Shown here piece after piece: positions 1-64,000 of a DNA stretch of 64,000 bases (positions are counted from its first letter, which is position 1; the number at the start of each line of letters is the position of its first letter). The notes under the pieces were generated by a model that was given only the letters and a program-made list of their open reading frames with translations, was not told the DNA's origin and ran no database searches. The position numbers and the translations under genes were made by a program. The stretch is taken from NCBI RefSeq assembly GCF_018736065.1, contig NZ_CP076129.1, positions 1,240,001 to 1,304,000 on the forward strand, in the 5' to 3' direction. Origin of the DNA: Flammeovirga kamogawensis. GTDB lineage: Bacteria; Bacteroidota; Bacteroidia; Cytophagales; Flammeovirgaceae.

Positions 1-306
1 GAAGGTTCATCTGCAAGAACAAGTGCAAATGATTTAGGATTAAACTCTCTTGAAGCAGAATTATCAGTATTCCCAACACTGATTACAAATAGTTTCAGCA
101 TAAAATTCTCATTAGAAAATGAAGGTTCTGTAGATGTAAGATTGTTTTCAGTAAATGGAGGTGAAGTTATGCTTCCAATTCAGAAAGTATTATCGGCAGG
201 AAACCACAAGCTAGATATTGCTCCTATGGATTTAAAATCAGGAGTTTATGTGGTGAAAATGCAAGTAGCAGGAGAGAATTACATTAGGAAAGTTATAAAG
301 CAGTAA
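1..306 (+). CDS. T9SS-secreted protein, C-terminal fragment (5' end outside window)
   Basis: The reading frame is open from base 1 to the TAA at 304-306, so only the last 101 residues are visible. They form a type A T9SS sorting domain. A short linker leads to the motif LEAELSVFPTLITNSFSI, then a beta-sandwich, then the typical ending GVYVVKMQVAGENYIRKVIKQ split by short loops. Such domains direct proteins across the outer membrane through the type IX system, usually to be cleaved and anchored to the surface or released. The catalytic or binding part lies upstream of the window and cannot be named. A rho-independent terminator follows 30 bp after the stop, so this is the last gene of its transcript. 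Confidence 0.85.
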   Translation, partial: EGSSARTSANDLGLNSLEAELSVFPTLITNSFSIKFSLENEGSVDVRLFSVNGGEVMLPIQKVLSAGNHKLDIAPMDLKSGVYVVKMQVAGENYIRKVIKQ

Positions 307-336
307 ATATGATTAGAAATTGATTATTTGATTGGG

Positions 337-371
337 AACGGCTTCAATAGTTATATTGGAGTCGTTTTTTT
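337..371 (+). terminator. Rho-independent terminator after the T9SS gene
   Basis: AACGGCTTCAATA pairs with TATTGGAGTCGTT, allowing G-U pairs, around a short loop and is followed by a run of T. It lies just after the stop at 306. Confidence 0.75.
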
Positions 372-477
372 ATTTAAGCTCGCGAATTTAAATTTGTTAA
401 CGTAAACCTATTGTCACCACCTTAAAGTTAATTGTTTAGTAAGTGTATAAAACTATAACAAAACCTAAATAATTATT

Positions 478-1266
478 ATGAAGAATTTATTCATAACTCT
501 CTCAATTTTAGTATGTATATCATGTAACAATGATAAAGATGAAGTTATTGTACCAGAAGTAACTCCAACAACTAACACTATACCTCAAACAGATGACAAA
601 AAAGAGGAAGACAAGAAAAAAGAGGAGGAACCAATTGCAGAAACTTCAAAATTCAACAACAAAGAGTACCGTATTTCTAGTTATAAAACTAACAAGTCAA
701 ATATGATTCTAACTTTCGAATACGATAAGAATAATCATGTTGTTGGAGGGGAATTTAAAGGAGAGAAGTATAATGTAGTTTATACAAATGGTCAAATCTC
801 GAAGATTGATGTTGTAAATGGACCTACTTTTAATATTTCTTATAACGGAAATACAATCACTCAAAAAATCACAAATACTAATTTTAGCAATGATGAAGTG
901 ACCTACACTTTAAATGCTGATGGTAAAGTGATTAAAATCAAAAACTCATCAGGATTTATTGATTTTGAATTTGAATACGATGCAAATGGAAATGTGAAGA
1001 AATCTTTAGAAGTTGATACAGGGAAAGATTGGGAACATAATTTTTCAGAAAAAATTGATAGCCCATATGCTCCTGTAAAAGAAGTAGTGAGGTATTTTCA
1101 GTTAATGTTAGGGAAAGATCTTCATCAATCTATTGAGACAGAATCTACAAATAGAATAGCCAAATGGTATGGTTGGGATTATATTTATTCTGAATCAGAT
1201 TTGTCATTTACTCAAGAACTAAAAGGACAGAGCTTACTTACTACAATAACATTTAAAAAACTGTAG
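478..1266 (+). CDS. Putative lipoprotein, paralogue of the protein at 34749
   Basis: A 262-residue protein. The N-terminus is a lipoprotein signal (hydrophobic stretch, then ISC at residues 14-16), so it is probably anchored at the outer membrane or cell surface. Residues about 20-55 are a low-complexity linker rich in Pro, Thr, Lys and Glu. The rest holds several short YD-like beta repeats (FEYDKNNHVVGG, VVYTNGQISKI, FEFEYDANGNVKKS) reminiscent of the strands in RHS-type or DUF-class Bacteroidota lipoproteins. I do not recognise a named family. A clear paralogue of similar length lies at 34749-35561, sharing SKFN-K-YR, the EYD repeat, ID-PYA-VK-V-R and Y-ESDLS near the end. It is flanked on both sides by terminators and so is monocistronic. 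Function unknown. Confidence 0.8.
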   Translation: MKNLFITLSILVCISCNNDKDEVIVPEVTPTTNTIPQTDDKKEEDKKKEEEPIAETSKFNNKEYRISSYKTNKSNMILTFEYDKNNHVVGGEFKGEKYNVVYTNGQISKIDVVNGPTFNISYNGNTITQKITNTNFSNDEVTYTLNADGKVIKIKNSSGFIDFEFEYDANGNVKKSLEVDTGKDWEHNFSEKIDSPYAPVKEVVRYFQLMLGKDLHQSIETESTNRIAKWYGWDYIYSESDLSFTQELKGQSLLTTITFKKL

Positions 1267-1300
1267 TTATTATAGCAAGTCAACCTATTTTTAGAAAGAA

Positions 1301-1340
1301 AAATCCCTGTTATAACATAATGTTGTAACAGGGTTTTTTT
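1301..1340 (+). terminator. Rho-independent terminator
   Basis: AAATCCCTGTTATAACAT pairs with ATGTTGTAACAGGGTTT, followed by a T run. It ends the lipoprotein gene; the A run on the other side means it may also act for the minus-strand gene that ends at 1403. Confidence 0.85.
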
Positions 1341-1402
1341 ATGTGTTTCTTGTCAACGGATCCTCGAATATTCGTTTTTTAATCAAGTAGCCATACACTT
1401 AT

Positions 1403-3655
1403 CTATACTTCTTCAGCATTGATAATAATGCTTAGCTCTTTGGAGATATCTATATTTTTACTTTTTATTGTATTGCATTTTAAATTTTCATTGTAAATTA
1501 TCTTAGCTTTTTTCCCATTTATAGTTGCAGATTTAGCCTTTTTTGTTCCCATAAACTCAATTTGATACGAACGCTTTTTAGGTTGATTTGCAAAGTTACC
1601 TTCTTCTGGAGTTATCGTTATCTTATGCGAATTATCTGTTCTTTTATAGGTTAAGTTGGTAATAGTATACGCTCCTTTTTTGTAATTGATACTTGTCCCA
1701 TCATCTTCATATAATTTGAAACTAGCTTCTTGGTTTTGTAATCCAGGATAACATTTTACACGGAGATTTTGAATGGTAGAAGTAGTCATTCTAGGTGTAT
1801 AATCTTGCATTGGGATTGGTAATCCTCCTTTAATAAATAATGGAAAGGCGTTAATGTCTGCAGAAGAAGTGATTACTTGATTGCCCTCAAATTTTTCTTG
1901 ATTAAAGAAATGATACCATACACCTTCTGGCAGCCATACATTTTGAGAAGCTATTTTGTTTTCGCCTTTACCTGCAGAGGTAATTGGGGCAGAAATAAAT
2001 GCATCACCCCATAAATATTGATTCTCATGTAGGTAAGCCTCTTCTGTTTCTGGATATTCTAAATACATTCCTCTTAACACAGGTAGTGTTTCAGTATGTG
2101 CCTGCCAAACAGTAGAATAAATATAGGGCATTAATTCTGAGCGTAAATGATAAATAATCTGCATACTTTTTTCAGCAGTTTCACCCCATAACCAAGGACG
2201 TCTATCTAAGTTTTCATCATAAACTGAATGAATTCGTAATGATGTATTTGTTAAACCAAATTGCGTCCATCTGGTATACAATTCCCATGCTTTATCTTTT
2301 GGTTCCCCAAAGAAACCTCCAATGTCATGTGCCCAAAAGAAACATCCTGCATTACCACTATTTACCGTAAAAGGAACCTGAAATTTTAACGACTCCCAAC
2401 TGCCTACATAATCTCCAGAAAATTGAATAGGGTAGCGGTGGCTTCCAAACCCAGACCATCTGCTGTAGTTCATTCCACGTTTATTGTCTTTTTTAGAATT
2501 AAGAAAGTAAAGGTGATTTAACCATTCTAAATGTGTTAAACCATTAATACCTCTAACATAGGGGTACAAGTAATCTTGTTGCCAATCTAACCACCAAAAG
2601 TCAACGCCTAGGGCTTCGTTAGGAGCTAAAGCATAATTAAAAAAAGCATTCATGTACGTAGAATCACTTGCATCAAATAATGGTGTTGGGTCTGTAGTTT
2701 TTTTAGAAAGACTAGCCATAAATTGAGCATAAGTATCCTCGTGGTTTCTTATGCCATCGTGTGGATGATCGTTTAAACTAACATGTAGGTGTTCTTTCTT
2801 CATTTCACTTAGTAAAGCTTTAGGGTCAGGGATAAGTTTTTTATTCCAAGTGTATCCAGTCCAACCTCTATTACCTGCATGCCCAGTACCTTCTTTTGCT
2901 TCTTTTTGAGTATGCCAACCCATATCAAAAACCATCACATCTAATGGGAAATCATGTTCTTTATATTCTTGAATCAACGCTCTATATTCATCCGCACTAT
3001 AATCCCACCATCTGCAATACCAAGCACCTAATGCATATTTCTGAGGCATCGGCACTTCTCCACTTATTGCTGTTAGTGCTTTAAGTGCTGCTTTATAATC
3101 TGTATCATAAGCAAAAAAGTACCTGTCCATAATACTATTTTTACTGCGGTTTTCAATCCAGTTGTCTTTTAATACGGGTTTGTAGTCATCTTTAATAATA
3201 AACCAACCATCTCTACTTAAAAGGCCGTTATCAACTTCAATTTCTCCATTCATACCATCAAGAGTAGGTACAGTACCACCCAAGTTTGTGGCTTTATTGT
3301 TTTCTTGATAAATCATGAATCTTTTTTCTTCATTACCTTTTTTATAGAAAATTCTAAAATTAGTTTGTCCAAATGGAAACCCATCAGTATAATATTCTAC
3401 CCTCATTCTTGCGGTGGAAATATGCACCCATCCATCGTCTTTTTTAATGACCTCAAAATCAGACGTTCTTGCCGTTCTGTTGGCGGCAAAAAGCGTTGGG
3501 TCATCTACAAAATCTTGATCTACCGCATATTCTAAACGAATAAGTTCTGGGGTGATTACAGTAAATCTTGCATTGCCTAAAACTACAGGGTTAGTTTGTG
3601 CAAATAGGGTTAGGTTAATGATCATTAGACCAATTAAAGAGCTAATAAATTTCAT
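1403..3655 (-). CDS. GH31 family glycoside hydrolase (exo-acting alpha-glycosidase)
   Basis: A 750-residue protein with a Sec signal peptide (cleaved near FAQ, residue 19), so periplasmic or outer-membrane associated. It has the GH31 layout: an N-terminal beta-sandwich, a TIM barrel and a C-terminal DUF5110-like sandwich (YEDDGTS-NYKKG). The expected nucleophile is D357 in FWWLDWQQD. The expected acid/base is D415 in QFSGDYVGSW, followed by the conserved HDIGGFFG. The nucleophile motif differs from the W-D-MNE of classical alpha-glucosidases; it looks like the branch that includes alpha-galactosidases and alpha-N-acetylgalactosaminidases, but I cannot assign a subfamily by eye. It is the second gene of a minus-strand unit behind a GH2, divergent from susCD. 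It probably removes an alpha-linked terminal sugar before or after the GH2 acts. Family assignment is firm and substrate is inference. Confidence 0.9.
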   Translation of the reverse strand: MKFISSLIGLMIINLTLFAQTNPVVLGNARFTVITPELIRLEYAVDQDFVDDPTLFAANRTARTSDFEVIKKDDGWVHISTARMRVEYYTDGFPFGQTNFRIFYKKGNEEKRFMIYQENNKATNLGGTVPTLDGMNGEIEVDNGLLSRDGWFIIKDDYKPVLKDNWIENRSKNSIMDRYFFAYDTDYKAALKALTAISGEVPMPQKYALGAWYCRWWDYSADEYRALIQEYKEHDFPLDVMVFDMGWHTQKEAKEGTGHAGNRGWTGYTWNKKLIPDPKALLSEMKKEHLHVSLNDHPHDGIRNHEDTYAQFMASLSKKTTDPTPLFDASDSTYMNAFFNYALAPNEALGVDFWWLDWQQDYLYPYVRGINGLTHLEWLNHLYFLNSKKDNKRGMNYSRWSGFGSHRYPIQFSGDYVGSWESLKFQVPFTVNSGNAGCFFWAHDIGGFFGEPKDKAWELYTRWTQFGLTNTSLRIHSVYDENLDRRPWLWGETAEKSMQIIYHLRSELMPYIYSTVWQAHTETLPVLRGMYLEYPETEEAYLHENQYLWGDAFISAPITSAGKGENKIASQNVWLPEGVWYHFFNQEKFEGNQVITSSADINAFPLFIKGGLPIPMQDYTPRMTTSTIQNLRVKCYPGLQNQEASFKLYEDDGTSINYKKGAYTITNLTYKRTDNSHKITITPEEGNFANQPKKRSYQIEFMGTKKAKSATINGKKAKIIYNENLKCNTIKSKNIDISKELSIIINAEEV

Positions 3656-3705
3656 GCTTTTTAGGTTGTTTTTAAAAAATTAGAGTAGTTTTTGATAAAT
3701 TGAAT

Positions 3706-3743
3706 TGCTTAGAACACCAACGTTTATGTCAGTGTTCTAAGCA
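3706..3743 (-). other. Intercistronic hairpin between GH2 and GH31
   Basis: TGCTTAGAACAC and GTGTTCTAAGCA form a perfect 12-bp stem around a 14-nt loop. There is no T run on either strand, so it is more likely an mRNA processing or stability element, or a weak attenuator, than a terminator. Confidence 0.6.
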
Positions 3744-3752
3744 TAAATATTC

Positions 3753-6700
3753 TTAGATTCTATTATCAATAGTATATTTTAGTTTGCTCATTTTAATTAA
3801 CTGAGCAGTGTTTGCTTTCTTAAAAGGAATTAACGTGAAAGCGTATTCGTAATCTTTAGAAGGGTCGAGCATATATTTAGGCATTGCCCTTGCTCCCCAA
3901 GTATTAACCCCACCAACACCTTCCTGTACCATATCCAAATGCCATTGTACAAAGTCAGCTTTTTCAATTTGATAAGGATGTCTTTGATCATGGCGAAGAT
4001 TTTTAGGGTAATCATACCCTTCTTTTCCAGCATCAAGAGCTTCGTCTGTGTAGTTCATAGCACTTGTATTCAGGAACGATTTTCCATTTGAGACAGCAAT
4101 TAAACCTTGTCCTTTTTTGTTTTTCATAGCTACCCACCTGATGTCTGTATGGTTGCCCATTTCTTGAGGTCGTATAAATGGAATAGTTACATCTTCTGTG
4201 ATTTTATTATATAAATCTACATCTGTAGCCCAATTTCTATCACTATAATTTTCTTCTGGTCCTCTACCAAAATAGGTCATGTTATTAAAGGCTTTTGGTA
4301 ACATCATTCTCATGCCTACTCTTAATAATTCGGGCATTTTATCAGTTTTTTTAATGCCGTTTAATTTAGCATTTACTTGTAAAGCACCATCTCCAAATAC
4401 TGTGTAAAGCACATCAAATGTGGTGTTAACAGCAGGTAAGTTATAGGTAACTAGAAGTTCGTAAGCACTTTCAGTTTTAGAAGATACCTTTACCTCTTTT
4501 ATTGTAAATTCTTGGGTAGCCACTTTCCAATCTTTTGCTTTAACCCAAGTATATGCTCCCATATCATTACAAGTAAGTGCCCTCCAAAAACTTGGTGTTA
4601 AACCACTATTATCATGAATATATTCTATGCCTTTGTATTTATAAGAAGTAATTGTTTTAGCATCTTTAGAAAACAGAAATAAAACATTTTTATTAGAGAG
4701 TTGAACCTCATTTTTAGTTTCCTTTAAAGTTAAAACTGCTGTTGGAGAGGGGTTTGTATAATGAATTTCAGAAGGCAACTTAAATTGAGCAGTAGCAACT
4801 GCATACCCTTTAGGTTTAAAAGAATCGGCTCTATTTGTAACCACAGAAAAGTGAATAAAGTATTCTTTGCCTTTTGGAAGGTTTTGAATTGAGAGTCTAA
4901 TTTTTTCTGTTTGATGTGGTGCAGTAGTAAAATGCATTGCATCAAAAGAGTGGACTATTTTCCCATCAGCTTTAACAACGGCTTCTACTGTAAACTTATC
5001 CATAGAAGTGAAGTCGTACCAATTCTTCATTTCAAATTTACCATTTGATAAATCTGTGGCCTTAAATTTCACATTCTGATATCCCTTTTTTACAGTTAGA
5101 CTACTAGGCTTTAAATTCCGATCAGAATCTACAATTCCATTGGCAAGGAAAGAACCATCGGAAGGAACATTTTCAGGACCAAAATCTGCCCCATATGCTA
5201 AAAAAGCATTTCCATCTTTGTCTGTTGTATGTAAACCTTGGTCTACCCAATCCCAAATAAAACCACCTTGTAGGTTCTCATATTTATCAAAAAGTGCAGT
5301 GTACTCCTCAAATCCACCGCCAGAATTACCCATAAAATGTTCATACTCACACTGAATTAAAGGTCTGTCGTTGTATTCTTTAGCATATTTCTCCATCCAA
5401 TCGTGTCCAGCATACATTGGGCAATAAATATCCGTATTCCATTCTAAACCAGCACGTTCGTATTGAACAGGAATTGTAGTAACACTTTTTAAGTAGTTGT
5501 AAGATTGGTAAAAATTGTACCCATTTCCAGATTCGTTACCTAATGACCAAGTAACGATACAAGGATAGTTTTTATCTCTTTCGTACATTCTTCTTGTACG
5601 GTCTACAATTGCTTTTTCGAAAGATGGATTGTTACTAATTGCCTTACCTTTTTGAAGACTGTATCCCATTCCATGCGACTCAATATTTGCTTCGTCTACC
5701 ACATACATTCCAAATTCTGTACACAACTCGTAAAACTTTCTTGGCTGAGGGTAATGCGATGTTCTGATGGCATTAATATTTAATTGCTTCATCAACTTAA
5801 TGTCTTTTCTTATCAGTTTTTCGTCAATAACATGACCTGTGTAAGCATTATGTTCGTGTAGATTTACCCCTTTTACAATTATAGGCTTACCGTTAACCAA
5901 GAATAAACCGTCTTTTATTTCTGCACTTCTAAAACCAATTCTTTCAGAGGTTGATTGAATGATTTTATTGTCTTTTTTTAGTGTGATGAGTAGGGTATAG
6001 ATAGATGGTTTCTCTGCCGACCAAATTGCAGCATTTATTATTGTATGTTGCTGTTTGATATGAACACTTTTTCCACCTTTTATATCAAGTTCTTGTAGTT
6101 GTTTAATAACAGGTTTTTTGCTTAAATCAAGCACTTTACCTTCAAACAATTGATAACTAACTGAAACCTTCTCTGTTTTGTTAGATGAATTATTTAAAGT
6201 AATATCAAGTGCCAAGTCTCCATCTTTATACTCATTTTTTAAAGTAGTGATAGCCCCAAAATCTTGAATACTAACTTTATTTTGAGCAATAAGAAAAACA
6301 TCTCTTTCTATGCCACTTAATCTCCAAAAATCCTGACACTCTAAATAAGACGCATCCGACCATCTAAATACCTTAAAGGCGATGGTGTTTTTCCCTTCTT
6401 TTAAAAAAGAGGTGATATTAAATTCTGAAGGTACTTTTGACCCTTGAGTATACCCAATTTCTTTTCCATTTATATATACAAAAGCTGCAGATTTAATGGC
6501 TCCAATATGAAGAATAATATCTTGCTGCTTTGCTGCGGTACGCAACTCAAACTCTTTAAAATATAGACCAACAGGGTTGTTTTTTATAGGAACAAAAGGT
6601 GGTTTAGGAGCAGACATTTCCGTGTATCCTTTTGTACGTTCCCTTGTGTCTGCAAAAGGATAATAGTCATTAGTATATATAGGAGTACCAAAGCCTTCAA

Positions 6701-7022
6701 CTTCCCAATTTGCAGGGACATTAATTAACGCCCAATCTGTATGATTATATGTAGAGGAATAAAAATTCTGAGGTACTTCAGTTTCATTTTTCACCCATTT
6801 AAATTTCCATTTCCCATTTAATGTCTGATAATTAGCTGATGCTTCATACGTATTATTCAATGCTTTAAGTTCATTTTCAAAAGGGAAAAATGCAGCTCTA
6901 GGAGCCATTTTATTTATCCCTATAACTGCTGGGTTTTCTATATAAGGATGGGGAGTTCTACCTTGAGTAAACCCAATTAAAGGCAATAAACATATAAAGT
7001 ATGTAAGTAATATTTTATGCAT
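3753..7022 (-). CDS. GH2 beta-galactosidase, LacZ-type, secreted
   Basis: A 1089-residue protein with a Sec signal peptide (ends GFTQG, about residue 21), close to the usual length of five-domain LacZ-type enzymes. Visible parts in order: a jelly-roll ([35 protein letters not shown]), an immunoglobulin-like domain, a TIM barrel from about residue 370, and a C-terminal Bgal_small_N-type domain with YFGRGPEENYSDR. The acid/base is E497 in SLGNESGNG and the nucleophile is E559 in QCEYEHFMGNS. The expected reaction is hydrolysis of terminal beta-galactosides, although the family also includes beta-glucuronidases and other activities. It is the first gene of the minus-strand pair with GH31 and is divergent from susC. 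A paralogue of nearly the same length follows susD at 12056. Exact linkage specificity cannot be read from sequence. Confidence 0.93.
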   Translation of the reverse strand: MHKILLTYFICLLPLIGFTQGRTPHPYIENPAVIGINKMAPRAAFFPFENELKALNNTYEASANYQTLNGKWKFKWVKNETEVPQNFYSSTYNHTDWALINVPANWEVEGFGTPIYTNDYYPFADTRERTKGYTEMSAPKPPFVPIKNNPVGLYFKEFELRTAAKQQDIILHIGAIKSAAFVYINGKEIGYTQGSKVPSEFNITSFLKEGKNTIAFKVFRWSDASYLECQDFWRLSGIERDVFLIAQNKVSIQDFGAITTLKNEYKDGDLALDITLNNSSNKTEKVSVSYQLFEGKVLDLSKKPVIKQLQELDIKGGKSVHIKQQHTIINAAIWSAEKPSIYTLLITLKKDNKIIQSTSERIGFRSAEIKDGLFLVNGKPIIVKGVNLHEHNAYTGHVIDEKLIRKDIKLMKQLNINAIRTSHYPQPRKFYELCTEFGMYVVDEANIESHGMGYSLQKGKAISNNPSFEKAIVDRTRRMYERDKNYPCIVTWSLGNESGNGYNFYQSYNYLKSVTTIPVQYERAGLEWNTDIYCPMYAGHDWMEKYAKEYNDRPLIQCEYEHFMGNSGGGFEEYTALFDKYENLQGGFIWDWVDQGLHTTDKDGNAFLAYGADFGPENVPSDGSFLANGIVDSDRNLKPSSLTVKKGYQNVKFKATDLSNGKFEMKNWYDFTSMDKFTVEAVVKADGKIVHSFDAMHFTTAPHQTEKIRLSIQNLPKGKEYFIHFSVVTNRADSFKPKGYAVATAQFKLPSEIHYTNPSPTAVLTLKETKNEVQLSNKNVLFLFSKDAKTITSYKYKGIEYIHDNSGLTPSFWRALTCNDMGAYTWVKAKDWKVATQEFTIKEVKVSSKTESAYELLVTYNLPAVNTTFDVLYTVFGDGALQVNAKLNGIKKTDKMPELLRVGMRMMLPKAFNNMTYFGRGPEENYSDRNWATDVDLYNKITEDVTIPFIRPQEMGNHTDIRWVAMKNKKGQGLIAVSNGKSFLNTSAMNYTDEALDAGKEGYDYPKNLRHDQRHPYQIEKADFVQWHLDMVQEGVGGVNTWGARAMPKYMLDPSKDYEYAFTLIPFKKANTAQLIKMSKLKYTIDNRI

Positions 7023-7346
7023 TATGGTAGTATATTTTAAATAAGTAATAAAAAATATATAAAAGTCTGTTTTTGTTGTTGTTTTACAAATATTACATTT
7101 ATTGTTATCTAAAAAAGGAGAAGTTTCAATTGTTATGATTTATTACCAAATCTCGTTTACATAATCAAAAATAGCTTAAATATTACTTTAATAGCTGTAT
7201 TTGACTATTTGTATATATTCCACATCAATTCAAAATTATATTAATTACAATTATTTTAAAATAGTTTCCTTTTAATAATAAAAATTATTTAATTGCATTA
7301 CCAAAACAAATTAAAGCATGAATTAACCACAATTTTAATTAACAGC
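7023..7346. promoter_or_regulatory. Divergent intergenic region between GH2 and susC
   Basis: A very AT-rich stretch that must hold promoters for both arms of the first PUL. I saw no dyad like the composite element of the second PUL, no clear -33/-7 pair that I would defend, and no small gene. Confidence 0.5.
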
Positions 7347-10300
7347 ATGAGACAAATAACTACAACTTCTAATCATTTACTCTTACTCTTCTTACTTTGT
7401 TTAACAACTAATCTAGATCTATTTGCACAGGGTCTAAACGTAAGCGGAACTGTAAATGAGCCAACAGGAACATTTTTGCCTGGGGTAAACGTTCTTATTA
7501 AAGGAACAACAAATGGATCAATCACAAATTTTGACGGTAAGTTTGAAATCAACATACCAGCAGAAATCGAAAATCCGGTTTTAGTTTTTAGCTATATCGG
7601 TTATGAACCTCAAGAAATAACAGTAGGAAGTAAAACAGTATTTAACATCACTTTATTAGAAGATGCAGAACAATTAGAAGAAGTTGTTGTTGTCGGATTT
7701 GGTGAACAGAAAAAAGAAAACGTAACTGGTTCATTAGAAACAATGGACAAGAAGCTAATTAAAGACAGACCTGTAACATCTACATCCTCTTTATTTCAGG
7801 GGACAATGCCTGGAGTGGTAGCCACACAAAAAACTGGACAGCCGGGTGCAGATGATATGGATATAACAGTGCGTGGTAACTCTTCAATAAATTCAACACC
7901 AGCTTTAATTATTGTAGATGGAATGCCTGCAGAAATGAACAATATCAACCCTCAAGATATTGAAAGTATGACTGTATTAAAAGATGCAGCAGCAACGGCA
8001 ATTTATGGTGCTAGAGCAGCGGGAGGCGTAATTCTTATCACAACTAAAAGAGGAGAAGAAGGAAAAGTTTCTTTTGGATATAACGGTTATGTAGGCCTTC
8101 AAACACCAACAAAAGAACATCAATTTGTTGGTGCTGTAGATTACATGGAAATGCGTAACCAAGCAAGAGTAAACGATGGTGCATTGCCTTTATATACAGA
8201 AGATCAAATTAATGAATATAGAGATGGTACAAAGCAAGGTGCCAATTGGAGAGAGTCGATTTTAAAAAGTAGTGCTTTACAACAGCAACACAATTTGACA
8301 GTTTCTGGTGGTAGCGATAAGATTAAATATTATGGTTCTGGTTCATTTTTCGATCAAGAAGGTTTAACAGCTAATACTAACTTTCAGCGTTACAATATGA
8401 GAATGAATGTGGATGCGAAAATAAATGATCGTTTAAATACACATTTTAGAACACATATTGCTAATTCAACACGTACTCAACCTACAAGAAGTGTTGGCTC
8501 TGCATTTTATAATGCAAACATTTATTCTCCTGTAGATCCAATTAAATGGGATAATGGAGAATGGAATTATGTGAGAAATGGTAACCCTCAAAGATGGTTA
8601 GAAGAAGGTGGCGACCGTATTAGCAATTGGATGTATACACAGATGATGATAGGGGCAGATTATAAAGTTGCAAACGGACTTACTGCTTATATCGATTATA
8701 ACATGAACTACAAGCACGATAGAGGTACAGCTTTTAACAACCAACACGATTATTATGGAGCTAACGGAGATCTTGTAAAATCGGAACCAAACTGGTACGA
8801 AGATTATAATGCATCTACTATTTACAGTGGCTTACAGGCTCGTTTAGATTACGAGAAAAATTTCGCGAATCACTATATAAAAGGTATGGTAGGGTACTCT
8901 CAAGAGTCGCAAACAAACAACAACGGCAAAATGACGAAGTACAATTACCTTACAAATTCTATACATGTTATTGATGGTGGAAGTATGAACCCAACAGATT
9001 GGCGTATGGAAGGAATAGCTTCTGAGTGGGCTTTACAATCAGTATATGCTCGTTTAAATTATGCCTTTAAAGATAAATATTTGTTTGAGGCAAATGTAAG
9101 GGTAGATGGTTCTTCTAAGTTTGCACCAAACAATAGATATGGAGTATTTCCATCTTTATCTGCAGGTTGGAGAATAAGCGAAGAAGGTTTCCTAAAAGAT
9201 GTAGACTGGGTAACGAACTTAAAAGTAAGAGCATCTTGGGGACAAGTGGGTAACCAAAACTTTCACGATGCTCAAGACCCGAACAGAATTACAAACTACG
9301 ATTGGACAGCAACTCTAGCTTCTGGATCTACAGTTATTGGAGATCAGGGTGTATCTTCTGTTTATTATGATAAAACAGCAAACCCAAATTTGAAATGGGA
9401 AACTAAAGAGACTACAAACTTTGGTATTGAAGGAGATTTCTTTGGTCGTTTAATTGGTTTCTCTGTGGATATATTCAAAAACAGAACAAACGATATTCTT
9501 ATGAATGTTCCTGTTCCTCCTCAATTTGGTTATAGTGCTCCACGTGTTAATGCTGGGGTAGTTGATAATAACGGTTGGGAAGTTTCTCTAAGACACAATA
9601 ATTCTATTGGAGAGTTCCAATACTTTGTAAACTTAAACATGTTTGATAATAGAAACAATGTAGTCGATATCTTAAATACAGGACCTTGGATTGAAGAAGA
9701 TGGACGAGTTTTTACAGATGTTGGTTCGCCTATGCAATCATGGTACGGTTATAAATCAGACGGTATTTACCAAACAGACGAAGAAGCCCAAGCCAATACA
9801 GCACACTACGAATTAACGAACGGAAGAATTAAAGCAGGAGATATCAAACTAATTGATACTAATGGCGATGGCGTAATTGATGGAGACGATAGAGAATTAA
9901 TTGGCGATCAGAATCCTCATTATATGTTCGGTATTAATTTAGGAGGTTCTTGGAAAGGTTTTGATTTTAATATCTTATTTAACGGTGCTCTACAAAGAGA
10001 TGTAGTATTATTAAATGAAGCTGCAATGCCATTTGCATTACAAGCAACTCCTCATGAATGGATGAAAGAAAAAGCATGGCCAAACTCTAACGAATTACCA
10101 ATTTTAAGAGAAGACTTTACAGTGAACGATCCTGGTAGATACTTTTCAGATTTTTGGGTACAGGATGGTAAATATATCCGCTTAAAAAATGTAACTATTG
10201 GATACACATTTAAACAATCTTTCCTAAGCAAAGTAGGAGCAACAAACGCAAGACTTTATGTAAGTGGAGATAACATTTGGAGTAGCTCAAGTTTATGGTC

Positions 10301-10394
10301 GCCAACAGTAGATCCAGAAATTGATAACGGAGGTAGAGGTTCTTCTTATCCTCAGGTATCAGTTTACACTACAGGTGTTAGCGTTAATTTCTAA
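7347..10394 (+). CDS. susC: SusC-like TonB-dependent oligosaccharide transporter
   Basis: About 1015 residues from the ATG at 7347. An upstream in-frame TTG at 7293 is less likely, because the signal peptide (MRQITTTS, hydrophobic core, ends LFAQG) starts at 7347. Order of parts: a carboxypeptidase-D-like beta domain (GLNVSGTVNEPTG, NFDGKFEINIP), the TonB-interaction region EEVVVVGFGEQKK, a plug with DAAATAIYGARAAGGVILITTKRG, and a 22-strand type barrel ending in the aromatic SVNF. A calcium-loop-like segment, DTNGDGVIDGDD, sits near residue 830. It imports oligosaccharides across the outer membrane with the SusD lipoprotein that follows 29 bp later. Downstream enzymes suggest galactose- and N-acetylhexosamine-containing oligosaccharides (inference). 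It is divergent from the GH2-GH31 pair. Confidence 0.95.
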   Translation: MRQITTTSNHLLLLFLLCLTTNLDLFAQGLNVSGTVNEPTGTFLPGVNVLIKGTTNGSITNFDGKFEINIPAEIENPVLVFSYIGYEPQEITVGSKTVFNITLLEDAEQLEEVVVVGFGEQKKENVTGSLETMDKKLIKDRPVTSTSSLFQGTMPGVVATQKTGQPGADDMDITVRGNSSINSTPALIIVDGMPAEMNNINPQDIESMTVLKDAAATAIYGARAAGGVILITTKRGEEGKVSFGYNGYVGLQTPTKEHQFVGAVDYMEMRNQARVNDGALPLYTEDQINEYRDGTKQGANWRESILKSSALQQQHNLTVSGGSDKIKYYGSGSFFDQEGLTANTNFQRYNMRMNVDAKINDRLNTHFRTHIANSTRTQPTRSVGSAFYNANIYSPVDPIKWDNGEWNYVRNGNPQRWLEEGGDRISNWMYTQMMIGADYKVANGLTAYIDYNMNYKHDRGTAFNNQHDYYGANGDLVKSEPNWYEDYNASTIYSGLQARLDYEKNFANHYIKGMVGYSQESQTNNNGKMTKYNYLTNSIHVIDGGSMNPTDWRMEGIASEWALQSVYARLNYAFKDKYLFEANVRVDGSSKFAPNNRYGVFPSLSAGWRISEEGFLKDVDWVTNLKVRASWGQVGNQNFHDAQDPNRITNYDWTATLASGSTVIGDQGVSSVYYDKTANPNLKWETKETTNFGIEGDFFGRLIGFSVDIFKNRTNDILMNVPVPPQFGYSAPRVNAGVVDNNGWEVSLRHNNSIGEFQYFVNLNMFDNRNNVVDILNTGPWIEEDGRVFTDVGSPMQSWYGYKSDGIYQTDEEAQANTAHYELTNGRIKAGDIKLIDTNGDGVIDGDDRELIGDQNPHYMFGINLGGSWKGFDFNILFNGALQRDVVLLNEAAMPFALQATPHEWMKEKAWPNSNELPILREDFTVNDPGRYFSDFWVQDGKYIRLKNVTIGYTFKQSFLSKVGATNARLYVSGDNIWSSSSLWSPTVDPEIDNGGRGSSYPQVSVYTTGVSVNF

Positions 10395-10423
10395 ATCAAC
10401 ACTTACTATCAACACACAGAACA

Positions 10424-12037
10424 ATGAAAAGATTAATAAATATATCAACTTTACTAGTAGCCTTAATTGGATTAACTACAGCTTGTAATTATCTGCATAA
10501 AGAGCCTTTACATGCCGTTTCTGATGAGACATTTTGGAAGAATGAAAATGAAGCTAGAGCATTTTTAGATAACATCTACAATTCCTTAACACCATGGGAT
10601 CATTTATACACAGAAAGTGCAACAGATAATGCTTATTTAAGATACCCTTGGGAAGGAAGTGATTTAAGAGATTATACTGCAGGCGTTCATACATCATTCA
10701 CAGGTTTCTGTGGATGGTGGTTTTCTTATAAAGATATCAGAAACTGCTACGAATTTTTAAATAGAGTAGATGGTATAGCTGGTATTGATGAAACCGAAAA
10801 TACAGAAATGCGTGCGGAAGTACACTTCTTCTTGGCTTCTGAATATTTTGATATGTGGAAAGTGTACAAAGAGGTGCCACTTGTAGATAAATTATTGACT
10901 CTAGAAGAGGCAGATGTTCCAACTGCTACAGAGGAAGAAATAAAAGCCTTCATTGTAGAAAATATTGATATTGCCATTGCAGGTTTACCAGCAACTAGAT
11001 CAGACGGCCGCTTAACAAAAGCTGCTGCAGAAATGCTAAAAGCAGATTACTTACTTTGGATAGAAGATTATGCTGGAGTTGCAAAACTTACAGGTGATAT
11101 TATCAAATCTGGTAATTATGCTTTAGAACCTAGTTATGATGCGCTTTTTCACTCATCAACACAAACAGGAACTAAAGAAAATATCCTTTGGAGAGAGTAT
11201 AAAAATGGAGTAACAGAAGATTGGTTAAACTACCTTAATTATGCTTTTTTACCTAATGGTTTTGGAGGCGGATGGTCTTCAGTTGCACCTTCCACTTTAT
11301 TGGCTGATGCTTATGAAGCAAAAGATGGTAGTTATCCATACACTACTTCTCCTTTATACGATCCAGTAAATGATCCAAAAGGATATACTATTCGTGATGC
11401 TAGATTTGAAGAAACAATTTTATACGATGGCGTTTATTATGAAGGTATTTTATACAATCCACTTGATTTATCGGATGGAAACCCAAATAAAATTGGCGGA
11501 AGCAACTGTACTTTAACAGGCTATAATTTCAGAAAATATACTGATATGGATAAAGTGACGCACTCGTTATGTGACGTAAACAACTATATCTACAGGTATG
11601 CAGAAACACTTTTGATGTTTGCAGAAGCACAAAACGAAGTAACTGGACCAACAACAGAAATTTATAGTGCAATTAATCAAGTAAGAACTAGAGCTGGTAT
11701 GCCTAACGTTAATCAGTCTATCTATAACTCAAAAGATGCAGTCAGAGAATTAATTCAGAGAGAAAGACGTGTAGAGTTTGCGGGAGAATCAAAACGTTTT
11801 TGGGATACATGGCGATGGGGACAAAACAAATACGGAAGTTCAGCACATTGGTCAGAAAACACACTTACAATTGATATGGAAAGTGTAGAGTATGAACATG
11901 CCGATGGCGATAGTTATACAGATTTCTTACGAAAAAGAAGAGATGGAGGAATGGGTGATAGAACATATGTTTTCCCAATTCCGCAGTCAGCTTTAGACGT
12001 TTCAAAAAATATTTCACAACATCCTGCGTGGAGATAA
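10424..12037 (+). CDS. susD: SusD-like glycan-binding lipoprotein
   Basis: A 537-residue RagB/SusD-family protein. The lipobox TTAC at residues 18-21 predicts a surface lipoprotein. The N-terminal segment (LHKEPLHAVSDETFWKNENEARAFLDNIYNSL), the tetratricopeptide-like helical region and the C-terminal segment (RRVEFAGESKRFWDTWRWG, FPIPQSALDVSKNISQHPAW) are typical of the family. It acts as the lid of the SusC barrel and captures the oligosaccharide at the cell surface. It is 29 bp after susC and 18 bp before the GH2 gene, so these are one transcript. Confidence 0.95.
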   Translation: MKRLINISTLLVALIGLTTACNYLHKEPLHAVSDETFWKNENEARAFLDNIYNSLTPWDHLYTESATDNAYLRYPWEGSDLRDYTAGVHTSFTGFCGWWFSYKDIRNCYEFLNRVDGIAGIDETENTEMRAEVHFFLASEYFDMWKVYKEVPLVDKLLTLEEADVPTATEEEIKAFIVENIDIAIAGLPATRSDGRLTKAAAEMLKADYLLWIEDYAGVAKLTGDIIKSGNYALEPSYDALFHSSTQTGTKENILWREYKNGVTEDWLNYLNYAFLPNGFGGGWSSVAPSTLLADAYEAKDGSYPYTTSPLYDPVNDPKGYTIRDARFEETILYDGVYYEGILYNPLDLSDGNPNKIGGSNCTLTGYNFRKYTDMDKVTHSLCDVNNYIYRYAETLLMFAEAQNEVTGPTTEIYSAINQVRTRAGMPNVNQSIYNSKDAVRELIQRERRVEFAGESKRFWDTWRWGQNKYGSSAHWSENTLTIDMESVEYEHADGDSYTDFLRKRRDGGMGDRTYVFPIPQSALDVSKNISQHPAWR

Positions 12038-15310
<3,273 letters not shown>

Positions 15311-15328
15311 CAAACAGAAACTAAAAGT

Positions 15329-15351
15329 CAACTCCACTACAAATGGAGTTG
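15329..15351 (+). other. Intercistronic hairpin between GH2 and the kinase gene
   Basis: CAACTCCA and TGGAGTTG form an 8-bp stem around a 7-nt loop with no T run after it. It is placed like the hairpin between GH2 and GH31 on the other arm, and may set relative mRNA levels inside the operon. Confidence 0.5.
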
Positions 15352-15380
15352 GCTAATTACCTAATTCCAAAATAAAAGTG

Positions 15381-16481
15381 ATGAAAGAACTACAAGAAAA
15401 ATTTGACCAATTCAAAAGTAATGTCCCTGTTAAATCTATACACCCTTTTGGTTCAGGACATATAAACGATACTTACTTAATTGAAGTAGACGGAACAGCA
15501 CAAAACTATATATTACAGAGGGTAAACCATCATATTTTTCCGAATGTACCAGAGTTAATGAACAACATAGTTGCCGTTACAAATCATTTGAGAAAGAAGT
15601 ATGAGCAAATGCCAAATAAAAATCCAGATAGAAATACATTAACTTTTCTGCCAACAAAAGATGGAAATATGTATTACAAAGATGAAAGTGGTGATTATTG
15701 GAGAGTGATGCTTGAAATTAACCCTGCAAAAACCTATGACCAAGTAGAAGACCCAAAGCAAGCGTTTCAAGCGGGTGTTGGGTTTGGTGGCTTTCAATCA
15801 TTATTGTCTGATTTAGACGGAAGTAAACTCTACGAGATTATTCCAAATTTCCATAACATGGAAACACGTTTGCAAACTTTTTTAGATACAGTAGAGAAAG
15901 ACCCTAAAGGCAGAGTTACTCTAGCACAAGAACAAATTACTTTTGTAAAAGAAAGAGCTGAAGAAATGCTTACACTTGTTCGCTTATCTAAAGAAGGGGT
16001 TTTGCCAATTAGAGTAACACATAACGATACCAAGATTAATAATATTTTATTAGACGAAAATGATCAAGGATTGTGTGTTATTGATCTAGATACGGTAATG
16101 CCTGGTCTAGTACATTATGATTTTGGAGATTCCATTAGAACATCTACAAATACTGGTGCTGAAGATGATGCAAATTTAGATAATGTAGAAATGGACATCA
16201 ATTTGTTTAAAGCATATACAGAAGGTTTTCTTCAAGAAACAGCTGATATATTAACGGAAACAGAGATAAAATACCTTCCATTATCAGCAAAAATTATGAC
16301 TTTCATTATCGGTTTAAGGTTTATAACTGATTACATTGACGGTGATAACTACTTTAAGACAAAACACGAACATCACAATTTAAAACGTGCTAAGGCACAG
16401 TTTAAATTGGTAGAAAGTATGGAAGCACAATTTGAACAAATGAAGAAAATTGTTGCTGATGCAACCGTTTTGGCGGTATAG
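15381..16481 (+). CDS. NahK-like N-acetylhexosamine 1-kinase (APH-fold)
   Basis: About 366 residues without a signal peptide, so cytoplasmic. It belongs to the aminoglycoside-phosphotransferase fold. A glycine-rich region (HPFGSGHINDTYLIEV) is followed by the catalytic loop THNDTKINNILL with D216, and the metal-binding VIDLDTVMPGLVHYDFGDSIR. These motifs and the length match bifidobacterial NahK (about 359 residues), which phosphorylates GlcNAc or GalNAc at C1 with ATP. Its product would be a sugar 1-phosphate, the right substrate for the GalT-like protein encoded three genes downstream. I chose the ATG at 15381; a GTG codon directly before it is also in frame. It is probably in the susC operon, after a short hairpin. 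Family is firm; whether the natural sugar is GalNAc, GlcNAc or another hexose is inference. Confidence 0.82.
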   Translation: MKELQEKFDQFKSNVPVKSIHPFGSGHINDTYLIEVDGTAQNYILQRVNHHIFPNVPELMNNIVAVTNHLRKKYEQMPNKNPDRNTLTFLPTKDGNMYYKDESGDYWRVMLEINPAKTYDQVEDPKQAFQAGVGFGGFQSLLSDLDGSKLYEIIPNFHNMETRLQTFLDTVEKDPKGRVTLAQEQITFVKERAEEMLTLVRLSKEGVLPIRVTHNDTKINNILLDENDQGLCVIDLDTVMPGLVHYDFGDSIRTSTNTGAEDDANLDNVEMDINLFKAYTEGFLQETADILTETEIKYLPLSAKIMTFIIGLRFITDYIDGDNYFKTKHEHHNLKRAKAQFKLVESMEAQFEQMKKIVADATVLAV

Positions 16482-16566
16482 ATTTTATTAGCAAAAAAAA
16501 CAAACAAACAATTAATTTGAGACCTATAAAGTGATACTTATGTATCACTTTATTATTTATATACCT

Positions 16567-17901
16567 ATGGATATGAAATATGCCAATTATTTAATTTTAG
16601 TACTTTCTGGCTTAATAATGAGTTGTACACCAACTACTTCTAATAGCAATGAAAGTTTTACATTAGCACTAAGAGATAATGCTTGGGTAGACGATAATTA
16701 CCAAGAAATTCCAAAAATTGTCACTAAAAATGGCATTGAAAACTGGAACAGTTCAAAACCAATAACCGCTTACTTTTATGCAGATAAAGCCGGTAAGATT
16801 AATTTAAAAGTTAAATCAAAAGTTAAAAATGAACCAGTACAATTAAGTATTAGGCTTGGGCAACAAGAGAAGTTTTTCACTGTAAAATCTAAAGACTTTA
16901 AAGTAATAGATATAGGGAGTTTTAAATTGCAAAAGGCAGGATATCAAGAAGTTATTATTAATAAAAAAACACTTGTTGATGATGTTCAAATTACGGCTTT
17001 AGAAATAGATAAAAAAACGGAAAATAAATTTTATAGTATTCCAGAAAGCAATACCTATTTTGGAAGAAGAGGACCTAGTGTTCATTTAAAATATGAACTT
17101 CCTGCGGCTGTAAAAGGCCAAGAGGTGGAGTGGTTTTATAACGAAATAGAAGTACCGAAAGGAGAAGATGTTATTGGTTCTTACTTTATGGCCAATGGTT
17201 TTGGAGAAGGCTATTTTGGTATTCAAGTTAATAGTGAAAACGAAAGACGTATTTTATTTTCTGTATGGAGTCCTTTTAAAACAGATAATCCAGAAGACAT
17301 TCCTGATGATCAGAAAATACAGCTATTAGCAAAAGGAAAAGGGGTGACAACTGGTAAATTTGGCGATGAAGGAGCTGGTGGACAAAGCTATAAGGTATAC
17401 AATTGGAAGGCTGAGGTAACCTATAAGTTTTTATTAAAAGGACATCCTGTGGCTAATAATTATACGCAATACACAGCTTATTTCTATGCTCCAGAAGAAC
17501 ATGAGTGGCAGCTTATTGCAAGTTTTAAAAGACCAAAAACTACAACTTACCTTACCAATTTTCATTCGTTTTTAGAGAATTTTATACCAGCAACAGGTGA
17601 TAAAGTGCGCCAGGCAAATTATAAAAACCAATGGGTGAGAACCGTTAAAGGAGATTGGTATGCTGTAGATAGTGCTAAATTTACTGCAGATGCAACTGCT
17701 AGAGGGTTAGATAGGTTTGATTATGATGGAGGAGTAAACAGTACGGGTTTCTACCTTAAAAATTGTGGCTTTTTTAATAATGTAGTAGAAATGAATACGG
17801 AGTTTAATCATGCTGTAAAACCAAATCAACCTAAAATTAACCTTGGTAAATTAGATCAAATTGCAGCTGAAAATAATCAAGAAAATAAAAACAGAACTTA
17901 A
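16567..17901 (+). CDS. DUF5077/DUF3472-type lipoprotein
   Basis: About 444 residues from the ATG at 16567 (MDMKYANYL, alternative ATG at 16573). An upstream GTG at 16531 would add a peptide that spoils the signal sequence. The lipobox IMSC gives a lipidated Cys about residue 20. The N-terminal half is a beta-sandwich of the DUF5077 kind (LRDNAWVDDNYQEIPKIVTK, KPITAYFYADKAGKINL). The C-terminal half is DUF3472-like (WFYNEIEVPKGEDVIGSYFM, GYFGIQVNSENERRILFSVW). Such proteins often sit in Bacteroidota PULs and are thought to bind or process glycans; no activity is established to my knowledge. It follows the kinase by about 85 bp in the same direction. Being the only further lipoprotein of this PUL, it may be its surface glycan-binding protein. 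Confidence 0.75.
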   Translation: MDMKYANYLILVLSGLIMSCTPTTSNSNESFTLALRDNAWVDDNYQEIPKIVTKNGIENWNSSKPITAYFYADKAGKINLKVKSKVKNEPVQLSIRLGQQEKFFTVKSKDFKVIDIGSFKLQKAGYQEVIINKKTLVDDVQITALEIDKKTENKFYSIPESNTYFGRRGPSVHLKYELPAAVKGQEVEWFYNEIEVPKGEDVIGSYFMANGFGEGYFGIQVNSENERRILFSVWSPFKTDNPEDIPDDQKIQLLAKGKGVTTGKFGDEGAGGQSYKVYNWKAEVTYKFLLKGHPVANNYTQYTAYFYAPEEHEWQLIASFKRPKTTTYLTNFHSFLENFIPATGDKVRQANYKNQWVRTVKGDWYAVDSAKFTADATARGLDRFDYDGGVNSTGFYLKNCGFFNNVVEMNTEFNHAVKPNQPKINLGKLDQIAAENNQENKNRT

Positions 17902-18066
17902 TATTTACGATGTTTCATAACTTGTAAATCACTTAATAGTAGTGTTTTAACTTTATTTTGAATTAATATTCATCTTTAAAAAATATTAGGTAGCAATAAT
18001 TAATAAAAAAAATTATAAATTGCTTACTCAAGCATAACTAATTTTAATTTTTTGATAAGTAATAGA

Positions 18067-19293
18067 ATGAAGAAAGACGGGAAAGTTTTTAAAAAGAAAC
18101 AGATTCGAAAAAGTCAGATATTACAATTATTACTTAAGGAGAAAACATTATCTCCTTCAGAAATTGCAACAAGAACAGAATTAACCCTTCCAATGTCTTC
18201 TTCTTTAATGAAGGAACTTGCGGACGATAATTATATATTTTTACAGGAGCATAGAACGGAGAAAAACGTAGGTAGACCACCAACTTCTTATCAAATTAAT
18301 CCTGATGGTGGGTATTTTATTGGCGTTAAAGTAGGTTTAAGAAAAACGAGAATCATACTGCTGGATTTGCAGAACAAAGAACGTTTTTTTGTTTCAGAAG
18401 ATACAAGAGAAATTAAAGACTCTGTAAATTTCTTAAAACGTCTGATTAAATCGATTAAAAAGATTATTAATGATCAGGAAATTCCTTTAGAAAGAGTGTT
18501 AGGAGTAGGGGTTGCTGTACCTGGTTTGGTAAATAGTAAAACGGGTAGATCGTTTAGTTACTTTAATGATTTAGATACTACGTTACAAAACTATTTAATA
18601 GATGCTTTAAAAGTACCTGTAGAAATTGAAAACGATGTAAATGCACTTACTTTGGGTGAGTTGCATTTTGGAACTGCCAAAACATCTGAAAATGCTTTAT
18701 GTATTAACCTTGATAAAGGTATTGGTATGGGCATGATTGTAAGTGGTGGCTTATATACAGGACAAAATGGTTTAGCTGGAGAGCTTGGTCATATTCGTAT
18801 TGATGACCACGGTGATATGTGTTATTGCGGTAAAAAAGGGTGTTTAGAAACTTTTGCTTCGGGTGAAGCACTGGTAAAAAAAATGCAAGAAATCTATAAA
18901 AAAGGAGAGTCGCCTTTAGTTGAAAAAATACTGAAAGATGCAGGTAAAAATGAAGTAGACTTAGATGTTTTTGTTGATGTTGTGACTATGGGAGACCAAG
19001 TTGGAATAGAATTGACAGAACAAGCAGGCGTTTCAATTGGTAAAGCAATCGGTATTTTAGTTAACCTTTTCAACCCAGATAAAATTATTCTTGGCGGTAA
19101 AGTGAGTCAATTAAAAGATTATATCCTTTTTCCAGTAAAGTCTTCTGTAATTAAACATTCGTTGCCAGAAACTTTTGCACAAACCACAATCACTTATTCT
19201 GATATTAGAAGAAAAGCAGGTTGTTTAGGGGCTACAACTTTAGTATCTGATAAAGTATTCAGACCTTCTGAAGCAGCAATACATTTTGTGTAA
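18067..19293 (+). CDS. ROK-family transcriptional repressor
   Basis: About 408 residues from the ATG at 18067; an in-frame TTG at 18052 is a weaker start. The N-terminal winged helix-turn-helix is at about residues 15-75 (QILQLLLKEKTLSPSEIATRTELTLPMSSSLMKEL). A ROK sugar-kinase-like domain follows, with IENDVNALTLGELHFG (catalytic-type Asp), GELGHIRI and the zinc motif CYCGKKGCLE. Family members such as NagC, Mlc and XylR bind DNA in the absence of a sugar or sugar phosphate. Its place between the kinase/DUF3472 genes and the GalT-like gene suggests that it senses a breakdown product of this PUL and represses it. It could keep kinase activity, since the active-site Asp is present. There is a gap of about 165 bp before it, so it may have its own promoter. 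Confidence 0.88.
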   Translation: MKKDGKVFKKKQIRKSQILQLLLKEKTLSPSEIATRTELTLPMSSSLMKELADDNYIFLQEHRTEKNVGRPPTSYQINPDGGYFIGVKVGLRKTRIILLDLQNKERFFVSEDTREIKDSVNFLKRLIKSIKKIINDQEIPLERVLGVGVAVPGLVNSKTGRSFSYFNDLDTTLQNYLIDALKVPVEIENDVNALTLGELHFGTAKTSENALCINLDKGIGMGMIVSGGLYTGQNGLAGELGHIRIDDHGDMCYCGKKGCLETFASGEALVKKMQEIYKKGESPLVEKILKDAGKNEVDLDVFVDVVTMGDQVGIELTEQAGVSIGKAIGILVNLFNPDKIILGGKVSQLKDYILFPVKSSVIKHSLPETFAQTTITYSDIRRKAGCLGATTLVSDKVFRPSEAAIHFV

Positions 19294-19303
19294 ATAGATT
19301 TAC

Positions 19304-19338
19304 GTCATTTCTAGAGGAAATCTACCTTTAGAAATGAC
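19304..19338 (+). other. Hairpin between ROK and GalT-like genes
   Basis: GTCATTTCTA pairs with TAGAAATGAC. It is followed by A residues, not T, so on the plus strand it is not a canonical terminator. Possible operator dyad or mRNA element. Confidence 0.45.
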
Positions 19339-19432
19339 AAAAAAAATCCATTTTGGATCAAACATTAACTTACCAAATAACAGCCAATACTACCTTACAG
19401 ACTGACCTAATATCTTAAAATAGAATAAACCA

Positions 19433-20434
19433 ATGACAATCAAAGATACCAATAGGAGTTCGGTTCTATCGAACCAAATGGATGAGTTATACCTCAATGC
19501 ATTTCAATCAAAATATATTACAAAAGAAGCATTAGAAGGAAATGAACGTCTGCATTTTTTTGATGTAGAGGATGAAATTGATTACAAAATTCAGATCAAT
19601 CATGTAAGATCAAAATACAGTAAAGAAATGGCAGGGGTAAAGAAACCCCAATTGCCAAGTGGAGCTAAATGTCCTATCTGTATAGAAAATGTGGGTAGTA
19701 AAGGAAAAGAAAATTTGCAGCATATTCCAATAGAATTAGGTACAACTCCATTTTTTTTACAATTGACTCCTTTTCCTTTGTACCATCATCATTTTGTCTT
19801 GATTTCTGAAGAACATAAGCCGATGGAAGTTAGCTCAGAAAGTTTTAAAAATCAGCTTAACTTTTTAGATATGCTTCCAACTTATACGGTATGTTCTAAT
19901 TCTGATAGAGAATGGGCAGGAGCTTCAATATTGTCACATTTGCATTATCAGGTTTTTAAAAAACTAGCATTGCCAATTTTTAATACAAAAGCTAAAGCAC
20001 AATTCATACAAAACCAAGTAACTTATACACTTTGCAACTACCCGTTAACGGTAATAAAATTAGAGGGAAAAGATAGAATTCTAATAGAAATTGCCTTGCA
20101 AACTGTATTAAGTAAATGGAGAGGTACCAATAATGAAAATACTTTTAATACAGCAATGCGTAGGTTAAATAATGAATACCAAGTGTATTTAGTATTTAGA
20201 AATCCAGCCTTTAGAACTCCAGAAAACTTACTTAAATATAAATACGAAGGAGTAGGTGTTATAGAAGCATGCGGAGAAGGAATTTTACCAACGCCAGAAG
20301 GGGAAAATGCTCAAGAACTCAACGAGGCAATTAAAAAAGAAGGGAAACATATCATCAAAGGTATTTTAGAAGGTTTAAACCCTCTGTCAGAGGGGGCAGC
20401 ACTTGCTTTTTTTAATCAGTTAAAAGGCGAATAA
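19433..20434 (+). CDS. GalT-like / HIT-superfamily nucleotidylyltransferase (DUF4922-type)
   Basis: A 333-residue cytoplasmic protein. A zinc-type CPIC pair (C80, C83) and the catalytic motif H169-L-H171-Y-Q173 match the HxHxQ signature of galactose-1-phosphate uridylyltransferases and GDP-sugar phosphorylases, in which the second His is uridylylated or guanylylated. It is shorter and more divergent than classical GalT and resembles the DUF4922 proteins of Bacteroidota. In the Bifidobacterium lnp operon a kinase (NahK) and a uridylyltransferase of this class work together; here the kinase lies at 15381. I infer transfer of UMP to the hexosamine or galactose 1-phosphate. The alternative is a phosphorylase acting on a nucleoside diphosphate sugar. 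The start is ATG 19433, 140 bp after the ROK gene. Confidence 0.7.
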   Translation: MTIKDTNRSSVLSNQMDELYLNAFQSKYITKEALEGNERLHFFDVEDEIDYKIQINHVRSKYSKEMAGVKKPQLPSGAKCPICIENVGSKGKENLQHIPIELGTTPFFLQLTPFPLYHHHFVLISEEHKPMEVSSESFKNQLNFLDMLPTYTVCSNSDREWAGASILSHLHYQVFKKLALPIFNTKAKAQFIQNQVTYTLCNYPLTVIKLEGKDRILIEIALQTVLSKWRGTNNENTFNTAMRRLNNEYQVYLVFRNPAFRTPENLLKYKYEGVGVIEACGEGILPTPEGENAQELNEAIKKEGKHIIKGILEGLNPLSEGAALAFFNQLKGE

Positions 20435-20676
20435 TACAAGAGATTAATAGGTTGAGTTTATTCTAATTTATTAATAATTAAATCAAGATTCTTTAAAAGT
20501 TCTTGTGTATTTTTACAATATTAAATTTCGCTTAATAATATTAATCATAAATAAAAAATTGAATAATAGTTTATTATTTGGGTAAACAGTATTTAATTTG
20601 GTTATTGCAATTAACAAACACATATATAAATAGTATTTTTTAAAAGAAAAGAATAACACTTACTACATATTATACC

Positions 20677-21699
20677 ATGAAAGCACTAGTTAAATCAAAA
20701 GCCGAAAAAGGCTTGTGGATGGAAGATGTAGCCATTCCAGAAGTAGGACCAAACGACGTCTTAATTAAAGTCTCAAAATCTTCAATTTGTGGTACAGATT
20801 TACATATTTATATGTGGGATCAATGGGCACAAAATACTGTTCGTATAGGCCAAACAATTGGGCATGAGTATGTAGGGCATGTTGCTGCTTTTGGTAGCGA
20901 AGTAACATCATTTAAAGAAGGTGATAGGGTAACAGGAGAAGGACATATTGCATGTAACAGGTGTAGAAACTGTCGTCGTGGCCGTCAGCATATCTGTGAG
21001 AAAACAATAGGAATTGGTGTAAATACAAATGGTTCTTTTGCCGAATATGTTAAGGTTCCTGCTGCTAATGTGATGAAAATTAATGCACAAATACCAGACG
21101 AGGTAGTGTCTATAATGGATCCACTAGGCAATGCAACTCATACCGCTTTATCTTTTCCATTAATTGCAGAAGATGTATTAATTACTGGATCTGGGTTAAT
21201 TGGTAGTATGGCTATACAAGTAGCAAAATTTGCAGGTGCTCGTCACATTGTTGCTACAGAAATGAACGAGTACAGAGCAGAACTAGCTAAGAAAATGGGA
21301 GCTACAAGAGTGGTAAACCCAGCTAAAGAAAAGCTAGAAGATGTAATGGCTGAGTTAAATATGAGTGGTTTTGATATTGGTTTAGAATGTTCGGGCTCTC
21401 CGATTGCTTTTAACCAATTAATAGATAATATGTACAATTCTGGTAAGGTATCTTTATTAGGAATTTTACCGCAATCTGCTCAGGTAGATTGGAATAAAAT
21501 TATTTTTAGAGGACTTACACTAAAAGGAATCTACGGTAGAGAAATGTACGAAACTTGGTATCAAATGGAACAAATGCTTCTTTCTGGTTTAGATATAGCA
21601 CCAATTATTACACACCGCTTTGGTATTGATGATTTCCAAAAAGGATTTGATGTAATGGAAGAAGGAAATTGTGGAAAGGTTATCTTAAATTGGGATTAG
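20677..21699 (+). CDS. tdh: L-threonine 3-dehydrogenase (zinc MDR type)
   Basis: A 340-residue medium-chain dehydrogenase of normal length. Catalytic zinc ligands lie in [10 protein letters not shown] and GHEYVGH. Structural zinc cysteines lie in [15 protein letters not shown]. The NAD-binding motif is [18 protein letters not shown]. Tdh oxidises L-threonine to 2-amino-3-ketobutyrate with NAD. The kbl gene follows 50 bp later and encodes the next enzyme, which supports threonine rather than a generic alcohol or sorbitol as substrate. About 240 bp separate it from the GalT-like gene, so it probably has its own promoter and may only be a neighbour of the PUL. Confidence 0.92.
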
Positions 21700-21749
21700 T
21701 TCCTAGAATAAATCAGTTACTGTTTTAATAACGCAGAAATAAAAATACA

Positions 21750-22937
21750 ATGAGTAAGAAAATATACGAGAGTCTTAAAGAAGACTTGAAACAGATACAA
21801 GCAGATGGTCTTTATAAGAATGAACGTATCATTACTAGTCCTCAAGATGCTGAAATCACTTTAAATACAGGACAGAAAGTATTGAACTTTTGTGCTAACA
21901 ATTACTTAGGGTTATCAAACCATCCTAACTTAATTAAAGCTGCAAAAGATGCTATGGATACTCATGGTTTTGGTATGTCATCTGTTCGTTTTATTTGTGG
22001 AGCAACAGATTTACATAAGAAATTAGAGGAGAAAATTGCTGATTTTTTCGGTACCGAAGATACAATTTTATATGCGGCTTGTTTTGATGCAAATGGTGGT
22101 GTTTTCGAACCATTATTAACTGCAGAAGACGCAATTATTTCTGATACTTTAAACCATGCATCTATTATTGATGGTGTGCGTTTATGTAAGGCAAAGCGTT
22201 TCCGTTATGCAACAGCAAACATGGAAGATCTAGAAAAGCAATTGATTGCCGCTCAAGAACAACGTTATAGAATTATTGTTACTGATGGTGTATTCTCTAT
22301 GGACGGTCACGTTGCTCCAATGGACGAAGTGGTGAAGTTAGCAGAGAAATACGATGCTTTAGTAATGGTGGATGAATGTCATTCTGCAGGTGTTGTTGGT
22401 AAAACGGGTAGAGGTGTAACAGAACACTTTGATATACGTGGAAAAGTGGACATTATTACGGGAACTTTAGGCAAAGCATTTGGTGGTGCTATTGGTGGTT
22501 TTACAACGGGTAAAAAAGAAGTAATAGAAATGTTACGTCAGCGTTCTAGACCGTATTTATTCTCTAATTCTATTCCTCCTTCTATTGCAGCAGCAGGTAT
22601 AGAAATGTTCGATATGATGAATACTACCGATGAACTTTCGAAACAATTACACACTAATACAGCTTATTTTAATGAGCAAATGTTAGCTGCTGGTTTTGAT
22701 ATTAAACCTACTGACTCTGCAATTTGTGCTGTAATGCTATATGATGCGGAATTATCGCAACGTTTTGCAGAAAAATTATTAGAAAAAGGTATTTACGTGA
22801 TTGGTTTCTACTTCCCTGTAGTTCCTAAAGAACAAGCACGTATTAGAGTACAACTTTCTGCTGCACATACACAAGCACATCTTGAAAAAGCTGTGGCTGC
22901 GTTTACTGAAGTAGGAAAGGATTTAGGCATTATTTAG
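21750..22937 (+). CDS. kbl: Glycine C-acetyltransferase (2-amino-3-ketobutyrate CoA ligase)
   Basis: A 395-residue alpha-oxoamine synthase, the typical length. The PLP-binding Lys is in ITGTLGKAFGGAIGG; other family motifs are NFCANNYLGLSNHP, MVDECHSAGVVG and FDANGGVFEPLL. It splits 2-amino-3-ketobutyrate with CoA into glycine and acetyl-CoA and needs PLP. It forms an operon with tdh and is followed by a strong terminator. Close relatives (BioF, HemA, Spt) share the fold, but the pairing with tdh and the sequence favour Kbl. Confidence 0.95.
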   Translation: MSKKIYESLKEDLKQIQADGLYKNERIITSPQDAEITLNTGQKVLNFCANNYLGLSNHPNLIKAAKDAMDTHGFGMSSVRFICGATDLHKKLEEKIADFFGTEDTILYAACFDANGGVFEPLLTAEDAIISDTLNHASIIDGVRLCKAKRFRYATANMEDLEKQLIAAQEQRYRIIVTDGVFSMDGHVAPMDEVVKLAEKYDALVMVDECHSAGVVGKTGRGVTEHFDIRGKVDIITGTLGKAFGGAIGGFTTGKKEVIEMLRQRSRPYLFSNSIPPSIAAAGIEMFDMMNTTDELSKQLHTNTAYFNEQMLAAGFDIKPTDSAICAVMLYDAELSQRFAEKLLEKGIYVIGFYFPVVPKEQARIRVQLSAAHTQAHLEKAVAAFTEVGKDLGII

Positions 22938-22951
22938 TCTATCAACATATA

Positions 22952-22990
22952 GAAAAAAACACCATACAATTACTGTATGGTGTTTTTTTA
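22952..22990 (+). terminator. Rho-independent terminator after kbl
   Basis: CACCATACA and TGTATGGTG form a tight stem around a short loop, followed by seven T and preceded by A residues, so it may work in both directions. It separates kbl from the convergent small gene. Confidence 0.9.
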
Positions 22991-22997
22991 TGTATCG

Positions 22998-23129
22998 CTA
23001 ATTAGATTTGATGTCGTCTAACATAGACTGAGCAAAATAATCTAATGGTTCATTTTTCTCTTTTTTCTGTGATTTCACATACCCAATTCCAAAGGCAAAC
23101 GATAGTGTTGTAATCAGTAGTAGTGTCAT
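22998..23129 (-). CDS. Small single-pass membrane protein, 43 residues
   Basis: An ORF of 43 codons plus stop, starting MTLLLITTLSFAFGIGY and followed by a charged segment (KSQKKEKNE) and a soluble tail ending MLDDIKSN. One transmembrane helix is at residues 2-17. The amphipathic arrangement, the convergent kbl terminator directly after the stop and the lack of any competing gene make it a credible small protein. There is no known family that I can name, and translation is not proven. Confidence 0.5.
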   Translation of the reverse strand: MTLLLITTLSFAFGIGYVKSQKKEKNEPLDYFAQSMLDDIKSN

Positions 23130-23286
23130 AAAATTTTAGTTTATAGTTTTATATCTATTCTACTACATCAAACGATTAATTGTACAATCGGTATTTCCCA
23201 TAAAGTTTCTTTTTTTTACCCAAAAGTATCAAACTTTAAAAAAAGAAGACATTATCAGTTGTAAATCACAGTGAGAAAAAAGCAAG

Positions 23287-24513
23287 TTATTCATCAAGGA
23301 AAGTCCTTAAAAGTTCTTCTAACTCTTCCTGTGATTTAAAGTATTTCGGTACCGTAGTTCCAGTATTATATACCTCTTCAATTGCTCTGATAGAAATGGT
23401 AGAGATTTCTTTTTCTTCTAATTCTTTCACTTTTGAAGGAATACCAATCTCTAAAAACATTTGTTTTAGTGCAGTATGAAATTTGTTTGCAGAAACAATG
23501 TCAGAATCATCAATAGAAGCCACACCAACCACTCTACCAAGATGAGCAATTTTTTCTGGAATAGTATCAATATAAAACTGAACAATAGAAGGTAAAACAG
23601 TGCCTATAGCAACACCATGAGGAATATGATATATTGCTCCTAATTGGTGTGCAATTCCATGTACCCAACCTAACCCTGCTTTTGTAAAAGATAGACCTGC
23701 ATAATACGAAGCCTTTAACATCTGTCTTCTGTAAAATAAATTATCTGGTTCTGATACAGTTTTTTGTAATGCTTCAAAACCCAATTCAATTGCTTTTGTA
23801 GCATCTGTATTTGTAGCATTTGTACTTGCCAAACTAACATACGCTTCAATAGCATGAGTTAGTGCATCAGCTCCTGTTGCAGCAGAGATTTCAGAAGGTA
23901 AACCAATAATTAACTTTGGGTTTAAAACGGCATAGTCTGGTACAATAGCAACATCAACTATAGCCGCTTTTCTATTGACTTGTTTATCTGTAATTACTGC
24001 AAATATTGTTACTTCAGATCCTGTTCCTGCGGTAGTTGGAATACAAGCTAAAGGGTATCCTTTTTCTGTTACTTTAAATAAACCATCAAATTCTTTAGGA
24101 TCCTTTTGTTGCTTTGCAGCCACATTTATTACTTTAGAAGCATCCATCACAGAACCCCCTCCAAAAGCAATTACAGCATCGAATTGATGATTAATACAGA
24201 AATTTTTTCCTTTTTCTATTGTTTCAAAGCTTGGATCGGATTCAATTTCAGAAAAAACACCAAGTGTCATATCTTGTGCTTGAATACACTTTACAAGATC
24301 ATTTAATAAACCAAGTTTAAGAATAACCTCATCCGTTATTATAACAGGTCGTTTACAGTTTTGTATTAATAATTGATCAACTAATAACTGGTATATATTT
24401 TCTCCTTCTATTAATTGAGGTGCCTTATATGGCATTGCTTTTAACATTGGGATAGATTCTTGTGCAATTTTTTGGAAAACTTCTTTCCGCTCGGTAAATG
24501 ACATCTTTTTCAT
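23287..24513 (-). CDS. Iron-containing alcohol dehydrogenase
   Basis: A 408-residue protein of the Fe-ADH (type III) family, without signal peptide. A Rossmann-like NAD(P) region holds IAFGGGSVMDASKVI and PTTAGTGSEVTIFAVITD. The C-terminal metal domain carries the iron ligands in DALTHAIEAY, GWVHGIAHQLGAIYHIPHG. It would reduce an aldehyde or oxidise an alcohol; such enzymes act on butanol, lactaldehyde, 1,3-propanediol and similar substrates, and the specificity cannot be told here. It is 56 bp upstream of the NmrA-like gene's stop side, in the same direction, so the two may be co-transcribed. Confidence 0.9.
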   Translation of the reverse strand: MKKMSFTERKEVFQKIAQESIPMLKAMPYKAPQLIEGENIYQLLVDQLLIQNCKRPVIITDEVILKLGLLNDLVKCIQAQDMTLGVFSEIESDPSFETIEKGKNFCINHQFDAVIAFGGGSVMDASKVINVAAKQQKDPKEFDGLFKVTEKGYPLACIPTTAGTGSEVTIFAVITDKQVNRKAAIVDVAIVPDYAVLNPKLIIGLPSEISAATGADALTHAIEAYVSLASTNATNTDATKAIELGFEALQKTVSEPDNLFYRRQMLKASYYAGLSFTKAGLGWVHGIAHQLGAIYHIPHGVAIGTVLPSIVQFYIDTIPEKIAHLGRVVGVASIDDSDIVSANKFHTALKQMFLEIGIPSKVKELEEKEISTISIRAIEEVYNTGTTVPKYFKSQEELEELLRTFLDE

Positions 24514-24568
24514 CTTCTTCTTTATTAATTATAATTAATTTAACTATCACATTTTTAGATAGTTATTA

Positions 24569-25453
24569 TTAGTTGTTGTACAAGGGTGCAAATACTTCTT
24601 TAGCAAAACTATCAATAGATGTTTTACTTGTATTTTCTAATAATCGAGGAGGAATGATACTTTGATTTTCATTTATTGCTCTACTCATATTCACAAATGC
24701 ATTCGCCATATCTTGAGAGAAGCCCATCGATATAAGTCCTTCTTTTCCATTATTGTATGAGAGTTGAACATAAGGTATGCCTTCTCTTCCAACGGCATTT
24801 GCAAATGAATTAATGGCAGTTTTCATATTGACATCATGATTACCGAGTATATAAGTTATATCTCTATGCTCAAAACCTTTATTAATAAGGTGTTTTACTG
24901 CTAATTCACTAACATCTTGAGTAGCTACCATAGCAATAGATTTTTCTGGGTCTAACATAGACATCCCTATATTATTAAATTTAATAGAGTTGATATTAGA
25001 CAATAGGTTTTCTAAAAAGAAAGCGGCTCTTATATGTAATACTTTTGTATTTGTCAGTTTGTTTAGTCTTTCTTCTTGTAGGTGTATTCCTTTAGCAGGA
25101 CCCGCATTTTCCATATCGGTGTATTTATAACTTGATAAATTCACAGCATATGGCACCTTATTCTTCTGTAATCCATTAAATAAATTTTCACCAATTTTAT
25201 TTTGATGATCTAATAAATTTTCAACATCATATTTTGGAGGAGTTACTATATAAGCAGCTTCAATATCTTCGAATATTTCTTCTACAAATTCTTTATCGTA
25301 CAAATCTCCAATTTTAAAATCAGCACCTCTTGAAATAAAATCTTGTAACTTATTTTGATCACGTCCTATAACACGTACCTCCTGACCTTTATCTAATAAT
25401 TCATTAGCAACATATTTCCCTGTATTTCCAGTACTTCCAATAACTAAATACAT
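24569..25453 (-). CDS. NmrA-like NAD(P)-binding SDR protein
   Basis: A 294-residue atypical short-chain dehydrogenase. The N-terminal dinucleotide motif is GSTGNTGKYVANELL. An Arg in the second strand (VRVIGRD) suggests NADPH preference. There is no Tyr-x-x-x-Lys catalytic pair in the usual place (the segment reads SSYKYTDM), as in NmrA/HSCARG and azoreductase-like sensor proteins. Probably a redox-sensing or quinone/dye-reducing protein. It lies upstream of the Fe-ADH gene in the same direction. Confidence 0.8.
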   Translation of the reverse strand: MYLVIGSTGNTGKYVANELLDKGQEVRVIGRDQNKLQDFISRGADFKIGDLYDKEFVEEIFEDIEAAYIVTPPKYDVENLLDHQNKIGENLFNGLQKNKVPYAVNLSSYKYTDMENAGPAKGIHLQEERLNKLTNTKVLHIRAAFFLENLLSNINSIKFNNIGMSMLDPEKSIAMVATQDVSELAVKHLINKGFEHRDITYILGNHDVNMKTAINSFANAVGREGIPYVQLSYNNGKEGLISMGFSQDMANAFVNMSRAINENQSIIPPRLLENTSKTSIDSFAKEVFAPLYNN

Positions 25454-25582
25454 ACCTTTAAATTTTAATGTAATAAACTGATTATCTATATTTTACAAAG
25501 GTATTGTATGTGTGTTGTAGATTGTTGAACAAAATAATTGAATAGTTGAATTTTTTCGACTGAAGGACAATCACATAAAAAA

Positions 25583-25612
25583 AGACACTAACATAGGTTA
25601 TGTTAGCGTCTC
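25583..25612 (-). terminator. Terminator after the beta-barrel gene
   Basis: GACACTAACAT pairs with ATGTTAGCGTC (one mismatch). On the minus strand the stem is followed by seven T. It ends the gene at 25644. Confidence 0.8.
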
Positions 25613-25643
25613 TCATAAAAGTATATATTAATATAATTTTTAG

Positions 25644-26210
25644 TTAGTCATTACTTCCTAAGATTACTGCAGTTGTAAGCCCAAGAGTAGAAAGGTGTGT
25701 ATCCGAACTTAAATCCATTGCTTCCCATTCAAGGCGCAATTCTAATTTTTCTGCAAGAATAATTCCTGCGCCAACACCCCATAATAAGCGAGTGTCATTT
25801 TCAGTGCCTGGTTGTTGAACACCAGAACCAGAGTTTTCATATTTTGCCCAAAAAGCACCTGCTTTAGCAAATCCAAAAATTGGCCCTATTTGAATTTTTC
25901 CTCTTAAAGAAACATCCCAACCAGTAATTTTAGATTCATAATCGTATCCTCCATCATTTGCTTTTACTTTTCCTAGTGAACGATATCCACCCTCGATACC
26001 TAAGAATTTTTTTCCAACACCTGCAAATACTTTCCATGCAAGTGCATTGTCACTCACATTAAAATCACTGCCACTAATATTAGTTAGCTTATGATCTGCA
26101 AAAGTGTTTCCTATACCACCACCAATCTTAAAAGATTGTGCACTGGCAAATTGAATAGATGAAAAAGTAAAAAATGAGAACAATAAAATTGGTAATAAGT
26201 AGTTTTTCAT
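25644..26210 (-). CDS. OmpA-like small outer-membrane beta-barrel protein
   Basis: A 188-residue protein with a signal peptide (ends SIQFASAQS, residue 25). The remainder is an alternating pattern of amphipathic beta strands with tight turns (KIGGGIGNTFADHKL, KVFAGVGKKFLGIEGGYRSLG, LLWGVGAGIILAEKLELRLEWEAM). It fits the eight-stranded barrel fold of the OmpA-like superfamily (Pfam OMP_b-brl). No periplasmic peptidoglycan-binding domain is present. Function is unknown; such proteins often stabilise the envelope. It stands alone, with a terminator behind it and a long AT-rich leader region. Confidence 0.8.
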   Translation of the reverse strand: MKNYLLPILLFSFFTFSSIQFASAQSFKIGGGIGNTFADHKLTNISGSDFNVSDNALAWKVFAGVGKKFLGIEGGYRSLGKVKANDGGYDYESKITGWDVSLRGKIQIGPIFGFAKAGAFWAKYENSGSGVQQPGTENDTRLLWGVGAGIILAEKLELRLEWEAMDLSSDTHLSTLGLTTAVILGSND

Positions 26211-26542
26211 AACTTAAATAAACTTATGTAACAAACGTTATATCAGTAAGTTATATTATTAAATATGAATTAGTGAAATTATAAATGGTTTACTACTATA
26301 AAATCTTTTTATTGTTAAACTATGTCTATTGCTTAGTGTTGTTAGTTTGTTTTTTTAGATTGATTATTAAAATAAATTGAAATTCTTATTTTTAAGTTTA
26401 GTAGTGTTCTTCATTAAGTTTAACATCTTATTTAATTCATAAGAATTTACAGTATATGCTAATAAAATAATCTAGAATAGATTGCGTTTCAAATTTATAC
26501 CAATTGAATAAGTTTATTGTTAAGGTAAAAATAGCTAACTAA
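26211..26542. other. Gene-free AT-rich region
   Basis: Upstream region of the beta-barrel gene and downstream region of the acetyltransferase gene. I saw no ORF with coding character and no strong hairpin. Confidence 0.5.
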
Positions 26543-27244
26543 TTAGTCTCCAATAAGTACTTTTTCAAAATCAGCCATAAAATTAGACAATACAAAAGGG
26601 TCTAAATTTGAATGATCAAAAGTTATTGAAAGTGGAATAAATGATTGCCCATTTTGTTCGTAGCGTTTGCCAAAATAGAAAAACGGACGAGCAGAATCTA
26701 GTGCTGAAGTATGCAATTGAAAACTTGTAAATTGTAGATTTGGGAGATTACCAATAAAGTGTGCAGAAGCCCAAACAGTAGGAGGTAGAGGAGCAAAGTC
26801 TCCATCTTTATTAAAAGCTTGTTTTATCTTATTCCTATAATTAACAATAAATTCTTCTATAGTAGAATGGGCAGGGTTTTCTACTAAAATTTCAGTAAAC
26901 CGCTTATCGCCACCAACTGCAACTGGACAGAAAACAGGTAGGTTATCAAAAATATACCACTCTCCCTCAATCATTCTATATCTAAAATAGGGGTGTTCTT
27001 TCATGGCTTGTACTAAACACCACATTAAGTAGCTACTAAAAGAAGCTCCATCAATTTTTTTGATCGTGCTTGCATAAAATTCAAGTCCTTTAGTTACATC
27101 TAACTGTAAAGTCATTTGTAAATTTGGCTCTCTAACAATATTCTTGTCATGAAAAAAGTTTAACGACCATTGTTCATAAGAACTAACGTCAGTCATTTCT
27201 AATTTCTTACCATCAAACTTTTCTAGAAGCGTACTTAAATCCAT
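26543..27244 (-). CDS. Chloramphenicol acetyltransferase-like (CAT fold) protein
   Basis: A 233-residue protein, slightly longer than type A CAT enzymes (about 215). Family features include the N-terminal SYEQWSLNFFHDKNIVREPNLQMTLQLDVT split over strands, the FSSYLMWCLVQAMKEHPYFRYR helix and the C-terminal LSITFDHSNLDPFVLSNFM. In CAT the last motif is HHxxxDG, with the second His as the base. Here the corresponding His and Asp are kept (HSNLD), but the first His is Asp and the Gly is Pro. The protein may acetylate something other than chloramphenicol. It should not be called a resistance gene without a test. Confidence 0.75.
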   Translation of the reverse strand: MDLSTLLEKFDGKKLEMTDVSSYEQWSLNFFHDKNIVREPNLQMTLQLDVTKGLEFYASTIKKIDGASFSSYLMWCLVQAMKEHPYFRYRMIEGEWYIFDNLPVFCPVAVGGDKRFTEILVENPAHSTIEEFIVNYRNKIKQAFNKDGDFAPLPPTVWASAHFIGNLPNLQFTSFQLHTSALDSARPFFYFGKRYEQNGQSFIPLSITFDHSNLDPFVLSNFMADFEKVLIGD

Positions 27245-27269
27245 AATTTTAAAATGTTTAGACGCAAAA

Positions 27270-27311
27270 ATAGCATCCCAAATCGTGAAAACGTTTCTAG
27301 ATGCTACTTTT
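27270..27311 (-). terminator. Bidirectional hairpin terminator
   Basis: AGCATC...GATGCT outer stem plus AAATCGT/ACGTTT inner stem with a GAAA loop. On the minus strand it is followed by five T and lies after the YecH-like gene. The plus strand also carries a T run. Confidence 0.65.
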
Positions 27312-27342
27312 TATATATTTCTTTAATCTTATTAAGAGAAGA

Positions 27343-27597
27343 CTATCGTGTATGAGAATCGCACATCTTCATTGTAGGGTGCACTTCTACCATTCCGTTA
27401 TCATTAATAAAAACTTTACTTCTTTCCATTAAGAAAGGTAGTGTTTCTTCTTTTGGAAAAGGAACACCTGAACAAGCAGTAAAATGAATATCTTCACCCC
27501 ATTTGTTAGAGATTGCATCCATTAAAGCAGCTGGTGTAAAAACAGCATCATTATCTTGTACTAAAAAGATTACCTCGTGAACGTGTGTCGTATTCAT
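27343..27597 (-). CDS. YecH-like probable metal-binding protein
   Basis: 84 residues from the ATG at 27597, which gives MNTTHVHEVIFLVQ; a longer in-frame start at 27636 adds a poorly conserved peptide. The pattern H-x-HEV at the N-terminus, then FTACS in the middle and a Cys/His pair at the end (KMCDSHTR) matches the small YecH family (TIGR03853-type, probable metal-binding). The role in the cell is not known. The nearby IS insertion point lies about 140 bp upstream of its start and may have altered its promoter. Confidence 0.75.
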   Translation of the reverse strand: MNTTHVHEVIFLVQDNDAVFTPAALMDAISNKWGEDIHFTACSGVPFPKEETLPFLMERSKVFINDNGMVEVHPTMKMCDSHTR

Positions 27598-27731
27598 AAA
27601 AAAACAGTTTATTTTATTCTTTAATTTGATAACCAAATTTAATAAAAGATAAATTAGTCTTTTATTTTATTTAACTTTATTAATAATAAAAGTAGAGACA
27701 CCTACATGTTTTAAACCCTTTTAAATTCTAA

Positions 27732-27734
27732 TAT
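27732..27734. repeat. Target-site duplication, left copy (TAT)
   Basis: TAT directly before the IS left end; the same triplet follows the right end at 29118-29120. Three bases in AT-rich DNA could match by chance. Confidence 0.55.
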
Positions 27735-27773
27735 TGTCTCGTCCTGAATTAGTGTTACACAAAACGTAACATT

Positions 27774-28202
27774 ATGAATGAAGATCAAGAATATCAGTAC
27801 ACTAAACGTACACAAAAAGATTACAGCTACTCTTTTAAATTACAAGTTGTAGATGAAGTGGAACGAGGGGAAATAGGTATAACGGCAGCAAGACTTAAAT
27901 ATGGAATACAAGGTCATGGTACCATCCGTACTTGGATAAGAAAGTATGGTAATTTAGATTGGGATAATAAATCTGATTTAAAAATGGGAAAGACACCAGA
28001 ACAAAAATTATTGGAGCTAGAACAAAAGGTTCTATTATTAGAGAAGCAAAAAGCTTCTTTAGAAAAACAACTCTACGTAACAGATAAAAAAGCAATTTTC
28101 TTTGATATGATGATCGATATTGCTGAGGATGAGTTTAATATTCCTATTAGAAAAAAGTCTTTACCCAAGCAGTTGACCAATTCAAAAAAGAAGAAAAAAT
28201 AG
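27774..28202 (+). CDS. IS3-family transposase OrfA (helix-turn-helix)
   Basis: 142 residues. The N-terminal helix-turn-helix (FKLQVVDEVERGEIGITAARLKYGIQGHGTIRTWIRKYG in two helices) is the DNA-binding part of IS3 OrfA. A leucine zipper-like coiled coil follows (EQKLLELEQKVLLLEKQKASLEKQL). Near its end the frame contains two A-AAA-AAG heptamers (28151-28157 and 28184-28190), both in the phase needed for -1 slippage. OrfB is open from just before the first heptamer. Ribosomes that slip would make the OrfAB transposase; those that do not make OrfA, a regulator. Confidence 0.92.
   Translation: MNEDQEYQYTKRTQKDYSYSFKLQVVDEVERGEIGITAARLKYGIQGHGTIRTWIRKYGNLDWDNKSDLKMGKTPEQKLLELEQKVLLLEKQKASLEKQLYVTDKKAIFFDMMIDIAEDEFNIPIRKKSLPKQLTNSKKKKK
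28151..28190 (+). promoter_or_regulatory. Programmed -1 frameshift signal (two slippery heptamers)
   Basis: A-AAA-AAG occurs at 28151-28157 and again at 28184-28190. In both, the orfA codon phase is A|AAA|AAG. The orfB frame has its preceding stop (TAG) at 28148-28150, so slippage at either site enters an open orfB frame. I did not find an obvious stimulatory pseudoknot by eye. Confidence 0.75.
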
Positions 28203-28222
28203 GAGTCAAACCGACTTGTGAA

Positions 28223-29080
28223 TTGCTTGGGTTAAATCGACAAATTTATTATCGTTCGAAAAGGAAAGTAAAAAAGAATAATAGTATTGCATCTAAAGTA
28301 GTAGACTTAGTGAAAAGAATTCGTTTGAAGCAAACTAAAATAGGGACAAGGAAATTATATCAATTACTTCTTCCTGAATTGCAATTACTAAATGTAGGTA
28401 GAGATAAGCTTTTTGATATCATGAGGGCTAATCGACTCGATATCAAGCCTAAAAAACAATATCATGTCACTACAAATTCTCATCACAGGTTTAAAAAGCA
28501 TAAAAACCTTATTGAGCATTTGGAAATAAATAGACCTGAACAAGTATTAGTTTCTGATATAACTTACATAGGTGAGCGAAGTAACCCAATGTATCTATCC
28601 TTAGTAACAGATGCCTATTCTAAGAAAATAATGGGGTTAAATGTATCAGATAGTTTGAATGCAAATGGAGCTATTGCAGCATTAAAAGAAGCACTGAAAA
28701 ATAGAAACTATGTTGATTTACCAATGATACACCATTCAGATAGAGGATTACAATATTGTAGTCACGAGTATCAACGACATCTTCAGGAAAATAAAGTATT
28801 GTGCTCGATGACGGAATCTTACGATCCTTATCAAAATGCGGTAGCAGAAAGAATAAACGGAATTCTTAAGCAAGAATTTATTTTAGGAATAAAAATTAAT
28901 GATCTCGATTTAATGAATAAATTTATTAGAGAATCTGTATATATTTACAATAATGAAAGGCCTCATTGGAGTAATTATATGAAGACACCTGTTGAGATGC
29001 ATCAGCAAAGTGAAATAAAAATGAGAACTTATAAAAGTAAAAATAGCACCGAGTCTACACTCGATGCTATCAATATATAA
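28223..29080 (+). CDS. IS3-family transposase OrfB (DDE integrase core)
   Basis: 285 residues from a TTG at 28223, but the conserved part begins further upstream (IGVKPTCELLGLNRQIYYR) and the frame is open from 28151. It is therefore most likely made only as an OrfAB fusion by -1 frameshifting. An HTH_21-type segment is followed by the rve catalytic core. The DDE triad is visible in VSDITYIG, HHSDRGLQY and NAVAERINGILKQEF. The C-terminus ends YNNERPHWSNYMKTPVEMH, standard for IS3. A hairpin (about 29043-29068) overlaps the last codons. Confidence 0.92.
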   Translation: MLGLNRQIYYRSKRKVKKNNSIASKVVDLVKRIRLKQTKIGTRKLYQLLLPELQLLNVGRDKLFDIMRANRLDIKPKKQYHVTTNSHHRFKKHKNLIEHLEINRPEQVLVSDITYIGERSNPMYLSLVTDAYSKKIMGLNVSDSLNANGAIAALKEALKNRNYVDLPMIHHSDRGLQYCSHEYQRHLQENKVLCSMTESYDPYQNAVAERINGILKQEFILGIKINDLDLMNKFIRESVYIYNNERPHWSNYMKTPVEMHQQSEIKMRTYKSKNSTESTLDAINI

Positions 29081-29164
29081 TAGGTCTAAATCTGTAACGC
29101 TATGGACGGACTAGACATATCATCTCTAACTTTGTTTCAATTTTAATAAACGATACAGTAAAGC

Positions 29165-29692
29165 ATGAGTAATTATAAAATTGTAAGGATATCTACTGCA
29201 GAACGAGCAATGTCTGAATATCCGATATTGGATGTAGAAGAGGTTGAAGAAAAGGGTGAGGAATTTATTGTTTCTAATAAGGATAATTGTGTAGACGAGG
29301 ACCTTGATGATGAACAATTGATCTTTAAAGAATCAAGCACTTTATTGGGTAGGTTTGTTTGTGGCTATGAAGATGAAGACCCTTCATTAATGTTGATTAC
29401 AAACGAGGAATACCAACAAATTATGATTTCTGTGGGGCAGTTTATTTTATCGCACCCTTTAATTAAAAATGGTGTAATTGATTTGAACGCAATCTATGAG
29501 GGTAAATCAAAATATTACAGCGAGAACTTTTTTGGACTTACATTAGAAGAAGCAGAGAAAGTAATAAAATGGGCTTTTGATAATAGCTTTGATTACGAAA
29601 CATTCCTCAAATTCACCTATAATTATTTAAATAGAACGTTAAACGCATATAGCGGTAATTTAAACGATATCTTCAGAATAGAAGAAGAATAA
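29165..29692 (+). CDS. Hypothetical acidic protein
   Basis: 175 residues, strongly acidic, without signal peptide or membrane segment. The N-terminal third is rich in Asp and Glu. The C-terminal half looks helical (LTLEEAEKVIKWAFDNSFDYETFLKF). I recognise no family. The start lies 48 bp after the IS right end, so the IS has replaced or displaced its upstream region; transcription may now come from the IS. A strong bidirectional terminator follows. Confidence 0.6.
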   Translation: MSNYKIVRISTAERAMSEYPILDVEEVEEKGEEFIVSNKDNCVDEDLDDEQLIFKESSTLLGRFVCGYEDEDPSLMLITNEEYQQIMISVGQFILSHPLIKNGVIDLNAIYEGKSKYYSENFFGLTLEEAEKVIKWAFDNSFDYETFLKFTYNYLNRTLNAYSGNLNDIFRIEEE

Positions 29693-29700
29693 AAACAAAA

Positions 29701-29747
29701 ATCCTCTCTTTAAAGCAATTATCTTACTTTAAAGAGAGGATTTTATC
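29701..29747. terminator. Bidirectional terminator between convergent genes
   Basis: ATCCTCTCTTTAAAG and CTTTAAAGAGAGGAT form a perfect 15-bp stem, flanked by A residues on the left and T residues on the right. It serves the hypothetical gene (plus) and the GH5 gene (minus). Confidence 0.92.
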
Positions 29748-31502
29748 TTATTTATTGAATTTAAAATCTAGAAGGTTCACATTGCCTTTTATGATTTTAA
29801 ACTTTACTTTCACTGTACCACTAGGTAAAATTACTTTTTTAATTGATGTAGTTGTGTACTTTTCAAAATCACCAGTTTTTGGTAATAGGATATTTTCTAC
29901 AACAACTTTATCATTGATTATAAGTTGAAGGATCCCCTCATTGTCTGTAGCAGAAGATTGAATTTCTAACGTATATTTTCCTTTTTTTGAAACATTAAAA
30001 GTGTATTGCATCCATTCTTCCTCTTCCGTCCAACTAACAATAGGTTGCTGATTATACGTTGTGATATCAACACCATCATTGCGGTAGAATTTACCATTGT
30101 TCCAAATCATCCAATCGCCACCATTATCAATGTGATAATCAGCAGAAATTTTATCATAATAAGCATAACCATCTCTACCTAAATCGTAATCTGCAAAAAG
30201 AATAGGAGCATTGGTAGTATGTACTTTAAAAGGTTTAGTATTGTAGTTATCTAATTGCCCCGTCATTGCATAAATAACGTCAGGAGCTATTACACAATTC
30301 TCTGTTTTATGAGATTCCGCATAATCCATTACGGCTGCAAAAGTCTCTTCTTTAGACAAAGGTGCTTTGTTTTCCCAAGATGTAATTAAAGCAGAATAAG
30401 ATGCAGGAGTTACTACTTTTAAGATGTTGTTTGTTCGGCTCTTTTTTACAGGCCACCAAGACCATCCAATTTTATTTTTTTCATACAGCATTATACTATC
30501 AGAAAACCATGTATTAGAATTTTCTCCACTTTCGCTCATCCAAAGCGGTAAGCCATATTCTTCTCTCATTTTTAACCATCCATTTAGAACATCACTATTG
30601 TTGTTGTTCCAATATTTATGGAAAGTGATGACCATATTATCGTCAGCATCTTTTAACGAATGTTTACTTAGAGACTCGTAATTGTTACCCCAGCAATTGC
30701 CAGAAATAAACACAATATGGTTTTTATCCACCGTTCTTACCGCATTTATTAAACGCTCATGTAGCTCCCAAATCGGATCGTTATTTTCACAACCACAACC
30801 ATTTGGTGAGGACTTGTCTGTAAATGCCCAGTTCGGTTCGTTAAATAAATCGTAACCAGCAATCCATGGAGAATCTTTGTACCTATCAGCAAGTTTTATC
30901 CATAAGTTTTCTAACTTCTTTTTGTTGTTTTCACTTTCCCAAAGAGACGGTAAATCAGTATCGTAATCAGAAATATTGGCATCTTTTCCTTGTCCGCCAG
31001 GTGCACCGTGCATATCTAAAATAAGGTACATTTCATTTTGAGCACACCATGATAATAGACTATCTGTTACTTCAAAACCCTTATTTATCCAAGTATTTGT
31101 CAATTCACCATTCGCTAAGGTATCTTCCTCTTCAATAGGTAAAGTAAACCATTTGTAATGTAAGGCAACACGTACAGAATTAAATCCCCAAGTTTTCATT
31201 GAGTCCAAATCAGTTTTTCTAAAATGGTTTTCAATCCAAGTATCGTAGAATTTATCTGTATTTTCCTGTCCCATAGTTTCTACTAATTTATCATGAAACT
31301 GGGTGTGAGTATTTACTCCTGCACTGGTAGATTGCATCATGTATCCTTCTTGGATAAGCCAGTTTCCCGTACCAATTCCTCTAAGAATATATTCTCCATC
31401 ATCATTTATAATCTTTGTACCATCAGTACGTAAAAAACCTTGTGAAAAAGCACTTACTGATAGCAGTAAGCAAAAAGTAAGTAATTGTAAAATTTTAATC
31501 AT
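29748..31502 (-). CDS. Secreted GH5 glycoside hydrolase with C-terminal carbohydrate-binding module
   Basis: 584 residues with a Sec signal peptide (ends SAFSQG, about residue 20). The catalytic TIM barrel is at about residues 30-370. The acid/base is E222 in DLFNEPNW and the nucleophile is E324 in WMSESGENSN. Other GH5 features are MKTWGFNSVRVALHYKW and ILDMHGAPGGQ. The C-terminal 140 residues are a CBM6-like beta-sandwich (WTEEEEWMQYTFNVSKKGKYTLEIQ), which should hold the enzyme on its polymer. The sequence around MHGAPGGQ resembles exo-beta-1,3-glucanase-type GH5 members, but the subfamily and substrate are not certain. It is encoded 7 bp after the GH109-like gene, so the two are one operon. 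Confidence 0.9.
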   Translation of the reverse strand: MIKILQLLTFCLLLSVSAFSQGFLRTDGTKIINDDGEYILRGIGTGNWLIQEGYMMQSTSAGVNTHTQFHDKLVETMGQENTDKFYDTWIENHFRKTDLDSMKTWGFNSVRVALHYKWFTLPIEEEDTLANGELTNTWINKGFEVTDSLLSWCAQNEMYLILDMHGAPGGQGKDANISDYDTDLPSLWESENNKKKLENLWIKLADRYKDSPWIAGYDLFNEPNWAFTDKSSPNGCGCENNDPIWELHERLINAVRTVDKNHIVFISGNCWGNNYESLSKHSLKDADDNMVITFHKYWNNNNSDVLNGWLKMREEYGLPLWMSESGENSNTWFSDSIMLYEKNKIGWSWWPVKKSRTNNILKVVTPASYSALITSWENKAPLSKEETFAAVMDYAESHKTENCVIAPDVIYAMTGQLDNYNTKPFKVHTTNAPILFADYDLGRDGYAYYDKISADYHIDNGGDWMIWNNGKFYRNDGVDITTYNQQPIVSWTEEEEWMQYTFNVSKKGKYTLEIQSSATDNEGILQLIINDKVVVENILLPKTGDFEKYTTTSIKKVILPSGTVKVKFKIIKGNVNLLDFKFNK

Positions 31503-31509
31503 TATTTAG

Positions 31510-32748
31510 TTATTTATTAGAAGTTACTGTCGTCATCTTTTGTTCATCTTGTTTCCAATTTCCATCTGTAAAATCAGGAAAAGGAATTGTTTTATTATTT
31601 TGGTTGATAGATAATTCTGATAACGGAGAAATTGCTAACCAAGTCAACATATCATAAAGATCGTATTTTGGTTTTCTTTTTTCTACTGTTGCTGAAATAA
31701 ATTCATCCAAGACAAAATAATCCATTTGATGTCTCGCCGTTTTTGCTGCTTTATACTGTCCTTTTTTCCAGCATGTAGCATCAAAAGCATTAAATACTTG
31801 ATATGGCTTCTCTATCCACTCATCTGCCACGCATTTATCTTGCAAGTGAAGGTGATTACCATGCTCTTGAATCCAAATTCCCTTTGTTCCTTGCACTCTA
31901 AAACCTAGTGAATAAGGACGAGGTAAATTTGTATTATGAGTGAGTACAATTGTTTCTCCATTTGCAGTGGTTAATGTACTCGTTACCACATCACCTAGCG
32001 TATATTTGTTTGTTGCATTAGGATGGTTTACACCTTTGTTTTGCTCAACATAACTTTTAAGTCCTACTGCTTTTGTAGCATGCGACACAATAGAAGTAAA
32101 TCGATTTCCCTTATTAATTTTTAATAACGAAGCTATAGGACCAATACCATGGGTAGGGTACAAATCTCCATTTCTAAAAGTAGAGTGATGTGTTCTCCAC
32201 GATGCCTCTCCTTCAACTCCATTTCCATAGTTCATGTTTTTATCAAACTTAATCGACCTAAGATCATGTTCGTATCCGCCTCTACAATGTATAAGTTCCC
32301 CAAAAAGCCCTTGGTCAATCATGTTCTGAACAGCCATTACATCTCTATGAAAACACGTATTTTCTAAAATCATACAAGTGGCTCCACTTTTCTCTTGTGT
32401 TGTTTTCAAATCAAATAATAACTCCATGTTTTGAGCACTTGCCGCTTCTATTCCAACATAAATAGGAAATTGAAGAACATATTTAGCTACCTCAGGGAAT
32501 ACATCCCAAGGAACAGAAATAATTACAGCATCAAGAATTATATCTTTAAACAATAATGTATAATCACTATTATAAAAAGTAGGTAGCTTTTTATTGTATT
32601 TTTGAAATAAAGCAATTGCTTTTTGCTGATTTACTAAAGAGGGTTCAATAACTATTTCAATAGATATATCTTCTCTTTGTAAGCAATTTTCTAAGTGAAT
32701 ACTACCTCTATAACCGGCTCCTATTATTCCTAATTTTATTGTATTCAT
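31510..32748 (-). CDS. GH109-like Gfo/Idh/MocA protein, no signal peptide
   Basis: 412 residues. The N-terminal Rossmann motif is GIIGAGYRGSIHLENC. The family core of GH109 is present: ENTCFHRDVMAVQNM, GGYEHDLRSIKF, GDLYPTHGIGP and TLTTANGETIVLTHNTNLPRPY. It aligns over its length with the GH109 protein at 33135. It lacks a Tat or Sec signal, so it should be cytoplasmic. The GAGHGGMDYF segment of true GH109 members is replaced by TARHQMDYF, which may change substrate or activity. GH109 enzymes use NAD-dependent oxidation and elimination to split alpha-GalNAc and related glycosides. This member could act on oligosaccharides after import, together with the GH5 encoded next in the operon. Confidence 0.8.
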   Translation of the reverse strand: MNTIKLGIIGAGYRGSIHLENCLQREDISIEIVIEPSLVNQQKAIALFQKYNKKLPTFYNSDYTLLFKDIILDAVIISVPWDVFPEVAKYVLQFPIYVGIEAASAQNMELLFDLKTTQEKSGATCMILENTCFHRDVMAVQNMIDQGLFGELIHCRGGYEHDLRSIKFDKNMNYGNGVEGEASWRTHHSTFRNGDLYPTHGIGPIASLLKINKGNRFTSIVSHATKAVGLKSYVEQNKGVNHPNATNKYTLGDVVTSTLTTANGETIVLTHNTNLPRPYSLGFRVQGTKGIWIQEHGNHLHLQDKCVADEWIEKPYQVFNAFDATCWKKGQYKAAKTARHQMDYFVLDEFISATVEKRKPKYDLYDMLTWLAISPLSELSINQNNKTIPFPDFTDGNWKQDEQKMTTVTSNK

Positions 32749-33134
32749 TTATAGTTTTAAAAAAAATGTCACGGATGTTATGTTCATTGCTTAATAGATA
32801 ATGTTTGTTATTAATAAGTATCAATTAACAATTTTATTTAAAGAGTTTAATTGATATGGAGGGTATTTACTTCTATTATTGCAGATACAATGTAGAGTTA
32901 TCATTTTTTAATTTTAATGATTAAAGCTCGAAATTTAATTTATTTAACATATTTAAATGTATTTTTTTACTGATAGTGACTAAATAAATCATTTAAATTA
33001 TTAATATTGCTTTTATAAATAATAAAAAATATAAATTATTTATTTCATTATTATTTATACAACATTATACTCGGTTAGACTGAATAAAAAACTGATCGCA
33101 AACCTAACTTACTTTTAATCAATTACGACATATC
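32749..33134. promoter_or_regulatory. Divergent AT-rich intergenic region with one inverted repeat
   Basis: It separates the two GH109-type genes. TATCAATTAAC (32819-32829) and GTTTAATTGATA (32845-32856) form an imperfect inverted repeat that could be an operator. I saw no gene. Confidence 0.4.
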
Positions 33135-34511
33135 ATGAATACTAAACGAAGAGATTTTCTGAAAACAGCAGCAATTGCAAGTGCGGGTACTATTGTAGCT
33201 CCGGGAATGGGGTTTGCTAAATCTAAAAACGAAAAAGTTAAACTTGCCTTTATTGGTACTGGAGCTAGAGGAATATGGCATTTAAATAACGCTTTATTAA
33301 GAGAGGATACAGAAGTTGTTGCTATCTGTGACACAGACGATAATGCAATAAAAAATGCACTTAAATATGTTGAAAAGCATGGTAAAAAGAAGCCGCAAAT
33401 TTTTGGTAAAAACGAACTAGATTACAGAAATATGCTTGACCTTAAAGAGGTGCAAGGTGTAATTATTTCGACTCCATGGGTTTGGCATACACCTATGTCT
33501 GTAGATAGTATGAAAGCTGGTAAATTTACTGGGGTAGAAGTTTCTGCAGCAATGACATTACAAGAATGTTGGGATTTAGTAAATGTGCATGAAGAAACAG
33601 GGTCGCATTTAATGATTCTTGAAAATGTATGTTACCGCCGTGATGTAATGGCTGTTTTACAGATGGTGAGAGAAGGGTTGTTTGGAGAATCAATGCATGC
33701 TAGATGTGGCTACCAACATGATCTTCGTAATGTGAAGTTTAATAATGGTGTAGATATTTATGGTGGCGGTGTCGAATTTGGAGAGAAAGGAGCATCAGAA
33801 GCTAAATGGAGAACGCATCATTCATTACATAAAAATGGAGATTTATACCCAACGCACGGAGCGGGCCCTGTAGCAACATATATGGACATTAACCGAGGTA
33901 ATAAATTTGATACAATTTCGTCTTTTGCTACTAAAGCAAGGGGACTAAATGAATATATAATTGAGAAAGGAGGGAAAGACCACCCGAATGCGAACTTACC
34001 TTGGAAACTAGGTGATATTGTTACATCTACAATTTCTACTGCCAACGGAGAAACAATTATAGTAACACATGATACCAACCTACCAAGGCCGTACTCTTTA
34101 GGTTTTAGATTCCAAGGCACTAAAGGTTTATGGGAACATGAAGATGGTTACAGTGCAAAACACGGTAACTTAATGTATATAGATGGCCAAACTAAACCAC
34201 ACCAATGGGATGATGCAAAACAATGGTTAGATAAGTACGATCATCCACTTTGGGCAAAATACGGAGAAACAGCTACAGGAGCAGGACATGGCGGAATGGA
34301 TTTCTTTGTAATGCATGATTTTGTCAATTCTATAAAACACAATATTGCACCTCCATTAGATGCTTATGATGCAGCGGCTTGGTCGGCAATTACACCGCTA
34401 TCAGAACGCTCTATAGAAGAGGGTGGAGCGGTACAACATTTCCCAGATTTTACAAGAGGCAAATGGTTTAAGCGTGAGCCAATTTTTGGTAAAAATGAAG
34501 TTTACTTATAA
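33135..34511 (+). CDS. GH109 alpha-N-acetylgalactosaminidase family protein, Tat-exported
   Basis: 458 residues. A twin-arginine signal (NTKRRDFLKTAAIASAGTIV, ending before FAKSK) predicts export after folding with bound NAD. The Rossmann motif is FIGTGARGIWHLNNAL. The rest closely follows characterised GH109 NagA of Elizabethkingia: LENVCYRRDVMAVLQMVREG, GYQHDLR with H195, KNGDLYPTHGAGP with Y238 and H241, GAGHGGMDFF and the C-terminal LDAYDAAAWSAITPLSERSI. These enzymes cleave terminal alpha-GalNAc by an NAD-dependent oxidation-elimination mechanism, though several family members have other or no measured activity. It stands alone on the plus strand, divergent from the GH109-like/GH5 operon and ending in a terminator. 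Confidence 0.9.
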   Translation: MNTKRRDFLKTAAIASAGTIVAPGMGFAKSKNEKVKLAFIGTGARGIWHLNNALLREDTEVVAICDTDDNAIKNALKYVEKHGKKKPQIFGKNELDYRNMLDLKEVQGVIISTPWVWHTPMSVDSMKAGKFTGVEVSAAMTLQECWDLVNVHEETGSHLMILENVCYRRDVMAVLQMVREGLFGESMHARCGYQHDLRNVKFNNGVDIYGGGVEFGEKGASEAKWRTHHSLHKNGDLYPTHGAGPVATYMDINRGNKFDTISSFATKARGLNEYIIEKGGKDHPNANLPWKLGDIVTSTISTANGETIIVTHDTNLPRPYSLGFRFQGTKGLWEHEDGYSAKHGNLMYIDGQTKPHQWDDAKQWLDKYDHPLWAKYGETATGAGHGGMDFFVMHDFVNSIKHNIAPPLDAYDAAAWSAITPLSERSIEEGGAVQHFPDFTRGKWFKREPIFGKNEVYL

Positions 34512-34572
34512 AAAAGTAAAGATTGTTATACTTAACAAGTAAAAGAAAGAGGTAGATCTCCTCATTATTTAG

Positions 34573-34616
34573 AATCCGATTATTAAAGTGAAAGCTTCAA
34601 TAGTCGGATTTTTTTA
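34573..34616 (+). terminator. Rho-independent terminator after GH109
   Basis: AATCCGATTATT pairs with AATAGTCGGATT (one G-U), followed by a run of T. Confidence 0.85.
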
Positions 34617-34748
34617 TATAGTTGAAAATTAATCATTTACAGTGTGGAATGCTGTTTTTATTTATTTGTGATTTAATCTCTTTAACAGCTCTTAATTGTC
34701 ACCTATAGACTAGAACTTGTCTATATACCGACATCAATTACTAATCTC

Positions 34749-35561
34749 ATGTTTAAACACATATATATTATTTCTCTTATTTCAGTGCTCTTTTTTTCAT
34801 GTACAAATGATAAGGAAGAAATTATACCAGAAGAGCCTGTTGTTATTAAAAAAAATATCGACGTACCTTTTCCAGTTGTAGATCATAAGACAGATGAAGT
34901 AGCAACTTCTAAATTTAATGCCAAAGATTATAGATTAAATAGAATCGAATCTAATTTCTTAGGTATAAATATTTCTTTTGAATATGATGATGACAATATT
35001 GTTATCGGAGGTGTTGTAGAAGGTTTTAATTACCAGATTTCTTATGATTCTCTAGATAGGATAGTTAAGATTGAAGTAGACAACGGATCTATTTATGAAA
35101 TTAACTATTTGGCATCACATGAAATCCATTTAAAGCGTACTGATATTTATAATTATAACCATATTTTTAAATATGTAGTTAATGATGATAACCAAGTAAT
35201 AAATTATAGGTATCAACTAGAATACGCTGAAGATACAGAAGATAATACAACATTTTTTGATATGAACTATTACTATGATGATCTAGGTAATGTAGAACAC
35301 TCTCTTGATAATAAAGATATCATTAATATAAATCACAAATTTGATACTGAAATTGATAACCCCTATGCAAGTGTGAAAAATGTTTTAAGATTTTTATGGG
35401 CAGATGCAGGGAAACATATTTTAGTAGAGGTAGAGTCGAAAAATAGAGTAGCTCAGTGGTATGCTAGTGACTATTATATTTATACTGAATCGGATTTATC
35501 TTTAAATATAAAACTTGAAAACCAAAAGTTTGAACAGGAATTGTATTTTGAAAAAATCTAG
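34749..35561 (+). CDS. Putative lipoprotein, paralogue of the protein at 478
   Basis: 270 residues. The lipobox FFSC at residues 13-16 predicts a lipidated Cys and surface or outer-membrane location. The segment that follows is acidic (TNDKEEIIPEEPVV). The body shows the same YD-like repeats and landmarks as the 478 protein: SKFNAKDYRLN, ISFEYDDDNIVIGG, IDNPYASVKNVLRF, and near the end YTESDLS. It is likewise monocistronic, ends in a strong hairpin, and has the nonamer ATTGTCACC upstream (54 bp before the start; 68 bp in the paralogue). No named family is recognised, and the function is unknown. Confidence 0.8.
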   Translation: MFKHIYIISLISVLFFSCTNDKEEIIPEEPVVIKKNIDVPFPVVDHKTDEVATSKFNAKDYRLNRIESNFLGINISFEYDDDNIVIGGVVEGFNYQISYDSLDRIVKIEVDNGSIYEINYLASHEIHLKRTDIYNYNHIFKYVVNDDNQVINYRYQLEYAEDTEDNTTFFDMNYYYDDLGNVEHSLDNKDIININHKFDTEIDNPYASVKNVLRFLWADAGKHILVEVESKNRVAQWYASDYYIYTESDLSLNIKLENQKFEQELYFEKI

Positions 35562-35584
35562 TTGATATAGAGAAGTAATTATGT

Positions 35585-35624
35585 AAATGCTCGATTTTGG
35601 GAAATTTCCCAAAATCGAGCATTT
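35585..35624. terminator. 40-bp perfect palindrome, bidirectional terminator
   Basis: The left half, AAATGCTCGATTTTGGGAAA, is followed by its exact reverse complement, centred on AAATTT. It lies between convergent genes and has T residues at each exit, so it can stop transcription from both. Confidence 0.88.
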
Positions 35625-35645
35625 TTGTTTTTAAAGAAAATTGTG

Positions 35646-36338
35646 TTAGAATTCTATGAGGTCCTTACCCATTTCTATATACAGTGCTATAGGTAAAAGT
35701 GGATCGTCTGCAGTGAAGATATGATCTTGAATATATTCATATTCTCCCTCTGAGATATTAGTAAACCCAAGTAAAAATACATGACCGGCTTCCTCTTCAA
35801 ATTGCATAGTGAAATAATTAATTTGATGACTAAAAGAGATTGCATCAACAATTTTACCCATTGTTTTGGTATTACCATGTTTAGCAATAACCTGTTGAAG
35901 ATCGTGTATTAAATTGTTATCATTTCCTTGTGAAGCCCCATTAACTTGCTGAAGTCGCATCTTCATTATTTCGCAAAGTTTTCCTAAATACGCTAGGCGT
36001 AAAGATTCTAAACTGATTAAATCATAATCAAGTACATTCATAAAACTCCATGTAGACAACTCGTCTACCATTGCAATCTCATCTTTTTCTGAATCTGGCA
36101 TTCTGTATTTAATTAACCAATATTTTATTTCAGAATCTCCTGGAATGAACTTAAATTTAAAAGTCCCCTCATCTATGATTTTCATAGTTTTAGGAGCTTT
36201 ACCATATTCACGAGGGTGCATTAGCCAATTAGCTAATTTTTGTTTTGGATCGTCATTGTTACTTTTTGTTTCTTTAGTTTCTGTTATTACAGTGTTAGAT
36301 TTTGAATTGAAAAATTTAGAAATAAGTTTTGTAAACAT
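35646..36338 (-). CDS. Hypothetical cytoplasmic protein
   Basis: 230 residues, no signal peptide and no membrane segment. The first 35 residues are polar and probably disordered (KSNTVITETKETKSNNDD). The rest reads as a mixed alpha/beta fold with a conserved-looking start (KLANWLMHPREYGKAPKTMKIIDEG) and a C-terminal part about the response to input (FLLGFTNISEGEYEYIQDHIF). I do not recognise a family. It is monocistronic and convergent with the lipoprotein gene, sharing the palindromic terminator. Confidence 0.65.
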   Translation of the reverse strand: MFTKLISKFFNSKSNTVITETKETKSNNDDPKQKLANWLMHPREYGKAPKTMKIIDEGTFKFKFIPGDSEIKYWLIKYRMPDSEKDEIAMVDELSTWSFMNVLDYDLISLESLRLAYLGKLCEIMKMRLQQVNGASQGNDNNLIHDLQQVIAKHGNTKTMGKIVDAISFSHQINYFTMQFEEEAGHVFLLGFTNISEGEYEYIQDHIFTADDPLLPIALYIEMGKDLIEF

Positions 36339-36701
36339 AGTTGTTTTGTTAAATTGGTATAGTGTAGAGTAATGGCAATCAAAGTATTGGCGTTGTTAGT
36401 TTCTTAACTATTATGAATTGATCTATAAAATAAAAAACACATTAATACACCAATAAATAATACTTTAGCAAAAGTATTACCAATTAATTGATATGAATAT
36501 TATTACTCTTTTTTTAATTAGATAAATTAATATGAACACTTAACTTTCCATCCACCAACAAAAATTTGCAAGTAGCAAAAATTAGTAGTAACTAAGTATA
36601 TTGATAGAGTAATAGACAATGAAGATGATTTAGTTAAAGAATTATTGCTCGTTTTATTACTTACTACTTGATTAGATTTTAATAACACTCAACCTATAAA
36701 T
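36339..36701. other. Gene-free AT-rich region between divergent genes
   Basis: It must hold promoters for the hypothetical gene (minus) and the VOC gene (plus). I saw no hairpin or ORF worth naming. Confidence 0.45.
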
Positions 36702-37379
36702 ATGATTGTTCAAACTACAATTAGCAATATAGAAGCTACGCTTTCTTTTTATAAAAAACTCAATTTCGAAGTGCTCAATTTGGGCGAAAAATATGTGTTT
36801 CTATCAAACTCTGTTCAATTACAAGCTGTAACTAAAAAGTCTTCTAGAAAAGGAATTGTTTTATATAAAGGTGATATAGGTTTAGATGTTCAGCCATTAA
36901 TAGAAAGTAGCATACATAGCCAAACTGAGACAGAAACAATAATTATGTCGCCATCAGGAGCATTAGTTTATCTCTTAGAAGGTAATGCACCTCTTTTAAA
37001 TAAAGTAGATGTAACACCATTAGTTGGTACTTTTGTAGGAATAAGTTTAGAATCTCTTGATTTAAATAAATCAATGACTTTTTGGGAGCAGTTAGGTTTT
37101 AAAATGGCTATGGGAGATGCCCTTCAAGGATGGGTGAGTTTATCTAATGCTACAGGTGATATAATTAGTGTAATGAGAGCAGGAATGTGCCCTCATCAAT
37201 TTAGTAACCCTTCGCTTACATTTTTTAATGGCGATAATAATTTAGAAGTTATTGATAAAGTAAGAGCGGCTAACTTAACGATAAAAGAAGAAATTACTCA
37301 ATTTAGTAAAGAGGGTATTGTAGATAATATTGTTTTAGAAGATCCAGATGGTTTTGGCTTTTTTGTTTTTAATGATTAA
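36702..37379 (+). CDS. VOC superfamily (glyoxalase/dioxygenase-like) protein
   Basis: 225 residues with two VOC modules. The first, at about residues 1-110, has ISNIEATLSFYKKLNFEVLN. The second, at about 110-225, has LESLDLNKSMTFWEQLGFKM and ends IVLEDPDGFGFFVFND. The paired beta-alpha-beta modules usually form one metal or ligand pocket. The typical metal-binding His and Glu are not all evident, so a binding or antibiotic/aldehyde-tolerance role is as likely as glyoxalase activity. It is monocistronic. Confidence 0.72.
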   Translation: MIVQTTISNIEATLSFYKKLNFEVLNLGEKYVFLSNSVQLQAVTKKSSRKGIVLYKGDIGLDVQPLIESSIHSQTETETIIMSPSGALVYLLEGNAPLLNKVDVTPLVGTFVGISLESLDLNKSMTFWEQLGFKMAMGDALQGWVSLSNATGDIISVMRAGMCPHQFSNPSLTFFNGDNNLEVIDKVRAANLTIKEEITQFSKEGIVDNIVLEDPDGFGFFVFND

Positions 37380-37554
37380 TATGTATTACTGTTTAGTTAG
37401 AAAATAATTTAATAACTCAATAAGCGTAGTTTAAAAAACTACCAATTCTTAAAATGTCATTTTGATGAAAAATAACCCAAAAGTATAGTGACATTTTTAT
37501 ATTTCTAATATAACCTAGAAAACAGACCTGAAATGGTCTAAAACTTTATTTATT

Positions 37555-38241
37555 ATGCAAAAAAAATTAATGGCCGAGTTTCTCGGAACTGCTTGGTTAG
37601 TTATTGGAGGCTGTGGTAGTGCAATATTTGCCGCAGGTATTCCAAGTGTAGGTATTGGCTTTTATGGAGTCGCGTTAGCCTTTGGTCTAACAGTATTAAC
37701 AATGGCATATGCTATTGGTCACATTTCGGGTTGTCACTTAAACCCTGCAGTTTCTTTTGGTTTATGGGCCGGAGGACGTTTTTCTGGTAAAGAGCTTTTG
37801 CCGTATATTATTTCACAAGTATTAGGTGCAATTGTAGGTGCTGGAATTCTATACACAATTTTTACAGGTAAAAATCCAGATATTGGAGGTTTTGCAGCAA
37901 ATGGTTATGGCGAACATTCTCCAGAGGGATATCCTATGATATCTGGTTTTATTACAGAATTTGTAATGACTTTCATGTTCTTAATAATAATTTTAGGAGC
38001 TACACATTCTAAGGCACCAAAATACCTTGCAGGTGTTGCAATTGGGTTAGGACTTACACTTATCCATTTAGTTAGTATACCAATTACTAATACATCTGTA
38101 AACCCTGCAAGAAGTACATCTCAGGCTTTATTTGTAGGTGGTTGGGCAATACAACAGTTATGGTTATTCTGGGTAGCACCAATTTTAGGTGCAATAGCAG
38201 CAGGATTTACATATAAGTTTTTATCTCCAGAAGAAGAATAA
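37555..38241 (+). CDS. aqpZ: Aquaporin Z-type water channel
   Basis: 228 residues, the usual size, with six predicted membrane helices and two re-entrant loops. The NPA motifs are in [19 protein letters not shown] and [19 protein letters not shown]. The selectivity-filter region (the Arg after the second NPA, and the His in helix 5, [14 protein letters not shown]) fits a water-selective AqpZ rather than a glycerol channel. It is followed by a terminator and forms a single-gene unit. Confidence 0.95.
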
Positions 38242-38266
38242 AAATTAATTAAGACAATATTTTGTA

Positions 38267-38301
38267 AACCTCTTGATACATATACATCAAGAGGTTTTTT
38301 T
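38267..38301 (+). terminator. Rho-independent terminator after aqpZ
   Basis: AACCTCTTGAT pairs with ATCAAGAGGTT, followed by a T run. Confidence 0.9.
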
Positions 38302-38466
38302 ATGTTAAAAATGTAACCTTCAGCTTATTAATAAATGTTTGCTATATACCCTGATTTTAAAGAAACATTGTTGCTATTTGTGTAGTATACTATCATACAG
38401 AGATTTAGAGAAAAAACACTTATTTCTGTTACAATTATCATCACAATTACACAAATCGTCATCATC

Positions 38467-38598
38467 ATGAGAACTTTAGTAACAATCATTGCATTTTTCA
38501 CTGTTATATCAGCATTAACCTGGATTGCAGTAGACCAATCAGATGTGGTAGAACACATAAATCAGAATCCTAGATCACATTTTCACATCAAAAAATAA
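38467..38598 (+). CDS. Small membrane protein, 43 residues
   Basis: An ORF of 43 codons plus stop. MRTLVTIIAFFTVISALTWIAV forms one N-terminal hydrophobic helix of about 20 residues once split, and a polar tail follows (DQSDVVEHINQNPRSHFHIKK). A rho-independent terminator lies 23 bp after the stop and the aqpZ terminator lies before it, so it has its own transcript. This supports a real small gene. No family recognised. The tail contains three His and could bind metal. Confidence 0.55.
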   Translation: MRTLVTIIAFFTVISALTWIAVDQSDVVEHINQNPRSHFHIKK

Positions 38599-38620
38599 TT
38601 CATTTAAAGTGAAAAGAAAT

Positions 38621-38657
38621 GACCCTTACAATTTAATATTGTTGGGGTCTTTTTTTG
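38621..38657 (+). terminator. Terminator after the small membrane protein gene
   Basis: GACCCTTACAAT pairs with ATTGTTGGGGTC with minor mismatches, followed by seven T. Confidence 0.8.
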
Positions 38658-38770
38658 ATTAAAAATTAATGGTAAGAGTTTTAACCCAATGCTTTTATTG
38701 CCCTGTTTTTTTTAAAATCTAAAGATAATTATTTGATAGTATATCAACTCAAATAACATTATGAAAAATA

Positions 38771-38812
38771 AAGACCTCACCTATAAAATAAGTGAGGTCT
38801 TATAATTTTTTT
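38771..38812. terminator. Orphan terminator-like hairpin
   Basis: AAGACCTCACCT and AGTGAGGTCTT form a stem (about 9-10 bp) followed after four bases by a T run. No gene ends here that the preceding terminator would not already stop; it may end a short RNA starting around 38660-38760. Confidence 0.45.
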
Positions 38813-39067
38813 CATTACTACTTTATGTCAATTTTGAGTTCATTAGTATAAGGGAATAAAGAGCGTTAATACCCTAATCATTAAGAAATAAATTTCATTT
38901 TTCGTAGAAAATTAGCCATAACAGTAGATCAAGGTTATAAAAATGAATAAAAACATTTGACGTATTAATATTTATTTACATATTTGAAATGTGTGATATT
39001 TATATTTTTTATAAATATATGAGTACTAGAATGACAACTAGTATTGATTATTTTTTTTGCTACTATT
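38813..39067. other. AT-rich leader region of the esterase-like gene
   Basis: Nothing beyond a probable promoter region; no ORF or hairpin that I would defend. Confidence 0.4.
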
Positions 39068-40468
39068 ATGAATAAATTTTTAACTATTGTTTTTATGCTA
39101 TTTTGGGCATTAAATGCTCATGCATTATCTATAAGTAATCTTTATGGATCTGGTATGGTAATGCAACAAAATGCTAGTGTTACTCTTTGGGGTTGGGGAC
39201 ACCCTGGAGAAAAAATATCTGTAAAGACTTCATGGGGAGAACAAACGACTACAGTTGTAGGAGCAAATTCTAATTGGAAAACTATAATTAAGACGCAAGA
39301 AGGAGGTTTTAACCCAGAGTCGGTAACAGTTACTGGAAGTAAATCAAAGATTGTTTTAAAAGATATATTAATTGGCGAAGTATGGCTTGCTGCTGGGCAA
39401 GATAATATAACGGCTACTTTTAAGGATAGTGTAAATTTATCGAATCCAATTTTTCAGAAAGAAGAATATAAAAAAGGACTTCGTTTTTTTACAGTCGATA
39501 AGAGACCATCAATGTTTTCTCATGAAGATATTAAAGGGCAATGGACAGGTACATCTGAGTCTAATCTTTTAGAAACGAGTATTTTAGCGTATTACTTTGC
39601 TTTTCAAATTAAAGGGTTTACTCAAATTCCTGTAGGAGTAGTTATTCAGGATTGGGGACATGAACCCATAGATAGTTGGCATACAGAAACTGCTATGGAT
39701 GAGGAACTTGCGATGGTAAATAAGCTCGAAGAGATCAAAAATCAGCCATTTACACCTCATCACGAAGATATTGCTCATCATGCAATGATGTATCAATTTA
39801 GAAACTATAAAATTGCCGGTGTTCTATGGTCGCATGGTAAACATGAAATAATTAAGAAGAACGATTATAAAGATAGCATGCTTAAGCTGATTAAAAATAT
39901 GAGAAATCAGTTTGGAGAAGTACCTTTTTACTATGTTCAAATAGCACCTTATAAATATGGAAACATTACAGCAGGAGCAAAAATAAGAGACCAGCAAAGA
40001 GAAATTTTGAGTATCAAAAAGACGGCAATGGTGGTAACAAGTGATATTTCGCACCATAACGATTTTAACCCTCAGAATAAAGATGACATTGGCGTTAGAC
40101 TAGCCAATATAGCTTTAAAACGTATTTATAAGAAAATTAACGATGAAGTTGTAGAGTCTCCTAACATGATGTTTATACAAAGAAAAGGACGCACACTTTA
40201 TGTACATTTTTCTAATAGTAAAGGACTTCATTTTGCTAAAGGAGATAGAGGAAATTTTGAAGTTTGTTCTGAAGATGGTATTTACCATCCTGTACCAGCT
40301 TTAATTCATAAAAATATTGTAGAGTTAGATCTTAAAGGCATCAAAAAGCCTCAATTTGTTCGTTTTGGATGGAATAGTAAAGCGAGACCATTTTTAGAAA
40401 ATGAGGTTGGTTTACCAGCTTCTTGCTTTTCAAAACAAAAAATTATTGAAGGTGATACGTTCTTTTAA
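39068..40468 (+). CDS. Sialate O-acetylesterase-like protein with altered active site
   Basis: About 466 residues from the ATG at 39068, which starts a clean signal peptide (MNKFLTIVFMLFWALNAHA). A longer in-frame start at 39044 is less likely. The N-terminal beta domain is typical of Bacteroidota SASA/DUF303 proteins (GSGMVMQQNASVTLWGWGHP, VLKDILIGEVWLAAG). The family's GQSN nucleophile motif reads GQDN, with D112 in place of Ser, and the later WYQGE-type block reads WSHGKHE. Carbohydrate acetylester hydrolysis by the usual Ser mechanism is therefore unlikely. It may be a binding protein or have a changed chemistry. It is a single-gene unit followed by two hairpins. Confidence 0.78.
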   Translation: MNKFLTIVFMLFWALNAHALSISNLYGSGMVMQQNASVTLWGWGHPGEKISVKTSWGEQTTTVVGANSNWKTIIKTQEGGFNPESVTVTGSKSKIVLKDILIGEVWLAAGQDNITATFKDSVNLSNPIFQKEEYKKGLRFFTVDKRPSMFSHEDIKGQWTGTSESNLLETSILAYYFAFQIKGFTQIPVGVVIQDWGHEPIDSWHTETAMDEELAMVNKLEEIKNQPFTPHHEDIAHHAMMYQFRNYKIAGVLWSHGKHEIIKKNDYKDSMLKLIKNMRNQFGEVPFYYVQIAPYKYGNITAGAKIRDQQREILSIKKTAMVVTSDISHHNDFNPQNKDDIGVRLANIALKRIYKKINDEVVESPNMMFIQRKGRTLYVHFSNSKGLHFAKGDRGNFEVCSEDGIYHPVPALIHKNIVELDLKGIKKPQFVRFGWNSKARPFLENEVGLPASCFSKQKIIEGDTFF

Positions 40469-40515
40469 CAGCAAATAGATTATAATAAAATAAGTATAAT
40501 AATCGCTTAAAAAAA

Positions 40516-40556
40516 AGCCACTCAATTAATATTAGATCTTATTAATTAAGTGGCTT
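40516..40556. terminator. Bidirectional terminator, first of two
   Basis: AGCCACTCAATTAATA pairs with TATTAATTAAGTGGCT (one mismatch), preceded by A residues and followed by T-rich sequence. Confidence 0.85.
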
Positions 40557-40572
40557 TATCTTTTCAAAAATA

Positions 40573-40607
40573 AAGTCATTATAGAACACAGCTCTATAAT
40601 GACTTTT
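40573..40607. terminator. Bidirectional terminator, second of two
   Basis: AAGTCATTATAGA and TCTATAATGACTT form a perfect 13-bp stem with a 7-nt loop, followed by T. It lies between convergent genes. Confidence 0.85.
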
Positions 40608-40620
40608 TGATGCTGATTGA

Positions 40621-41253
40621 TTAAATGGACTCTAGTGTATTTAAGATATCCTTAACACTCATTCTTACTTTGTAGTTAGGATCATAATGTCTTGCAATAA
40701 TTTTCCCATCTTGCGAAATAATGAAAGTTGCAGGTACAGGAAGAGATGCTTTTTTAATAGCATTCGTTTTCGTTAAATCGTTTTCATATTTTTTAAGCAT
40801 ATTTTGGTACCCATCGTTTACGTCAAATGTTACCTCAAAGCTATTCATAATATCCATTTTTTTGTCTTCTACCATTTCGAAAGTAAAACCTTTCTTTTCG
40901 GCTAACGCTGTAAAACGTTCTTGATTTTCTGGCGTAACAGCAATAAATGTAGCTCCTTTTGCTTCAATCATGCTTAAAGAGTCTTGCACATTAATAAGGT
41001 GTTTTACGCAATAGGGGCACCAACTTCCTCTAAAGAAGTTAACAACAACAGGACCGTTCTTTAGTGCTTGGTCTAAAGAGTACGTTTTGTTGTTTTGATC
41101 TTTACCCTTAAAGTTTTTTACAGATTCTCCTACTTTTAAACCAGGCTGAAGAGTACCTACAGTAACACCGTATTTTTCATAAATAGCAGTTTCTTGTGCC
41201 GAAGTAATTTGAATACTTCCGATTAGGAATAAAATGATTAAAAGGTTTTTCAT
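40621..41253 (-). CDS. Peroxiredoxin-like / AhpC-TSA thioredoxin-fold protein
   Basis: 210 residues with a Sec signal peptide (ends QITSAQE, about residue 20), so periplasmic. The thioredoxin fold is evident: VGESVKNFKGKDQNNKTYSL, then VVNFFRGSWCPYCVKHL with a CPYC pair, and later PVPATFIISQDGKIIARHYDPNY. The motif FRGSWCPYC is typical of peroxiredoxin-like proteins of the AhpC-TSA class. It probably reduces peroxides or disulfides in the periplasm. It is divergent from an AraC-family gene 144 bp away, which could regulate it. Confidence 0.87.
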   Translation of the reverse strand: MKNLLIILFLIGSIQITSAQETAIYEKYGVTVGTLQPGLKVGESVKNFKGKDQNNKTYSLDQALKNGPVVVNFFRGSWCPYCVKHLINVQDSLSMIEAKGATFIAVTPENQERFTALAEKKGFTFEMVEDKKMDIMNSFEVTFDVNDGYQNMLKKYENDLTKTNAIKKASLPVPATFIISQDGKIIARHYDPNYKVRMSVKDILNTLESI

Positions 41254-41396
41254 TACGAGTTGATTATTTAATGTTTGTGTTTAATTTTTGACTGACAGGT
41301 CAAATATAGTGATTGCTTTTTAAATTCATACTCTTTTTATTGATTTTTTTAGTAACATTGTAAAAACAATAACCAATACTATTTTAGATAGGGAGT

Positions 41397-42251
41397 ATGA
41401 AAGTTGAAGGAAAAGTAGGAGAGTTTTTTAGAGTTGAAGAATTGAATTCTTCTAACCATGCTATTTTGCAAGAAAAATTTTCTACAGAAAAAACAATATT
41501 ATGGTTCTTAGATAGTACAACTCAATTAATTATTGATAATGTTCCTTATAAATTCAAGAAGAACCAAGTAATTACTTTAACTGAATTTTATAATATTGAT
41601 GTTGTAAATATGGGTGAAACTAAGATGTTTCAATTTAATAGATCATTTTATTGTATTGTTGAACATGATAGTGAAGTGGATTGTAAAGGAATATTATTCT
41701 TTGGGGCAAAGCATTTACCAGTTCTCAATTTATCCAATGATGACACAGAGAAATTAGATATATTTTGGAAGTTGATACAATCGGAATTATTGATCGAAAA
41801 TGACTTACAGTTATCTATGTTAGGTACATTAATGAAACAGATTCTTATTATTTGTACTAGACAACTTAAACAACAAGCAGATTACCTTAATAGTATCAAT
41901 AAAAATCAACTTGATATAATTAGAGAATTTACTTTCTTAGTAGAAATGAATTATCTAGAAAAACACACTGTAGCAGAATATGCAGAAATGCTCAATAGAT
42001 CACCAAAAACACTTGCCAATTTATTTTCTAAAAATGATCATAAATCGCCTTTACAGTTTATACAAGAAAGACGTCTATTAGAAGCTACTAGATATTTACA
42101 GTTTACAAATAACACAATTTCGGAAGTTTCCGATGCTTTAAATTTTACAGATGTACAAACTTTTAATAGATTTTTTAAGAGACATCTAAGCCAATCTCCA
42201 TCAGAATTTAGGGCATTTTCTTTAAATAAAAATAAGGTAGAAGAGAGGTAA
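41397..42251 (+). CDS. AraC-family transcriptional regulator
   Basis: 284 residues. The N-terminal half is a cupin-like sensory domain (WFLDSTTQLIIDNVPYKFKKNQVITL). The C-terminal 100 residues contain two helix-turn-helix motifs: HTVAEYAEMLNRSPKTLANLF and NTISEVSDALNFTDVQTFNRFFKRH, ending SPSEFRAF. It reads like the Bacteroidota AraC regulators often found divergent from small redox or transport genes. The likely target is the divergent peroxiredoxin-like gene, its own gene, or both (inference from position). The start ATG is preceded by GGGAG at a fitting distance, one of the few Shine-Dalgarno-like sites in the window. Confidence 0.9.
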   Translation: MKVEGKVGEFFRVEELNSSNHAILQEKFSTEKTILWFLDSTTQLIIDNVPYKFKKNQVITLTEFYNIDVVNMGETKMFQFNRSFYCIVEHDSEVDCKGILFFGAKHLPVLNLSNDDTEKLDIFWKLIQSELLIENDLQLSMLGTLMKQILIICTRQLKQQADYLNSINKNQLDIIREFTFLVEMNYLEKHTVAEYAEMLNRSPKTLANLFSKNDHKSPLQFIQERRLLEATRYLQFTNNTISEVSDALNFTDVQTFNRFFKRHLSQSPSEFRAFSLNKNKVEER

Positions 42252-42814
42252 TTTCGGCTTACTTATTTTCTATATAAGAAGTGAAAAACTTGACAAAATA
42301 GGTAATTTTTTTTTATTGACTATGAATTAGTTAAGGATTTTTTTTACCAAAAAACTGCCTCTATATTCTTTAAACAAAGGTTTACAAAAATACTACGCCA
42401 AATCAAATTATATTAACATAAAATTTGAGAAAATATGACTACATTTATGAACAATTTCAGATGAATTAAAAAGTGGAATTTTTCATTTAACGGTGAGAAA
42501 TTTTTTGAACTCGTTAGTTTTATTGTCTACTAGTTTTATAAATTAGTAAGGCTCTAAAGTTGACGGGTTTTTTAATGTTTTAACCTTTACCTCAAATTAT
42601 TTTTCCTTTCTTCACTTCTCATTTTTTTGATAAATTAAAGTTTATAAATATTTTATTTATGTTTAATGTTAAATAAAATAACTTGTTCTTTTTTAATTTA
42701 TTGTATACCATTTAAATAGCAATTATACATTGTTTTAATATTTTAGTCTTTAAATTTATTTGTTATGATATTGAACTAAATTCGACTTTTTAAAGTTGAA
42801 TCAAAATAATATTT
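42252..42814. other. Gene-free AT-rich region, hairpin near its right end
   Basis: 563 bp without a credible ORF. ATTCGACTTT (from 42779) and AAAGTTGAAT form a short near-perfect hairpin just before the start codon at 42815, perhaps affecting translation. No other structure stood out. Confidence 0.4.
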
Positions 42815-43822
42815 ATGAGCAAATTATGTTTAATTTCTTACTTACTGCTAATTTCAATTTCTACTTTTGGGCAATTAGAAAGTCACAATAATTTATCTGA
42901 TACAACCTCAATTTATCCTTATACTTTCCCTATATGGGGACAAGAAATTCAGAATAAAGGTATAGAATTCCCCTTGCCTGCAGGTATATCTGTGCATTAC
43001 GTTTATAATGAAATGTATTTAGGTATTTCAGAATTTGGAATGGGTATAAATGGGCATGATTTATCTCCTATTTTAAACGAAAAAACATTAGGTTTTCAGA
43101 CTACGAGAGCAACCACAAATGGAATAAATTTAAGAGGAGATTTGTTTACTCTTCCGTTTTTAAATGTATATGGATTATTCTCTTATGTAGAGGGAGGTAC
43201 AGAAGTTGGTTTACAACCAGATTTTGGAAATGGGAAGTTCCCTTATTTTAGTTCGAGTGTCATTTTTGAAGCTATATCTTTTGGCGCAGGAGCTACCTTT
43301 AATTATGGGTATAAAGATTACTTTGTATCAGTTGATGCAAATTATTCAGGAACTAAATCTGATCTAATAAAAGACAATGTGGGAATAATGGTCAACTCGA
43401 TAAGAGTGGGTAAAAAATTCAATTTAAAGAAAGATCGTTTTGTTACTTTTTATGTGGGAACAATGTATAGAAACTTTACAAACCAAGGAGGTAGCCATGG
43501 ATCAATTGTTCTAAAAGATGCTATGCCTGGTTTCGAAGGAGCCTATCAGCAATGGTACGACAACCTTTCTACTGGTCAGAGAATTATTATTGATGCTGGT
43601 ATTAAAGCGATAAATGAAAATATTGGAACTGATATAGGGAATGGTGGAGTAATGAATAGTCAGATTGATTATCATATTAAGAAAGACCTCTTAAAAAAAT
43701 GGACGTTTCAATTTGGAGGACAGTTTCAATTAAGTAAAAGGATTTGGATTAGAGGAGAATACGGAGTTTCTGATTATAGTAAGTTTATCTTAACGGGTAT
43801 TAATTATAGATTTGGTATATAA
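42815..43822 (+). CDS. Outer-membrane beta-barrel protein (DUF6588-like)
   Basis: 335 residues with a signal peptide (ends STFGQ, about residue 19). The mature part is a series of amphipathic strands separated by turns and loops (GINLRGDLFTLPFLNVYGLFSYVEGG, FGAGATFNYGYKDYFVSVDANY) and ends in the aromatic strand ILTGINYRFGI, which is the signature of barrel insertion. It looks like the DUF6588 or porin-like barrels of Bacteroidota, but I am unsure of the family name. It is monocistronic, with a bidirectional terminator behind it. Confidence 0.75.
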   Translation: MSKLCLISYLLLISISTFGQLESHNNLSDTTSIYPYTFPIWGQEIQNKGIEFPLPAGISVHYVYNEMYLGISEFGMGINGHDLSPILNEKTLGFQTTRATTNGINLRGDLFTLPFLNVYGLFSYVEGGTEVGLQPDFGNGKFPYFSSSVIFEAISFGAGATFNYGYKDYFVSVDANYSGTKSDLIKDNVGIMVNSIRVGKKFNLKKDRFVTFYVGTMYRNFTNQGGSHGSIVLKDAMPGFEGAYQQWYDNLSTGQRIIIDAGIKAINENIGTDIGNGGVMNSQIDYHIKKDLLKKWTFQFGGQFQLSKRIWIRGEYGVSDYSKFILTGINYRFGI

Positions 43823-43839
43823 AAGAGTTGATAACAAAA

Positions 43840-43877
43840 CACCCCAATTCATTTATATGTGAATTGGGGTGCTTTTA
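43840..43877. terminator. Bidirectional terminator
   Basis: CACCCCAATTCA pairs with TGAATTGGGGTG, followed by TTTTATT, between convergent genes. Confidence 0.87.
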
Positions 43878-44693
43878 TTAATTTTCTAAGAAGTTGATTA
43901 CTTTTTCAACAACAGTATCGGTTCTGAGAATTCTGAAATGCCCAGTATTTTCAATTTTTTCAAGTTCACATGTTGACCCCCATGCTTTTTGAACATCTAT
44001 CGATTGCTGTATATCAATAATTTTGTCATTAACATCGTGTAAAATATAAGCTTTCTCAACGTTTACTTTCTGTACAAAATCAGATACGTTTTGATCGTTT
44101 ACTTTTACATTAAACTCATTTTCTAACTTATTTACTAATTTATTTTTCACTCTATTATTTAGCCCTACCATTTGAGCAACATCATTCAGTCGTTGTTCAA
44201 ACCTATCTGGCGTAGTAATCATTACATATTTATCAACCTTAAGATCATTATTGTTAGATAAGCAATGTGTGGTACCTACACTACCAAAAGAATGGCTAAT
44301 TATATTTTTAATAGCATGTTTCTTAATAAAGAGTTTTACTAAAGCACTAAACTCAAACATGGTGGTTTTTCCCTTACTACTAAATCCATGTGATGGAGCA
44401 TCAAAAGCGTAAACAGTATAATTGTTGTCAACAAGGCTTTCAATAATTTCAGCAAAATTCCCTGCTTGTCCTTCCCAGCCGTGTACTAACAAAACCTTCT
44501 TAGGTCCGTTGCCCCATTTATAGGTTTGAACATTAAAAGAATTAAATGAGATAAAGTCTTTTTCGGCCTTATCTAATATTTCTATTTCGTGAGGTCTTAG
44601 TTTAAATACAGTAGGTTGCACTATTTTGTTGTAAGCCATTTTTACAACAAGGCTTGGCATTGTGGCTGAAAGTATCTTTATGAAAGGTTTCAT
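43878..44693 (-). CDS. Alpha/beta hydrolase
   Basis: 271 residues. The N-terminus is amphipathic rather than a clear signal peptide. The fold is shown by VLLVHGWEGQAGNFAEII (oxyanion region), the nucleophile elbow SHSFGS with Ser as nucleophile (first Gly of the usual GxSxG is Ser here), an Asp in ILHDVNDKIIDI and the His in ENTGHFRILRT, so the triad is complete. Substrate is unknown; relatives include esterases and lysophospholipase-like enzymes. It is monocistronic. Confidence 0.85.
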   Translation of the reverse strand: MKPFIKILSATMPSLVVKMAYNKIVQPTVFKLRPHEIEILDKAEKDFISFNSFNVQTYKWGNGPKKVLLVHGWEGQAGNFAEIIESLVDNNYTVYAFDAPSHGFSSKGKTTMFEFSALVKLFIKKHAIKNIISHSFGSVGTTHCLSNNNDLKVDKYVMITTPDRFEQRLNDVAQMVGLNNRVKNKLVNKLENEFNVKVNDQNVSDFVQKVNVEKAYILHDVNDKIIDIQQSIDVQKAWGSTCELEKIENTGHFRILRTDTVVEKVINFLEN

Positions 44694-45269
44694 TTATAAC
44701 AATTTAAGTTCGAGAACTCAAAGATACAATTATAAAATTAATTAAGAATAATCATTCATTCATTAAACAAAAAAGAGACCTAGAATATTCTAAGTCTCTT
44801 TTTAATGTACTATTAAAATAAACAACATTAATTATAGTTCGGGTTATTGTAATGAGTTAAACTATTGAAATGAAATAATATATTTTTTCTAAAGTGTATA
44901 ACAATCTTTAATTGACTGAATACATAACTAATACAATTAAGATGACAAGTACCCTACCTTTTTATTATGATTTATTTTTTTAATATATCATAATTGGTAA
45001 TTAACATCATTAAAATAACGAAATACACACTAATTTTTTTCTGTAAAATGATGATAAGTAAGGTTTTACATCAATTCTGAATTGATAGAATAAAAATTAA
45101 AAAAAAAGTAAATTAATGCTTTAACACTATATCAATTGTAAAATCAATAGATAGAATTATAAACTTTAATAAAAAATGCATGTTCTACTCTGCTTTCTAA
45201 TCAATATTAAAAGTGTCTGCTTACTTTGTATAAAGTATTGATTGCATTGAGTAAACTATAAATCATAAA
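44694..45269. other. Gene-free region with an orphan hairpin
   Basis: 576 bp very rich in A and T. A terminator-like hairpin at 44771-44803 (AAAAGAGAC...GTCTCTTTTT) is the only structure. No ORF of coding character was seen. It must hold promoters for the hydrolase (minus) and the UbiB-like gene (plus). Confidence 0.45.
44771..44803. terminator. Orphan bidirectional terminator
   Basis: AAAAGAGACCTAGAATA pairs with TATTCTAAGTCTCTTTTT (one mismatch), with A and T runs on its flanks. It lies between two divergent starts, where no known gene ends. Confidence 0.55.
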
Positions 45270-46922
45270 ATGGAAAATAAGGTAAACTATTCAAGTAGAT
45301 ATATTGAGATCGTTCATGTAATGGTAAAATATGGGTTTCAGACATGGATTATGAATTCAACATTAAACCACCTTATTCCGAATAAAGTTCTTGAAAAACA
45401 TTCTGACATAAATAAACTACCAATTGAAGTACGCTTAAGGTTAGCAATTGAAGAATTGGGTCCAACTTTTATAAAATTAGGACAGTTACTTAGTAATAGA
45501 GCCGATTTAATACCGATTGAGTATGTACATGAATTACAAAAACTACAAGACAATGTATCAGAAGATAATACACTTAACATTGAAGAGTACATAGAAAAAG
45601 AATTAGGTCAGTCAGCTAATGAGGTTTTTGAATATATAGATCCAAATCCAATCGGTATAGCTTCAATTGGGCAATCATATGCCGTAAAAAGAAAGGGTAA
45701 AAACCTTGTGCTAAAAGTTAGGAAGGTAAATGCTGATGTTATTATGAATGAGGATTTACGTATTATGCGTAGTATTCTAAGAGTAATAGTAAAATCAAGT
45801 AAGTCTTTATCTAGAATGGATACTATGCGTCTTTTTGATGAATTTGAAATTAGTATCAAGAATGAATTAAATTACGCTATTGAAAGACGAAATCAGGCAC
45901 AATTTGTAAAATATTTTAAAGATTCTAAGAGTACCTGTGCACCCAATGTAGTTAATGATTTATCTACACAATCTCTATTTTGTATGGACTTTGCCGAAGG
46001 AGTGAAATTGAAAGATTTTTTAAAATCGGCTACTGAAAAACAAAAAGAAACAGTTAGTAAAAGACTTGTTAAATCTTTTGTTCAACAAATTATTGAATTT
46101 GGATTTTACCATGCAGACCCTCATCCCGGAAACATATTTATTACAGAAGATTTAAGAATTTGTTTTATAGATTTTGGTGCTGTTGGACACTTATTACCTG
46201 AAGACACAACGCTAATTACCGAATTTCTCGAAGCGTTTCTTTCAAAAGATACGGATAGGGTAATTCGAGCTATTAAAAGAATTGCAGTTTCTCATGAAAT
46301 TACCGTAGAAAACCAAAAGAATTTACAATACCAACTTCATGATATCTTTCAAGAATTAGATCAAGGCGTTGATGAGGTACCTTGGGTAGAGTTTAGTGAA
46401 AAAATTATGGCAATTATGTTTCACTATAATATTGTATTACCAAACTATTTTGTAAATCTTGCAAAAGCATTGTCATTAGTATTAGGTACTGCTTTAGACA
46501 TGAACCCAAAAATGAATATTTTAGAGGAAATAAAACCTTTCATGATTAAATATCAGTTTGATTTGTTTTCTCTAAAAAATCAGAGAAAGATGTTACTCGA
46601 CTTGTTTAATAGTTTGAAAGATGTTAAAACTATTCCAACTGATATTAAGGATATTATCCAATTAATAAAACGAGGTAAAATAGAAGTACAAATTGGGTTA
46701 GACGATACAAAGACAATATTAGATACCTTCAGAAACGGGATTAATAAATTGACAACAGGTATTATAATTGGTTGCCTTTTAATTGCATCTTCTTCTATGT
46801 CTGTTTCAGAAAATGCTTCTTTTGTAAATAATTTTGCCCTTGGAGGTTACTTTATTGCAGGTATACTTGGGTTAGTTTTAACGATAGATATGTTTAAAGA
46901 TCTGTTCAAGAAGAATAAATAA
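45270..46922 (+). CDS. ABC1/UbiB (AarF) family atypical kinase-like protein
   Basis: 550 residues. Family motifs are FIKLGQLLSNRADLIP (the KxGQ motif), IGIASIGQSYAVKRKGKNLVLKV (A-rich nucleotide loop and Lys), FYHADPHPGNIFI and CFIDFGAVGHL (catalytic and metal-binding Asp). Two hydrophobic helices at the C-terminus (about 490-545) anchor it in the inner membrane. Members such as UbiB/COQ8 are ATPases needed for quinone biosynthesis or lipid handling. In Bacteroidota, which use menaquinone, the exact role is not known. It is a single-gene unit with an AT-rich 5' region. Confidence 0.9.
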   Translation: MENKVNYSSRYIEIVHVMVKYGFQTWIMNSTLNHLIPNKVLEKHSDINKLPIEVRLRLAIEELGPTFIKLGQLLSNRADLIPIEYVHELQKLQDNVSEDNTLNIEEYIEKELGQSANEVFEYIDPNPIGIASIGQSYAVKRKGKNLVLKVRKVNADVIMNEDLRIMRSILRVIVKSSKSLSRMDTMRLFDEFEISIKNELNYAIERRNQAQFVKYFKDSKSTCAPNVVNDLSTQSLFCMDFAEGVKLKDFLKSATEKQKETVSKRLVKSFVQQIIEFGFYHADPHPGNIFITEDLRICFIDFGAVGHLLPEDTTLITEFLEAFLSKDTDRVIRAIKRIAVSHEITVENQKNLQYQLHDIFQELDQGVDEVPWVEFSEKIMAIMFHYNIVLPNYFVNLAKALSLVLGTALDMNPKMNILEEIKPFMIKYQFDLFSLKNQRKMLLDLFNSLKDVKTIPTDIKDIIQLIKRGKIEVQIGLDDTKTILDTFRNGINKLTTGIIIGCLLIASSSMSVSENASFVNNFALGGYFIAGILGLVLTIDMFKDLFKKNK

Positions 46923-47046
46923 TACGCTTGTAACAATGTGAATACATTAATAATTGATTTAAGTATACTAATATTCTTTCCTCATTTTAATCTGATTGGT
47001 AAATAATTGATTATTTTAGAAATCAATTATTACTAACCCAAAGATT

Positions 47047-48597
47047 ATGATTGATTCTAGGAGTAAAGATTTATACTTAGCTTCATTTACTGATGTAGCC
47101 AAAATCTTATTTTTTCCTTTAACAGTATTAAAAGGGAATATTGGTATTCTGACTTTAATTTTATTATTGAGTATTAAATTTGATATTAATGCTCAAATAG
47201 AATTGAATAGCATTACACCTGATTCATTTAATTTTAATTATCTATATGCCTCAAATGTTCCTGAAATTCAAAAATTTAAAAGGTATAAAAATTCAAATAA
47301 AAATCAGGATATAATAATATCTAAAGGAAAGCATTTTACAACTAAATCAACGTACACAGCAATTTATGGTAATGTAACAATTTTTCTTGGAGGTAAATTA
47401 ACAGTTGAAAAGGGACATACCTTAGTTATATATGGGAATGTGACAGTTAAAGGTGAAGCTCATTTATTTAATTATAATAATTTAGTTATAAAAGGAAATT
47501 TACAATTAGGTACCACAAAAAAACCACAAAATGTTTATTTTAAAAATTTCAAAGAATCAAACTTATATGTAAAGGGGGATTTTATTGGACCTCATCCTCA
47601 TAAATCAGTACTTAATGGTCATATTGCAATTGATGGTAATGTAGATTTCCATTTCCATATTCATGATCACAATGGAAATGATATGTCAAATTCAAAATCT
47701 TTTTATTATAAGACAAATAATAAGTTAAAAGCTGATGGAGGAGATCATGATACAATAATATTAAAATTGAAAGGGTCTACAAATAGTTTTATTAAATTTG
47801 GAACCATAATAATACCCGATCCTAATACGAAAACAAAAAAAGGTAAAAAAGGTAAAGGTAAAGGTAAAGGTAAAGGTAAAAAAGGTAAAAAAGATAAAGG
47901 TAATCAACAGAAATTTACCTCAAAAGAAATGAAAATTACAACTGAAGAATTATTAAAATTAAAACCTTACTTATCAAATATTTTTTTCGCAGATCTCCCA
48001 GTAGAACTCACCTCGTTTAATGTAACCATAGAAAATGGTAAAGTGTTTAGTGTGTGGGAAACTGCCCAAGAAATTAATAATAGTCATTTTAAAGTGGAGC
48101 GATCTGTAGATGGTAAAAACTATGAAACTATAGCAGAATTTGTAGAAGGAGCAGGGAACTCAAATGTGTCGAATACATATGAAGTAGAGGATGAAAAACC
48201 TCAACAAGGAAAAGTATATTATAGATTAACTCAGGTTGATTTTGATGGTAAAACAGAATCTTGGATAGAAGTATTGAATAATGGTGAACGTGAACAAGGT
48301 GAGGTAGTAAGTATTTATCCTAATCCAGCTCAATACACTTTAAATGTTGCTCTAAACCTTATGGATGATGAGGAAGCTACTTTTGAGTTTATCAATACTT
48401 CAACTGGTCATTTGGTAAATAACACCCCAAATTTAGACTTATCAAGATCTAAAGCTGTTTTTGATGTATCTACTTTTACTCCAGGTACTTATGTGCTAAT
48501 TGTTAAACTAAATGGTAAGATTAGCCATAGAGACCAAGTGGTAATTCTTGGTAATAAATCGAGAGGAAACGAGAAAGAAAAAGAAGATAAAAAATAA
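47047..48597 (+). CDS. T9SS cargo protein with beta-helix-like domain and Lys-Gly hinge
   Basis: 516 residues. A hydrophobic segment at about 35-50, ending NAQ, acts as signal peptide or signal anchor; the preceding 30 residues are unusually long for one, so a later start is possible. Residues 100-190 contain short beta repeats (AIYGNVTIFLGGKLTVEKGHTLVIYGNVTVKG), like a polymer-forming or bactofilin-type helix. Residues about 262-284 are almost only Lys and Gly, encoded by GGTAAA repeats. A fibronectin-like T9SS-linked domain (VELTSFNVTIENGKVFSVWETAQEINN) precedes the type A sorting domain (SIYPNPAQYTLNVAL, FTPGTYVLIVKLNGK). It is probably a secreted structural or adhesive surface protein. 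Confidence 0.8.
   Translation: MIDSRSKDLYLASFTDVAKILFFPLTVLKGNIGILTLILLLSIKFDINAQIELNSITPDSFNFNYLYASNVPEIQKFKRYKNSNKNQDIIISKGKHFTTKSTYTAIYGNVTIFLGGKLTVEKGHTLVIYGNVTVKGEAHLFNYNNLVIKGNLQLGTTKKPQNVYFKNFKESNLYVKGDFIGPHPHKSVLNGHIAIDGNVDFHFHIHDHNGNDMSNSKSFYYKTNNKLKADGGDHDTIILKLKGSTNSFIKFGTIIIPDPNTKTKKGKKGKGKGKGKGKKGKKDKGNQQKFTSKEMKITTEELLKLKPYLSNIFFADLPVELTSFNVTIENGKVFSVWETAQEINNSHFKVERSVDGKNYETIAEFVEGAGNSNVSNTYEVEDEKPQQGKVYYRLTQVDFDGKTESWIEVLNNGEREQGEVVSIYPNPAQYTLNVALNLMDDEEATFEFINTSTGHLVNNTPNLDLSRSKAVFDVSTFTPGTYVLIVKLNGKISHRDQVVILGNKSRGNEKEKEDKK
47840..47901 (+). repeat. GGTAAA hexanucleotide repeat tract in the T9SS gene
   Basis: Five perfect copies of GGTAAA at 47851-47880, flanked by expanded AAAGGT-type copies. 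The tract encodes alternating Lys and Gly. Hexamer changes keep the frame. Confidence 0.9.
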
Positions 48598-48598
48598 A

Positions 48599-48637
48599 AG
48601 AAGGAGGAGCATTTTTAGTGTTCCTCCTTTCTTTTTT
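48599..48637. terminator. Bidirectional terminator between T9SS gene and hybrid regulator
   Basis: AAGGAGGA pairs with TCCTCCTT around a loop, with A residues before and T residues after. Confidence 0.85.
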
Positions 48638-51600
48638 ACTTTGCCATAATAATTTCTTCTCTATATTCTGATGGAGTTTTTTTGAACTCTAGTTTAAAGC
48701 ATTTACTAAAATACTTTGGATCGTTAAAACCAGTTTGATAGGCAATATCTGAAATATTCAGTTCTGGATCTTTCATTAAATCAGCGGCATATTTCAATCT
48801 AATATTCTTTATAAACTCATTAATTGATAATCCAGAAATAGATTTCATTTTACGTAAAAGGTGCCTTTTACTCATACCAAAATGTTCTGTAAAATCATCT
48901 ACTCCAAATGTAAAATTATCCATGTTGTCTTTTACTACTTCAATTGCTTTACCTAAGAAATCATCTTCAACAACTTCTTTGTTTAAAGTAGCATAAGAGG
49001 TTGTAGATTGGAATTTCTGGACAAGCATTTTACGAGTAGCTGCCATATTGCTTATTTTTCTACGCAGGATATTGATATCAAATGGCTTAACTATATAATC
49101 GTCAGCACCAGCACTATAGCCATTCCATTGGGTTTCTTCTCCAGAATAAGCTGTTAGTAAAATAACAGGAATATGAGATGTTTGAGGTTCATTTTTTATC
49201 AACTTACAAAGGTCTGGACCATTCAATTCAGGCATCATAATATCACTAATCACAAAATCTGGTGAATATTCCATTACTTTTTCAAGACCAATTTTTCCAT
49301 TTTCGGCTTCAATAATATTGAATACATTTCTTAGATTTTCCTTAATGTATTTTCTAATATCGTTGTTATCTTCAACAATCAATATGGTGAGGTTTTCCGC
49401 CTTAATTTCTTGAATTTCATCATCATTAATAACATCAATTGTACTTTCGTTTACAAAAGATAATTGTTCTATATCTTCATTTAAAGTGCCTTTTTTTAAT
49501 GTGTGATTAATTGTCTTCTCAGTAGATGATAAGAAGTCCTCCCCAGTTTTTAATCTCACAGTAAACGTAGATCCTTTGTCTTGTTCAGAAATAACATCGA
49601 TTGTACCATGGTGTAAATCAACAAATTGTTTAATAAGTGCCAAACCAATACCAGTACCAATAGTGGTAGAGTTTACACTGTTATTTGCTTGATAGTACAG
49701 GTCAAAAATATGAGCTTTCTGTTCTTTAGAAATCCCTAAACCAGTATCTTTTATTTCTAAAAGGACTTCATTATTTTCTTTTTTGATAGAAAAATGAATG
49801 GAACGATGATCTGGTGTATATTTAAATGCATTAGACAATAAATTGGTAACAATATTGTCCATTTTTTCTGCATCAAACCACATGATATATTCTTTTTCAA
49901 AACTCTCAAAATGGAAATCAATTTTCTTCTTTTGAGCCAAATGACTGAAAGATAAAAATCGAGCTTTAGAGAAGCTAACAATATCATTCTCACTAGCTTT
50001 AAGGTGTATATTTCCAGATTCTAACTTTCTGAAATCTAATAACTGATTTACGTTTTTGAGTAAGCTATTTGCATTTCTAAACATGACATCATAATCATCT
50101 TTAGGCGATTTACTTTCTCCTTGAATTAGTTGTTTTAGTGGTCCAATTATTAATGTTAATGGAGTTCGTAATTCATGCGAAATATTGGTAAAAAAGCGGA
50201 GTTTTGCCTCGTTATTTTCTTGTACTTCTTGTAGTAAGTTATTAATATTTTCAGATTGTGTTTCTAACTCATGATTCTGCTCTTTTAATAAAGAATTTTT
50301 ATCGTTTAAATCATGATTTTGTTGAGCAAGTAATTCATTCACTTCTTTAATTGTAGAAGTTGCTTGGTTTACCTTTGCTGTTAGTTTTTTCTTCTGTTCT
50401 TTTAATTGATGTACCCTCAGTTTATATAACACTAAAAGTCCTATTATAATAGAAATAATAAAAAGTACTCTAAATAACGTAGTTTCCCACCAAGGTGGAA
50501 TAACGGTAATTTTTAATGCAGTTGGTTGTGTATTCCATATTCCATCATTGTTAGAAGCTTTAACTTTAAAAGTATAAATACCAGGTTTTAAGTTATTGTA
50601 ATAAGCATTTTTTCGATCATTTACATAATACCATTCATCTTCTAATCCTTCTAACATATAGGCATACTGATTCTTTTTCGGAAGTATGAAATTTAATGCA
50701 GAAAATTCAAAAGAAAATATATTTTGATCATGTGATAAAGTGATTTCATTTAATTCATCTATTGGTAATGGGAGTGGACTGTTTTCTGTCCCAAATTCAA
50801 CTTCTTTATTAAAAAGTCTAAAAGATGAAATAACTGTTTTAGCTTGTACAGGGTTTAACCAAATATCTTTAGGTTTGAAGTAATTTAACCCATTATTACC
50901 CCCAAAATACATTGTACCATCTGATTTCTGAAATGCTGCCTGAATTTTAAAATCAAGCCCTTGTAATCCATCCTCTACAGTAAAAACATGAAAATCAGCT
51001 TTATTAGGAGTGTGTACGGCATTTATATATTTTACTAATCCACGTTGCGTACTTATCCATAAGTTACCTTGTTCATCGTCTAAAATACCTGAAATGCTAT
51101 TTGAAGGAAGTCCGTCTTCTGTAGTGTATGTGTAAGAAATATCACTACTTCTATCAAGATAAATCAGTTTATTTCTTGTGCCAATCCAGAGGTTACCTCT
51201 TTGGTCTTCATAACTACAAACAGTTGTAGAAATATTTATTTTATATTGAAGGCCAATGGGCGTAAAATCATCGGTTGCATCATTATAAATATCAATACTA
51301 CTTCCTGTTTGTACAAGTAAATTTCCTCTACTATCTTCAAAAACCTTCCCGATAAAATCATTAGAAATGCTTTTAGGATTGCCAACATCAGATCTATAAT
51401 GTGTAAATGAAGCAGTAGTAGTATTTAATTTATTTAAGCCACCATGCATAGTACCTACCCAAAGATCTCCATTTTTTCTTTGGAAAATTGAACTTACATC
51501 ATTTCTACTTAAACTTGTAGGATCGTCTTCTTTATGGTAAAAGTGTTTTATTTTACCAGTTTTGTAGTCAATAAAATCTAATCCACCGTTAAAAGAACCT

Positions 51601-52859
51601 ACCCACAGGTTTTTCTCTTTATCAGTTAGCATACTTAAGATAACATCTCCAGAAAGACCATCTTTTTTTGATAAAACAGAAGATTTTCCATCTTTTAAAA
51701 TGGTAATTCCACCTCCATCTGTGCCTACATAGATTTCTTTATTGGGTCCTTCAGCAAATGATAGAACGTTATTACTACTTAGAATTCCTTTTTTAAGATG
51801 ATTGAAATCCTTATCCCATTTGCTAAAATAGTTTACCCCACCGTTGTATGTACCTACCCATAAAATACCTCCTTTATTGTCGTAAAGTAGGCTATGTATA
51901 GAATTACTATTTATACTATTTGGAATACTATCGTCGGGTAATAAATCAATTATTTGATATGTTTTGGTATCAAGAATATGTAAGCCTCCACCTTCTGTAC
52001 CAATATATAATTGCCCATTCTGATTTCCATTTAAACATAGAATGCTATTATGTTTTATACCCTCATCTAAAGTAAACGTTTTAAATAGTCCGGTTTCTTT
52101 GTCTAACAAATTAAGTCCACCTCCTAACGTTCCAACCCAAAATTGATTGAATTCATCTTCATATACACTTGTAATTGTATTATGAGATAAATTAGTATTG
52201 AGTTCTTTTTTGTAATGTTTAATGTATTTATTTTCTATTTGTATTTGATATAACCCATTATCTGTACCTACCCAAAGCGTATTTGATTTATCTTCATAAA
52301 TACAGCGTATTGGGTCTTTAATACTTTGTGTTTTACCGTTTTTATTATAAGTATAAGGTATAAAACCATCTGTTTCATAATCATATTGTACTAAACCTTT
52401 ACCTGTTCCAATCCATAATCTATGGTCAGCATCTTCAAAAATAGATTGTATTTTATCATTCGGTAAAGAAGAAGTGTTTTTTGGTTGATTACGATACGTT
52501 TTAAAGGTATCTGTTTGTCTATTTAATAAATTTAGGCCACCACTAAAAGTACCTACCCAAAAATTATTCTTCGAATCTTCATAAATAGAAAGAATAAAGT
52601 GATCTGAAAGCCCAGATTTATCGGTTTCATTCCCAGAATAATTTTTGAACGAACTGCCATTATAACGGTTAAGCCCACTAATACCACCAATCCATAAGTA
52701 CCCTTTATTATCCTTTGCTAAGCACTTTGCCCAACTATGGTTTAACCCTTCATTAATATTTAAGTACTCAAATTTTGGGGAATTTTGTCCATTGGAAAAC
52801 GAAGCTGTAAAAGTTATAAAAATTGAAAAGATAGAACATAAGTAATTAAAAAATTTCAT
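48636..52859 (-). CDS. Hybrid two-component system regulator (HTCS)
   Basis: 1407 residues, the standard size of HTCS proteins. In order: signal peptide (ends FSNGQ), about 14 Reg_prop beta-propeller repeats (pattern LWIGT-GGLN) forming the periplasmic sensor, a Y_Y_Y domain (about 700-785, with YAYMLEGLEDEWYYVND), a transmembrane helix at about 793-815, a coiled coil, HisKA with H895 in ISHELRTPLTLIIGP, HATPase_c (DTGLGISKEQKAHIFD, GTGIGLALIKQ), a receiver domain with D1206 in VISDIMMPELNG, and an AraC-type double helix-turn-helix (DFTEHFGMSKRHLLRKM, ISDIAYQTGFNDPKYFSKCF). All phosphorelay residues are intact. Such regulators bind an oligosaccharide in the periplasm and activate the adjacent PUL. 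The divergent PUL at 53310 is the obvious target. Confidence 0.96.
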   Translation of the reverse strand: MKFFNYLCSIFSIFITFTASFSNGQNSPKFEYLNINEGLNHSWAKCLAKDNKGYLWIGGISGLNRYNGSSFKNYSGNETDKSGLSDHFILSIYEDSKNNFWVGTFSGGLNLLNRQTDTFKTYRNQPKNTSSLPNDKIQSIFEDADHRLWIGTGKGLVQYDYETDGFIPYTYNKNGKTQSIKDPIRCIYEDKSNTLWVGTDNGLYQIQIENKYIKHYKKELNTNLSHNTITSVYEDEFNQFWVGTLGGGLNLLDKETGLFKTFTLDEGIKHNSILCLNGNQNGQLYIGTEGGGLHILDTKTYQIIDLLPDDSIPNSINSNSIHSLLYDNKGGILWVGTYNGGVNYFSKWDKDFNHLKKGILSSNNVLSFAEGPNKEIYVGTDGGGITILKDGKSSVLSKKDGLSGDVILSMLTDKEKNLWVGSFNGGLDFIDYKTGKIKHFYHKEDDPTSLSRNDVSSIFQRKNGDLWVGTMHGGLNKLNTTTASFTHYRSDVGNPKSISNDFIGKVFEDSRGNLLVQTGSSIDIYNDATDDFTPIGLQYKINISTTVCSYEDQRGNLWIGTRNKLIYLDRSSDISYTYTTEDGLPSNSISGILDDEQGNLWISTQRGLVKYINAVHTPNKADFHVFTVEDGLQGLDFKIQAAFQKSDGTMYFGGNNGLNYFKPKDIWLNPVQAKTVISSFRLFNKEVEFGTENSPLPLPIDELNEITLSHDQNIFSFEFSALNFILPKKNQYAYMLEGLEDEWYYVNDRKNAYYNNLKPGIYTFKVKASNNDGIWNTQPTALKITVIPPWWETTLFRVLFIISIIIGLLVLYKLRVHQLKEQKKKLTAKVNQATSTIKEVNELLAQQNHDLNDKNSLLKEQNHELETQSENINNLLQEVQENNEAKLRFFTNISHELRTPLTLIIGPLKQLIQGESKSPKDDYDVMFRNANSLLKNVNQLLDFRKLESGNIHLKASENDIVSFSKARFLSFSHLAQKKKIDFHFESFEKEYIMWFDAEKMDNIVTNLLSNAFKYTPDHRSIHFSIKKENNEVLLEIKDTGLGISKEQKAHIFDLYYQANNSVNSTTIGTGIGLALIKQFVDLHHGTIDVISEQDKGSTFTVRLKTGEDFLSSTEKTINHTLKKGTLNEDIEQLSFVNESTIDVINDDEIQEIKAENLTILIVEDNNDIRKYIKENLRNVFNIIEAENGKIGLEKVMEYSPDFVISDIMMPELNGPDLCKLIKNEPQTSHIPVILLTAYSGEETQWNGYSAGADDYIVKPFDINILRRKISNMAATRKMLVQKFQSTTSYATLNKEVVEDDFLGKAIEVVKDNMDNFTFGVDDFTEHFGMSKRHLLRKMKSISGLSINEFIKNIRLKYAADLMKDPELNISDIAYQTGFNDPKYFSKCFKLEFKKTPSEYREEIIMAK

Positions 52860-53011
52860 AGCACAGTGAATACATTGAGTTGAGTTAGTTTGATAGAAAG
52901 CGATTGTTATGATCGTTCTCTTATCAATTATAAATAGAATTATTCAAATTTAAAAATGAACTTAATATACATGTACTATAAATGATTAAATACATCAAAT
53001 TGTTTTTTTTA

Positions 53012-53050
53012 GAGGTGGAAAAATACGTCAAATGTCTTTTTTTTACCCTT
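53012..53050 (+). promoter_or_regulatory. Box A of the shared PUL control element, copy 1
   Basis: A 39-bp block that matches 31 of 39 positions, without gaps, with the block at 63175-63213. Core matches are GAAAAATA and CAAATGTC; a TTACCCT ends it. It lies about 260 bp before the PKD gene start. Confidence 0.65.
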
Positions 53051-53160
53051 TTAAGGCTATTTTTTAACAGAACCTTAGCAAGTACATTCTTTTTGATGGA
53101 ATCTGCATTTTTAGTAGTCTATTCAAAGATTATTAGAGCAGGTAACACACTGTAATTACC

Positions 53161-53240
53161 TAGGTGTCTTAAATATCCCCTTATCAGTGTCTTGATTACA
53201 CCTAAAAAAAAATGAATCTCCCTAAAATTGTAACATACTC
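53161..53240 (+). promoter_or_regulatory. Box B dyad plus box C, copy 1
   Basis: TAGGTGT (53161-53167) and ACACCTA (53198-53204) form an inverted repeat enclosing CCCCTTA and AGTGTCTT. About 13 bp later TCCCTAAAATTGTAA follows (box C, from 53219). The same order, with similar spacing, recurs at 63320-63400. Likely an operator or activator site of the hybrid regulator plus promoter. Confidence 0.65.
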
Positions 53241-53309
53241 TTCAACTAAGCGCTACTAAGAAAGAGACGAATCAACTTTTTAAAAGACAATAAAGCAAAA
53301 CGTATTGAG

Positions 53310-54857
53310 ATGAATTTTACAAAAACAACTTTATTAAAACTCTTTATTTTTACTATGCTTGGGATATCACTCTCTTGTGAGAACAAAGAGACATCTTTAG
53401 ATATACCAATGCCGGTATTAGCAAAATATTCTTTTATTATTTCTGACGATACTGTTGTAAGCTTTACAAATAAATCTGTTGGAGCTACTACTTATTTATG
53501 GGATTTTGGCGATGGTACAACATCAGAAGAGCAACATGTAGAACACGTTTTTCCAGAAGGAGAGTTTGTGGTTAATTTAATGGCTGCTTCTGGAGCAATT
53601 GAAAATACTTTTACTAAAGAAGTTAACATTTTTGTTCCAGAAATTATTGAGCCAGTAGATGTAGTTGCAGAAGCAAAGAAGATATTGGTTGGAACAGATG
53701 GCATTAAGAAGTGGTCGATAGCTAAAGAATCTAAAGGATATGCTTTTGGACCATTAGATGATGAAACTATTGATTGGTTTGTTGTTGATATGTATGATGA
53801 AAATGCTTTTACAACTAGAGCATGCCTTTTTAATCAAGAGTTTTCTTTTACTACGGAAGGAGTATACAAAAGAGTTTCAAACGGTGCTCTTTGGAAAGAA
53901 TGGCAAATTTTTGAAAATGAAGGTTGTCATGATACAAACAATGATTTAGTAACAAATGCAGGTGCAAATGTAGAAGTTTGGGAAGATGGTGAGTTTACAT
54001 ATGAAATCACAGAAGAAGGTGGCTTTGCAGTAATTACAGTTACAGGTTTGGGTGGTTATGTAGGTCATTATACAAGTGGAGTTGATGCTTCAGACTTTTT
54101 ACCTCAAAAAGAACATAAGTATATTATTAAATCTGCATTACCAGGTAGAATAGAATTGTCTTCTCTTGGCTATAATGGAGATTCTAAAGCAATACCAAAT
54201 AAAGCTGATCGTTTAGTAAGATTAATTTTGGTTCCATCAGAAGTAACAGAGGAAACAGTTGAGGAAGAAGAACCAATAGAAGAGGTAGATTTATCACCAA
54301 TAAAAACTTTATTGTCTAGATCTTGGGCAATAGAAGAAAAAGCTGGGGCGGTATATTATGGTCCGCTAGTAGGAGATGATGTTTGGTGGTCTTTATCAGA
54401 AAATGATGTTCTTGCTAGAACGTGTTTATTTGATTCAGAATTTACATTCTCTGAAGATGGAAGTTATTCAAGAGATATGAATGGTACAATTTGGAAAGAA
54501 TGGTCGATATTCCCTGATGTTGAATGTGATGATACTTCAAACCCACTAATTAATATTGACGGAGAAAATGTAGACACTTGGGGAGATGGTGATTTTACCT
54601 ATGAATTAAGTGTTGTAGATAACGATACAATTATTACAGTAAACGGTATGGGTGGTTATATAGGTCATTATACTTCTGGCGTAGATTACGCAGATTATGT
54701 TGCACATGATGTTCATGAATATAAAATAACTTCTATTTCAGATTCAGAATTAAAATTATCGTCGAAAGGTTTTGGAGGTGATTCGAAAACTATTGCAGGT
54801 TATGATCCGAACAAAGCAGATAGAATTGTAAATATTTCTTTTGTACCAGCTAACTAA
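53310..54857 (+). CDS. PKD-domain lipoprotein with tandem repeat of an unrecognised domain (putative surface glycan-binding protein)
   Basis: 515 residues. The lipobox SLSC gives a lipidated Cys at residue 23. A PKD domain follows at about residues 37-110 (YLWDFGDGTTSEEQHVEHVFPEG). Two copies of a domain of about 190 residues fill the rest (about 120-318 and 335-515). Both carry CLF-EF-F, NG--WKEW-IF, a second Cys followed by DT, FTYE, and GGY-GHYTSGVD. Each copy has one Cys pair that could form a disulfide. I do not recognise the repeat. It is the first gene of the PUL, just before susC, in the place and with the lipoprotein layout of surface glycan-binding proteins (SusE/F-like), so that is the likely role (inference). 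Confidence 0.78.
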   Translation: MNFTKTTLLKLFIFTMLGISLSCENKETSLDIPMPVLAKYSFIISDDTVVSFTNKSVGATTYLWDFGDGTTSEEQHVEHVFPEGEFVVNLMAASGAIENTFTKEVNIFVPEIIEPVDVVAEAKKILVGTDGIKKWSIAKESKGYAFGPLDDETIDWFVVDMYDENAFTTRACLFNQEFSFTTEGVYKRVSNGALWKEWQIFENEGCHDTNNDLVTNAGANVEVWEDGEFTYEITEEGGFAVITVTGLGGYVGHYTSGVDASDFLPQKEHKYIIKSALPGRIELSSLGYNGDSKAIPNKADRLVRLILVPSEVTEETVEEEEPIEEVDLSPIKTLLSRSWAIEEKAGAVYYGPLVGDDVWWSLSENDVLARTCLFDSEFTFSEDGSYSRDMNGTIWKEWSIFPDVECDDTSNPLINIDGENVDTWGDGDFTYELSVVDNDTIITVNGMGGYIGHYTSGVDYADYVAHDVHEYKITSISDSELKLSSKGFGGDSKTIAGYDPNKADRIVNISFVPAN

Positions 54858-54893
54858 TTTTTTGAACGCTATTCAGAAATAAAATCAACTAAG

Positions 54894-57800
54894 ATGAAAA
54901 TATATATAAAAAGTTTATCTGTATTCTGTTTTATAATAGCTATGCTATTGAATACAACAAACGTATTTGCTCAGGAAGACTTTACGCTAACTGGTTTAGT
55001 AGTAGACGAAAATAACGAACCTTTAATTGGAGTAACTGTAGCTTTAATAGGAGATTTTGAGACACCTATTGGTACAACAACAGACTTTGATGGAAATTAT
55101 AAAATACTAGTTCCAGAGGGAGTGACAGGTGTGTCGTTTCGTTATATGGGATATGAGACACAAACTTTTGATTTAACAAACCAAACAAACATTAGTGTTA
55201 CGCTAAAAGAAGATATTGATGTGTTGAATGAGGTTGTGGTTGTAGGGTATGGTACCCAAGAAAAGAAAGATGTTACTGGTGCCATGTCTTCTGTAGACAG
55301 AGAAGACTTTAATTCGGGTGTCATGTCAAACCCTACAGAACTTATTCAAGGTAGAGCAACGGGTGTTCAGATCACACCAAGTAGTGGAGAACCTGGAGCT
55401 GCTGTTTCGGTAAATATTAGAGGTACAAGTTCAGTACGTGGTAATAACGGTCCATTATATGTAATTGATGGAGTGCCTTTAGGTGGTGGCGCTGCAGCTT
55501 CTGGATCTGTAGGAGGTGGAAATCAAGCACCAAAAGATCCTTTAAACTTCTTAAATCCAGATGATATTGAAAGTATTGATATCTTAAAGGATGCATCAGC
55601 AACAGCTATTTATGGTTCTAGAGGATCGAACGGTGTAGTGATGATCACAACTAAGAAGGCTAAAAACCAAGAAGGTAAAGTGAGTTATTCTGCTTATGGT
55701 GGTATGGCATGGGTAAGAAAGAAAATTGATTTACTTTCATCAGATGATTGGAGATTAAGTAGAGCTTTAATAGCTCAATCTACAGGCGACTTATCATTTT
55801 TAGATTGGGATTATGGTGGAAACACAAACTGGCAAGATGAAATTTTTAGAACAGCTTATTCTCAGAATCATAACTTGTCTGTATCAGGTGGGTCTGAAAC
55901 AGGTAACTATTTAGCATCTCTTGGGTATATGGATCAAGAAGGGGTTATAGAAAGCTCTGGAATGAAACGTCTTACAGGTCGTTTAAATATTGAACAGCGA
56001 TTATTGGACGATAGATGGAAAGTTGGTTTTAACTTATCTGCATCAACAATTAATGATACTTACGCACCTTTAGGTACAGGTTCTGGAACTGGTGATACTG
56101 GTGCAAATAACTTAATAGGTAGTGCATTAAGAGGTAACCCAACAATGCCAATTTATAATGAAGATGGGTCGTATTTTCAAACACCAACAGATGTCAACCC
56201 TGTAGCATTAATCAATTTAATAAATGATGAGTCGGTAACAGACCGTTATTTAGCCAATGTAACTTCAGATTTTAAAATAATAGAAGGTTTACATTATAAT
56301 TTGAGTATTGCTTATGATAGATCAAATGCTCAGCGTAAAGGTAGTCGTTCTAAAGATTTACAAAGTGAAACAAACGGTACGGGTACAATTAGTAATAATC
56401 AAAATACAAACTTTTCAATAGAGAATTTTGTAACATACTCTAAAACAATTAATAAGCATGATTTCTCTGTGATGGGAGGTTTTTCATACCAAAAATTTGA
56501 TTACGAATTTAACGGTATGTATGTAGATAACTTCTTTTCTTCTGCTGTAGATTATGCAGATAATCTAAATCAGGCGGCAAATAAACAAGCATCAAGCGTT
56601 TGGTCTGGTGGAGGTTCTTCAGAATTACAATCTTATTTTGGTAGGTTTAATTATAGCTTTAATGATAAGTATTTAATTACTGCATCTATGAGAGCGGATG
56701 GTTCTACTAAGTTTGGAGATAATAATAAGTATGGTTATTTCCCTAGTGCAGCGTTAGGCTGGAGAATTTCTGAAGAAGCTTTTTTATATAATTCTGATGT
56801 AGTTTCTAACCTTAAATTAAGAGGTGGATGGGGACAAACAGGTAACCAAGAAATTCCGGATCATATTCCATTAATGATCTATAACCCAGTAACGGTAAAT
56901 GATGAAAAAACATATGAACCAGATCATCAACCAAATGAGGATATTAAATGGGAAACAACAACACAAGCAAACATAGGTGTAGATTTTGGTTTCTTTAATG
57001 ATAAGATTTCGGGTACGTTAGATTACTTCCATAAGTCAACAACAGATTTATTATTTAAAGTAGATTTAACGCCTCCAGCATTGGCAACAGTTGGTTATGT
57101 CAACTTACCTGCTCAATTAATAAATAAAGGTTTTGAGGCATCGTTAAAAGTATATTGGATTACAGACGGAGATTGGGAGTTTTCATCAAACGTTAACTTC
57201 ACAATGATCGAAAATAATATTCAAGGTTTAGATAATGATGCTGTAAGAACAGGTAGATTAAACGGACCGGGTATCTCTAGTACACAAGTTCAAGTTATTC
57301 AAGACAACTATCCATTACAGACTTTTTATACAAGAGAATTTAGAGGTTTTGATCAAGAAGGATATTCTAAGTACACTAATGCAGAAGGTGGTACAACAGG
57401 TTCGGCAGATGCAGCAGTGGAAAGACATTTGGGGTCACCTCATCCAGATTATATGTGGAGTTTAAATAATACGCTGAAATACAAAAGCATAGATTTCTCA
57501 GTATTTATTGATGCAAAACACGGACAGAATATTTATAACAACACAGCACATGCTTTCTATAATAAAAGGATGTTATCTCAGGCAGGGAATACAACGTATG
57601 CCAATTTAATGTCGGAGAAAAACCTTGATCAAGAAGCAATTACTTCTTCAGAATTTATAGAGGATGCTACTTTCCTTCGTTTATCAAACATCACTTTAGG
57701 TTACAATTTTAATACCTCTAATATTTCATGGATGAGTGGTGCTAGAATTTACGCAACAGGACAGAATTTATTTGTATGGACAAACTATACAGGTTATGAC

Positions 57801-57911
57801 CCTGAAGTAAATGCAAGTATGGACGTAAATGGTTACCCATCATTTGGTATAGATTATACATCTTACCCGCGCCCATCTACTGTAATTATTGGTATCAATG
57901 TTAATCTTTAA
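54894..57911 (+). CDS. susC: SusC-like TonB-dependent transporter
   Basis: 1005 residues with signal peptide (ends NVFAQED, about residue 25). A carboxypeptidase-D-like domain (TLTGLVVDENNEPLIGVTVA, DFDGNYKILVPEGV) precedes the TonB region NEVVVVGYGTQEKKDVTG, the plug (DASATAIYGSRGSNGVVMITTKK) and a barrel that ends STVIIGINVNL. It should import the oligosaccharide made by the cell-surface enzymes of this PUL together with SusD (encoded 12 bp downstream). It is 37 bp after the PKD gene, in one operon, and differs enough from the SusC at 7347 to serve another glycan. Confidence 0.95.
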   Translation: MKIYIKSLSVFCFIIAMLLNTTNVFAQEDFTLTGLVVDENNEPLIGVTVALIGDFETPIGTTTDFDGNYKILVPEGVTGVSFRYMGYETQTFDLTNQTNISVTLKEDIDVLNEVVVVGYGTQEKKDVTGAMSSVDREDFNSGVMSNPTELIQGRATGVQITPSSGEPGAAVSVNIRGTSSVRGNNGPLYVIDGVPLGGGAAASGSVGGGNQAPKDPLNFLNPDDIESIDILKDASATAIYGSRGSNGVVMITTKKAKNQEGKVSYSAYGGMAWVRKKIDLLSSDDWRLSRALIAQSTGDLSFLDWDYGGNTNWQDEIFRTAYSQNHNLSVSGGSETGNYLASLGYMDQEGVIESSGMKRLTGRLNIEQRLLDDRWKVGFNLSASTINDTYAPLGTGSGTGDTGANNLIGSALRGNPTMPIYNEDGSYFQTPTDVNPVALINLINDESVTDRYLANVTSDFKIIEGLHYNLSIAYDRSNAQRKGSRSKDLQSETNGTGTISNNQNTNFSIENFVTYSKTINKHDFSVMGGFSYQKFDYEFNGMYVDNFFSSAVDYADNLNQAANKQASSVWSGGGSSELQSYFGRFNYSFNDKYLITASMRADGSTKFGDNNKYGYFPSAALGWRISEEAFLYNSDVVSNLKLRGGWGQTGNQEIPDHIPLMIYNPVTVNDEKTYEPDHQPNEDIKWETTTQANIGVDFGFFNDKISGTLDYFHKSTTDLLFKVDLTPPALATVGYVNLPAQLINKGFEASLKVYWITDGDWEFSSNVNFTMIENNIQGLDNDAVRTGRLNGPGISSTQVQVIQDNYPLQTFYTREFRGFDQEGYSKYTNAEGGTTGSADAAVERHLGSPHPDYMWSLNNTLKYKSIDFSVFIDAKHGQNIYNNTAHAFYNKRMLSQAGNTTYANLMSEKNLDQEAITSSEFIEDATFLRLSNITLGYNFNTSNISWMSGARIYATGQNLFVWTNYTGYDPEVNASMDVNGYPSFGIDYTSYPRPSTVIIGINVNL

Positions 57912-57922
57912 GCTGAACAATT

Positions 57923-59539
57923 ATGAAATTCAATACATATAAATCTTTAGCAGTAGCCTTTGTATCGATGCTGTCGGTAGGGTGTACTAATTTAGAACCA
58001 AATACAGACTTTCAAGTAACGCAAGAGAAATACTATGCGGAGCAAAGAAAATTAATTTTAGAAGACCCTACAAAGCTGAGTGCTTTATCATTACCAGCGT
58101 ATTCATCACTTTTCCAGTTTATGGGAGAAAGAAATATTTACGCACTAACAGAGGGGTCTACAGATGAAATGATGACGCCAACAAGAGGAAATGATTGGAA
58201 TGATAATGGACTTTGGCTACAATTACACAAGCAAGAATGGGGGGCAGATCATCTTATTGTAGAAAATGGATGGAACGATATGTCTGTAGGAATATCTAGA
58301 ACATTTAATACATTAAAAGATATCTATGACATTGGTGATGGCGATGAATATTTCTTAGAAATTGCTCAACCATACATTGCAGAAGTTAGATTTTTAAGAG
58401 CTTATTATGTGTGGCAAGTACTTGATTTATTTGGCCAAGTACCTTATAGAAACGAAGAAGGGGTAAATGTAGCTTTAGATAGAGTTACAGCTACAAATTT
58501 AGTTATTCAAGAATTAGAAGAAATTACACCTCTATTATTTGAGAAAAAAGACCAACCTGAATATGGTAAAATAGTGAGAGAGACTGGACATGCTTTACTT
58601 TCTAAAGTATACCTAAATCGTTTTATCTACAATGGAGAATCATCAGCATCTAAAGAAGATATGGATAAGGCAATTGAACATGCTGATGCCGTTTTAACTT
58701 CCCCAAGTTATAGATTGGCAGATGACTACTTTCAGCTTTTTGATTTTAATAATCAAGATAGTCCAGAGGCATTACTAATAATCAGAAATGGCTACAATGT
58801 TTCTAGTGAGTTTTCTGGTCAAACAAGAGCTTTAATGACATTACATTACTCTCAAACAGCAGGAACTGCAGCTTTACAGCCTTGGAATGGAATGTGTACT
58901 ACAGAAGAGTTTTTCAATTCTTGGGATCAAGATGGAATTAGTGGTAATGGCGTCTCAACAACTGATTATCGTTTTCAAGATACTAGATATGTACAAAGTA
59001 CAGGGCTAAAGTTAGGGTTACTAGAAGGCCAACAATACAGTACTTCTGGGGTTCAATTAAAGGATAGAAATGGAAATTTACTGGCCTATACAGCAGAAGT
59101 AGCAGACATTACTAACGCTCAAGAATTTGAAGGTGTAAGAGTATTAAAATGGGCACCAGATCAGCTTTCTGAAAATTTTTGGAGAGCAAATAACGATGTG
59201 GCACTTCTTAGATTTGCTGATGTATATTTAATGAAAGCAGAAGCACTTTGGAGAAATGGAGATGCAGCAGGTGCACTTACTATTATTAATGATTTAAGAC
59301 TTAGAAGAGGAAATACAGTGCTTGCAGCAATTAGTGCAGACGGTCAGGAGATATTAGACGAAAGAGGTTTTGAATTGTATTGGGAAGGTTACAGAAGAAC
59401 AGATTTAGTTCGTTTTGGTCAATTTACAAATGGAACATGGGCAGGGAAAGAAGTAACTACCGAAGATAGAAATGTATATCCAATACCTTCATCAGTATTA
59501 GTATCTAGTGATGGTTTTTCTCAAAACAGTGGCTACTAG
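57923..59539 (+). CDS. susD: SusD-like glycan-binding lipoprotein
   Basis: 538 residues. The lipobox SVGC lies at about residues 18-21. The RagB/SusD fold is recognised from the helical N-terminal region (VRFLRAYYVWQVLDLFGQVPYRNE), LMKAEALWRNGDAAGALTIINDLRLRRG and the C-terminal ERGFELYWEGYRRTDLVRFGQF and YPIPSSVLVSSDGFSQNSGY. It caps the SusC barrel at the cell surface and binds the glycan. It is followed 73 bp later by the GH71/99-like gene. Confidence 0.95.
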   Translation: MKFNTYKSLAVAFVSMLSVGCTNLEPNTDFQVTQEKYYAEQRKLILEDPTKLSALSLPAYSSLFQFMGERNIYALTEGSTDEMMTPTRGNDWNDNGLWLQLHKQEWGADHLIVENGWNDMSVGISRTFNTLKDIYDIGDGDEYFLEIAQPYIAEVRFLRAYYVWQVLDLFGQVPYRNEEGVNVALDRVTATNLVIQELEEITPLLFEKKDQPEYGKIVRETGHALLSKVYLNRFIYNGESSASKEDMDKAIEHADAVLTSPSYRLADDYFQLFDFNNQDSPEALLIIRNGYNVSSEFSGQTRALMTLHYSQTAGTAALQPWNGMCTTEEFFNSWDQDGISGNGVSTTDYRFQDTRYVQSTGLKLGLLEGQQYSTSGVQLKDRNGNLLAYTAEVADITNAQEFEGVRVLKWAPDQLSENFWRANNDVALLRFADVYLMKAEALWRNGDAAGALTIINDLRLRRGNTVLAAISADGQEILDERGFELYWEGYRRTDLVRFGQFTNGTWAGKEVTTEDRNVYPIPSSVLVSSDGFSQNSGY

Positions 59540-59611
59540 AAGTTAGATGTGTGAATTATTTTGGGCAGTGTAGAATGCTGCCCATCTTTTAAATCAAAAA
59601 CAATTAGTAAG

Positions 59612-60847
59612 ATGAATACTATAAAAAATATACTCTTTACAATCTGTTCAACAGCTCTTATAACTGCCTGTACAACTGAAAATGTAATTTCAGATTTTCC
59701 AATTAAAAAAGGTGTGGTAGAGCATGAAGCAGTGCCTGTTGCAAAGTCAAACAATAAGAAAGTGTACATGCACTACATGCCTTGGTTTGAGGCTAAAGGC
59801 GATTATTCTTCTGATTGGGGAAGCCATTGGACAATGACTAATAAAAATCCAGATGAATTAATTGACGGGAATGTTCCGGATATTGCATCACATGTGCACC
59901 CTTTAATTGGACCTTACGATTCTCGTGATCCAGACGTTATTAATTATCACTTGTTATTGATGAAATATGCTGGTATTGATGGTCTATTAATCAACTGGTA
60001 TGGTACAGAAGGAACAAACCAAGATATTGATTCTCTTTTACAGAATTCGAACGCAATTATTGAAGAGTTAGATGATGTTGGCTTAAACTTCTCTGTAGTA
60101 ATGGAAGATCGTTTTGCTAACGAAGTAACACCTTTTGATGATATCACTGCTAATATTAAATATTTAAGTGATAATTATTATGGTAGAGATGAATACATCA
60201 GAATTGATGGAAAACCTCTAACATTAATATTTGGACCTTTCCAAGAAGGTGATGCAAATTGGGAACAAGCTTTGGCTATTTCTCCAGAGGAAGAACATTT
60301 TATTCCTCTTCAGAATAATACTAAAATTAATACTGTTGCAGATGGAGATTTTGCATGGCCTGGTTCGGGAGATATTAGTGACATAGAAAACTACTATAAG
60401 AATGCAGATCCAAATAAAATTTCTGTAGGTGGTGCTTTCCCTGGTTTTAAAGATTTTTATGAGGAAGGTGGTTATGGTGAAGTAATTGTTGGCGGATGGG
60501 AATATCCATTAGGAGCAGACCAAATGAAAACAACTTTAGACTTTGCAGTACAATACGAAAGCAAAATAGATTTCTTACAATTGATTACATGGAATGACTT
60601 TGGGGAAGGAACAACAATAGAACCTACAATAGAATACCAATTTGACTTCTTAATAGAAGTACAAAAATATACAGGCGTTAGTTACACAGTTACAGAACTT
60701 GAAATGGTTTACAATTGGTTTAACCTTAAAAATGATCCTCGATACCAAGCAGAGAGGTCATTTAGAGATAAGGTAGATCAGATTTACTTTAACCTTGTAT
60801 CTACCAGAGTATCAGAAGCCAATGATTTATTTATAGAACTTCAATAA
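59612..60847 (+). CDS. GH71/GH99-like lipoprotein (endo-alpha-glycanase candidate)
   Basis: About 411 residues from the ATG at 59612. An in-frame TTG at 59561 is rejected because the lipoprotein signal (MNTIKNILFTICSTALITAC) begins at 59612. The TIM-barrel family motifs are KVYMHYMPWFEAKGDYSSDW (split), GIDGLLINWYGTEGTN and TWNDFGEGTTIEPT. The last motif aligns with the GH99 E-W-H-E-G motif of endo-alpha-mannanases, giving D329 and E332; the second Glu is kept and the first is Asp. GH71 enzymes cleave alpha-1,3-glucan and GH99 enzymes alpha-mannan. Since a GH97 alpha-glucosidase-like gene follows, an alpha-glucan looks somewhat more likely (inference). Surface lipoprotein location fits an endo-acting first step. 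Confidence 0.8.
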   Translation: MNTIKNILFTICSTALITACTTENVISDFPIKKGVVEHEAVPVAKSNNKKVYMHYMPWFEAKGDYSSDWGSHWTMTNKNPDELIDGNVPDIASHVHPLIGPYDSRDPDVINYHLLLMKYAGIDGLLINWYGTEGTNQDIDSLLQNSNAIIEELDDVGLNFSVVMEDRFANEVTPFDDITANIKYLSDNYYGRDEYIRIDGKPLTLIFGPFQEGDANWEQALAISPEEEHFIPLQNNTKINTVADGDFAWPGSGDISDIENYYKNADPNKISVGGAFPGFKDFYEEGGYGEVIVGGWEYPLGADQMKTTLDFAVQYESKIDFLQLITWNDFGEGTTIEPTIEYQFDFLIEVQKYTGVSYTVTELEMVYNWFNLKNDPRYQAERSFRDKVDQIYFNLVSTRVSEANDLFIELQ

Positions 60848-60862
60848 ACTTAATTTAAAAAC

Positions 60863-62935
60863 ATGTCAATTAGAAAGTTAATTACAACATTGATATTAGG
60901 AAGTACACTTTCTTCATGTCAATTATTCGATAGTTATAAAGAAACAGATGTAGTGCTCTCATCACCGGGTAATCATTTAGAATTAACGTTTAAAATGATA
61001 GATGGAGCACCAAAATACGAAGTTACATTCGATAACGAGCCAATTATCTCAACTTCTGATTTAGGTTTTGTATTGAAAGACCAACCTAATTTATTAGACA
61101 ATTTTGAGGTTGTAGATATTAAAGAAAAATCTATTGATGAAAAATGGGAAACGATATGGGGGCAAAGTAAAGAGGTTGATAATAACTATAATGAGTTAAC
61201 TGTTTTTCTTAAAGAGAAATCTAAAAAGCCAAGAGAAATGCAACTTATTTTTAGAGCTTTTGATGATGGATTAGGTTTTAGATATTTTATTCCTACTCAA
61301 GAAAATATTTCTAAAATAGAAATCATGTCGGAAGAAACGACATTCAATTTAGTAGACAATTACAAAGTATGGTACCAACCATGTGACACAATTGTTTCTA
61401 ATTGGGAGCATGGGTTTGATACATATGAACGTCTTTATGAAAAAGCACAAGTTACAGAGGTTAAAACGTTAATGCATACACCTGCTACTTTTGAAACAAA
61501 AAGCGGAGATTATGTGAGTATTCACGAAGCAAACCTTACAGATTACTCTACCATGACGTTGGATAGAGGTACTAAAGGTACATCATTTGAATCTTACTTA
61601 GTTCCATGGCCTGACGGTGTGAAAGTAAAAAGAACTACACCAATGTACACACCTTGGAGAACTGTTCAAGTAGGGCACAACCCTGGTGATCTTGTAGAAT
61701 CAAATATCATTTTAAATTTAAATGAACCAAATAAAATAGAAGATGTCTCTTTTATAAAACCTATGAAATATTTAGGAGTTTGGTGGGAAATGCACATGAA
61801 TAAATCTACTTGGGAACAAGGTCCAAACCATGGAGCAAATACAGAAAATACAAAAAAATATATCGATTTTGCGGCATCAAATGGTCTTGGAGGAGTATTA
61901 GTAGAAGGTTGGAACAAAGGATGGGAAGACTGGATTACAAACCCTAATTTCAATTTTGTAGAGCCTTATTCTGATTACGATTTAAAATATTTAGCAAGTT
62001 ATGCCAAAGAAAAGGGAGTAGAATTAATAGGTCATCATGAAACAAGTGGTGATATTTTAACCTACGAAAATCAGATGGATGATGCTTTTGATCTTCTTGA
62101 AAAGAATGAAATGAACGCATTAAAAACAGGTTATGTAGGCAAAATTAGAGCAGAAGAAGAAGGTCAACATCACCATGGTCAGTATATGGTGAACCATTAC
62201 AGAAAGGTATTAGAAACGGCAGCTAAACATAAAGTTTGTGTTGTAGCACATGAACCAATAAAGCCAACGGGAATTCGTAGAACCTATCCAAATATGTTAA
62301 GTAGAGAAGCTATGCGTGGTATGGAATATAATGCTTGGAGTGATGGAAACCCAGCAAGTCATACTACAATTCTACCATTTACTATGGGTTTAGGTGGTCC
62401 GTTAGATTATACGCCAGGTATTTTTCAGACAAATTTTGACAAATACAGAAAAGGAAATTCTACTCATACTACAGTGGCAAATCAGTTGGCTTTATATGTA
62501 GTATTGTATAGTCCTGTGCAGATGGCAGCCGATTTACCAGAACATTACGAAGGAAACCCAGCGTTTCAGTTTATTAGAGAAGTTCCAACAGATTGGGAAG
62601 AGTCTAAGGTGTTAACTGCAGATATTGGAGAGTACGTGGCGGTGGCTAGAAAAGATAGAAAAAGCAACGATTGGTATATAGGAGCAATTACAAACGAAGA
62701 GAAAAGAGCATTAGAAATTCCTATCGATTTCTTAGAAGATGGGAAAGAATATATTGCAGAAATCTATGCAGATGGAACAAATGCAAGCTATAAAGTAAAT
62801 GCTACTGATGTGGACATTAAAAAAGTAAAAATTAGAAACGGAGAACACCTTTCTATGCATTTAGCAGAGGGAGGCGGACAAGCAATACGAATACATGAAG
62901 CAACTACTGGAAAATATGTATCTATGACTGAATAA
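60863..62935 (+). CDS. GH97 family glycoside hydrolase, lipoprotein
   Basis: 690 residues, the usual GH97 size. A lipobox-like LSSC lies at residues 16-19. The N-terminal beta-super-sandwich (SSPGNHLELTFKMIDGAPKYEV, FRAFDDGLGFRYFIP) is followed by the TIM barrel (YLGVWWEMHM, GVLVEGWNKGWEDWI) and a short C-terminal beta domain. The motif VVAHEPIKPTGIRRTYPNML contains E464, in the place of a base Glu in inverting SusB-type enzymes; the retaining alpha-galactosidase subgroup differs here. An inverting alpha-glucosidase is therefore the best guess. It is calcium-dependent in known members. It is the last gene of the PUL operon, 15 bp after the GH71/99-like gene and before a strong terminator. Confidence 0.88.
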   Translation: MSIRKLITTLILGSTLSSCQLFDSYKETDVVLSSPGNHLELTFKMIDGAPKYEVTFDNEPIISTSDLGFVLKDQPNLLDNFEVVDIKEKSIDEKWETIWGQSKEVDNNYNELTVFLKEKSKKPREMQLIFRAFDDGLGFRYFIPTQENISKIEIMSEETTFNLVDNYKVWYQPCDTIVSNWEHGFDTYERLYEKAQVTEVKTLMHTPATFETKSGDYVSIHEANLTDYSTMTLDRGTKGTSFESYLVPWPDGVKVKRTTPMYTPWRTVQVGHNPGDLVESNIILNLNEPNKIEDVSFIKPMKYLGVWWEMHMNKSTWEQGPNHGANTENTKKYIDFAASNGLGGVLVEGWNKGWEDWITNPNFNFVEPYSDYDLKYLASYAKEKGVELIGHHETSGDILTYENQMDDAFDLLEKNEMNALKTGYVGKIRAEEEGQHHHGQYMVNHYRKVLETAAKHKVCVVAHEPIKPTGIRRTYPNMLSREAMRGMEYNAWSDGNPASHTTILPFTMGLGGPLDYTPGIFQTNFDKYRKGNSTHTTVANQLALYVVLYSPVQMAADLPEHYEGNPAFQFIREVPTDWEESKVLTADIGEYVAVARKDRKSNDWYIGAITNEEKRALEIPIDFLEDGKEYIAEIYADGTNASYKVNATDVDIKKVKIRNGEHLSMHLAEGGGQAIRIHEATTGKYVSMTE

Positions 62936-62960
62936 TTAATTATAATATTTGAGCTGATCA

Positions 62961-62990
62961 AAGGCCTCCTTCTTAAGGGGGCTTTTTTTT
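62961..62990 (+). terminator. Rho-independent terminator of the second PUL operon
   Basis: GCCTCCTT pairs with AAGGGGGC (one T-G pair), followed by eight T. Confidence 0.9.
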
Positions 62991-63174
62991 GTTGGTTACG
63001 ATTTTATAAGGGAAGATCAAGATTAGATAAGAAGTTTCAGGCTACTATCTATAAAACAGTATTTGATATCCAAACTTAAATTGAAGGTTATGAAATACAA
63101 TGTATTCATTCCGTTAGTAACTGATCATAATTTAAATCAAAGTACCTCTATTGATTACTAATTTATTGTTTTTT

Positions 63175-63213
63175 GAGGGTGAAAAATAGGACAAATGTCG
63201 ATTTATTACCCTC
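63175..63213 (+). promoter_or_regulatory. Box A of the shared PUL control element, copy 2
   Basis: A 39-bp block opening GAGGGT and closing ACCCTC, an inverted repeat, with GAAAAATA and CAAATGTC inside. It matches copy 1 (53012-53050) at 31 of 39 positions without gaps. Confidence 0.65.
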
Positions 63214-63319
63214 AAAACACTACTAATCTCAAGAAAGCTCTTTTCCTTCTACTTTATCTTAAAAACCTTATTGAGATAGCAGAAATGGCTGTTTTTCATC
63301 AAATGTAAGGAGAGTAAAA

Positions 63320-63400
63320 TAGGTGTAGTCTTAAAATTACCCCTTAGAGTGTCTTATTTACACCTAATAAAATGAGGGATCCCGTAAAATTGTAATACCC
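63320..63400 (+). promoter_or_regulatory. Box B dyad plus box C, copy 2
   Basis: TAGGTGTA (63320-63327) and TACACCTA (63359-63366) form a perfect 8-bp inverted repeat, enclosing CTTAAA, CCCCTTA and AGTGTCTT. Box C, TCCCGTAAAATTGTAA, follows from 63380. Box A to box B spacing is 145 bp here and 149 bp in copy 1. Confidence 0.65.
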
Positions 63401-63572
63401 TAATCAAGCAAATCGCGAAGTTTGAAGAGGGTAAACAAATGAATGAATCATTTACTAGTATGAAATAATAAAGCAATCTATTTATCCAACTATTGTAAGC
63501 ATTACTGGCCTTACAAAAACTAATAAAATTACTTTTTACGTTGATGGGCAACCATCATTAGATTTATATTTT

Positions 63573-64000
63573 ATGAAGAAGATATTACAAAAGATAGTAT
63601 TCTTAGCGGTATTAATTACTCCGTGTTTTGTTTTCGGACAAGAAGAAACAATTGATCAAACCATGTACATTGATTTTGGTCCAAATGATGAGACGAATGG
63701 AGATGAAACCTCAGGTGAAGATACAAATGGTAATTATTGGACCAATGTAACGAACGCACTTTCTAGTGGAGATCCAATTACTATTCTAAATGCATTAAAT
63801 GAAGATACGGGAATTAGTTTACAACTTGAGACTACATTTGGGAAAAATGGTAAAAACCATGGTGGATTAAAAACGCCAGAAGAAGCTAAACTAGCAGAAT
63901 TAGCAATTGCTACTGCTACTCAAGATTATTTCTTTACAAGTGGTACTTGTGGTATTAGATTATCTGGGTTTGATAAAGATAAGCAATACAGATTTACAGC
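63573..64000 (+). CDS. Secreted protein, N-terminal fragment (3' end outside window)
   Basis: About 142 residues are visible before the window ends. A Sec signal peptide (MKKILQKIVFLAVLITPCFV, ending FGQ) is followed by a beta-rich domain that begins MYIDFGPNDETNGDE and continues NGNYWTNVTNALSSGD. This YIDFG-type domain is common near the start of large secreted Bacteroidota proteins and is often followed by fibronectin, carbohydrate-binding or T9SS domains. The function cannot be told from this part. Upstream lies the same composite element as before the PUL operon, so it is probably induced by the same glycan through the hybrid regulator. It may be an extracellular glycan-binding or degrading protein. 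Confidence 0.78.
   Translation, partial: MKKILQKIVFLAVLITPCFVFGQEETIDQTMYIDFGPNDETNGDETSGEDTNGNYWTNVTNALSSGDPITILNALNEDTGISLQLETTFGKNGKNHGGLKTPEEAKLAELAIATATQDYFFTSGTCGIRLSGFDKDKQYRFT

Follow-up and report, generated by a model that had tools for sequence, protein, structure and literature searches.

In this locus of Flammeovirga kamogawensis a long sequence element stands in front of two transcription units, and the question is whether both copies serve the HTCS regulator encoded beside the first one, and whether the secreted protein gene behind the second copy, at the right edge, belongs to the same PUL. The stretch of DNA analysed (64,000 nucleotides, called the window here, with positions counted from its first letter) lies in contig 2 of the 6.97-Mb genome. 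The coordinates of the features are collected in the table.

The original prediction had described three boxes, A, B and C, recurring before two units, and this was borne out. The box A copies (53012-53050 and 63175-63213) are identical in 31 of 39 positions without a gap, the three boxes follow each other in the same order in both copies, and the distance from the start of box A to the start of TAGGTGT is 149 bp in copy 1 and 145 bp in copy 2. The box B core is identical in 31 of 42 positions, and TAAAATTGTAA, in the box C region, is the same in both copies. When the upstream regions were dinucleotide-shuffled, the best 39-mer or 42-mer match did not exceed 28 (100 trials each); in the window the gapped box B pattern is confined to 53161-53204 and 63320-63366, and in 100 shuffles it did not occur. 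The flanks of the two copies agreed at chance level, both upstream of box A (34/100) and downstream of box C (20/70), and so did the spacer between boxes A and B when it was aligned back from box B (30/106). Aligned from the end of box A, the spacer gave 40/106 identities, a value reached by 17 of 1000 shuffles, which is perhaps a faint trace of common descent. The further claim, that the element is a conserved signal and not a recent duplication, was upheld by the chance-level flanks and by the maintenance of the boxes between species (see below).

A common half-site of approx. 18 bp, TGTC-N8-ACC, could be recognized in boxes A and B. In box B two half-sites stand in tandem, 23 bp apart, and in box A two stand head to head, the reverse arms fitting the register with a shift of about one base. 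A matrix that had only the window's four box B half-sites as its training set was scanned over the window, and the two box A pairs, at a 20-bp offset, took ranks 1 and 2 of the 63,963 head-to-head placements; they kept these ranks when 11 offsets were pooled (703,582 placements). Only 1 of 5000 column-permuted matrices equalled the box A match. The converse matrix, made from the two box A forward sites, recovered the box B half-sites poorly (ranks 20, 23, 136 and 515). Box A is best read as an inverted pair, and box B as a direct pair, of one half-site. The idea of two different dyads, put forward originally, could not be maintained: relative to the conserved core, the TAGGTGT left arm of box B differs by 3 bp in register between the copies, and copy 2 of the sister species has kept just 3 of its 7 bases, so that this arm is lost there. 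The dyad of box B thus appears to be incidental, and the two-dyad reading was rejected. In copy 1 the left arm is kept in both species, and its TGT belongs to half-site i.

Measured between half-sites, the geometry is tighter than the 149 and 145 bp of the start-to-start distances suggest. From the GTC of the box A forward half-site to the first GTC of box B there are 132 bp in copy 1 and 131 bp in copy 2, with the same values in the sister species. The two GTC of box B are 23 bp apart, and the second one is 34 bp from box C, in all four promoters (two copies in two species). Between the end of half-site ii and box C there are 17 bp, which places this half-site where a -33 element would lie. 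At 10.5 bp per turn, the centre of box A is separated from that of box B by 14.6 and 14.5 helical turns in the two copies, and the phasing is therefore neutral with respect to a loop.

The -7 element of the primary sigma factor of the Bacteroidota has the consensus TAnnTTTG, from which TAAAATTG of box C is one base away. Occurrences were counted upstream of 121 sampled genes in sense, antisense and shuffled sequence. TAnnTTTG was found 39 times in sense and 23 times in antisense orientation (shuffled, 23.4 +/- 4.2), and TAAAATTG 10 and 4 times (shuffled, 2.7 +/- 1.7). The TAnnATTG class, which includes box C, showed little strand bias (33 sense, 29 antisense, 19.5 +/- 4.3 shuffled). Box C seems to be part of the core promoter and not a third control box. 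Since TAAATTTG lies on the minus strand before the regulator gene, copy 1 box A might also affect the HTCS gene; a divergent gene is not needed for a box A, because the upstream neighbour of copy 2 is the co-directional GH97 gene.

Table. Features of the two promoters and of the neighbouring genes (positions in the window)
Feature	Position	Strand	Basis or remark
HTCS regulator, 1407 aa (Reg_prop sensor, Y_Y_Y, HisKA, HATPase, receiver, AraC-type HTH_18)	48636..52859	-	Pfam
Candidate -7 element of the regulator's own promoter, TAAATTTG	52945..52952	-	exact TAnnTTTG fit
Copy 1 box A, reverse half-site, weak, TGACGTATTTTTCCACCT	53013..53030	-	matrix rank 30; head-to-head pair rank 1/63,963
Copy 1 box A, forward half-site	53033..53050	+	rank 5, the first below the training set of four
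Copy 1 box B, half-site i	53165..53182	+	23 bp before half-site ii; kept in sister species
Copy 1 box B, half-site ii	53188..53205	+	ends 17 bp before -7-like element
Copy 1 box C, -7-like element TAAAATTG	53223..53230	+	34 bp from half-site ii GTC; enrichment upstream of genes
PKD-domain protein, first gene of transcription unit 1	53310..54857	+	Pfam
SusC-like TonB-dependent transporter	54894..57911	+	TIGR04056
SusD-like lipoprotein	57923..59539	+	Pfam
GH99/GH71-like glycoside hydrolase	59561..60847	+	Pfam, PDB matches
GH97; best-scoring solved relatives named alpha-glucosidases	60863..62935	+	Pfam, PDB
Copy 2 box A, reverse half-site	63176..63193	-	rank 9; head-to-head pair rank 2/63,963
Copy 2 box A, forward half-site, weaker alone	63196..63213	+	rank 188 in window
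Copy 2 box B, half-site i	63327..63344	+	register and spacing; matrix scan
Copy 2 box B, half-site ii	63350..63367	+	register and spacing; matrix scan
Copy 2 box C, -7-like element TAAAATTG	63385..63392	+	34 bp spacing; enrichment upstream of genes
Secreted protein, start (1258 aa; whole gene L002:1574-5350), second transcription unit	63573..64000	+	domain matches

Among the 17 other genomes of the family, a single one, that of the sister species (G006), contained the same PUL together with both box copies; the proteins of the two species are 92% (PKD), 98% (SusC) and 92% (HTCS) identical. In copy 2, box A was identical between the species in 35 of 39, the box B core in 41 of 42 and box C in 10 of 10 positions; the spacer agreed in 62/106 positions (58%) with no indel, and the flank after GH97 in 115/185, with 39 inserted bases. 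Copy 1 is more alike overall (spacer 82/110, box A 36/39, box B core 41/42). Since the spacer and upstream flanks of copy 2 have drifted to 58-67% and the boxes have not, selection appears to maintain the boxes. The spacers together had 72 substitutions and zero indels, where approx. 3.9 indels would be expected from the rate of 0.0535 per substitution obtained in 27 intergenic regions whose flanking genes both served as anchors. Among further 106-bp windows that had diverged to a similar degree, 4 of 14 and 11 of 28 were free of indels. The indel-free spacers are thus only mildly unusual and give mild evidence for a loop. With two promoters in two closely related species, the effective sample for the operator reading as a whole is small. 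The leader of the second unit (63395-63572, about 170 nt) was 92% conserved between the species, compared with 58% in the spacer upstream.

The original prediction had named random or housekeeping placement of the boxes as evidence against it. With up to 3 mismatches allowed, the box A and box B patterns matched only these two promoters in the own genome. In the 18 genomes of the family the box A pattern gave two matches in F. kamogawensis, two in the sister species, none in the other 16 and none in the control, and the box B pattern, searched in 390 genomes of the order, had 4 matches in 2 of them, all at these promoters, with 0 matches listed in the control. A shorter box B core with 2 mismatches was found 9 times in the own genome and 3 times in the reversed control, the two real sites alone being exact. 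The search was carried over to more distant PULs by way of the GH99-like protein, which has relatives in 22 of 395 genomes of the phylum, the own one counted; 20 stretches, from 19 of the other 21 genomes, were examined. SusC, SusD, GH99-like and GH97 genes follow in the same order in 9 of these 20, and this block comes from eight genomes of one genus of the same class (g22) and from one other (L053-L060, L064). In one stretch (L050) an HTCS gene adjoins GH97. No box B-like site was found in the 20 stretches (best matrix score 11.0, compared with 56.6-58.3 for the real sites). HTCS relatives in the genome contigs, 10 loci of at most 37% identity, gave a best box B score of 9.2, and the highest value over all scanned loci was 17.6, at L100, an HTCS locus of the own genome. 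A search of the genome contigs with the PKD protein gave no relative.

A survey of direct repeats was made in 38 intergenic regions of the own genome, at least 120 bp long and having a blast match in the sister loci. These came from 13 of 16 HTCS loci; convergent gaps and regions lacking a match were left out, L093, L095 and L100 yielded no region, L091 was kept despite a spurious sister match, and some regions are perhaps not HTCS promoters. The copy 1 promoter was included, and the copy 2 promoter was missed as its gene runs off the window. In this small sample the mean score peaked at 21 bp among 34 spacings, and four regions scored 13 or more at 21 bp, with at most one at any other spacing; 23 bp, the tandem spacing of box B, was not a peak. 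A distal pair was sought at six direct-repeat candidates of other HTCS loci. One of them, L104, has a clear 21-bp tandem, and since its possible third half-site scores 13.2, near two chance-like matches in the locus (13.0 and 12.4), a distal pair is not claimed as a general feature. The repeat of this locus (L104:5227-5264, on contig C3) and its counterpart in the sister (L117:5224-5261) stand upstream of another HTCS gene; GCA has changed to GTA between the species in both halves, besides other single changes. Such paired changes are as expected of an operator co-evolving with its HTCS.

The regulator beside copy 1 carries Reg_prop, Y_Y_Y, HisKA, HATPase_c, Response_reg and HTH_18 domains in one chain, all above the Pfam cut-off, the combination by which an HTCS is recognized, and its receiver contains SHIP, one half of a motif named in the available text of PMC11253607. 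Its C-terminal 258 residues are 96% identical in the sister species, and the next family matches among those listed, own paralogs included, were at 37-47%. A close relative of the HTCS was thus confined, among the 17 other family genomes, to the sister species which also bears the boxes. This co-occurrence in the same two genomes is in line with the original suggestion of control by the HTCS, which most likely reads the boxes.

The HTCS gene adjoins a susC/susD-like pair and glycoside hydrolase genes, an arrangement that marks an HTCS-controlled PUL; the substrate is probably an alpha-glycan and perhaps an acylated one. The secreted protein of the second unit (1258 residues) contains Big_2, SGNH-like hydrolase and MBG_2 domains and a T9SS sorting tail. 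Its GDSL/SGNH match is just under the Pfam cut-off (31.5 vs 32.9 bits), and candidate SGNH blocks (GSS, GGDNT, GLSMGNEG, DPAHPNQKGH) were assigned by eye. Outside the C-terminal part it had matches only in F. kamogawensis and the sister species among the 18 family genomes. In the sister (L021/L022, C2:613477-617982) the open frame in which the SGNH-like protein lies is longer, 1532 aa compared with 1296 aa, and shows additional matches to the region 999-1089, where the MBG domain is located. Through the copy 2 promoter the secreted gene most likely belongs to the PUL, as had been proposed. About 5 kb beyond the second unit (L002:10581-12946, equivalent to about 72580-74945, past the right edge of the window) a gene with an adenylate/guanylate cyclase domain lies beside a PycTM effector gene, a pair resembling a Pycsar anti-phage cassette.

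With the repeat, the common half-site, the fixed spacings, the conservation in the sister, the absence from the other genomes searched and the co-occurrence with the HTCS observed, we estimate with a probability of about three in four that each copy is a composite operator-promoter with four half-sites for this HTCS, through which both units would be co-induced. AraC-type activators which overlap the -35 region recruit RNA polymerase to the promoter. We infer that here the AraC-type DNA-binding domain of the HTCS would read TGTC-N8-ACC, and that after sensor activation and phosphorylation of the receiver one HTCS dimer would occupy the tandem pair of box B, which ends at the -33 position, and would in the same way recruit RNA polymerase to the -7 element in box C, downstream of which transcription would then begin. 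A second dimer on the head-to-head pair of box A, 131-132 bp upstream, would assist, probably through cooperative contacts with the first or by a short loop of the DNA. One glycan would thus induce both units together, the PKD-SusCD-GH99-like-GH97 operon as well as the gene of the secreted SGNH-esterase-like protein. A more detailed model, with two membrane-tethered HTCS dimers at each promoter forming a membrane-pinned short loop and a complex of four activator domains, is put forward tentatively and we consider it rather doubtful, while DNA looping between the boxes as such is possible.

Other explanations were considered for the same data. Box B alone might be the HTCS operator, with box A read by another protein, for instance a Crp-like global regulator assisting both promoters; box A is palindrome-like and distal, the matrix of its forward sites ranks the box B sites low, and a Crp-like palindromic motif has been predicted beside sugar operons of Bacteroides (PMC3878776, available text). 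We regard this as improbable, since the two best head-to-head placements that the box B matrix finds in the window are the box A pairs, and the box A pattern, unlike the site of a global regulator, is absent elsewhere in the genome at up to 3 mismatches. The similar blocks could also be the remnant of a promoter duplicated long ago, carrying no joint regulation. The common order and spacing and the faint similarity after box A (17/1000 shuffles) agree with this, but the copies agree no better than chance in their flanks and in the spacer aligned back from box B, and between the species the boxes were kept by selection next to diverged surroundings, so that a mere remnant is very unlikely. The HTCS operator reading would allow for an old duplication on which selection then acted.

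A LytTR response regulator and a histidine kinase are encoded directly downstream of the copy 2 gene, in convergent orientation (L002:5802-7693), and might be thought to own the boxes. The LytTR regulator was found in 14 of 18 family genomes (E <=1e-60), with at least 65% identity in nine of nine members of the genus, but the box A and box B patterns in 2 of 18 only; the boxes thus do not track this regulator, which was rejected as their reader, its chance being minimal. It is just as hard to believe that the blocks act in the RNA as leader structures. Dyads can form hairpins; however, the -7-like element is downstream of both box A and box B, which should therefore escape transcription from that promoter, and copy 2 has not conserved the left arm of the dyad in box B.

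Among the regulators of PULs in Bacteroides the HTCSs form a major class (PMC11253607). Their motifs had previously not been known according to PMC3878776 (2013), in the available text of which the motifs predicted for 16 of the 36 HTCSs of B. thetaiotaomicron are direct repeats with a mean distance of 21 bp. The present case is like these in having a direct repeat of two half-sites upstream of a PUL operon, in its assignment to an HTCS with an AraC-type HTH encoded beside the PUL, and in the inclusion of a second, separate unit, as in some HTCS regulons there (PMC3878776). In box B the two half-sites are about two helical turns apart, as in HTCS operators, at 23 bp compared with the published mean of 21 bp (PMC3878776). 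In place of one direct repeat only, which is a described trait and not known as a defining one, all four promoters here have in addition the distal head-to-head pair 131-132 bp upstream. The layout is thus longer than the HTCS motifs predicted in PMC3878776, which agrees with the original remark that it exceeds the layouts usually described. A long-range two-part layout upstream of PUL genes is also seen in the predicted SusR-like sites, which differ in that two tandem sites stand at a distance of 67 or 77 bp and serve a protein of another family (PMC3878776). Tandem sites of approx. 21 bp had already been predicted for HTCSs, and what is new here, in comparison with the texts available, is the inverted pair which repeats this half-site at a distal position.

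AraC uses distal half-sites and DNA looping, and activators of the AraC and CdhR type are not known to have a membrane-spanning sensor, unlike an HTCS. As far as the available texts describe them, AraC-family activators resemble the present case in having direct half-sites for activation and further half-sites nearby, and for CdhR, which has extra half-sites, looping was proposed (PMC5806209). In an HTCS it is the full protein that binds DNA, presumably still anchored in the inner membrane (PMC3404733), and its binding is restrained by a contact between receiver and HTH until phosphorylation (PMC11253607).

The combination of proximal tandem and distal inverted half-sites at a nearly constant distance offers a testable case of cooperative or looped activation by a membrane-bound regulator. 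The border of the PUL would be drawn here by the common operator and not by gene order, and a secreted SGNH-esterase-like protein would in this way be added to an apparent alpha-glycan PUL.
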